NCBI GenBank assembly: GCA_011772425.1
Contig: WVZO01000163.1
Coordinates: forward strand, 1-35,864
Direction: 5' to 3'
Length of the DNA: 35,864 nucleotides
From: Candidatus Aminicenantota bacterium
Lineage (GTDB): Bacteria > Acidobacteriota > Aminicenantia > UBA2199
Shown: positions 1 through 35,864 of the stretch, in pieces
Layout of the letters: each line of letters starts with the position of its first letter
Position numbering within the stretch: position 1 is the first letter of the stretch
Notes under the pieces: model-generated
Database searches by the model: none
The model's input: only the letters and a program-made list of their open reading frames with translations
Told to the model about the DNA's origin: nothing
Program-made: the position numbers and the translations under genes

Positions 1-3000
1 ATGTCGAATTCTTGTGACCGGGCTCAAAGAAGTGAATTTCAAATCGTTCCAATTCTTTGATTTCAATAGATATTATTCCTTTTTCGTCGGGATAAACGGC
101 TTTGGGTTTTATTCGTTGATTATATCCTTTTTTTATTTCTACAGGTGTTGAAATATCAATGATATCAATGGGCGGCCACGGAGAGCCGCCCCTACCCTCT
201 GTACGTTGTGCACTGTGTACCCTGTTTTCTACCGTATTCCGTATCGTAAAATACCGGCTTCCTATGCCATCGGTATTTCCCGCATCATCCACAGCAGTCC
301 ATTGAATGGTATGAACGCCGTTTTCATATTGCGTGGTGTCCAGGTAAAAATAACCCACTGCGCCATTGCTGTTGTTGTAACCGGGAAATAAATCGGCAAT
401 ATCCTGCCGGTACTGGTTGTAAACCGGGTTTCCCACGAAAACACCGTCCACCCAGATCCGGATGGTGGAACCATCCGTGGGGATGGTATTGGGCAAAGGC
501 GTTAATACCCAACCGTAATTAATAAATTGACTGCCCGATGCAATGCCTCCTTGCGTGGGCGTATCAATGGCACCAAATGGTTTAACCGCATTGGCATTAT
601 CGCAGATGATGGTTTTGGTTCCTAAAATCACCTGGTTGCCTTCCATGTCCGTGGCAATGGCATGGATTTTAAAGGTCCCGTTTCCACCGCCGGGTAAAAA
701 ATTGGTGAGCATCATGTATCCCCAACCCGCTTTGTAATTATTGGGATATGTAGGATATGATTGTTCCACATCCGGCCGTGCCCCTTCCACGAATACGGCA
801 TCGCCGATGTAAACCACTCCATCGTTCTCTTCCCTGAAAATTTGAACGCTTTGCACCCCGATATCGTCCAGTGCCCAGCCGGTTACCGGGATACTACTGC
901 GAACAATGGTAGCGTCGCCAGGAGTAGCAAAAAAACCGAAAGGTGCGGCGGTTTGTCCCGAACCAACCACCTCCAGGGTAACCTCAACAGTCTGCGGGCT
1001 GTTGCCGGCATTGGGGTCCGAAATAGTAATGGTCCCGTTATACGTTCCCGGAGAAAGACCCACGGGATTTATTGAAACCGTTACCTCTCCGCTGCCGCTG
1101 CCGGAAACAGGAGAACACACCAACCAATTGGCATCGACAGTAATAGACCAATTCAGCGTTCCCCCTCCAACGTTGCTGATGAAAAGAGTTTGAGCCCCTG
1201 TGGTAACACCCGAAACCTCCGCACCGAATTTTATACCGAACCGATTCACATTGATTTGCGGGGGAAACCCGGACGTATTAACTCTTAGAATATGAAGCTT
1301 GCCGGTGGTTTTCGACAACAAATAAACATAATTATCCAGGAAATAAACATCCTGGCTGGCCCAGGGGACATCATAACTGCCTGCCAGTGTTGGAGAATAC
1401 GGATTTGCAATATTTATCACATGCAGACCATGATTAGCCCCCGACACATACGCGTAATTGCCGCTGACACAAACGGCCTGGTAGTACTCCAGGTAATCCT
1501 GGTGCTGGTAGTTTCCCAATGAGACAGGGTTAGCCCTATCAGACACATCCAGGACCGTTAAGCCCCCAACTCCGTGGGGAACATAAGCATAATTTCCTAT
1601 GACATTCACATCCCAGGCAATGGTGGCAACTTCATACTTCCCAACCTGTTTGGGAGAGGAGGGATTGGATATATCCACCACCAGTACACCGCTGCCGGTA
1701 TTATCATAGGTGACATAGGCATAATTACCGTCCACATCCACGCGCCTGGCAGACGCCTCGATATCAAGGCCGCCTGCCAGTGTGGGGTTGGAGGGATTTG
1801 ATATATCGATCACCCGCAGCCCCACAATATCCGCAACATAGGCATAATTGCCCATCACATCCACCCCATGGGGCCGTTGATATCCTGTCACGGCATAGTG
1901 TCCCACGGCAGCAGCAGATGTTGGATTCGTCATATCGATAATATATAAACCGGTTTTATCGGCCACATAAGCGTAATTAAGATTTACATAAACGTCTTGC
2001 GGGACCGGAGTATCATAACGGAAAACCATAGAAGGAGAAGAGGGACTTGATACATCCAGTACCACCAATCCTTCATACTCATTCAATAAATACGCGTAAC
2101 TCCCCCTGACATATACTTTGAGCGGGGCCTCGGAGGCATCATAAGCTCCCCTGGAAGTTGGAGCGGCTGGGGTTGATATATTGATAATTTGCAGGCCGCC
2201 CTGTTCATCGGCCACATAGGCGGAATTCCCGCTGACGTCTACTGTCAACGCAAAACCCGGGGTGTCACAACTTCCTGCAAGGGTTGGATTGGCCGGGTTG
2301 GAAACATCCAACACCTGCAATCCCTGCCCACCCATGGATACATACGCGTAATTACCGCTTATATCGATTCCACGGCAGCCTGTGGTGATATAACTTCCTG
2401 CCAGAGCGGGCGATGCGAAATTGGAAACATCGATGGCCAGCAATCCCAGGGAAGAATCCGTCACATAGGCAGTGGTGTTCTCTACAGTAACACTCCTGGG
2501 GAAGCCCAGGTTAGTATACTTACCGGCAAAAACAGGAGAAGAAGGCGTCGATACATCGACAATATGCAGCTCGCCATAGGACGGAGAATACCCCTCACCC
2601 ATCAAAACCGCCAGGTACACGTAATCTCCATCCACAGATATATCATTAATACTCCATAGATAGGGAGCACCCGGGGGGTCCGGGACATTATACGATGCCA
2701 CAAAGGTTGGAGAAGACGCATTGGATACATCAATAATCTCAAATCCGTTGTTCCCGGAAAAACTTCCGACGATATATGCATAATTGCCCTGCACAGATAC
2801 CGCACCGACATAGTTGCCGCTCATATCATAACTGCCCACCCAGTAGGGAGCAGAGGGATTCGCCACACCCAACACCTGCAATCCACCGCAATGATCCCCT
2901 ACATAAGCATAATTGCCGCTAACATAGACATAATAAGCATGACACGGTGTATCATAGTTTGCTATTCTCCGGGGATTGGCGGGATCGCTGATATCGATAA

Positions 3001-3175
3001 TATCCACACCAGCATAATCAGCCGCACAATAGGCATAATTCCCCTGGATAAAAACATCCTTATAATACCCGGTGCCCCACTCCCCCACTTTGGTTATGTT
3101 AAGATTTCCATGAACAAGAACTCCCGGGAAAAAACCAATTGCCAATACTACCAATACTAAAATCATTTTTTTCAT
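1..3175 (-). CDS. Secreted LVIVD-repeat beta-propeller protein with BACON-like and Ig-like domains, C-terminus cut by window edge
   Basis: I translated this frame by hand: 1058 codons run from an ATG at 3175 to the left edge with no stop, so the gene continues outside. The start is set by GAGGT at 3185-3189, nine bases upstream. A hydrophobic signal peptide (about 23 residues) is followed by about 13 full LVIVD repeats and one partial one (residues ~25-630), each with a GNYAYV strand and a VIDISNPxxP strand. Residues ~640-735 look like a BACON/Ig-like domain ([10 protein letters not shown]). Then come two similar Ig-like segments, each opening with PFG...TP (~740-990). LVIVD proteins are presumed cell-surface propellers of unknown ligand. 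An intergenic-type hairpin sequence lies in frame near the C-terminal end (170-191). It is transcribed divergently from the propeller gene at 3474. Confidence 0.9.
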
Positions 3176-3211
3176 TTTTTTTTTACCTCGCCTCAATGTC
3201 TTAGAAACAAT

Positions 3212-3217
3212 AGTATA
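3212..3217 (-). promoter_or_regulatory. Probable -10 box for the LVIVD gene
   Basis: TATACT read on the minus strand, about 37 bases upstream of the ATG at 3175. No good -35 is visible at 16-18 bases. Confidence 0.4.
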
Positions 3218-3413
3218 CATAATAAAAACCCAAAATACCATACGTTGCGGTTAAGTCGGATAGAAGTTTACCCTTTTTTTGAAAACGTTGAATAAGAGGA
3301 GCTTTCAAACGGTAAATATTTATAAATATTTACTCTTTCACCTTCCGCTCCCCCTTCGTGCCCTGGTGTCTTCGTGGCAAAAAAAAAGACTTTGGATTTT
3401 GCATCATAATCGG

Positions 3414-3442
3414 TTGACATTTTCTCCATACTCGGCTATACT
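3414..3442 (+). promoter_or_regulatory. Sigma-70 promoter for the 6-bladed propeller gene
   Basis: TTGACA at 3414-3419, 17-base spacer, TATACT at 3437-3442. Transcription would start near 3449, which excludes the longer in-frame start at 3279 and supports the ATG at 3474. Confidence 0.75.
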
Positions 3443-3473
3443 TACCATAGTAAACAAACCAGAGGCAAAAAAA

Positions 3474-4496
3474 ATGAAAAAGATGGGGCTGCTAATTTTG
3501 TTGCTACCTTTAATGACCGTATCTCTCTTTCCGGGAAAATTATCTGTATTACCGGAACTCACCAATCCGGGCATGATGACAATCGACGGCGATGAACTTT
3601 ATGTATTGGATGAGGTAGTGGTTTATGTCTATTCATTAAAGGATTACTGTCTCTTAAGAAAATTCGGCAAAAAAGGTGAAGGACCCGGCGAACTGCTGCC
3701 GGACGCTGACCTGCCAATCACAATGCAGGTTCTTAAGGAACAGGTCCTGGTAAATTCTTTTAATAAACTGGTCTGCTTCTCAAAAACAGGAAAGATGATA
3801 ACAGAAAAAAGAATTCCTTTTTTCGTCTTTCAGATTATCCCTTTTGGGAAAAATTATGCCGTAACAAAATTTACCAGGTACAGTGATGGTAGGAGCAAGG
3901 TGAGTGTTCTGCTTTTCGACAATGAGTTTAAAGAAATAAAAACACTTTATGAAACAGAGCTGCTTAATGATCAGGGAAAAGGAAAAATAGCTTTTCCCCT
4001 TATCACTGCCTTTATCCGGGTTTCAGGTAATCAATTATCTGTGGTTGATCAAAAAATGGAATTTCTTATCCAGCGCTTTGACCTGGAAGGGAACCGGTTA
4101 CCGCCGATAAAAAAAGCATATCAAAAGATCAAAGTAACCGATTCCTTTAAAAAGGAAAGTATGGAATGGCTCAGCTTACAGCCAGCTTTTAAATCTGCTC
4201 CTGAAAGGGCCAGAAAAATGATATATTTCCCACCCTATTTACCGGTTATACGAAATTTAGCAATCAAAGATCAGAAGCTTTATGTCCAGACTTACAAAAC
4301 CAGGGGGCAGCTTTTTGAATTTTTTATACTTGATCTTAATGGTAAGGTACTGAAAACCGTTTTTCTTCCCGATGAGAAAAATATCAAGATAGCGCCCACT
4401 CCGACTCCCAGGTATGATTTTAAAGAGAATAAATTCTATTACTTGCAAGAGAATGTGGATGAGGAAACATGGGAACTGCATGTTCAAGAGATATAA
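3474..4496 (+). CDS. 6-bladed beta-propeller protein with signal peptide
   Basis: A 340-residue protein. The open frame extends up to 3279, but the promoter at 3414-3442 and the AGAGG at 3461-3465 place the start at the ATG at 3474. The first ~20 residues are a hydrophobic export signal. The mature part resembles the 6-bladed propeller family: the FGKKGEGPGEL segment (about residues 60-70) is the typical blade motif, flanked by repeated DGDELYVLD, SKTGKMI and LNGKVLK strands. No catalytic residues are recognised. Such proteins are usually exported and of unknown ligand. It converges with the kinase gene across a 234-bp gap holding repeat words. Confidence 0.8.
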   Translation: MKKMGLLILLLPLMTVSLFPGKLSVLPELTNPGMMTIDGDELYVLDEVVVYVYSLKDYCLLRKFGKKGEGPGELLPDADLPITMQVLKEQVLVNSFNKLVCFSKTGKMITEKRIPFFVFQIIPFGKNYAVTKFTRYSDGRSKVSVLLFDNEFKEIKTLYETELLNDQGKGKIAFPLITAFIRVSGNQLSVVDQKMEFLIQRFDLEGNRLPPIKKAYQKIKVTDSFKKESMEWLSLQPAFKSAPERARKMIYFPPYLPVIRNLAIKDQKLYVQTYKTRGQLFEFFILDLNGKVLKTVFLPDEKNIKIAPTPTPRYDFKENKFYYLQENVDEETWELHVQEI

Positions 4497-4645
4497 AGCT
4501 TTAACGGGGATATGGTCACTCTTTGCAGATAGGTTTCAAAAATAGACATATCAATTGCTAATAAATTTAAAATCCTGAATCCCGCTGCTTCAAACAAATT
4601 CAATTGTCCAAAATTCAAATATTATTTTATTTTCTTCGTGCTTTT

Positions 4646-4662
4646 TACCGCATTGTAAATGC
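4646..4662 (-). repeat. 17-bp dispersed palindromic word, inverted copy
   Basis: TACCGCATTGTAAATGC is the exact reverse complement of 31619-31635. Its core (GCATT-TAC-AATGC) is self-complementary. It lies in the 234-bp gap between convergent genes. Confidence 0.75.
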
Positions 4663-4725
4663 CTTCGTGCACCTTCGTGGCTAAAAACAAAAGGAAAAAA
4701 ATCCTTGGTGTACCTTTGCGGCTAA
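4661..4725 (+). repeat. Two degenerate copies of a CCTTCGTG...GTGGCTAA word
   Basis: Two approximate copies of a ~23-bp word lie 40 bp apart: one begins CCTTCGTGCACCTTCG (4662) and the other CCTTGGTGTACCTTTG (4702). Both end in GGCTAA. Related words occur at 3353-3380, 22535-22574 (reverse) and 33197-33222. The rest of the 4497-4730 gap shows no gene. Confidence 0.5.
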
Positions 4726-4730
4726 CTCAA

Positions 4731-7553
4731 CTATCTCAGGCGCTCAAGCCATGCTTGCGATTTCCTGGCTAAATCCGTATGGGGATTCGCTTGCTTGCAA
4801 ACCTCATAACCCCGCACCGCCTCCTCGATATTGCCGCACAATTGCATGGTTCTACCATACATATAGGCATCATAAAAAAGCCAGAGCTTTGTTTCAAAGT
4901 CGCCTCTGGCTAATCTCAGCAGTCGTTCAAAAGCAGGCTTCGCCATCGCTTCGGCTATCAAAAGCTTGCCTTCCCTGGCCTTGAAATAAGCGACGGATAT
5001 CTCGGCCAGGTGTTTTTTGGTTTTGGTAAAATCTAAGATATCCTCGAAATAAAATTTTGCCTGTTCCAATTCCATGTCTGCCAGTATCCTGGCCCGGCCG
5101 ATGAATAGACGAAGCTCAAGAACGGTGATATTGTATACAAATTCTTCTTCAAAAACTCTTAAATCAGCTACCGCCTTTTGATAGTTCCCTCTAAAAATTT
5201 CCACGATCCCTTCATGGCATTTTATCGATGATCTTCGAGATTCTGCATCGTTGCGAAATATTTCAAAAAAAGCAACTCCAGCTTCCTTAAAATCTCCAAC
5301 CTGCAAATAGCAGTAACCTTTGAATAATAATTTTCCCCCTCCCAGTCCCCAGAAATTTCTTGCTCGATAATACTCGTTATCCAATTTTTCAAAGGCTTTT
5401 AACGGGTTTCCTTTTAAAAATTCGATTTCACATAATCTATGAATAGAATCATTGTTGTCCGGATGAAATTCGATGGACTCAATGAGAGTCTCTTCACCTT
5501 TCTGGTAACTACCCATTAAGACTTCCAGGTCTCCCTTAAAATAGAGAAGAGCAGATATTAAAAACGGATTTTCTATTTTATAGTCCAACGCTTTTGAAAT
5601 TAAGGAGTAGGCGGTATCAAGGTTATGATTCAAATTTTTTGCCTGGTAGTATTTGTTGATTAAAATATAAACTTTTCTTATATGGTTGGGGTTGTCTTTA
5701 TAAACTTTCCCATCATTTTGAAGTTTCTTGTCCACATAAAATCTCTTACCAAAAGTTAGAGTATAATCTTTTCTCAATGAAAAGTTATATTCACTAATAT
5801 CATTATTTAAAGCAATATGGCCTTCTTTCCAGGTATTTTTATAGGAACTAGGAATACTCATACCTAATGGAAGAATAACTAAAAACTTATTCTCATCAAA
5901 ACCACTCTCATCATTGACATCAAAATTTGGAAACTCCCTGAACGTTGTTCTTTTTTGGCTGATGATATTAATTTCTGCAAAGAATTGGAGATGAGACAAA
6001 ATATTGTTATTGCTCAGGGCAATAAAACTTAAAACTTCGTTATCAGCTCTAATAATCTCGTAATGATCTATACCACCAGGGTTTGAAAACGCAAAGAACT
6101 TTCCTTCATCCAGGAAACATAGTCCGGTAGGATACATACCTCTTGAATGACGTACGATGAATATGATCTCATCTTTTCCATCATCATCGATATCTTTCGT
6201 TTCAATATAAAAAATTTCGCTAATCCTGGCAAAGTCATATGTTTCCATACCCGCCATTTCAATGAGGGTTTGATTTGATATTTCATCACCCTTTCCATCC
6301 AGGTATACGATCCTGCTGTCAAGTTCAAGTGATTTCAACTTGACAGTTGGAGAAAAGGAATTATTTTGAGGATGTTTAATAAACACAATCACAGTATCAT
6401 GATATGATTTGAAAGAATCAAGGTAACTATCAGTGATAATGCAAGGATGAAAGTTTTTTTCCCATACCTTCTCGCCATGTTTATTTTTGGCAATCAAAAT
6501 ATTATCTGTCATTATTCCAATAGAATGAATCCTTCTTGCATCACCTTTAATTGAATGTTCTTTTAAAGTGTTGATTTTAATATAAACGAAAATTAAAAGA
6601 ACTGGCACAAGAAATCCAACTATTGTTAATCGTAAAGGTCTTGAAAAAAACTTCGATACAATCCAATCAGGAACAGTGGTCCGACCTTTCTTAAGAAATT
6701 CCAACATCTCTTCAATGTCTTGAAACCTCCTTTCTTTCTTCTTCTCCAGCGTTTTTTCAATGACAAACTCTATTAATCGAGGAATCTTTTGTTTTCTATC
6801 TCCTGGCGATATTCTACCGGGTTTGGTGTGAATATTCTTATAAATAATTTCCATAGTGCTGTCATTTTCAAAGGGATGTTTCCCGGCAAGCGCCCGGTAT
6901 AAAATCATACCCAAAGCATAAACATCGGAGCGAAAATCAACCTCCTCTCCCGACGCCTGCTCAGGGGACATATAATACGGAGAACCCACGATCTCTCCCA
7001 AAGAAGAGGTTTTTTCTCTATCCGTAACCTCCTTAGCAAGACCGAAATCGAGAATCTTTACCTTATTACGTGCCAGAACCATTATATTGGAGGGTTTTAA
7101 GTCTCTGTGGATGATGTTATGCTTATGCAGCGCACGCATTCCTTCCAAAATTTCAAAATAAATGGGTTTAAACTCCTCCCATTCAAAACGCTTTTTTCCT
7201 TCAAATATTTCTTTCAGGCTTTTTCCTTCCACAAACTCCATGACCAGGAAATGGAACGAATTCCATTCTTCCAGGGAGAAAACCTTAATGATCCGTTCAT
7301 CCACTATTTTCCTGGATAAATTGATCTCCCGCTTAACCCTGAGAAATTTCCTTTTGTCAGTAATCAATCCCGGATTCAGAAATTTTAGAGCCAATTGTGT
7401 TTTTAAGAGGATATCCACGGCTTTAAAAACAACGCCGCAGCCTCCCTCCCCTATCTTCTTTTCAATCCGGTAGCGGTCGTTAATCACCGTTCCCGGTGTT
7501 AACCCCGTTACTGCCCCATGTGGGCTTTCAAAAGAAGCAGTTTCTTTGTTCAT
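4731..7553 (-). CDS. Transmembrane Ser/Thr protein kinase with FG-GAP-like sensor region and C-terminal TPRs
   Basis: A 940-residue protein. The kinase domain spans residues ~25-290 with all catalytic motifs: glycine loop GEGGCG (35-40), ATP lysine K57, HRDLKPSN (149-156), DFG (169-171), SPE (196-198) and D210. A single hydrophobic segment at ~307-327 suggests a cytoplasmic kinase and an exported C-terminal half. Residues ~330-630 are unassigned but contain DIDDDGKDE, a calcium-binding FG-GAP/VCBS-like loop. From ~640 to the end are helical TPR-like repeats. PknB-type kinases phosphorylate Ser/Thr on partner proteins; no substrate can be named. The start at 7553 has a weak Shine-Dalgarno (GGGG about nine bases upstream, AAGG too close). 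No PASTA repeats are present. Confidence 0.9.
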   Translation of the reverse strand: MNKETASFESPHGAVTGLTPGTVINDRYRIEKKIGEGGCGVVFKAVDILLKTQLALKFLNPGLITDKRKFLRVKREINLSRKIVDERIIKVFSLEEWNSFHFLVMEFVEGKSLKEIFEGKKRFEWEEFKPIYFEILEGMRALHKHNIIHRDLKPSNIMVLARNKVKILDFGLAKEVTDREKTSSLGEIVGSPYYMSPEQASGEEVDFRSDVYALGMILYRALAGKHPFENDSTMEIIYKNIHTKPGRISPGDRKQKIPRLIEFVIEKTLEKKKERRFQDIEEMLEFLKKGRTTVPDWIVSKFFSRPLRLTIVGFLVPVLLIFVYIKINTLKEHSIKGDARRIHSIGIMTDNILIAKNKHGEKVWEKNFHPCIITDSYLDSFKSYHDTVIVFIKHPQNNSFSPTVKLKSLELDSRIVYLDGKGDEISNQTLIEMAGMETYDFARISEIFYIETKDIDDDGKDEIIFIVRHSRGMYPTGLCFLDEGKFFAFSNPGGIDHYEIIRADNEVLSFIALSNNNILSHLQFFAEINIISQKRTTFREFPNFDVNDESGFDENKFLVILPLGMSIPSSYKNTWKEGHIALNNDISEYNFSLRKDYTLTFGKRFYVDKKLQNDGKVYKDNPNHIRKVYILINKYYQAKNLNHNLDTAYSLISKALDYKIENPFLISALLYFKGDLEVLMGSYQKGEETLIESIEFHPDNNDSIHRLCEIEFLKGNPLKAFEKLDNEYYRARNFWGLGGGKLLFKGYCYLQVGDFKEAGVAFFEIFRNDAESRRSSIKCHEGIVEIFRGNYQKAVADLRVFEEEFVYNITVLELRLFIGRARILADMELEQAKFYFEDILDFTKTKKHLAEISVAYFKAREGKLLIAEAMAKPAFERLLRLARGDFETKLWLFYDAYMYGRTMQLCGNIEEAVRGYEVCKQANPHTDLARKSQAWLERLR

Positions 7554-7976
7554 CCTTGTTCCCCATTACCTCTCTCAAGTATAATAAATTTTTCATGCCT
7601 TAATTGTAATCATTGGTTAACGAAATGTCAATCCCAGGGGCATATGAATTTGTCAAAGTTTAGTAAAGGCAGACGTACGAGATTAGAAACAGATACAAAT
7701 GATAATGGCAGAAAAAATTACAAACTCCAAATCCCAAATTACAAACAAATTCCAAATTTAAAATTACAATGACCAAAACATGAAACCTCCTTTCCATCAA
7801 ATGGAATAGAATTTTTTTTGTTTTAATTTCTTTCCTTTTGGTTTGCATACTGTAAACGGGTTTACATAAAAATAGCTGCAAATTAAAAGCCTTATCTGAA
7901 ATAAAAATCCATAAAGACTTGATTATTAAATGATTACAGGTAATTCCTCTAATGAAGGATTCCAGATGAGTTTATA
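7554..7976. other. Intergenic region with AAATTCCAAAT-type words
   Basis: No gene seen between the divergent kinase and PD40 genes. From about 7715 to 7780 there is a run of degenerate words (CAAATCCCAAATTACAAAC, AAATTCCAAATTT, AATGACCAAAAC) like those at 11441-11475. Confidence 0.5.
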
Positions 7977-7993
7977 TTGGCACGCTTATTGCA
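7977..7993 (+). promoter_or_regulatory. Sigma-54 (-24/-12) promoter for the PD40 gene
   Basis: TTGGCACGCTTATTGCA matches the sigma-54 consensus: GG at 7979-7980, ten bases, then GC at 7991-7992. The ATG lies 35 bases beyond, with AGGAGG at 8017-8022. An activator of the right class is encoded at 11500-13266. Confidence 0.85.
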
Positions 7994-8027
7994 GATATAT
8001 TCAAAATAAAAATGTCAGGAGGAAAAA

Positions 8028-9257
8028 ATGAGTTTTAAAAAAATTTGTTTTATTCTTTGTGTTTTTTCAATCGTTTTTTTTATCGCCGGGGTGAATGATT
8101 CTCTTTCTGCCCAGAAAAGCGGTAAAATTGTGTATTCCACGAAAGGCACGGGTTATAAAATTTGGGTCATGAATGAAGATGGTACCGATTGCCTTCAGTT
8201 AACCTATGGACCTGGTGCCGATAGAAATCCTGAATGGTCACCGGATGGTAGTAAAATTGCTTTTAGTTCCAATAGAGATTCGGGCTATTTAAATGAAATA
8301 TTTGTAATGAACGCAGATGGGACAAATATACAAAAAGTAGTGTCTATTTCCAGTGCCAATTGTGCAGGTCAGGAATGGACCCCAGACGGTAAAAAACTTG
8401 GTTTTACAGTAAATTTCGGTTCCAACAATAATTGCATATATTGGGTTAACGTGGATGGAACAGGGCTTGAGCCTATTTATGATGCCCACTCAAAAGTTGA
8501 TTTTTGTTCTTTTTCAGCGGATGGAAAAAAGATTCTTTTTATCCATTGGGGAAAACTTTATATAATGAATATAGATGGCACAGGCAAAACTCAAATTGCA
8601 AATGCTCAAAGAGCCGATTGGTCACCACATCAGAATTTGGTGGTTTATGTAGACCAAAGTACTTACCGGGATATTTGGATTGTTAATCCTGTCACTCTAG
8701 AAAGACAACAATTTACTTTTGAATATCCAACGAAAGAATTTTTTCTTGACCCAAAATGGTCATGGCCAGATGCTCAGAAAATTGTTTATAATAGAGCCGG
8801 AGATTTATGGATTATGAACAGTGATGGCAGCAACAAAATTCAATTGACATTTGATGGATTGAAAGGAGAAGGTTCTGGTGAGTTATATTATTTTGATATA
8901 GAAATTCAAGCTCTCATCGATATAAAACCGGAAACCCTGAACCGAAAAAGTAAGGGCAAATGGGTAACAGCCTATATTGAATTACCCGAAAGCTATGACG
9001 TAGGAGAGATTGACCTTAACTCAATTGTCATTATAGCTGTGGATGAAATTATACTGGATGAACCCCTTTATGCAGAACCATCTCCAACGAAAATCGATGA
9101 CTACAATGCAAACGGCATACCGGATTTGATGGTCAAATTTAACAGGAGATCTCTGATTGAATTGTTAAGTCCCGGAGTCCATAACATTTCGATATCAGGG
9201 AATTTAAACGATGGAACAATCTTTGAGGGTAATGATACACTGAAAGTTATTCACTGA
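8028..9257 (+). CDS. Exported PD40/TolB-like beta-propeller protein
   Basis: A 409-residue protein with a signal peptide over the first ~28 residues. The next ~260 residues carry WD40-like PD40 repeats: MNEDGTDCLQLT, EWSPDGSKIAFSS, MNADGTNIQKV, WTPDGKKLGF and MNSDGSNKIQLTF. They end in a C-terminal segment beginning IDIKPETLNRKSKGKW, a pattern often found as a small beta-sandwich module after such propellers. TolB-type propellers mediate protein contacts in the periplasm; the partner is unknown. The gene is monocistronic, has a perfect AGGAGG and is preceded by a sigma-54 promoter, so expression should depend on an enhancer-binding activator. A hairpin lies about 90 bp after the stop. Confidence 0.85.
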   Translation: MSFKKICFILCVFSIVFFIAGVNDSLSAQKSGKIVYSTKGTGYKIWVMNEDGTDCLQLTYGPGADRNPEWSPDGSKIAFSSNRDSGYLNEIFVMNADGTNIQKVVSISSANCAGQEWTPDGKKLGFTVNFGSNNNCIYWVNVDGTGLEPIYDAHSKVDFCSFSADGKKILFIHWGKLYIMNIDGTGKTQIANAQRADWSPHQNLVVYVDQSTYRDIWIVNPVTLERQQFTFEYPTKEFFLDPKWSWPDAQKIVYNRAGDLWIMNSDGSNKIQLTFDGLKGEGSGELYYFDIEIQALIDIKPETLNRKSKGKWVTAYIELPESYDVGEIDLNSIVIIAVDEIILDEPLYAEPSPTKIDDYNANGIPDLMVKFNRRSLIELLSPGVHNISISGNLNDGTIFEGNDTLKVIH

Positions 9258-9347
9258 TTTATTCATAACAGGAATTCAATGGATGAGTCCGGGTTTTAAC
9301 AGGCTGTCCTTAGTGAATGGAGTGGATGTGAAGGGAGTTATTGGGAA

Positions 9348-9397
9348 CGCGTCTCAACATTGGATGTTCAGGGTTCAATGTTCAAGGTTGGGACGCG
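9348..9397 (+). repeat. 15-bp stem inverted repeat downstream of PD40 gene
   Basis: Bases 9348-9362 pair with 9383-9397 (CGCGTCTCAACATTG with CAAGGTTGGGACGCG). There is one mismatch and one pair that is U-G only in plus-strand RNA. The loop holds GTTCAGGGTTCAATGTTCA words. There is no U-run, so it is not a standard terminator. Confidence 0.65.
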
Positions 9398-9432
9398 AAC
9401 CATTAAATGTAACTCCTATTGGAAAAAATTAA

Positions 9433-9540
9433 GCTTAGAAGTTGAGAAGTTGAGAAGTTGAGAAGATAAGAAGTTGAGAGAGAACTCGAAAAAAAAGCTC
9501 TTTTCGTTTTCTCAACCTCTCAACCTCTCAACTTCTAAGC
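9433..9540 (-). repeat. 32-bp inverted repeat built from 8-bp words (GAGAAGTT)
   Basis: Left arm 9433-9464 pairs with right arm 9509-9540. Thirty of 32 positions are Watson-Crick. The two exceptions (9448/9525, 9456/9517) are A-C in plus-strand RNA but G-U in minus-strand RNA. The left arm is a tandem of GAGAAGTT; the right arm is AACCTCTC. It lies just after the stop of the small minus-strand gene at 9574. Confidence 0.8.
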
Positions 9541-9573
9541 CTTGTCTTTAAGTATCTCTTTTAAATCGTACAT

Positions 9574-9873
9574 CTAACAGGCTTCCAGGTTTTCCATTTC
9601 TTCGAGCAACTGCTTCTTGTTTTCTACCAGGTAGCTCCAATCTATCCAATCATTGTGCTCTTGAAAGGTATCTCCCATTGTCTGCTCAAACTTATCAAGG
9701 GGCATTTGATATTTCTTTTCAAACCGTTTTATTTTCGACTCTGCCCGTTTTAATTCCTTACGGATTTCTTTTTTCTTCTGTTCAACAGCAATAGCAAAGG
9801 CTTTATAGACGATTTCATCCGGGATTTTCCCGGCATCGATATTACCTGGAATCTTGATCGTTGCTTCCGTCAT
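9574..9873 (-). CDS. Small helical antitoxin-like protein
   Basis: A 99-residue protein: a short beta start (TIKIPGNI), a long charged helix (residues ~25-55), then KKYQMPLDKFEQ and WSYLVENKKQLLEEM. This layout resembles a widespread family of small prokaryotic proteins often annotated as antitoxin components, in which a charged helix precedes a KYGM-xx-EEF motif. That similarity is from memory and no toxin is adjacent. The start is well supported: GTGAGGT Shine-Dalgarno and a consensus promoter at 9894-9922. It is convergent with the PD40 gene; the octamer hairpin sits in its 3' region. Confidence 0.6.
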   Translation of the reverse strand: MTEATIKIPGNIDAGKIPDEIVYKAFAIAVEQKKKEIRKELKRAESKIKRFEKKYQMPLDKFEQTMGDTFQEHNDWIDWSYLVENKKQLLEEMENLEAC

Positions 9874-9893
9874 ATTTATTACCTCACGGTTTA

Positions 9894-9922
9894 TTTATAA
9901 ATCTCAATGGCAAAAAAGTCAA
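9894..9922 (-). promoter_or_regulatory. Sigma-70 promoter for the small minus-strand gene
   Basis: On the minus strand: TTGACT (9917-9922), exactly 17 bases, TATAAA (9894-9899), with the ATG at 9873. Confidence 0.75.
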
Positions 9923-9990
9923 GTCGTTTTCTGATTTTATAGTCAGATTTTTGTCTCTTCTGTGCCTTTTATTCCCATGAGGCCCGTTCT

Positions 9991-10110
9991 TTAGGGGATT
10001 GTATTTGCTTAATAGTAAGTACTGATGGGCGTTTCGTGGGAGTGAACTTGACTCTCACGGGACGCTTTGTCGCTCCCTTGCAAGCAAATTTAGGTCTTGC
10101 ACAACCCTGA
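9991..10110 (+). ncRNA. Candidate structured RNA, long bulged hairpin
   Basis: Nested pairings: AGGG/CCCT (9993-9996 with 10105-10108), TTGT/ACAA (9999-10002 with 10101-10104), ATTTGCTT/AAGCAAAT (10003-10010 with 10082-10089), and a 15-bp terminal stem (10029-10043 with 10051-10065) with a 7-base loop. Three pairs of the terminal stem are G-U in plus-strand RNA and would be A-C on the other strand, so the plus strand is favoured. It does not match tmRNA, SRP RNA or a riboswitch I can recall. It sits between divergent small genes; no clear promoter was found. Confidence 0.4.
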
Positions 10111-10136
10111 CTTTCGGTTTATTTACAGCCGTTATA

Positions 10137-10298
10137 ATGGCAAAAGGAAAACAAAAATCCACACGCCAAAAAGTCCTAAAAACCATCCCTAAAACCAACA
10201 TCGTAGATAAAAAAGCCAACAGGTTATTTGATTTTTCCTATCATCTGTGGTATTTTTTAATTTCATCTATCTTAACTGATTTGGTGGGGTGTACTTAA
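10137..10298 (+). CDS. Possible 53-residue small ORF overlapping the next gene
   Basis: ATG at 10137, 53 codons, TAA at 10296-10298. The stop overlaps the next start as TAATG, an arrangement typical of translational coupling. The N-terminal half is strongly basic (MAKGKQKSTRQK) and the C-terminal third is hydrophobic with aromatics (FSYHLWYFLISSIL). There is no visible Shine-Dalgarno and no family is recognised, so it may be chance. Confidence 0.3.
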   Translation: MAKGKQKSTRQKVLKTIPKTNIVDKKANRLFDFSYHLWYFLISSILTDLVGCT

Positions 10299-10516
10299 TG
10301 ATGATTCACAATGAAAAAGAATTTAAAACTACCCTTGAAAGGATTACCCGCTTCCAGGAGCAAATAGCGTATCTTCGGAAGGTGGAATCCAACCCTGAGA
10401 ACTATCGTCTCTCGGTCAGCGGTTTTTTGGCTGAACTTGACCGAATGAACCTTGAAATTCGAGAATACCTATGGTCACATCCATCTCAAATATCTGAAGG
10501 AAGGAAGACCGCATAA
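10298..10516 (+). CDS. Small helical protein resembling the leader part of HigA-type antitoxins
   Basis: A 72-residue protein from the ATG at 10298 (GTG at 10289 and ATG at 10301 are alternatives). The sequence is entirely helical: IHNEKEFKTTLERITRF, then LAELDRMNLEIREY. The pattern of NExxY/F, an ERhxxF helix and a final LExxIxEY helix resembles small proteins found upstream of, or fused to, XRE/HigA antitoxins. That is recollection, not a search. An XRE gene lies next to it in convergent orientation. The start shares a base with the stop of the preceding small ORF. GGTGGGG about ten bases upstream may serve as the ribosome site. Inverted repeats follow its stop. Confidence 0.5.
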   Translation: MMIHNEKEFKTTLERITRFQEQIAYLRKVESNPENYRLSVSGFLAELDRMNLEIREYLWSHPSQISEGRKTA

Positions 10517-10564
10517 CAGCTTTGCCTAGACACAAACTCTTCTATCATATGAGCATCCGAAGAG

Positions 10565-10595
10565 TGCGTCAAAGTTTTCCAAAACCTTTGACGCA
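10565..10595. repeat. 10-bp perfect hairpin between convergent genes
   Basis: TGCGTCAAAG (10565-10574) pairs perfectly with CTTTGACGCA (10586-10595). The 11-base loop is TTTTCCAAAAC. No U-run follows on either strand. Confidence 0.65.
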
Positions 10596-10599
10596 TCTA

Positions 10600-10688
10600 A
10601 ATTATGAATGATGATTGATGAACTATGAAGTAACTTTTCATGGACTCTGGTAATCTGTCATCGATGGCAATTTTCATCATTCATAATT
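10600..10688. repeat. 15-bp perfect inverted repeat made of ATGAATG words
   Basis: AATTATGAATGATGA at 10600-10614 is the exact reverse complement of 10674-10688. Flanking bases on both sides continue the word pattern (GATGATTGATGAAC; CACAATTCATCATTT). It lies just downstream of two convergent genes, where a bidirectional 3'-end element would be. Confidence 0.7.
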
Positions 10689-10706
10689 CACAATTCATCA
10701 TTTATA

Positions 10707-11135
10707 TCATGCCTTTTCCGCTTCCTTTATTACCGATTCGATCAACTCCTTATTCTCGACCTTGAATTTCTGAAAAAAACTCAACACTTGATAACACAAC
10801 AACGGAATACGCTCCATGGTTTCCAAAAGCTCCTTGACATCCTTCCTCACATCTGCCGGACCAATTTCACTGATCCCGCCGTGAAACGAACTTTCTTTTT
10901 CTTTATAATACATGGGGCCTTTTTCACAAAGCAGCCAATCTAACGAAATTCCAAAGGTTGAGCTCAATACTATCAGCGTGTGAAGACCGGGAACACTTCC
11001 ACCCATTTCGTTTTTGGTATAACCGCTTTGTTGAATGCCAAAGTAAGAGGCCATCTTTTTCTGGGAATACCCCAATTGCATGCGCACTCTTCTTAACCTG
11101 GAACCGATGGCTTCTAATCTTTTTTTCCTGTTCAT
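10707..11135 (-). CDS. XRE-family helix-turn-helix regulator
   Basis: A 142-residue protein. Residues ~8-65 form an HTH_3/Cro-CI domain: IGSRLRRVRMQLGYSQKKMA, then QQSGYTKNEMG as recognition helix and LSSTFGISLDWLL as the closing helix. The remaining ~75 residues are helical and probably dimerise. Such proteins bind short palindromes, often near their own promoter. AAGGAG precedes the ATG. Upstream lie a short palindrome (11168-11183) and a 41-bp tandem array (11209-11393), so self-regulation is plausible. Small antitoxin-like neighbours suggest a toxin-antitoxin or phage-defence-like setting, but no toxin or phage gene is visible. Confidence 0.85.
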   Translation of the reverse strand: MNRKKRLEAIGSRLRRVRMQLGYSQKKMASYFGIQQSGYTKNEMGGSVPGLHTLIVLSSTFGISLDWLLCEKGPMYYKEKESSFHGGISEIGPADVRKDVKELLETMERIPLLCYQVLSFFQKFKVENKELIESVIKEAEKA

Positions 11136-11167
11136 GATTACGCTCCTTGATCTAACTTTTACTTCAA

Positions 11168-11183
11168 TACCATTAATACGGTA
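11168..11183. promoter_or_regulatory. Possible operator upstream of the XRE gene
   Basis: TACCATTAATACGGTA has TACC/GGTA arms around an AT-rich core, 33 bases upstream of the XRE start. Size and position suit a Cro/CI-type operator. Confidence 0.35.
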
Positions 11184-11208
11184 AAAATCCCAAAAAGTTT
11201 AAAAAAAA

Positions 11209-11393
11209 TATTCCTGTTAAGACTTTTTTGTCCCCTTTCACCCGGAAAGTATTCCTGGGATGACGATTCTATTCCTACTGGTTTGAAAAATATTCCTGGG
11301 ACGACGTTTCTATTCCTTTCGGTTTGCAAAGTATTCCCGGGACGACGTTTCTATTCCTTTTGGTTTGAAAAGTATTCCTGGGAGGACTATTTT
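11209..11393. repeat. 41-bp tandem array, about 4.5 units, with a 20/21-bp internal period
   Basis: Units start at 11209, 11250, 11291, 11332 and 11373 (partial), each exactly 41 bp. The middle units read TATTCCTGGGACGACG, then TTTC, TATTCCT, then a GGTTTG-AAAG tail. The word TATTCC(T/C) starts at 11250, 11270, 11291, 11311, 11332, 11352 and 11373, alternating 20 and 21 bp, so every copy faces the same side of the helix. The 11209 unit is diverged in its second half. It lies between the sigma-54 activator's stop and the XRE start. Confidence 0.9.
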
Positions 11394-11443
11394 GAAATTT
11401 AAATTCTAAGCACGAAGCACGAAATCGCGCAGAGACCAAACAA

Positions 11444-11473
11444 ATTCAAATGACCAAAATTCAAATGACCAAA
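11444..11473. repeat. Perfect 15-bp direct repeat (ATTCAAATGACCAAA x2)
   Basis: Two identical, adjacent 15-bp copies at 11444-11458 and 11459-11473. They are preceded by a 7-bp tandem (AGCACGA x2, about 11410-11424). This is 27 bp after the activator's stop at 11500. Confidence 0.8.
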
Positions 11474-11499
11474 ACAAAAAAACTACCGCTTTTTCCCTT

Positions 11500-13266
11500 T
11501 TACTCGATATTCAACTTCTTTATCTTCTTATACAATGCGGTTCGGCTAATATTAAGCTTCCTGGCGACCTGTGCTTTATTCCACCTGTTCGCTCTCAATA
11601 ATTCCAGGATTCTCTCTCGTTCATGATCGATGCCTTCCGGGGCAGTTGTGTTTCCTTTTAAATTTCTATAATAGGCTTTGATTTCGTTCTTTAATAAGTC
11701 GAAATCGATAATATCGCCGCTGCTGGACTGATTCACCAGGCTCTTTATCTCATTTTCCAGCTCCCGGACATTGCCCGGCCATGAATAATTTTGCAGGGCC
11801 TCGATGGCCTGGTGAGAAAAACCACTGACATAAATCCGGTTCTCCAGGGAGAACGTTTCAAAAAAATGATTAATTAAGGGCTGGATATCATGTTTCCGCT
11901 CCCTTAACGGGGGAATTTCGATCCTGACGTGGGCAATTCGATAATACAGGTCTTCCCTGAAGAGATTCTTCTTTACCAATTTCAGCAAATCTTTATTGGT
12001 TAAAGAGATTAGCCTGAGATTCACTTTAATCCGTTCATTGCCCCCTATCCGGTAAAATTCGTTCTCCTGCAGCACTCGCAGCAGCTTTTTTTGTAAATCC
12101 AGCGACATTTCGCCGATTTCATCAAGAACCAGGGTGCCGCCGGAGGCATGCTCCAATTTCCCACTCCTGCGGCTGTGGGCGCCGGTGAACGCTCCTTTTT
12201 CATGACCGAAGAGTTCATCTTCCAACAGGCTTTCCGGGATGGCGGAACAATTGATGGCAATGTACTTGTTCTTTTCCCTCCGGGAATTGTAATGGATAAA
12301 CCGGGCTGCCAACTCTTTTCCGGTGCCGGTTTCCCCTTGGATTAAGACAAAAAGGTCGCCCGGGGCGATTTTTTTACACTTGTTCAATACGTTGAGCATG
12401 GACTCATCCCTGGTAATGACTTCAAGCAGGGAACCCTCAGCATCCGCATCTTGATAAAAAGATTTGTTTTTTTCCAGCAGCCGGTATATTAGAGAAACCT
12501 CATTGGAGAAATCGCTGAGGAATTGAAGGGCTTTCTTCGCTAACCGCTTCCGCGCTTTTCGTATATAGAGTAAAGCACCCTTGCGCTTTGAGAGTGGTAT
12601 TGGAAACGAATAAAAAGATACATCCTCTCCCATTTTTTGATTCAACATCTCTTTTTCGAAGATATCCCGGCTTAAATCAACCCGGTTCAGGATAAAATCG
12701 TTGTTTTCATCCAGTTTGAGGCTTGATATGACCTTGATTTCCTTATCTTCCTTGTACAGGACCATTAATTGACCTGTTTTCAAGGTATTGGTCAGGGAGA
12801 TTTTTCCCCATTCGAGAATCTCCCCGAAATGATTTATTTTGAATCCCAGGCGCAAAATGGTTATCAATGTTTTATCAAACAGGTTAAGACAGGTTTTTGT
12901 ATCTTCGTGAGAGGTAGAGATAAGGTTTGAAATTTTCCTGATTACCGGCAGTGTTTCAGCCGAAAGAACAAACTCTTCAGGGTTTCCTTTCTTCAAATAA
13001 AACTCTAAATAACCGATTCTAAAGGATTCATCAAGACTGACCTGGGCCTCGTTTATTTTGAGGTGCTCCACGTAAACGCCATTTTTTGATTTTAAATCTT
13101 CGACTTTTATATGGCTCTCAAAACAGGTAATCCTGGCATGCTGTTTGGAGATAAAATCTTCATCGATATAGAAATCACACCCCGGGTCTCTTCCTAAACG
13201 GATGATATCCTTTTTTAAAGGATACTTTTTTACCTGCCCGTCTCTCAAGTACAATAGATATTTCAT
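11500..13266 (-). CDS. Sigma-54-dependent activator with N-terminal FHA domain
   Basis: A 588-residue protein. Residues 1-90 are an FHA phosphothreonine-binding domain (GRDPGC at 25-30, SKQHAR at 40-45, KNGVYV at 61-66). Residues ~105-270 are a GAF-like region. Residues ~280-510 are the AAA+ activator domain: Walker A GETGTGKE (311-318), the sigma-54 contact loop GAFTGA (358-363), Walker B LVLDEIG (379-385) and an FREDLYYRI arginine-finger region (436-444). A Fis-type HTH ends the protein ([17 protein letters not shown]). FHA-activators usually respond to Ser/Thr kinases, and one is encoded at 4731-7553. The gene may drive the sigma-54 promoter at 7977. No Shine-Dalgarno is present; a -10 box ends six bases before the ATG. 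Confidence 0.93.
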
Positions 13267-13272
13267 AGCACA

Positions 13273-13278
13273 ATTATA
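13273..13278 (-). promoter_or_regulatory. -10 box placing the start at the activator's ATG
   Basis: TATAAT on the minus strand with exactly six bases to the ATG at 13266; no convincing -35. Transcription would start at or next to the ATG, giving a leaderless mRNA. Confidence 0.5.
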
Positions 13279-13342
13279 AAAATATAATGATCTTAGAAAT
13301 TTTATTTTTGAAAGCGCTCTAAAACAACCACGTCCAAGGGAC

Positions 13343-14254
13343 TTAAAGCATTAGGTCTTTGTCGTAACCGATCTTGATGAGTTTTATCTTATTGGGGTCG
13401 GCGGTTCCCAGGTGATGACGGGTGTCGGCGAGGAGAATATGTTTGGCCGGCGGGTTTAAGGGCCTGTCTTCACCAAAAAACTCCTTGCGCTTGGCCTGGA
13501 TGATACGAAGACCAGTGGCATCAATGGCTACCGGGTCAAATCCCACCAGGAAACCATAGTACTTCCAGACGTACTTGGGACTGAAACTGTGGGGACCGGT
13601 GCTGTGAAATTGAGGAGTCAACATGACCAACACGTTGAGACGGGTTTTGCCTTTTACCAGGGGAAGTTCCCATAATTTAGCCAGGTCTGCACAAGAATCC
13701 CCATGATGCGACCAGGGATCGGGTACAAACATAATATAGTTCTTGATCAAACTGCCAACACCGGACCAGTGATGCGACCGCATGGGCCTGGCATTGATCA
13801 GTGCCGTGGCTTTTTTAAAGATGGAACTCCGCAAAACACCCCGGTCACTAATACCAATATCAGCTTCGGATACACCGACATCCATTACCCGCTTTTTCAA
13901 CGCTTTCTCTACCTGGGATGTGGTAGGAATCCATCCCCATACATTCGTCTTAATACCCACAATATCATCAGGTTTAATAAACGTTTTCCAGGCCTCCACC
14001 GGGTCTTTCTTTCCCACCAGGGTGGTGACGGCTTTATCCAACATCTCCAACACCACCGGATACCTGGGCCTGCCATTGGCATCTAATACGTCCTTATTTC
14101 TTACCAGTACCACAGTTGCTGTCGCTGTTTTTTCCCCGCTGGAAAAAACCGTTGGCGATGCTCCCAGGAAAAGCGTGCTGCCAATAGCAGCTACAGAAGT
14201 ATCCCTTATAAACTGCCGCCTGGTTATTGCCTTCAATTCTTTTTTATTGCTCAT
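13343..14254 (-). CDS. Tat-exported DUF362 domain protein
   Basis: A 303-residue protein. The frame is open to 14314, but an AGAGGAGG immediately before the ATG at 14254 fixes the start and leaves the intercistronic hairpin untranslated. The N-terminus carries a twin-arginine signal (TRRQFIRD) followed by a hydrophobic stretch, so it is folded before export. The mature part resembles DUF362 (DIVGIKTNVWG, LIKNYIMF, FDPVAIDATGLRII), a family of uncertain function sometimes linked to iron-sulfur proteins. No CxxC clusters are visible here. It is the second gene of an operon with the DUF6599 gene 61 bp upstream. Confidence 0.8.
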   Translation of the reverse strand: MSNKKELKAITRRQFIRDTSVAAIGSTLFLGASPTVFSSGEKTATATVVLVRNKDVLDANGRPRYPVVLEMLDKAVTTLVGKKDPVEAWKTFIKPDDIVGIKTNVWGWIPTTSQVEKALKKRVMDVGVSEADIGISDRGVLRSSIFKKATALINARPMRSHHWSGVGSLIKNYIMFVPDPWSHHGDSCADLAKLWELPLVKGKTRLNVLVMLTPQFHSTGPHSFSPKYVWKYYGFLVGFDPVAIDATGLRIIQAKRKEFFGEDRPLNPPAKHILLADTRHHLGTADPNKIKLIKIGYDKDLML

Positions 14255-14274
14255 TTTTCCTCCTCTTTTATATT

Positions 14275-14316
14275 GGTGAGTAGGTAAGTAAGTTGACTCA
14301 CTCACCCCACTCACCT
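14275..14316 (-). repeat. Intercistronic hairpin built of GTGAG/GTAAG words
   Basis: On the minus strand, 14315-14309 and 14307-14296 pair with 14275-14281 and 14282-14293. That makes 19 pairs with one bulge (14308). Three of them (14290/14299, 14286/14303, 14282/14307) are G-U in minus-strand RNA but A-C on the plus strand. The stem begins at the DUF6599 stop codon and ends before the DUF362 ribosome site. Confidence 0.75.
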
Positions 14317-15215
14317 CACTTAACTAATTCTCCTAAAAGGCTTTTTGCTTTCTCAACATTGGGGGCATTTAATACAACCATTACCAACCGTCCATTGATT
14401 CTGCACCCGGTCCAGCGTCCATCTTCCAATTGCTTTATGCCTTTCCGGGCATCGGGTAAATAGTTCGTTAAAAAACTCCGCTGGGCTGCTTCAGCTTTTA
14501 TTTTATCCGGGTAAGAAACCAGGAGCACAAAATAGTGGTCTCCATTCTCTTTGTACGTTGCCAGGACCGCTTCCGTATCTTCATCAATAAACAAAATATT
14601 TTGATCTGAGATGAAAAAATGGCTGTTCAACCAGATATAATGATGAAAGTAACGTATACTTTCTTTTATTATATGTTCAGTGGGTAACCGGGCAATTAAT
14701 GACGGTTTTTCACTTTTCTCCTTAATCAACCCGGCAATATGACGCCCCAGGGTCAGAACCGTTTTCTTTTTCTCTTCGGTTTCCGGGTATGCCAGGATGG
14801 AGACATAATATCTGCCTTTCCAGAAAGTCAACAGGCCGCTGGCATATTCAGACTCCACGTCATCACTGACACTGTGGTCCAGGTCTTCACGACTGTGGGA
14901 AAAAACACCAAAGGCATTAAAAGAACTTCCCATATCAAACACATCCACGGTGATTTCGGGTAAATCTGCTTTGGTATATTTTTGTGCCAGTAGATGTTTG
15001 AAGCTGTAAGATATATACAGCTCTGCCCCTCCATTGATGTATTCAAATAGATTTTTGGGGGTATAAAGGGTTGTTTTGGCAGATTTTTGCCAGCCATTGA
15101 TCTCGGCAGGTAATTGTTTTGATAACTCCGTTAAACTGGTCGCTTTAGCCATGATTGTCATCCCCAGGAAGCATAAACAATAAAGAACGATTTTAAGTTT
15201 ACTTTTCTTTAACAT
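14316..15215 (-). CDS. Secreted DUF6599 family protein
   Basis: A 299-residue protein with a signal peptide over the first ~25 residues. The mature part begins LPAEINGWQ, followed by LFEYINGGAELY and YSFKHL, the usual opening of DUF6599, then VDVFDMGSSFNAFGVFS and GLLTFWKGRYYVSI. Family function is unknown. DUF6599 genes are, to my recollection, repeatedly found next to DUF362 genes, as here, so the two products probably act together outside the cytoplasm. No ribosome site precedes the ATG; a consensus promoter ends six bases before it. Confidence 0.75.
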   Translation of the reverse strand: MLKKSKLKIVLYCLCFLGMTIMAKATSLTELSKQLPAEINGWQKSAKTTLYTPKNLFEYINGGAELYISYSFKHLLAQKYTKADLPEITVDVFDMGSSFNAFGVFSHSREDLDHSVSDDVESEYASGLLTFWKGRYYVSILAYPETEEKKKTVLTLGRHIAGLIKEKSEKPSLIARLPTEHIIKESIRYFHHYIWLNSHFFISDQNILFIDEDTEAVLATYKENGDHYFVLLVSYPDKIKAEAAQRSFLTNYLPDARKGIKQLEDGRWTGCRINGRLVMVVLNAPNVEKAKSLLGELVK

Positions 15216-15221
15216 TTTAAA

Positions 15222-15250
15222 ATATTAACAAAGTAAGAAAAATTTGTCAA
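15222..15250 (-). promoter_or_regulatory. Consensus promoter abutting the DUF6599 start (leaderless)
   Basis: On the minus strand: TTGACA (15245-15250), 17 bases, TAATAT (15222-15227), six bases, ATG at 15215. There is no room for a 5' leader. Confidence 0.8.
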
Positions 15251-15302
15251 TTCCAATTTTAAAAACAAAGGCTTATGAAGAGTATTTAAAATTTAAACAT
15301 GT

Positions 15303-15308
15303 TATAAT
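15303..15308 (+). promoter_or_regulatory. -10 box abutting the sfsA start (leaderless)
   Basis: TATAAT, then six bases, then the ATG at 15315. No Shine-Dalgarno and only a poor -35. Confidence 0.55.
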
Positions 15309-15314
15309 TGGGTT

Positions 15315-16460
15315 ATGAAAACAATTAGACTTTATCCCCATTGGGAAGAATCATTCTTTATTGAACGAGAAAACCGTTTTGTAATGCGATTGAAAACGAA
15401 GGATAGTCAGATAATTAAAGCCTACGTCGCCAACCCGGGTCGAATGGAAGAATTCCTGGTTCCCGGGCACCCCTTTTTTATCACCCGGGGAAATAAAGGG
15501 AAATATGTTTACCGGGTGGTATCGACTCATTACCAGGATTCCTATATTTTGCTGGACACCATCAAGATCAATTACCTGGTGGAGTTGATGCTTAAAAACA
15601 ACCGGCTCAATGAGTTTGGCGATGTTCAACGTATTCGGCGGGAAGTGACGGTGAATCAATCAAAATTTGATTTCCTCCTGGAAAGAGAAGGAGCGAATAC
15701 AAAACCCGTGCTCCTGGAAATCAAATCCTGCTCCCTGTGCCACAACGGCGTGGCCATGTTCCCGGATGCTCCCAGCAAAAGAGGCCGACGTCACCTGGAA
15801 GACCTGGATCACCTGGCAGCAGAGGGTTTTGAAACCTTTACGCTGTACCTGATTAACCACAAACATGCACGGGTTTTCATGCCCAACGGTCACACAGACA
15901 GGGACTATTGCACGGCGTTCTGTAAATCGAAACATGTTCATTTCCTGGCTTACTGCGTCAACATGGTAAACCCGGTAACGTTAGATTTGTCGTTTCTCAA
16001 TGAAGTTCCCATCGATTATAAAACCTCCCGCATCCTTTGCAAAGATAAGGGGAGTTACCTGTTGATATTTTTCAATGATAAGCCCTTTAAAAAAGCGATT
16101 GGTTCCCTGGGACAGAGGGATTTTAAAAAGGGGTACTATGTGTACGTGGGTTCAGCCATGCAGGCTCTTGAAAAGCGGATCAGGCGGCACTTAAGAAAAA
16201 CGAAAAAGACGCGCTGGCACCTGGATTTCATTTCTCCCCTTTGCATGAAGGTGGACAGGGTGTATCCCATCCGCCGGAATGATCGAGTTGAAGAAGCGAT
16301 GGCACGGAAGCTAATGACTGTGTGCGACGATTATGTACTGGGATTTGGGGCATCGGATTCAGGGTTAGACTCTCATTTCTTCTATTTTAACGAGCGCCCC
16401 TATCGACACCGGGCTTTTCTCGATCTGCTCCTGGATTTCCGTATGGCAGTGGGCGATTAA
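15315..16460 (+). CDS. sfsA: SfsA-DUF123 (GIY-YIG-like) fusion protein
   Basis: A 381-residue protein against about 235 for stand-alone SfsA. Residues ~10-235 are SfsA: AYVANPGRMEEFLVPG, FDFLLE, VLLEIKSCSL, MFPDAPSKRGRRHLEDL. The catalytic-looking Asp, Glu and Lys of the nuclease-like fold (FDFLL, LLEIKSC) are present. Residues ~245-370 match DUF123, a GIY-YIG-like module: GSYLLIF, KKGYYVYVGSAM, RIRRHLR, KTRWHLDF and GFGASDSGLDSHFFYF. SfsA binds DNA and was named for sugar fermentation stimulation; the fusion suggests nucleic-acid processing. It diverges from the DUF6599 gene, is probably leaderless, and ends one base from the convergent BNR gene. Confidence 0.9.
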   Translation: MKTIRLYPHWEESFFIERENRFVMRLKTKDSQIIKAYVANPGRMEEFLVPGHPFFITRGNKGKYVYRVVSTHYQDSYILLDTIKINYLVELMLKNNRLNEFGDVQRIRREVTVNQSKFDFLLEREGANTKPVLLEIKSCSLCHNGVAMFPDAPSKRGRRHLEDLDHLAAEGFETFTLYLINHKHARVFMPNGHTDRDYCTAFCKSKHVHFLAYCVNMVNPVTLDLSFLNEVPIDYKTSRILCKDKGSYLLIFFNDKPFKKAIGSLGQRDFKKGYYVYVGSAMQALEKRIRRHLRKTKKTRWHLDFISPLCMKVDRVYPIRRNDRVEEAMARKLMTVCDDYVLGFGASDSGLDSHFFYFNERPYRHRAFLDLLLDFRMAVGD

Positions 16461-16461
16461 A

Positions 16462-19400
16462 TTATTTCTTCCATTTGGGAATACGGCCGGGAGTCCATGG
16501 GGCTCCGGCTTCTTCCATTGCGGTTTCTAACTTTTTCATGTCCACTTCGATCAATTTCTTCAGTTTTTCCAATTGAGGTTCAAATTCCTCACCGATAATC
16601 CGGTACTGGTCCTTCATGGTCTGGGTGGGGTCAGCTGTGGAGCTGCGGTAACCGTAAGCCATACGGAAAAGGCGGCTGGTGATGGAGGGCGGTTGACTTT
16701 CGTTTCGTCTATATAGGATTTCATCGCCGCTGAGCGCCCGACGAATTTCTTTAAGCTGCTTTTCAATAGCCAGGGCTTGCTTCATTAAATCCGGCGGCGC
16801 TTCCGGGGTGTTATCAAGAGCAGATTTAATAAGTTTTATTTTTCTTTCCTGCTCATAGATAAGGCCAGTGGCTCCCTGGACAGCACGTGCCAGTTCAGCC
16901 AGCTTTTTCTGAAACTCTACCATGGCTTTCCGGTCTTTAGCCGGCAATGTCACAATATTTAAAGGTTTTACCACGAACGATTGGGGACCCGTCATTGGTG
17001 TCAGTTTGCCCTTAGCATATTGCGACAGGCTGACGGTATACGTACCCGGCATCACAAACGCTCCTCCGCCGCCCCTGCCGCGAAAGGAAGCACCGGACTC
17101 TCGAGGAGGACTGAAGGATGGATAACGCAAATCCCAGGTAAGCCTGTGAAGTCCGGGCATTACCGGTGCTTTAAGCTTCCGCACCACCTGGCCGGTTTCG
17201 TCTTTTATGGTAAACAGCAAATAGGCTTTCTCTTCTTCGTCTTCCGCCCGGAACTCTTCAATAGTGGGATACCTGATGTCCACACCTTTTTTCATGGCTG
17301 CCTTCTCAGCAACTTTACGCTTCTGTTTCAAGGTTTTGACGGGTTTTTTCAAAAAGTAAGTGAAGGTCGCCCCAAACTCAGGATTGGGAGCGTTGAAAAA
17401 CGTATCTCCCTGGCCATACAGCCCCCTGCTGCCGAGAATAAACATGAGGGCATCTTTAATAGAAAAGATGTGACTATCTTTTTTCATGATTTCAGGTGTC
17501 AATTCCCGCAGAGGGATGTAGTTATCCAGGATATAGAATCCCCGGCCAAACGTGGCCAACACCAGGTCATTCTCCCGTTGTTGGATGGCGATGTCCCTCA
17601 CCTGCGTGGTGGGGATTCCGCTTTTTAATTGAACCCATTTCTTGCCCTCATCGATAGTGAAAAACACGCCGAATTCAGTTCCCACAAACAACAGGTCCTT
17701 TTTGACATGATCCTGGACAAGGCAAAAAGCCGTGCCCCGTTGGGGAAGATCGCCAGTAATAGCTGTCCAGGTTTTTCCTCGATCCGCACTCTTAAAAACG
17801 TAAGGTTTGAGGTTATTGTCTTTCCGGCCGTCAAAAGCAGCATAAACCGTATCCTTTTCGTGCAGGGAAGCATAGAGAAAACAAACATAAGTCATATGAG
17901 GAATACCGGGAACGTTATCTATTTTTCGCCAATTACCGCCGCCATCTTCACTCACCTGGATCAGGCCGTCATCGGTTCCCACATAAAGCAGTCCTTCCTT
18001 TAACGGGGATTCGCTGAGGGCGGTAATATTACCGAACAGGGAAGTGGAAGCATTCTTGGCGACGGCATCGGGACTCTGGATTTTTCCCATTACCTTGAGT
18101 TTGTTGCGGTCCAACTGCCGGGTTAAATCGCCGCTGACTTTTTTCCAGGTATTGCCGCGGTCATCACTCCTGAACAGGATGTTGGCGGCAAAATAGAGAC
18201 GGGTATGAGAATGGGGACTGATAATCAAGGGTGAATTCCAATTCCAGCGAAAGGCTTCGCCTTTATCTTCCCTGGGTTTGATATCAAGGACTTCCCTACT
18301 TTTCTTATCATAGCGAACCAATCCGCCGTATTGAGACTGGGAATAGATAATATCCGGGTTTTCGGGGTCTACCTGGGTTTCAAAGCCGTCGCCGCCGCGG
18401 GTAACAAACCAGTCGGCATTGACAATGCCGTCCCGGCTGAGGGTCTGGGAAGGTCCACCCATGCTGGCATTGTCCTGGGTACCGCCGAATACGTAGTAAA
18501 AAGGCAGTTGATTATCAACCGAAACACGGTAAAATTGAGTTACCGGCAGGTTGCATTTGAATAACCATTTGTCACCGCTGTCAAAGGTTTCATAAATACC
18601 ACCGTCTCCACCGATGATCAAATGCCGGGTGTCATCCGGATCGATCCACAAAGCATGATCATCCACGTGACGGTTTGACAGGCCAAGCCTGTTCCAGGTT
18701 TTTCCACCGTCTACGGTGAACTGGGTGTAAGTATCCAGGGAATAGACTTTATCCACGTCTTTGGGGTCTGCGAAGATGCGATTATAATATTGTGGACTGC
18801 GGCTGACATATTTGCTGCGTTTTTCCCATGTGGCACCCCTGTTGGTGGAGCGGAAAAATCCACCACTCTCTTCTTCAGCTTCGATAATAGCGTAAATCAC
18901 ATCAGGGTTGACCGGCGATATGGCCAAACCGATCCGTCCTACATCACCCGAGGGTAGACCGGATTTTAACTTCGTCCATGTGGCACCTGCATCAGTGGAT
19001 TTGTAAATAGCACCCTCCGGGCCACCGTCAATAAGAGTAAATACACGCCTGCGGCGTTGATAAGAAGCAGCATACAAAATATCCGGGCTGCGCAGGTCCA
19101 TCACGATGTCTGTGACACCGGTATTCTCACTGATGGTGAGGATGGCTTTCCAGGTTTTGCCGTTGTCCGTGCTTTTATAGAGTCCCCTGTCGCCGCCCGG
19201 TCCCCACAATGGTCCCTGGGCTGCAACGTATACATGAGAATTGCGGGGATCAATAACAATACGGCCAATATGCTCGGAATTCTTAAGCCCCATGTTTTTC
19301 CAGCTTCTTCCTCCGTCTTCCGATCGATACACCCCATCACCGTAACCAATGGCCCGCTGGCTGTTATATTCCCCGGTTCCAACCCACACCACATTGGTGT

Positions 19401-19743
19401 TAGTGGGATCAATCTCTACATCCGCAATGGACCAGGCACCATATTTATCAAATACAGGCTTCCAGGTTACACCGTTATTCACAGTTTTCCATACATTACC
19501 GGCAGCAGCCGCCACAAAATATTCTTTGTGATCGTTGGGGTTGACCGCAATATCAGCAATCCTCCCTGAAGTCAAAGCAGGACCAATACTCCGGAATTTT
19601 AATCCCATAAAAGTGCTTGAGGTCATAAGGTCGCCGGGTTTCGTTCCTTCACCTTTTTTGGCTTTCGCCTTTGCCTCAATACATATCGGGGATATCAAAA
19701 ATCCTAAGACAATCAAGATAATTGAAAATCTCTTCATACTCAT
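16462..19743 (-). CDS. Large exported Sortilin/VPS10-like BNR-repeat protein
   Basis: A 1093-residue protein with a signal peptide (first ~26 residues) and a basic KAKAKKGEG linker. Most of the rest is a multi-bladed propeller with at least ten Asp-box motifs, e.g. SEDGGRSWK, STDNGKTWK, STDAGATWT, SDDRGNTWK, SADRGKTWT and TIDEGKKWV. This matches the Sortilin-N/VPS10 group of bacterial secreted proteins, sometimes annotated as glycosyl hydrolases without proof. The C-terminal ~200 residues are lysine-rich and helical. The start is the ATG at 19743, five bases after GGAG; the GTG at 19749 lies inside that ribosome site. Confidence 0.88.
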   Translation of the reverse strand: MSMKRFSIILIVLGFLISPICIEAKAKAKKGEGTKPGDLMTSSTFMGLKFRSIGPALTSGRIADIAVNPNDHKEYFVAAAAGNVWKTVNNGVTWKPVFDKYGAWSIADVEIDPTNTNVVWVGTGEYNSQRAIGYGDGVYRSEDGGRSWKNMGLKNSEHIGRIVIDPRNSHVYVAAQGPLWGPGGDRGLYKSTDNGKTWKAILTISENTGVTDIVMDLRSPDILYAASYQRRRRVFTLIDGGPEGAIYKSTDAGATWTKLKSGLPSGDVGRIGLAISPVNPDVIYAIIEAEEESGGFFRSTNRGATWEKRSKYVSRSPQYYNRIFADPKDVDKVYSLDTYTQFTVDGGKTWNRLGLSNRHVDDHALWIDPDDTRHLIIGGDGGIYETFDSGDKWLFKCNLPVTQFYRVSVDNQLPFYYVFGGTQDNASMGGPSQTLSRDGIVNADWFVTRGGDGFETQVDPENPDIIYSQSQYGGLVRYDKKSREVLDIKPREDKGEAFRWNWNSPLIISPHSHTRLYFAANILFRSDDRGNTWKKVSGDLTRQLDRNKLKVMGKIQSPDAVAKNASTSLFGNITALSESPLKEGLLYVGTDDGLIQVSEDGGGNWRKIDNVPGIPHMTYVCFLYASLHEKDTVYAAFDGRKDNNLKPYVFKSADRGKTWTAITGDLPQRGTAFCLVQDHVKKDLLFVGTEFGVFFTIDEGKKWVQLKSGIPTTQVRDIAIQQRENDLVLATFGRGFYILDNYIPLRELTPEIMKKDSHIFSIKDALMFILGSRGLYGQGDTFFNAPNPEFGATFTYFLKKPVKTLKQKRKVAEKAAMKKGVDIRYPTIEEFRAEDEEEKAYLLFTIKDETGQVVRKLKAPVMPGLHRLTWDLRYPSFSPPRESGASFRGRGGGGAFVMPGTYTVSLSQYAKGKLTPMTGPQSFVVKPLNIVTLPAKDRKAMVEFQKKLAELARAVQGATGLIYEQERKIKLIKSALDNTPEAPPDLMKQALAIEKQLKEIRRALSGDEILYRRNESQPPSITSRLFRMAYGYRSSTADPTQTMKDQYRIIGEEFEPQLEKLKKLIEVDMKKLETAMEEAGAPWTPGRIPKWKK

Positions 19744-19873
19744 CGTCACTCCTTTTTATATTTTATTTCATGGTTTATTATAGATAGTCGTTAACATATT
19801 ATGTTTCATGTTCTCCTTCTTGTATTTTAAAATTAATTTTATTAAATTAATATGTTTAATGCAATACCCTATA

Positions 19874-19901
19874 TTGCAAATAGTTCAAACCAGTGTATAA
19901 T
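19874..19901 (+). promoter_or_regulatory. Sigma-70-like promoter abutting the radical SAM start (leaderless)
   Basis: TTGCAA (19874-19879), 16 bases, TATAAT (19896-19901), six bases, ATG at 19908. The -10 overlaps the alternative GTG start at 19893, ruling that start out. Confidence 0.7.
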
Positions 19902-19907
19902 CTATCT

Positions 19908-21704
19908 ATGATTAAAACCACAGACAACGTTTTTAAAGGAAAATGGGTCATCCAATACTCCCCTGCTGAATTCGATTATAAGTACATCCTGGAAGTCCTG
20001 GCAGATATCCGTGACCGACTGGAAGCGGATAAAGCCAGGACGCCTTATAAACGAGTAATATTTAACAAAAATTTTACCGACAACCATTTTTCCCTGGAAT
20101 CCGCGAACTCGTTATCTGAATTCCCTGCCCCTGAGATTCTTGTTAAATTTAAAAACGTTAAAAAAATAAATAATGTTCTCCTGGCTTACCCGGTCTTGTT
20201 GAGCGATAAACGGTGGGAAACCATCCACTTGACAGCCGCTTCTGTATTTATGGGTTCGTCCCTGGACAATGCCGGGTTTAATGTGACGGTTAAAAAGCTA
20301 ATCTTACCGGTTACCAATATCGATTCCCAATTAAGGCATTATGATTTAATTGGTCTCACTCTTTTTGAAGACCTGTTCATTCACACCAAAGAGTTCTTAT
20401 CACACCTCAGAGAAGTTTATAACGGGTTTATTGCTGCCGGGGGTCCGATGATTACTTTGACTCCCCTGGAGTCCGCCTATCATCTCCCGGAAATTAACCT
20501 GTTGGTGAGGGGCGAAGCTGAATTTGTCCTGCCGGAATTAATCGATGCCATTAATACCAATAACGTCTCCAGGATGCTGGAATTCAAGGGGTTTTTATTC
20601 CAGGTTCCCGGGATGATTATTATCTCGGATTTTAATGAAATCAATCGACCGGAAAATTTCGCGGGCTTTCGTTTTAACCTTGATTTTTTGGAAAAAGACC
20701 ATGTTAAAGAGGGTCTTGAGATCAACGTCTCCAGGGGATGCAAACGGGGGTGTATCTTTTGCTCCGCTGTCCAGGGCAGAGGGTTGAGAAAACTGCCGGG
20801 CCCCCAACTGCAAGACCTTTTAAACCGATTCTCAGACCGGTTGGATTCTTTTGTTGTCCGGCCGCCGGCAGCCGGCCGGGCAAGAACTGTGAATATCAAT
20901 GATGACGATATATTACAGGACCTCGATTATGCCGGGGAAGTTTTTCAATTAATCAAAAGGTGCGGTTTCAGGCTGTGGGGAATCCAGACCTCCATCAATT
21001 CTTTTTTTGATTCCAACGGCGAGCTAAATCGAAAAGCCCTGGAAATCATCGCCGACAAATCCCTGTATGTGGATGACAATCCCCTGGTCTGGTCGGGAAC
21101 CGATGCGTTTTTAAAAAAAAGGGGAAAAAAACTGGGAAAAATAATCCCGGGGGAACAGCAGATGATTCAAATGGTGGAAGAATTGGAAAAGCGGCAGATC
21201 CGGAACTATCATTACTGGATCAGCAGTGATTACCGGTCCGGTTGGGAGGAGTTTACTCAAGAATTTATGTTTATTTACCAACTTCAAGACCGTTTTAACT
21301 ATTTCGGGTTGATCGCCCACTCGCCGTTCCTGGTCCCCTACTCCACCACGCCGTTGTATCGCCTGCTTACCGGGTCCGATCAATTGAAGAATCAAATCAA
21401 ATATAAAAAAATCCTGGAATCCGGGAAGGAAATGTTCACGTTTCCATTGGTAGAACGGGTAGAAACGCCGTACATTCATTTAAACCGGTTACTTAATAAT
21501 GAGAAATTGTCCAACCGCCGGGGATTTTTCGATTATTTAAAGCAAAAGGATTACGTGAATGCCTTTATCACGCTGTACAATTTCCTGAAGCAAGAGCGCA
21601 TCGATGCGGAATCGTTAATCAATAGTGAAGAGGCCAAACCGCTCAAACAGGTAGAAAACAAAGTAGAAACTTTTATCTCCAAATTATTGACAAATGAAGA
21701 GTAA
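19908..21704 (+). CDS. B12-binding radical SAM protein
   Basis: A 598-residue protein from the ATG at 19908. The radical SAM cluster is SRGCKRGCIFC with C278, C282 and C285, which bind a 4Fe-4S cluster and S-adenosylmethionine. The preceding ~250 residues look like a cobalamin-binding-type Rossmann region (YDLIGLTLFEDLF, AAGGPMITLTP, LVRGEAEFVLPEL), although the DxHxxG cobalamin motif is not obvious. NINDDDIL and the WGIQTSIN strand belong to the barrel. The substrate is unknown. It is probably leaderless and is followed 42 bp later by tmk, likely as an operon. Confidence 0.85.
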   Translation: MIKTTDNVFKGKWVIQYSPAEFDYKYILEVLADIRDRLEADKARTPYKRVIFNKNFTDNHFSLESANSLSEFPAPEILVKFKNVKKINNVLLAYPVLLSDKRWETIHLTAASVFMGSSLDNAGFNVTVKKLILPVTNIDSQLRHYDLIGLTLFEDLFIHTKEFLSHLREVYNGFIAAGGPMITLTPLESAYHLPEINLLVRGEAEFVLPELIDAINTNNVSRMLEFKGFLFQVPGMIIISDFNEINRPENFAGFRFNLDFLEKDHVKEGLEINVSRGCKRGCIFCSAVQGRGLRKLPGPQLQDLLNRFSDRLDSFVVRPPAAGRARTVNINDDDILQDLDYAGEVFQLIKRCGFRLWGIQTSINSFFDSNGELNRKALEIIADKSLYVDDNPLVWSGTDAFLKKRGKKLGKIIPGEQQMIQMVEELEKRQIRNYHYWISSDYRSGWEEFTQEFMFIYQLQDRFNYFGLIAHSPFLVPYSTTPLYRLLTGSDQLKNQIKYKKILESGKEMFTFPLVERVETPYIHLNRLLNNEKLSNRRGFFDYLKQKDYVNAFITLYNFLKQERIDAESLINSEEAKPLKQVENKVETFISKLLTNEE

Positions 21705-21746
21705 ACCGCTAGAATCTAGAATGCTAAACGCCGGAGATAAGATCAA

Positions 21747-22448
21747 ATGAATAAATTTATTGTTATGGAAGGTCTGGACGGCGCAGGTAAATCGACCCAG
21801 ATCGACCTGTTAAAAAATTACCTGGACCAGCGGAATATCGAATATCGATATATCCATTTTCCTCAAACGGATTATCCCGCAAATTCTCCGGTCTACGGCG
21901 ACATGGTAGCCAATTTTCTTAAAGGTGAGTACGGGGATATCAACCAGGTGAATCCTTACCTGGTGGCCCTGTTGTACGCTGGGGACCGCTATAATGCCAG
22001 GACAAAAATCCAGGAGTGGCTGGAAGCGGGTTATTTTGTCCTGTTAGACCGGTATGTATATTCCAATATGGCCTTCCAGGGAGCAAAGTTTAACAAACCG
22101 GAAGAAAAACAGGAATTAAAGCAGTGGATTGAGCACCTGGAATATGAATACCATAATATACCTAAACCCATACTTTCGATCTTTTTGCGTATGCCCTTCG
22201 ATTTTGTGAGCCGAAAGTTAGCGGATACACGAAAAGGATCAGATCGCACCTACCTGGATGGCAAAGATGACATCCATGAGAGCAGCCTGGAGTTCCAGGA
22301 AAATGTTGAAAAGGAATACCTGCAACTGGTAGAGGAAAACAATGATTTTCATCTAATCAATTGCTTCGATAAAAATGGTAAAACCTTGTCCCCGGAGGAA
22401 ATCCATCAAAAAGTCCTCGCCCTGTTAATTGAAAAAGGATTGTTGTAA
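21747..22448 (+). CDS. tmk: Thymidylate kinase
   Basis: A 233-residue enzyme phosphorylating dTMP to dTDP. P-loop GLDGAGKST at residues 9-17, DRYVYSNMAFQG at 101-112 (the DRY/H nucleotide-binding motif) and a basic LADTRKGSDR lid. Length is slightly above the usual ~210. CCGGAGAT precedes the ATG. It is second to the radical SAM gene; the 42-bp gap holds a CTAGAAT tandem. A strong intrinsic terminator follows about 90 bp after the stop. Confidence 0.93.
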   Translation: MNKFIVMEGLDGAGKSTQIDLLKNYLDQRNIEYRYIHFPQTDYPANSPVYGDMVANFLKGEYGDINQVNPYLVALLYAGDRYNARTKIQEWLEAGYFVLLDRYVYSNMAFQGAKFNKPEEKQELKQWIEHLEYEYHNIPKPILSIFLRMPFDFVSRKLADTRKGSDRTYLDGKDDIHESSLEFQENVEKEYLQLVEENNDFHLINCFDKNGKTLSPEEIHQKVLALLIEKGLL

Positions 22449-22534
22449 ATCAACAAACAAATTCAAAAAAAAATACCAATAAAAACAAAATGATCACAAA
22501 CAAAATCTTTCTCATTTTTTCCTCCGTATGATCT

Positions 22535-22589
22535 TTAGCCACGAAGGACACGATTCGTGTCCATCCGCGGCTAATTTTTTCTTTTTTTT
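22535..22589 (+). terminator. Rho-independent terminator after tmk, built from repeat words
   Basis: Outer stem TTAGCC/GGCTAA (22535-22540 with 22569-22574). Perfect inner stem GGACACGA/TCGTGTCC (22546-22553 with 22555-22562) around a single T. A T-run follows (22575-22589). The U-run fits the plus strand only. The arms are the same CTTCGTGTCC...GGCTAA words seen elsewhere. Confidence 0.8.
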
Positions 22590-22602
22590 AATTCCTTTTA
22601 AA

Positions 22603-23505
22603 TTACTTATCTCCTTTGCCTTTGCCTTCTTCAGTTTTGGCTAAGGCTGTCAATCCGCCAATGGCGCCCAGGTTCATGGATTCCAATGCAGAACTGGGTA
22701 CAATCACCAATGAGCCTTTTTCTTTAAGGCCCTCAAACAACATGTTCATTCCCCGCAGTTGCAGGGCCACCGGGTTTTCCAGGTAATTTTCACTGGCTTT
22801 GGCAAATTTTTCCGAGATTTCGGTTTCAGCGGTTCCCAGGATAATCCTGGCCTGCCGTTCCCGCTCCGCCTGCGCCTGCTTACTCATGGCATCCGCCAGC
22901 GCTGAAGGAATGACAATGTCTTTAATTCCTACGGTCTGGCAGGTGATACCCCAGGGATTGGTATGCTCGTCAAGGGTTACCTGGAGGGCTTCGGCAATTT
23001 TCTCACGATTCTGCAGCAAGTCTGCCAGGTCATGCTTACCGATGATATCCCGCAAAGAAGTCTGGGCAATGTAATATACCGCCCTGATGTATTCCCGCAC
23101 TTCCAGGGCAGCCTTTTCCGCATCCCAAACCATCCAATACACCACCGCATCCACATTGACGGGCACCGTATCTTTGGTAAGGGTTTCTTCTGCCTTGAAA
23201 TCGGTCACCCGCACCCGTTGATCAATATACCGATACACCCGATCAATAATGGGAATGATAAGAAAAATACCTGGACCTCTTAAACCGATGAATTTTCCCA
23301 TCCGTAATATCACGCCTTTTTCCCATTGATTGGCAATCCTGATGGCTGCTGCAATCAATATTGAAATAATTATCCCTACTAATAAACCAATAATATTCAA
23401 TATTAAAAAAAGATACAGCACTACATCAATGGCCAATAAAACAATGAAAACAGCTAATACGATGGGGTGGACAATCTGATGATCTCTTCTTTCGTCTTCA
23501 AACAT
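22603..23505 (-). CDS. Slipin / SPFH-Band 7 membrane protein
   Basis: A 300-residue protein with hydrophobic stretches at residues ~12-60, followed by the SPFH core: WEKGVILRMGKFIGLRGPGIFLIIP, VPVNVDAVVYW, TSLRDIIGKHDLADLL, WGITCQTVGIKDIVIP. A helical AQAERERQARI segment ends the core, then a hydrophilic tail. Slipins oligomerise in the inner membrane as microdomain scaffolds. A strong GAGGAGGT precedes the ATG. The gene starts two bases after the stop of the GntR gene, so the pair is one operon. Confidence 0.92.
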   Translation of the reverse strand: MFEDERRDHQIVHPIVLAVFIVLLAIDVVLYLFLILNIIGLLVGIIISILIAAAIRIANQWEKGVILRMGKFIGLRGPGIFLIIPIIDRVYRYIDQRVRVTDFKAEETLTKDTVPVNVDAVVYWMVWDAEKAALEVREYIRAVYYIAQTSLRDIIGKHDLADLLQNREKIAEALQVTLDEHTNPWGITCQTVGIKDIVIPSALADAMSKQAQAERERQARIILGTAETEISEKFAKASENYLENPVALQLRGMNMLFEGLKEKGSLVIVPSSALESMNLGAIGGLTALAKTEEGKGKGDK

Positions 23506-23507
23506 GG

Positions 23508-23888
23508 TTACCTCCTCGATGCTAATCGCTTCTTTAATTCATTGATAATGTCCTCTACACTAAATCCATAGGTAGAGGCGATGTTTACAAACTCATCACA
23601 AATGTTTGCTAATTTACCCTGTCGTTCCTTCTCCGAGAGCTTTACCTTTACAGAACCGATAAAGGTGCCGGAACCCTGTTGGGTTTCCAGGATTTCCTGG
23701 ATTTCCAGTTCCTTATAGGCTTTGTTCACGGTGTTAAGATTGATTTTGAGTTGAACCGCCAGGGACCTGGCGGTAGGTAATTGCTCTCCCACTTTTAACT
23801 GACCGGTGGCGATCCCATAGCGGATCTGATCGATGATCTGCCGGTAAAAGGGAACGCCGCTTCTTGGGTCTAACTTAAATTCGATCAT
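23508..23888 (-). CDS. GntR-family (YtrA-type) repressor of the slipin operon
   Basis: A 126-residue protein. Residues ~10-75 are the GntR winged helix: GVPFYRQIIDQIRYGIATGQLKVGEQLPTAR (in parts), LKINLNTVNKAYKELE and a GSGTFIG wing. The C-terminus is only ~50 residues, as in YtrA-type members without a large ligand domain. The ATG at 23888 is chosen because the one at 23894 lies three bases from the AGGAGG, while 23888 is nine away. A perfect palindrome sits just downstream of a consensus -10 upstream, so it most likely represses itself and the slipin. Confidence 0.88.
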   Translation of the reverse strand: MIEFKLDPRSGVPFYRQIIDQIRYGIATGQLKVGEQLPTARSLAVQLKINLNTVNKAYKELEIQEILETQQGSGTFIGSVKVKLSEKERQGKLANICDEFVNIASTYGFSVEDIINELKKRLASRR

Positions 23889-23972
23889 ATTCATTTACCT
23901 CCTTCCGTATTTCATTTCACACATTCCCAATAACCATCACCCATTGTGATGATTATTTGTTTTATTATTTTT

Positions 23973-24000
23973 ATAATGTTCTATTTAAATAGAACGTTAT
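23973..24000. promoter_or_regulatory. GntR/YtrA-type operator palindrome
   Basis: Core GTTCTATTTAAATAGAAC (23978-23995) is a perfect 18-bp palindrome. The symmetry extends to 28 bp with one mismatched pair (23977/23996). It covers the expected start site of the promoter at 24002-24030. Confidence 0.8.
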
Positions 24001-24001
24001 T

Positions 24002-24030
24002 AATATATATCATTATCCAATTTCTGTCAA
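24002..24030 (-). promoter_or_regulatory. Sigma-70 promoter of the gntR-slipin operon
   Basis: On the minus strand: TTGACA (24025-24030), 17 bases, TATATT (24002-24007), directly followed by the operator. Confidence 0.85.
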
Positions 24031-24090
24031 CAAAAAATTTAAAAAGAATTTTTTTTGTTTACCACAATTACTCGATAATGAAGAAAGCAA

Positions 24091-24119
24091 TTGAAATCCC
24101 TGGAGAATACGGTTAAAAT
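24091..24119 (+). promoter_or_regulatory. Sigma-70 promoter abutting the cysteine synthase start (leaderless)
   Basis: TTGAAA (24091-24096), 17 bases, TAAAAT (24114-24119), six bases, ATG at 24126. No Shine-Dalgarno. Confidence 0.75.
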
Positions 24120-24125
24120 ATCACC

Positions 24126-25073
24126 ATGAAAAAGGTATTAACAAATATCACCGATTTTATCGGCAGCACACCGATGATCGAACTGCGGCATGTCTGGAAC
24201 GGGAAAGCAAAAGGCCGAATCCTGGCAAAGATGGAATTTGTACAGCCGGGGGGCAGTATCAAAGACCGGGCAGCCCTGCAAATCATTAAAGATGCTTACA
24301 AAAATGGAAAATTAACCAACGGTCAACCGGTGGTGGAGATGACCAGCGGCAACATGGGAGCAGGTCTGGCCGTGGTGTGCGGCGCCATGGGCAATCCCTT
24401 TATCGCCACCATGTCCGAAGGAAACAGCCCGGAACGGCGGAGAATATTTAATGCACTGGGTGCGGAATTAGTATTGGTCCCCCAGGTGGATGGAACACCG
24501 GGAAAAGTGACCGGAAACGATATCGCCGGAGCAGTGGAAAAGGCAAAAGAGATAGCAAGAGAAAGAAATGCCTTTTACGTGGATCAATTTAACAATCCTT
24601 CCTGTGTCACTGCTCATTATACCAGCACCGGGCCTGAAATCTGGAATACCCTGGAGGGAAAAATTGACGCTTTTTTAGCAAGTATCGGCACTGGCGCTAC
24701 ATTTATCGGAACGTCACGATATTTAAAAGAGCAAAATAAGAATATCTATTGTGCGGCAGTGGAACCGGAAAAGGCGGCAATCCTGAAAAAGGGATATGTT
24801 GAGAACCCGAAACACATCATCCAGGGCACCGGGTACTGCCTGGTCCCGCCTTTATGGGACCCGAAAGTTGCAGATGAAATCATTACGGTAACGGATGAAG
24901 AAGTGAAACAACAGACCCGTTTATTGGCTGAGAAGGAAGGTTTATATGTGGGCTATTCCTCTGGCGCCAATGTGTGTGCGGCGGTCAAATTGATTGAAAG
25001 CGGGGTGTTAAAAGAAAACCCCATCGTGGTAACCGTTTTGTGCGATACTGCTTATAAATACTCTGAATTATAA
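24126..25073 (+). CDS. PLP-dependent cysteine synthase-family enzyme
   Basis: A 315-residue fold-type II PLP enzyme of the CysK/CBS group. The PLP lysine is K46 in GGSIKDRAA. The substrate loop at 73-78 reads TSGNMG instead of the usual TSGNTG. SIGTGAT is the phosphate-binding loop, and LCDTAYKYSEL near the C-terminus replaces the usual PDSGERY segment. The reaction would be O-acetylserine (or a related serine ester) plus sulfide to cysteine, but the altered loop leaves substrate open. The gene is monocistronic and apparently leaderless. Confidence 0.85.
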   Translation: MKKVLTNITDFIGSTPMIELRHVWNGKAKGRILAKMEFVQPGGSIKDRAALQIIKDAYKNGKLTNGQPVVEMTSGNMGAGLAVVCGAMGNPFIATMSEGNSPERRRIFNALGAELVLVPQVDGTPGKVTGNDIAGAVEKAKEIARERNAFYVDQFNNPSCVTAHYTSTGPEIWNTLEGKIDAFLASIGTGATFIGTSRYLKEQNKNIYCAAVEPEKAAILKKGYVENPKHIIQGTGYCLVPPLWDPKVADEIITVTDEEVKQQTRLLAEKEGLYVGYSSGANVCAAVKLIESGVLKENPIVVTVLCDTAYKYSEL

Positions 25074-25090
25074 TTTTTTCCCTTCGCTCA

Positions 25091-25138
25091 CAAAGAACAC
25101 GGAGATGAGTCTATAAAAAGCCATCTCCGTGCTCTTTG
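25091..25138 (-). repeat. 17-bp hairpin between convergent genes
   Basis: CAAAGAACACGGAGATG (25091-25107) pairs with 25122-25138. The single exception (25097/25132) is A-C in plus-strand RNA but G-U in minus-strand RNA. The loop is 14 bases. It lies eight bases from the stop of the minus-strand barrel gene. No clear U-run. Confidence 0.7.
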
Positions 25139-25146
25139 CAGCCAAA

Positions 25147-25782
25147 TCAAAAGGAGTAACCTACCATGAAACTTAATGCCTTGTGTTTGACTTCATAACC
25201 TTCAAAAGTAGTTTCTTTTCGAATGTTTTTTATTCCCAGGTTGTAACGAAGATCCATCACCAGTTTGCCTTTTCCCATCTTCCAATCGGCAGAAATTCCC
25301 AATACGATGCCGTCATCCTTTTTTTTCACCTGATCCGTTATATCTTCCTCAACCCGGTCTCCTTCATATTCCATGATGCTTTTGGTATTGATTTTGAAAG
25401 CTCTATAAACGCCGAAAAATACAGCCGGCTGAAAGGCTCTGTCTTCGGATGATAATACACACTTCAACAGCAGCGGCACTTCGATATAGGTAAATTTAAC
25501 AATTGATTTAAGTTCTTCTCCCAGATAAGTGCCCTTGAGACTCACTCCTTTGTTCACGTAAAATACTTCCGGCTGAATGAAGAGACGATTTTTTATTTTA
25601 ATACTGCAGAATACACCGATCTGGAACCCGAGGATTCCTTGCCAATCGTCGGCATCTTCCTCTGTGAACCGTATACGAGCAAGGTTAATCCCGCCTTTGC
25701 TGCCCACTGCTGCTGAGAGGGAGTCCAATCCCAGCCCAATGACCATTACCAAAACCATTAAAACCACAAATAATCGCTTCAT
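25147..25782 (-). CDS. PorT-type outer-membrane beta-barrel protein
   Basis: A 211-residue protein with a signal peptide (residues ~1-24). It then alternates amphipathic strands typical of small barrels: SKGGINLARI, FQIGVFCSIKI, LFIQPEVFYVNKGV, FTYIEVPLLLK, AVFFGVYRAF, DGIVLGISADWKM, LVMDLRYNLGI, ending LSFMVGYSF with a terminal Phe as outer-membrane barrels do. Closest in style to the PorT/outer-membrane beta-barrel family. AAGGAGGG precedes the ATG. It is second in an operon, 16 bases after the S41 peptidase. Confidence 0.82.
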   Translation of the reverse strand: MKRLFVVLMVLVMVIGLGLDSLSAAVGSKGGINLARIRFTEEDADDWQGILGFQIGVFCSIKIKNRLFIQPEVFYVNKGVSLKGTYLGEELKSIVKFTYIEVPLLLKCVLSSEDRAFQPAVFFGVYRAFKINTKSIMEYEGDRVEEDITDQVKKKDDGIVLGISADWKMGKGKLVMDLRYNLGIKNIRKETTFEGYEVKHKALSFMVGYSF

Positions 25783-25798
25783 CTCACCCTCCTTATCA

Positions 25799-27496
25799 CT
25801 ACATACTGTTATTGATATACTCTAATGCTTTTTCCAATACTTCATCCCGTCCTTCTCGAATTCCCTGGATGGTGGGTTTGACCTCGATATCAGGCACGAT
25901 GCCGATCCGTTGGGTTTCCCTGCCGTCCGGGTAATACACCCCAATGCCGGAAAAACAGGTGATGATTCCACCAGGAAGAATGATGTATGAGACATTTCCG
26001 TCTGCTCCTGCGGTTTGACTCCCGAAGCAGGTGACATCCGGGGCGGTTTGCAAGGCCATACAGGTAAATTCAGCGTGACTCTGGGTGATTTCATTGAACA
26101 GCAGGATCACCTTCCCTTTATAATAGTTTTCATTGTAATAGTAAGGTCCGCAATACCTGTCATCCGTATAATAAAACTTCCCGGGTGCGGACTGCACGGG
26201 TTTGGAAAATTTTACAAAGGGACATAGCAGGGGATTTAAATGATCAGCAATATCAAACAACGTGTTATGGGGGTAATTCCTTATATCAAAAATAATGGCC
26301 CGGGTTTCAGTCAATTCTTCCATGGCATCATTCACATGCGCTATCTCCAACCGCCCCATATCCACATAACCGATATTACCTTCCAGTATTTTCCAGATGG
26401 GACCTTTATCGATCAATTGGTCCTGCTCATTTAATACATCCTTCAGATAACGTTTCACTTGAACGGCCTGTTCCTGGCTGTCCCGCAACAGGGTTAAGGT
26501 AAAATGATCTATGTTTCCACGAAAGATATACTGATTGAGGTTCCGCTCTTTAACAGATTCATTGGAGGCCCACATATACTTGTACAATCGTTGTTTAATG
26601 GTTTCAACCGGGGTACCCTCAACACGTTGAATAATATCCCCTGGTTTCACCGCTTCCGGGTCCTCAATCAAACCGGTATACACAAACGTCACAACCGTCT
26701 GCCCTTGGATAGTGGATGTTTTGAAGGGGGGGTAATAGTTCCCCCAGTATTCAGTTAAAACACTACTGTTGGTGTAAGCATGCGAATCATTGATTCGGGC
26801 AGCCAATTGACAAGCCGCCAGGTGGTATTCCGCGGCATCGGAGGCCTCCTCGAATATGGGGATCATTTCGGCGAGTACGTCTTCCCAATCACAACCTATA
26901 AGATATTTATAAGGGAAAAAATACTGGATCACATTCCAATACCTGAACAATGCCAGGAGTCTCCAATTTTCATTGGGGTAGATCATGTCGGTATAGGAAT
27001 TTTCATCTTCTAAATTCACATTTCCCACATATGGATAATATTTTACATAAACATTGTCTATCAGGGGATGGTGCTGTTTGATGCTCTTGAGTTGGATGGT
27101 AATGTACCAGTTAAATAATGTGGTATCTTCCATCCATTGAAAACCAGGTTCTTCCGGGGTGTCATCCGGCATAATGTGTATATATCCCAGGAAATTGACC
27201 CCCCCGGCCCGTTGAATCATCTCAATTATAGCATCATGGAACGCTTCCTTTGTTTCTGCTGCCTTTACCGATTCGATGGTATCGATTAATACATCATCCC
27301 AATCCCAATAACCCCTGGCTACGTTGGGGTGATAATATTTAAGGAATCCCCATACTTTTGCCAGGCCTGCCAGACGAGTGGTTTCATTAAACGCTGCCGA
27401 TACCTGCGTTTGAGCCGGCAGCGGCGAATGAAACACCACCATAATAACGATTGGTAAAATTAAAACCAATCTTAAAAATAATAGTTTACATTTCAT
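25799..27496 (-). CDS. Exported S41-family serine peptidase
   Basis: A 565-residue protein with a signal peptide over the first ~30 residues. A helical N-terminal domain (LAGLAKVWGFLKYYHPNVA) is typical of one S41 subfamily. A PDZ-like stretch follows (PGDIIQRVEGTPVETIKQRL), then the S41 core: GNIGYVDMGRL, IFDIRNYP, the nucleophile in ITQSHAEF (S473, with E476), GSQTAGADGN and the closing GIGVYYPDGRETQRIGIVPDI. The usual C-terminal-processing-protease lysine is absent after the GSQTAG turn, pointing to a tricorn-like Ser/Glu arrangement. GGGAG precedes the ATG. Co-transcribed with the barrel protein. Confidence 0.88.
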   Translation of the reverse strand: MKCKLLFLRLVLILPIVIMVVFHSPLPAQTQVSAAFNETTRLAGLAKVWGFLKYYHPNVARGYWDWDDVLIDTIESVKAAETKEAFHDAIIEMIQRAGGVNFLGYIHIMPDDTPEEPGFQWMEDTTLFNWYITIQLKSIKQHHPLIDNVYVKYYPYVGNVNLEDENSYTDMIYPNENWRLLALFRYWNVIQYFFPYKYLIGCDWEDVLAEMIPIFEEASDAAEYHLAACQLAARINDSHAYTNSSVLTEYWGNYYPPFKTSTIQGQTVVTFVYTGLIEDPEAVKPGDIIQRVEGTPVETIKQRLYKYMWASNESVKERNLNQYIFRGNIDHFTLTLLRDSQEQAVQVKRYLKDVLNEQDQLIDKGPIWKILEGNIGYVDMGRLEIAHVNDAMEELTETRAIIFDIRNYPHNTLFDIADHLNPLLCPFVKFSKPVQSAPGKFYYTDDRYCGPYYYNENYYKGKVILLFNEITQSHAEFTCMALQTAPDVTCFGSQTAGADGNVSYIILPGGIITCFSGIGVYYPDGRETQRIGIVPDIEVKPTIQGIREGRDEVLEKALEYINNSM

Positions 27497-27774
27497 GGTC
27501 TATCTCCCATCTCATGGTTTTTGATCTTTTTTGTCACAAAAATAAAAAACAAAAGACCCACTGATATATTTGTTTCCAATGTTTGTGCCTTTGTACCCTT
27601 GCATCCATATTAAATATATATCTTCATGTGTCTAAATCATTCTACACTGCTTAATGAACCTCATCGATATTGAAGAAAGCAATTTTTATGCCAGGGAAAT
27701 ATCCCGATTGTGTCTTAATTATAGGACACACTGTCCTTAGGACCAGGTCAGAGCCAAATGATGAATGATGAAAT
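27497..27774. other. Intergenic region between dxs and the S41 peptidase
   Basis: No gene seen. TGAAGAAAGCAATT (27670-27683) repeats the sequence at 24079-24092 that carries the cysteine synthase -35. AGGACA-CAC-TGTCCT (about 27723-27737) is a 6-bp hairpin. ATGATGAATGATGA words lie just after the dxs stop (about 27759-27772). Confidence 0.5.
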
Positions 27775-29688
27775 CTATCTTTTAAACAATTTCTTGATTT
27801 CGCTGTAAATGCCTTCGGCATTGAGGTGGTATTTCGCTAATAATTCTTCCCGGGAAGCCACCTCGATGGTTTCTTCCGGTACACCCAACGCCAGCATCGC
27901 ATAATTTTTGACTTTTTCCTTATCCAGCAGCTCGCGGATAAGGGTGCTGAATCCACCGCTGCGGATGCCGTCTTCAATGGTGATGATTTTCTTCTTCCGG
28001 TTCATGTTCAGTATCTTTTTTTTCTTATTGATATACTCCAGGATGAGTTCCGAATCCAGGGGTTTGATATAACGCACATTCACCACGGTGAGATTAATGC
28101 CATCCCCAGTGAAAAGTTTATCAGCGGCTTCCAGGGCACGGTAAACCAGGGGACCGACAGCCAGGATTACGCCATCAGTGCCTTCTCGAATAATTTCACT
28201 TTTACCCGGGGGCAGTTCTTTAAAATCTTCATCCATGGGAACGCCGATGCCCCCTTCTTTGGGGTAGCGAATAAACACGGGTTTTTTTAACTGGAAACCG
28301 GTATAAATCGCATGCTGTAATTCATTTTCATCTTTGGGAGCCAGTAATACCACACCAGGCAGTGGTCTTAACAGGGAAATATCGTAAATACCCTGGTGAG
28401 TGGGACCGTCACCACCCACCAGTCCTCCCCTATCAATGCCCACCACCAGGGGAATCTGCATAAGGGTGACGTCATGGATAATCTGGTCAAGGGCACGCTG
28501 CATGAAGGTAGAATAAATACCCACCACTGGTTTCCTTCCTGCCAGCGCCAAACCACCGGCAAATCCTATCATATATTGTTCTGCAATACCTACATCGAAA
28601 AAATTATCCGGGAATTCTTCCTGGACAAGATCAAGGCCGGTTCCACCGGGCATCGCGGCAGTCAAGGCAATGATGCTTTTGTCTCTTTTTATCATTTCCA
28701 AAACGGTCTGACCGAAAACCTTCGAATAGGAAGGTTTATTGCTCTTTTTTATAAATTTGCCATTGGCAATATCAAATGGCCCCGAGGAATGATAGTCGCT
28801 GGGATTCTCTTCCGCCGGTCTATAACCCTGGCCTTTCTCCGTCACGATGTGCAGCAATACGGGAAAATCGTGTTTTTTTGCTTCCTGGAATGCTTTTTCC
28901 ATTTCTTTAACATTGTGTCCTTTAATAGGGCCAATGTACTTGACTCCCAGGTCATTGAAGAAAGAACCGGGTACCATCATGGTTCGAAGTATGGTCAACA
29001 ATTTTCGCGTGGCTTCCACCATGTTTTTACCGATACCGGGAATGTGTTTAAATATGGTTTGAACCACTTCTTTCAAGCGAATGTAAGGCCTGCCTGAAGC
29101 CAGGTAATTAAGATATTTGGAGATGCCACCTACATTTGGAGAAATGGACATTTTATTATCGTTGAGTACGATGATTAATCGCTGCCTCACCTGGCCGATA
29201 TGGTTCAGGGCTTCCAATGCCAGGCCGCCAGTGAGGGCGCCGTCACCGATCACGGCTACAATATGATAATCTTCGTTGTTCCTGTCCCTGGCAATGGCCA
29301 TCCCCGAAGCAAAGGCCAGCGAGGTAGAGGCATGACCGGTGTTGAGCACATCGTATTCGCTCTCCTCCATATCAGGAAAGCCCACCAATCCATCTCTTTT
29401 GCGTATGGAATATATTCGATCTTTCCTGCCGGTGACGATTTTATGGGTATAACACTGGTGCCCCACATCCCAGATGATTTTATCACGGGGCGCATCAAAA
29501 ACCCGGTGCAGCGCCAACGTTAAATCAACAGCCCCCAGGTTGGATGCCAGGTGACCACCATTTGCCGATACCACTTCTATAATAACTTCACGTATCTCCA
29601 GGGAAAGTTTTTTTATTTCGTCCAAAGAAAGTCCTTTCAAGTCCTCCGGGAAATTCACGTTGTCCAATATTCGTATCTCTGAACTCAT
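27775..29688 (-). CDS. dxs: 1-deoxy-D-xylulose-5-phosphate synthase
   Basis: A 637-residue enzyme, full length for the family. It condenses pyruvate and glyceraldehyde-3-phosphate, with thiamine diphosphate, in the first step of the MEP isoprenoid pathway. Visible landmarks: GGHLASNLGAVDLTLALH (44-61), WDVGHQCYTHKI (73-84), the ThDP motif GDGALTGGLALEALN (148-162), VLNDNKMSI, the pyrimidine-domain FFDVGIAEQ, and DRGGLVGGDGPTHQG. The ATG at 29688 shares a base with the TAA of ispA (TAATG), so the two are translationally coupled. Confidence 0.97.
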   Translation of the reverse strand: MSSEIRILDNVNFPEDLKGLSLDEIKKLSLEIREVIIEVVSANGGHLASNLGAVDLTLALHRVFDAPRDKIIWDVGHQCYTHKIVTGRKDRIYSIRKRDGLVGFPDMEESEYDVLNTGHASTSLAFASGMAIARDRNNEDYHIVAVIGDGALTGGLALEALNHIGQVRQRLIIVLNDNKMSISPNVGGISKYLNYLASGRPYIRLKEVVQTIFKHIPGIGKNMVEATRKLLTILRTMMVPGSFFNDLGVKYIGPIKGHNVKEMEKAFQEAKKHDFPVLLHIVTEKGQGYRPAEENPSDYHSSGPFDIANGKFIKKSNKPSYSKVFGQTVLEMIKRDKSIIALTAAMPGGTGLDLVQEEFPDNFFDVGIAEQYMIGFAGGLALAGRKPVVGIYSTFMQRALDQIIHDVTLMQIPLVVGIDRGGLVGGDGPTHQGIYDISLLRPLPGVVLLAPKDENELQHAIYTGFQLKKPVFIRYPKEGGIGVPMDEDFKELPPGKSEIIREGTDGVILAVGPLVYRALEAADKLFTGDGINLTVVNVRYIKPLDSELILEYINKKKKILNMNRKKKIITIEDGIRSGGFSTLIRELLDKEKVKNYAMLALGVPEETIEVASREELLAKYHLNAEGIYSEIKKLFKR

Positions 29689-30542
29689 TACTTGCTCCTG
29701 TAAACCATTTTTTCCATCAGGTACAAAAATGGAGGAAAATCAATATTTAACTGTTCCAATAAGGCCAATGTCTTGTTGTATGCGGTATCGATTTCTTTTA
29801 TTATAAAGTCTCTGCCGTAATATAAAACAGAATTGGGACTTTTATTGTCCTGGTCTTTATGTAACTTCTTGCCCACCTCCTTTTCGTCGCCTTCGATGTC
29901 TAAGAGATCGTCGGCCATTTGAAAACCAATGCCAATGGTTATGCCTGCTTCTGCCAGGATTTCTTTTTCTTGGGAACTCATGCCCACGATTTCGGCTGCA
30001 GAAAGTAATGTGGCGGAGATCAGTCGGGCGGTCTTCATGCGGTGAATTTTAAAGATGACGTCTTTGTTACCAGCGAATTCCAGGTCCAGTACCTGTCCGC
30101 CGGCCATGCCGTCTTTGCCGATCCCTCCGGTTAATATCCTGAGAATGCTGACAACTTTTTCCGGGGGAACCTTTGCCCGGGCAATTCTCTCAAAGGCATA
30201 GGTGAGCAGGGTATCGCCTGCCAACAGGGCAATGGCCTCATTAAACTTTTTGTGGACTGTGGGCATACCCCTGCGGAAATCATCGTTATCCATTGCGGGC
30301 AAATCATCATGAATCAGGGAATAGGTATGGATACATTCGATGGCACAAGCAATGTCCATATAAGCCAATGGATTCATATTATATGCATCGATCAATGTTA
30401 AAAATAGCAGGGGGCGCAGACGTTTGCCTTTCACTGAAAGGGCGTAATGGATCGCTGCTTCCAACACACCGTTATCCGATTCAAGACCCTCTACCAGTGT
30501 TTCATCGATCTTCATCGTTAAGTTCTTGATATAATCTTTCAT
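29688..30542 (-). CDS. ispA: Polyprenyl (farnesyl/geranylgeranyl) diphosphate synthase
   Basis: A 284-residue protein from the ATG at 30542 (a GTG at 30551 lies in repeat words). The first Asp-rich motif is HDDLPAMDNDD (about residues 78-88) and the second is QMADDLLDIEGD (about 208-219); both bind Mg-diphosphate. GKRLRP is the substrate-binding loop. The usual GKxxxxDxxxGKxTYP segment is atypical here (GKKLHKDQDNKSPN), which may affect product length. It makes C15-C20 prenyl diphosphates from the pathway that dxs starts. No Shine-Dalgarno is visible; the upstream bases are CGTATTC words, and TTGACT lies about 30 bases upstream. Confidence 0.93.
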   Translation of the reverse strand: MKDYIKNLTMKIDETLVEGLESDNGVLEAAIHYALSVKGKRLRPLLFLTLIDAYNMNPLAYMDIACAIECIHTYSLIHDDLPAMDNDDFRRGMPTVHKKFNEAIALLAGDTLLTYAFERIARAKVPPEKVVSILRILTGGIGKDGMAGGQVLDLEFAGNKDVIFKIHRMKTARLISATLLSAAEIVGMSSQEKEILAEAGITIGIGFQMADDLLDIEGDEKEVGKKLHKDQDNKSPNSVLYYGRDFIIKEIDTAYNKTLALLEQLNIDFPPFLYLMEKMVYRSK

Positions 30543-30569
30543 CGTATTCACGTATTCTCGTATTCACGC
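30543..30569. repeat. 8-bp tandem (CGTATTCA x3) at the ispA start
   Basis: CGTATTCA, CGTATTCT, CGTATTCA, CG: three copies on an 8-bp period directly abutting the ispA start codon, where a ribosome site would be. Confidence 0.7.
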
Positions 30570-30658
30570 CCAGGAAAGTCAAAATATTTTCTCGATTCTT
30601 CCTTTGCTCTTACAAGGTAATCTTATATATTATTTTCCAGTAAAAAGCAAGGGGAGAG

Positions 30659-30687
30659 TTCAAATGGCTCCTGATATTTGCTATAAT
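30659..30687 (+). promoter_or_regulatory. Sigma-70 promoter for the metallophosphoesterase
   Basis: TTCAAA (30659-30664), 17 bases, TATAAT (30682-30687). The transcript would start near 30694 and include an AAAGGAG at 30703-30709. Confidence 0.65.
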
Positions 30688-30710
30688 ATTCTATAAAAGT
30701 AGAAAGGAGT

Positions 30711-30737
30711 ATGAAGGTTTTTCAAAAATGGCATTAA
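30711..30737 (+). CDS. Possible 8-codon leader ORF overlapping the phosphoesterase start
   Basis: The best Shine-Dalgarno here (AAAGGAG, 30703-30709) precedes an ATG at 30711 that opens MKVFQKWH and stops at 30737. The phosphoesterase ATG at 30728 lies inside it in another frame and depends on the weaker GAAGG (about 30713). It may be chance. Confidence 0.3.
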   Translation: MKVFQKWH

Positions 30738-31600
30738 GATGTTTTTTTGTTTCGGATTTGCACGGCCGCATCGAGCGATATCGGAAACTGTTTGAACGGG
30801 TCATGGCCGACCAACCGGATGCGTTGTTTATCGGCGGCGACCTCCTCCCCTCTCCCTACGCCGCCAGGATAAGCGGAGAACCCTTTCATGAAAACTTTAT
30901 CCAAACGTTCCTGGTGAAAGAGCTTCAAAAAATAAAAGAGAAATTGGGAGAGGCTTATCCCAGCGTATTTGTGATCATGGGCAACGACGACGCCCGCATG
31001 GAAGAACCGACGGTGCAGGAAGCGGAAAAACAAGGCATCTGGGTATACTGTCATTTCCGGCGCATTCGCTGGGACCAATTTACCGTTTACGGGTATACCT
31101 ATGTACCCCCTACCCCATTCCGCTTAAAAGACTGGGAACGTTTTGATGTGACAGATTATATAAGGCCAGGGTGTATATCACCGCATGACAGGAACGCGGT
31201 GTTTACTATCCCGGTGAATGAGCATGAATTACGAACCACCACGATTGAGAAGGACTTGAAACAAATGACCGGCGATGAGACCCTGGAAAAATCGATTTTC
31301 CTGTTCCACTCGCCGCCCCATCGGTCCAAACTGGACCGGGCCGCGCTGGACGGCCAACGAATCAATGATATCCAGATAGACGTGCACGTGGGCAGTACGG
31401 CAATTCGACGGTTTATTGAAAAACGACAACCGCTGCTCACCCTCCACGGCCATATCCACGAATCCACCCGCATGACCGGCTCATGGAAAGAAAAATTCGC
31501 GGGTACCCAATCCTTCAATGCCTCCCATGACGGCCCGGAATTGTCATTAATACGGTTTGATCCTTATTTTCCCCAAAACGCCATCCGGGAATTGATTTAG
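30728..31600 (+). CDS. Calcineurin-like metallophosphoesterase
   Basis: A 290-residue protein with all metal-binding motifs of the superfamily: SDLHG (D10, H12), GGD (D38), GNDD (N86, D87), H194 in LFHSPPH, and LHGHIHE (H242, H244). Such enzymes hydrolyse phosphomono- or diesters with two metal ions; the substrate is not evident. No signal peptide, so cytoplasmic. The start at 30728 is chosen for homology (MALRCFFVSDLHG). Tandem 18-bp palindromic words begin immediately after its TAG. Confidence 0.85.
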   Translation: MALRCFFVSDLHGRIERYRKLFERVMADQPDALFIGGDLLPSPYAARISGEPFHENFIQTFLVKELQKIKEKLGEAYPSVFVIMGNDDARMEEPTVQEAEKQGIWVYCHFRRIRWDQFTVYGYTYVPPTPFRLKDWERFDVTDYIRPGCISPHDRNAVFTIPVNEHELRTTTIEKDLKQMTGDETLEKSIFLFHSPPHRSKLDRAALDGQRINDIQIDVHVGSTAIRRFIEKRQPLLTLHGHIHESTRMTGSWKEKFAGTQSFNASHDGPELSLIRFDPYFPQNAIRELI

Positions 31601-31636
31601 GCACTTACAGTGCGGTAAGCATTTACAATGCGGTAT
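31601..31636 (+). repeat. Two tandem 18-bp palindromic words differing by a compensated base pair
   Basis: GCACTTACAGTGCGGTA (31601-31617) and GCATTTACAATGCGGTA (31619-31635). Each core forms a 5-bp stem with a TAC loop. Within the 17-mer they differ only at two positions that pair with each other (C-G versus T-A). The second copy recurs inverted at 4646-4662. Confidence 0.85.
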
Positions 31637-31681
31637 TAACCCAACATGTTTTACATATTGCATGTCCCACCAGTGGAGGCT

Positions 31682-31709
31682 TTTGTTTCAAGCGTAGTCT
31701 TGAAACAAA
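31682..31709. terminator. 11-bp perfect hairpin between convergent genes
   Basis: TTTGTTTCAAG (31682-31692) pairs perfectly with 31699-31709 around CGTAGT. A T-rich stretch (GTTTTCTT, about 31713-31720) follows on the plus strand after a short gap. Possible weak terminator for the phosphoesterase. Confidence 0.5.
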
Positions 31710-31719
31710 CGTAGTTTTC

Positions 31720-32502
31720 TTATATAAAAATATCTTTTCTTATTCTTTCGCAGGCATCGATGCTGGGAAAAATGGAAAAAAGAATACCCAGGAAGGTAGA
31801 AATGGATGAGGCAACAAATATGGCAATCATGATCATCATCTGGTATTGAATAGCAACCTCAGGCGAGGCACCTCCCAGGATTTGACCGGTCATCATGCCG
31901 GGGAGAGAAACAAGGCCCATGGTAGCGACTGTGGCTAAATAAGGAGAAAGCGCCGGTTTTAACGCTTCGCTGATAAAGGGCAGCAGGGCTTCTTTTCGGG
32001 AAGCACCCAGGGATATGTAATAAATATATTCCTCTTCCCGGCGGGTCAGGGAGTGATAAAATCGATCAAGAGAAACAATGTTCCCCCTGAGCATATTGCC
32101 CATGACCATACCGCCAATGGGTATCAGGTACTGGGCAGAAAAAAAAGTACCTATATCAAAAACAATTAAAAAGGTAATAAAACAGAAAACAATGGTAATC
32201 ACATAGGAAGGAAACGTATAAAGGAAAAATATTTTGAATTTGAGGCCGCTCTGCCTCAATATCTGCTGATTGGCTACCACCATCATGATCAAAATCCACA
32301 GTGCATTGAGAAAGGGGTTATTGAGTTTGAATATATATCCCAGGTAAACTCCCACAAAGGCCAGTTGAACAATCATTCGACTCACCGATACCAGCAGTGA
32401 GCGAACCATTTTCAGTTTCAAATAAATTAGGATGGCAGCGGGTATCACCAGCAGCAGGAAGTAGAGAAACAGCGATAAATAAGAGATTTTAACAGCCTCC
32501 AT
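31720..32502 (-). CDS. FetB-like ABC transporter permease (UPF0014)
   Basis: A 260-residue membrane protein, the usual FetB length. The frame opens at 32553, but the ATG at 32502 follows a strong AAAGGAGG and the fetA-like stop by one base. About seven hydrophobic segments are visible. Signature segments are ANQQILRQSG, PIGGMVMGN and RREEEYIYYISLGASRKEAL, then ATMGLVSLPGMMTGQILGG (PMMTGQ-type family motif). FetAB is reported as an iron exporter in Escherichia coli; the substrate here is inferred. Paired with the upstream ATPase. Confidence 0.9.
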   Translation of the reverse strand: MEAVKISYLSLFLYFLLLVIPAAILIYLKLKMVRSLLVSVSRMIVQLAFVGVYLGYIFKLNNPFLNALWILIMMVVANQQILRQSGLKFKIFFLYTFPSYVITIVFCFITFLIVFDIGTFFSAQYLIPIGGMVMGNMLRGNIVSLDRFYHSLTRREEEYIYYISLGASRKEALLPFISEALKPALSPYLATVATMGLVSLPGMMTGQILGGASPEVAIQYQMMIMIAIFVASSISTFLGILFSIFPSIDACERIRKDIFI

Positions 32503-32503
32503 G

Positions 32504-33166
32504 TCAGTTCCCTCCTTTACCGACGTTTGCCGAATCCTTTTCAATTTTCCCATTGTCTATTTCGATCACCCGGTTGCAGTAATCTTCCCATTCTTGGTTG
32601 TGAGATATGGAGAGAATGGTCCTGTTTTTACCTTTTGTAATCAGTGAAACAGCAGCCTTGATGTTTTTTTTGTCCAGTGCTGAGGTGACTTCATCAAGGA
32701 GATAAATGGGTTTATCCAGCATCAGCATTTGCAAGATCATCATTCGCTGCTTTTCACCACTGGAGAGTTCTGAAAAATTTTTATCCAAAACGGTTTCGTC
32801 AAAATTGAGTCCCTTTAGCAATTCCATCATCCATTCATGGGCAAATGTCAGCTTCCTGTTGGATTTAAACCTGTAGGGAATCATAAGGAAATCCCTGACG
32901 TTTTCATTGAATAGGGGCACGGTTTGACCGATATACCCACTCTGCCGCCTGTAAAAACAAAGGTTTTTACGGGTAATCTCCTCCCCTCGAAACAAAATAC
33001 GTCCCTGGAAGTGTTCAAAATAGAGCAGGGATTTGATCAACGTGGATTTACCACTGCCGGACTCCCCTTTTATCAGGATTTTATCGCCTTTCTTAATGGT
33101 TAGATTAATGTCTGTTAAAATAACGGTATCTTTCTTGATGACATTGACATGTTCTAATTGTATCAT
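32504..33166 (-). CDS. FetA-like ABC transporter ATP-binding protein
   Basis: A 220-residue ATPase. Walker A GESGSGKST (34-42), signature LSSGEKQ (134-140), Walker B YLLDE (155-159), and SISHN as the H-loop. Its Q-loop region contains YIGQTVPLF. It powers the permease encoded one base downstream. No ribosome site or -10 abuts the ATG; it lies 60 bp after the HAD gene, and the gap holds a TCTGTGTCCTCTGTGGC word (about 33200-33216). Confidence 0.9.
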   Translation of the reverse strand: MIQLEHVNVIKKDTVILTDINLTIKKGDKILIKGESGSGKSTLIKSLLYFEHFQGRILFRGEEITRKNLCFYRRQSGYIGQTVPLFNENVRDFLMIPYRFKSNRKLTFAHEWMMELLKGLNFDETVLDKNFSELSSGEKQRMMILQMLMLDKPIYLLDEVTSALDKKNIKAAVSLITKGKNRTILSISHNQEWEDYCNRVIEIDNGKIEKDSANVGKGGN

Positions 33167-33226
33167 TTGCGTTTTTTTTGTTCAATGTTCGGTCTTATCT
33201 TCTCTGTGTCCTCTGTGGCTATGGGG

Positions 33227-34042
33227 TTAAATTATATTCAAATGATAGAGATCATTTAAATAATGTGCCACACCTTCTTCATAGACTGAGGGGATAACGG
33301 TAGGGAATTCTTCTCTTAACTCAGGGGCAGCATTTTCTACCAACACCGGGTAACCCACTATTTGCAGTACTTCCCGGTCATTAAAATTATCGCCAAAATA
33401 CACGACATCCGCCAGGGGAATTGAGAGTTCGCTGCACAGCCGTTTCAGTGTCAGGTCTTTGCGTACCTCAGTGTGAACCACTTCCAACCATGAACCCCTG
33501 GCTTCCCTGGTGTAGATGACTTTGAATTTATCGCCCACAATACTTTCGATTATCCCTTTAATGGTTAGTGCTTTGCCATCGGGCAGCAGTGTAGAAATGC
33601 CAGTAATGTTTTCAAAGTGCTTCAACCGGTTAATCCGTTGAAACCCATAACTTAGCGACGGAATATCCTCTTGATTGACATAGAAATTCTTAAAATTCTC
33701 AATTTTGCCTTTATAGATAATGATGGGCAGGTTGTTTTCATCCAGGTATTCGTAGAGTTCACAGGCTGCGTATTCGGGTATACGGTATTCCCACACCAGT
33801 TTTTTTTCTTTGATACAAAGGGTGCCGTTCTGGGGCATCAGGAGGATTCGGTGGTCCAGGTCCCGGGTGAATTTTAACGTGGTATTGTAATTATATCCGG
33901 TTATTAGTGCCACAGGCACATGGTTTACCAATCGATTAAGAACATCTACGGTAAATGAGGGTATTTCACTTTTGCCCCGTAACAGGGTACCGCCGATGTC
34001 GGAAGACACGAGTTTCGGTAATTTCCTCTTACCTGTCGACAT
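33227..34042 (-). CDS. HAD-superfamily (Cof-like) protein with altered motif I
   Basis: A 271-residue HAD type IIB protein. Motif I reads SSDIGGTL: the nucleophile D15 is present, but position 17, normally the second catalytic Asp (DxD), is Gly. Motif II is ALITGY, the motif III lysine is probably K195 (RKDLTL), and motif IV is GDNFND (217-222). Family members dephosphorylate sugar phosphates or cofactors; without the acid/base Asp, activity may be low or different. It overlaps the upstream gene by 14 bp, so is likely translationally coupled. Confidence 0.85.
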   Translation of the reverse strand: MSTGKRKLPKLVSSDIGGTLLRGKSEIPSFTVDVLNRLVNHVPVALITGYNYNTTLKFTRDLDHRILLMPQNGTLCIKEKKLVWEYRIPEYAACELYEYLDENNLPIIIYKGKIENFKNFYVNQEDIPSLSYGFQRINRLKHFENITGISTLLPDGKALTIKGIIESIVGDKFKVIYTREARGSWLEVVHTEVRKDLTLKRLCSELSIPLADVVYFGDNFNDREVLQIVGYPVLVENAAPELREEFPTVIPSVYEEGVAHYLNDLYHLNII

Positions 34043-34544
34043 ACTCAGAAGCGGTGTAGGTTTTGCTTTTATACAGCATGCGGATAAAATTGAAATGGGT
34101 CATTTTTACCCAGACCCGCTCAACCTGGCTCACTTTGAATTTCTTGGCAATACAAATAAGCTGTACATGCTGTTTTCCCGGAGCTACCGTATACTTGCAG
34201 GCATAGTTCCCTGTTTTGGCCACCGTGGTATAATTATGAAAGAGGGTACCATCCTTTAATAAAAAATAAATCTTATAATCTTCCCATTTCAGCGATTTTG
34301 TTTGGTTTTTGTTTTGCACCACCATTGAGATGGTACTGTAATTTCCCTCTTTGGGTGATTCAACCCAGCGATATTTATAATGGAATACGAAGATATTAAA
34401 ATTTAATGTTTTATCAGGTGTAGTAACCACTTGTGAAAAATAGGGTTCCTTGACTTCTTGTGGAACCGCGTACCCGTACCCCACTGAAATGAACAGGAAC
34501 GCAACCATAACCATAAAAATCAAGATTGAACGTTTGGTTTTCAT
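34029..34544 (-). CDS. Small exported protein of unknown function
   Basis: A 171-residue protein with a signal peptide over about 26 residues ending near GYAVPQ. The mature part is beta-rich (LNFNIFVFHYKYRWV, NYSTISMVVQN, YKIYFLLKDGTLFHNY, VQLICIAKKF) with two cysteines that could form a disulfide. No family is recognised. AGGAGGT precedes the ATG and a consensus promoter lies at 34602-34630, so this gene leads an operon with the HAD gene and possibly the ABC pair. Confidence 0.75.
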   Translation of the reverse strand: MKTKRSILIFMVMVAFLFISVGYGYAVPQEVKEPYFSQVVTTPDKTLNFNIFVFHYKYRWVESPKEGNYSTISMVVQNKNQTKSLKWEDYKIYFLLKDGTLFHNYTTVAKTGNYACKYTVAPGKQHVQLICIAKKFKVSQVERVWVKMTHFNFIRMLYKSKTYTASEYVDR

Positions 34545-34601
34545 TATCAGCTACCTCCTATAAGCGAAAAAAATAAAATTCTCAATTTTACTCCTGGGGG
34601 T

Positions 34602-34630
34602 ATTATAGAGACTTTGGTTAGGGATTTCAA
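34602..34630 (-). promoter_or_regulatory. Sigma-70 promoter of the 34544-HAD operon
   Basis: On the minus strand: TTGAAA (34625-34630), 17 bases, TATAAT (34602-34607). It leaves a leader of about 50 bases before the ATG at 34544. Confidence 0.75.
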
Positions 34631-34692
34631 TAGGAAAAAAGAAAACATTCATAAAAATAAAAATCAAATAGTTCGTTTCATGTTCCGGTAAC

Positions 34693-35864
34693 TCACTCTC
34701 CTTTTTTGCTGGGGTCCAGTACTCGCCCCATGAACAGGATACTTCCGGTTTCATTGTCACGGATGAGGAAGAGGAAGGGGTGATCCGCGCGAAAGACCAC
34801 CGGGCGAAGCGGCTTTCTTGCCATCTTTATACGCATCACCACGGCTGTAGCAGCGGCAGCTTCGGTGCCCTCTTCATTTACATCGACAAATGCCTTGTGG
34901 ACAACAGCGCCAATATACAGCCAATTGCGTTGACCGTCCATGCCGGAAAAATTAGCTTTGGTCCGGTCAAATGCATCAAACATTCCCATGGCTGCCAGCG
35001 TCTTTTCCAAACTGAATAGGGATGTCATCTTGAATTTCGGCAATAATACCTTAACTTCTACTTCCATGAGACCTGTGGTCCATTTTCTTAATGTCTCTGC
35101 TGTCAGGTTTTTTTCCAAATGGGGAAGCCCGTCCGTTTCTTTTGGCAAGAGCACCAGCATGGAAAGCCCTTCCCCAACGTAGGGAAGCTCGAGTACCTGC
35201 AGCGACTCGAATTCATTATATTTAAACTTACTCTTTTGGGCCATCATGGGGGTTTGGATGGTCTGTCCAGACAACAGGTAAAAGGTGTCATGTTTTGTGC
35301 GGTGCTCATCAAACTGGCTGGCCCAATTGCCTTTAAAATATATGGCATTGGTTAATACCAGGCGTGTCAGGGCATCCAGTAAACCGGGTTGAATCAGGTC
35401 TTTAATTTTGTTTTTGGTTTTTTCTTCTACCCATTGGTTTATCAATCGCGTGGCAGCGTCAGCGGCTTGTACATAATCCACCGGCGTTATGGTGACCCCA
35501 TAATATTTTTTAACGAGAGCGAGGTATTCTTTCAAAAAAGGATAGTCTTTCTGGGGCCACAATGAGTTGGCCACATGGAGTTGAATCTTGCCTTTCTCCT
35601 GGACAGCATTCAGCAGGGCTTCCAGGTTGGCGAATGCCGGGTGAAGCTCCTGGTGGTTGGCTGGAAAGTGAAGGACGTCAGCCATTTGTTTGGCGGTGTT
35701 TCCGCGGGCTCCGCCGTATGTCATGGCCAGAGCCGTGGATATGCTGTAGGGTGAGAAGAATATATTTCCCCTTTTTGTGTCTTTGAGTTCCCGGTACAGG
35801 TCCAGGGCAAATGTGGTATTGCCTTTTACAACACTCTCAGACTTCATATTCTTACCGGGAGCTG
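34693..35864 (-). CDS. Serpin (serine protease inhibitor), N-terminus probably cut by window edge
   Basis: At least 384 residues from an ATG at 35847. The frame stays open to the right edge and no ribosome site precedes that ATG, so the true start and any signal peptide are probably outside. Serpin landmarks: NIFFSPYSISTALAMTYGGA (28-47), TNAIYFKGNW (166-175), LPKFKM (269-274), the hinge EEGTEAAAATAVV (325-337) and DHPFLFLIRDNETGSILFMGRV (in parts). The small-residue hinge is what inhibitory serpins need for loop insertion. The reactive loop runs to about residue 348 and is rich in Arg and Lys, hinting at trypsin-like or papain-like targets. Serpins are patchy in bacteria. Confidence 0.92.
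   Translation of the reverse strand, partial: APGKNMKSESVVKGNTTFALDLYRELKDTKRGNIFFSPYSISTALAMTYGGARGNTAKQMADVLHFPANHQELHPAFANLEALLNAVQEKGKIQLHVANSLWPQKDYPFLKEYLALVKKYYGVTITPVDYVQAADAATRLINQWVEEKTKNKIKDLIQPGLLDALTRLVLTNAIYFKGNWASQFDEHRTKHDTFYLLSGQTIQTPMMAQKSKFKYNEFESLQVLELPYVGEGLSMLVLLPKETDGLPHLEKNLTAETLRKWTTGLMEVEVKVLLPKFKMTSLFSLEKTLAAMGMFDAFDRTKANFSGMDGQRNWLYIGAVVHKAFVDVNEEGTEAAAATAVVMRIKMARKPLRPVVFRADHPFLFLIRDNETGSILFMGRVLDPSKKGE

What the first reader, a model, noticed from the sequence alone, without database searches (positions are those of the whole stretch)
9433..9540. Octamer-built 32-bp hairpin whose only mismatches are G-U on the gene-carrying strand
The arms are tandem 8-bp words. 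Two of 32 positions are not Watson-Crick, and both become G-U in RNA read from the minus strand, which carries the 3' end of the 9574-9873 gene. Random decay would give mismatches of any kind; this bias suggests selection on the RNA. It may be a 3'-end stabiliser, an attenuator or a mobile repeat kept for its fold.
Basis: partly seen in the sequence, partly recalled or inferred. Interest (0 to 1): 0.7.

Follow-up and report, generated by a model that had tools for sequence, protein, structure and literature searches.

The report
Octamer-armed hairpin repeat after genes
The hairpin is real and is one copy of a scattered DNA repeat whose two arms are rows of an 8-letter word; the "G-U only" pattern that suggested selection on its RNA disappears when about 80 other copies are examined, and in this genome the repeat sits where a neighbouring species still has a toxin gene.

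Summary
Observation confirmed: 9433-9464 pairs with 9509-9540, 32-nt arms, two mismatches, A·C on the + strand and G·U on the - strand. Both mismatches are the same column of one repeated word, so they are not independent. Interpretation: the G·U bias is not a rule. The element belongs to a dispersed class of hairpins with arms of tandem 7-9-nt words. GTTGAGRR arms recur in Bacteroidota, Planctomycetota, Verrucomicrobiota and Kiritimatiellaeota MAGs, always GTTGAG-arm first (261 matches against 0 in 16 genomes), usually a few nt after a stop codon. Two occupied/empty site comparisons show gain or loss of about 100 bp as a unit. In a sister species, the window's 99-aa gene is followed by a TumE toxin gene; in the window only 12 codons are left and the hairpin begins there and supplies the stop. 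Most likely a DNA-level quasi-palindromic repeat tolerated in non-coding gaps, not a terminator or a selected RNA. How it spreads is unknown; no link to RAYT transposases was found.

The parts
9433..9464 (+). 5' arm of the hairpin (+ strand): tandem octamers AGAAGTTG, 32 nt
9465..9480 (+). two further octamers continuing the + strand 5' arm, not matched by an equal length in the other arm
9481..9508 (.). loop core with an A/T-rich inner inverted repeat (AAAAGAGCTTTTTTTT on -); one other copy in the genome has a similar core (G000:C629:4841-4861)
9509..9540 (-). other arm; on the - strand it is the 5' arm GCTTAGAAGTTGAGAGGTTGAGAGGTTGAGAA, carrying the two G variants that give G-U on - and A-C on +
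9535..9573 (-). remnant of a tumE-like toxin gene: 12 codons MYDLKEILKDKA right after the 99-aa gene, then a TAG that lies in the first word of the hairpin; the rest of the gene is absent
9574..9873 (-). 99-aa gene; its orthologue in genus member G003 precedes an intact TumE-family gene, so it is probably the partner (antitoxin-like) protein; no family hit above cut-off itself
9350..9398 (.). second, separate hairpin: ends CGCGTCTCAAC / GTTGGGACGCG around GTTCAAT-type 7-mers
   Evidence: sequence; 7-mer array 9366-9389
8028..9257 (+). convergent neighbour, WD40-like beta-propeller (PD40) protein

Best explanation
The feature is a copy of a dispersed, DNA-level quasi-palindromic repeat. Its arms are tandem arrays of an octamer (GTTGAGRR read inward on either strand). 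It is gained and lost as a unit of about 100 bp in gaps between genes, typically right after a stop codon, and its arms then drift word by word. In the window it occupies the place of a lost TumE-type toxin gene downstream of the 99-aa gene. Shown: the hairpin, its dispersal in several phyla, the fixed arm order, the closeness to stop codons, presence/absence between relatives, equal G·U and A·C on the gene strand, and the tumE remnant. Inferred: that arms grow or are rewritten by slippage and template switching on a folded strand during replication, and that copies survive mainly because they land where they do little harm. Since the GTTGAG word puts a stop in every frame within 24 nt of entry, a copy landing near a gene end simply ends that reading frame.
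For: 158 sites with the word in tandem (up to 2 mismatches) in the host genome against 45 for the reversed-word control. The same hairpin pattern lies in Saprospiraceae, Chitinophagales, Flavobacteriia, Planctomycetota, Verrucomicrobiota and Kiritimatiellaeota records, with up to 71 matches per genome. Arm order GTTGAG-first 261, reverse order 0. Outer edge median about 4 nt after the upstream stop codon; 18 of 72 genes stop inside the arm. Occupied/empty pairs: L228 against L231, and L168 against L146. G·U 113 against A·C 121 on the gene strand, 11 against 10 in the core family. TumE gene intact in G003, cut after 12 codons at the hairpin in the window. No copy in 2.9 million viral contigs.
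Against: No transposase or other agent was found: 30 Y1_Tnp loci lack the repeat nearby. No target-site duplication was seen in the two empty-site comparisons. In the core family two-sided pair changes (10) exceed all 300 shuffles (mean 5.5), so something keeps the arms complementary; this fits arm-to-arm copying but also selection. Paired words agree slightly better than shuffled words (0.61 against 0.56, 43 of 1000 shuffles reach it) and neighbouring words in one arm are less alike (0.44), which simple slippage would not predict. In the host genome most arrays are one-sided and full hairpins are few.
Confidence: 0.62

Rival explanations
1. RNA-level element: a 3' hairpin that stabilises the mRNA of the upstream gene, or slows translation at its end as REPs close to a stop codon are reported to do.
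For: Position a few nt after the stop codon in Bacteroidota; very stable RNA fold; some covariation in the core family; REPs within 15 nt of a stop codon are reported to stall ribosomes (PMC12306157).
Against: No G-U excess on the gene strand; copies also between divergent genes, one with an empty orthologous site (L168); a copy inside an NRPS-like reading frame; in the window the hairpin starts 34 nt after the stop of the 99-aa gene and took the place of a gene.
Confidence: 0.18
2. Stop-in-every-frame cassette: words are kept because octamers carrying TGA/TAA/TAG put a stop in all three frames at both entrances, protecting against read-through.
For: GTTGAG-first order without exception; word variants keep a stop in 65 of 71 cases in the host genome and 32 of 35 in the other loci, 61% expected; one-sided arrays after a gene end carry the stop strand in sense 28 to 7.
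Against: Hairpins built of other words do not follow it: 11 word families richer in stops in the first arm, 5 poorer, 9 equal, p = 0.21, and the GTTATTG type goes the other way. Both arms are equally conserved although only one strand is translated in tandem contexts. The expectation of 61% ignores shared descent of words.
Confidence: 0.12
3. Transcription terminator serving the convergent genes on either side.
For: The window copy lies between convergent genes.
Against: No terminator-like site in 9200-9950; copies elsewhere are not enriched between convergent genes (8 of 71 against 80 of 441) nor depleted between divergent ones.
Confidence: 0.08

Closest known systems
REP / BIME palindromic repeats (GTAG- and CGTC-tagged families, PMC3733652)
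   Same: dispersed, extragenic, stem-forming, near gene 3' ends, many per genome in some lineages
   Different: arms are tandem octamers and over 30 nt; no unpaired GTAG or CGTC tag at the end; no RAYT gene found beside copies
TAACTGA heptamer arrays of Beggiatoaceae, Cyanobacteria and Bacteroidetes (PMC4679880)
   Same: short tandem word with a unit not divisible by three and stops in all frames; patchy spread over distant phyla without known mechanism
   Different: those are direct arrays, mostly just before start codons; here two arrays are inverted around a core to make a hairpin, mostly just after stop codons
Quasi-palindromes rewritten by template switching (general knowledge; not a tested membership)
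   Same: imperfect inverted repeat in which the arms may be kept alike by a DNA process
   Different: process not demonstrated here

Membership tests
REP (repetitive extragenic palindrome) | short palindrome, 20-40 bp | tested here: not met
   108 bp with 32-nt arms
REP (repetitive extragenic palindrome) | unpaired GTAG or CGTC tag at one end | tested here: not met
   flanks read TAAGCTTAG...CTAAGCCTTG, no tag
REP (repetitive extragenic palindrome) | associated RAYT (Y1 transposase) gene flanked by the repeat | tested here: not met
   30 Y1_Tnp loci in carrier genomes, none with the octamer array in about 1.5 kb
REP (repetitive extragenic palindrome) | extragenic and dispersed | tested here: met
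MITE / insertion element | presence/absence as a unit between relatives | tested here: met
   L228 against L231, L168 against L146
MITE / insertion element | target-site duplication and defined terminal inverted repeats | tested here: inconclusive
   no clear duplication in two diverged pairs; ends vary in word number
Rho-independent terminator | G+C-rich stem followed at once by a T run | tested here: not met
   no site in 9200-9950
Known structured RNA (Rfam 15) | match above gathering score | tested here: not met
   0 matches in the window
RNA structure under selection on the transcribed strand | G-U tolerated more than A-C | tested here: not met
   113 against 121; 11 against 10
RNA structure under selection on the transcribed strand | transcript ends or processing at the hairpin | not testable with these tools
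   no RNA-seq available

The most novel reading that the evidence does not exclude
An undescribed class of bacterial elements: hairpins with arms made of tandem 7-9-nt words, in which one conserved core can carry different words (GTTGAGRR, GTTGAARR, AGATGAA), the same words recur in distant phyla, the purine-rich stop-bearing arm comes first, and copies seat themselves at stop codons, spread by a process independent of known transposases.
Probability: 0.3. Interest if true: 0.72.

Novelty: new variant of a known kind. Interest (0 to 1): 0.45.

Why it matters
It shows that a striking mismatch pattern in one hairpin can be an accident of tandem words. It also points to a poorly described repeat architecture, word-built hairpins beside stop codons in several phyla, whose origin can be studied directly from the occupied/empty pairs found here. 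The window copy marks where a toxin gene was lost, leaving its probable partner alone.

Tried and rejected
RAYT/IS200-type mobilisation: no association. Virus-borne spread: none in viral contigs. Rfam: nothing. A shared loop core as a genome-wide family marker in the host genome: only two copies. Stop-codon cassette as a general rule: fails over all word families. Host-phylum inheritance: the strict hairpin pattern is absent from 198 other genomes of the phylum. Literature: no paper in the held library prints the word; searches on Saprospiraceae palindromes and octamer repeats gave nothing.

Full report
OBSERVATION. 9433-9464 pairs with 9509-9540, 32-nt arms, two mismatches, 44-nt loop. Folded as RNA it is very stable on either strand (z about -10), and random bases would give such an inverted repeat in this window about 1e-9 times. 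The two mismatches are A·C on + and G·U on -. Both are the same position of one word (GAGAAGTT against GAGAGGTT) in two successive copies, so they are not independent, and any A/G difference between arms must be G·U on one of the two strands. The pattern in this single hairpin therefore carries little information.

THE WORD IN THE HOST GENOME. The window lies in a 10.4-Mb, 768-contig assembly (G000). Its identity was not established here. GTTGAG-type octamer arrays are common in it: 158 places at up to 2 mismatches against 45 for the reversed control. They also occur in one sister species, but hardly in 39 other relatives. In 0.7 Mb fetched around such sites most arrays are one-sided; about eight form hairpins. 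One of these (L089, G000:C98) lies in a 3122-codon frame that I read as an NRPS adenylation region from its motifs (NLAYVIYTSGSTGKP follows). There the coding strand has A-bearing words in the first arm and C-bearing words in the second, so its mismatches are A·C on the coding strand, opposite to the window.

THE WORD ELSEWHERE. Single genomes hold up to 71 matches (overlapping registers of one hairpin are counted more than once). The opposite arm order gives none in the same 16 genomes. In three related genomes the arms enclose a conserved core, GGCTACCGC(G)AGCG...CGCT(C)GCGGTAGCC; other lineages have other cores. A scan that does not assume the word finds further hairpins with arms of other 7-9-nt words, sometimes around the same core, and 18 of 25 word families have more G than C in the first arm against 5 with fewer. 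The strict hairpin pattern is absent from 198 other genomes of the host phylum and from viral contigs.

TEST OF THE G·U CLAIM. For hairpins with exactly one gene ending into them, I aligned the two arms and counted mismatches on the gene strand: 86 G·U and 88 A·C in the first 56 hairpins, 113 and 121 in 82 (p = 0.65; 27 hairpins G·U-rich, 25 A·C-rich). In 29 members of the core family the counts are 11 and 10, while two-sided changes (10) exceed all 300 shuffles. So the arms tend to stay complementary, but not with the strand asymmetry that selection on RNA would leave. Gene calls were made by a simple longest-ORF method, which adds noise but no bias between the two mismatch types.

POSITION. 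In these loci the outer edge of the arm is a median of about 4 nt after the stop codon of the upstream gene, and 18 of 72 genes have their stop inside the arm. Neighbouring genes are mostly co-directional (53 of 71), with no significant departure from background for convergent or divergent pairs. One divergent case (L168) was checked by sequence, and its orthologous site in another genome is empty. This speaks against a terminator role; no terminator-like site lies near the window copy.

GAIN AND LOSS. In genomes about 92% identical in aligned blocks (L228 against L231) and about 85% identical (L168 against L146) the element is present in one and absent in the other, with about 95 and 107 extra bases. 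At one orthologous gap, one genome has a GTTGAG hairpin and the other a hairpin of GGTTCCAR words. No target-site duplication was evident. Thirty Y1-transposase loci of carrier genomes have no such array nearby.

THE WINDOW SITE. The orthologue of the 99-aa gene in genus member G003 is followed, with overlapping stop and start, by a 116-aa gene of the TumE toxin family (PF20126, E = 5.8e-20). In the window the same junction is present but the second frame has only 12 codons, MYDLKEILKDKA, and ends at a TAG that lies in the first word of the hairpin; the rest is absent. The short remnant is weak evidence by score alone (7 of 12 identical), but its start, frame and position agree. Other orthologues (G001, G013) lack the hairpin too. 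The hairpin is thus a local gain, not a conserved 3' structure of this gene.

MECHANISM. I favour a DNA-level quasi-palindromic repeat, with arms extended or rewritten by slippage and template switching, tolerated where it does little harm. Words with TGA, in units not divisible by three, give stops in all frames. This was noted for TAACTGA heptamers (PMC4679880) and would make landings near gene ends mild. In the host genome 65 of 71 word variants keep a stop, and one-sided arrays after a gene end carry the stop strand in sense 28 to 7. Over all word families this is not a rule (11 to 5 with 9 ties, p = 0.21), so I treat it as a possible filter and not as the function. A role in translation like that reported for REPs within 15 nt of stop codons (PMC12306157) is possible for the Bacteroidota copies, less so for the window copy, which starts 34 nt after the stop.

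KNOWN OR NEW. It resembles REP/BIME elements and short-word tandem arrays and shares features with both, but fails the defining REP features tested (size, tag, RAYT). I found no description of hairpins with tandem-word arms in the held library. I rate it a new variant of a known kind.

Noticed in passing
window 9350-9398: A second hairpin 35 bp away: CGCGTCTCAAC / GTTGGGACGCG ends around GTTCAAT-type 7-mers; its mismatch is also a T/C transition.
   Followed up: partly
window 9535-9573: Twelve-codon remnant of a TumE-family toxin gene; its probable partner (99 aa, 9574-9873) is left alone.
   Followed up: yes
L089 7904-8014 (G000:C98): Octamer hairpin in frame inside a 3122-codon NRPS-like frame; the sense arm that would carry TGA has TGG instead, the other arm codes SQPLNLSTSQLL.
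   Followed up: partly
window 10600-10622, 10673-10706 and 27757-27772: Heptamer arrays AATGATG and TTCATAA just outside genes; AATGATG also forms tandem-armed hairpins elsewhere.
   Followed up: no
window 11204-11394: 41-bp (82-bp) tandem repeat, 85% matching, AAAGTATTCCTGGGACGACGATTCTATTCC..., between a HTH gene and a sigma-54 activator gene.
   Followed up: no
L231 4160-4290 (G043): About 120-bp insertion absent in G042, with inverted ends GGGGC(G)A..AATAAGTGTTCATTTT, MITE-like.
   Followed up: no
L169 1740-1940 (G042) and L229 7580-7830 (G043): Same intergenic site holds hairpins of two different octamer words (GTTGAGRR and GGTTCCAR).
   Followed up: partly
L050-L089 (G000): Many other dispersed word arrays: CACAGAGGA/ACACAGAG, CACGAAGGA, GGCAGTTG, GCGAGGAA, and a longer repeat around GGGGTCCAGGGGGC.
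   Followed up: no
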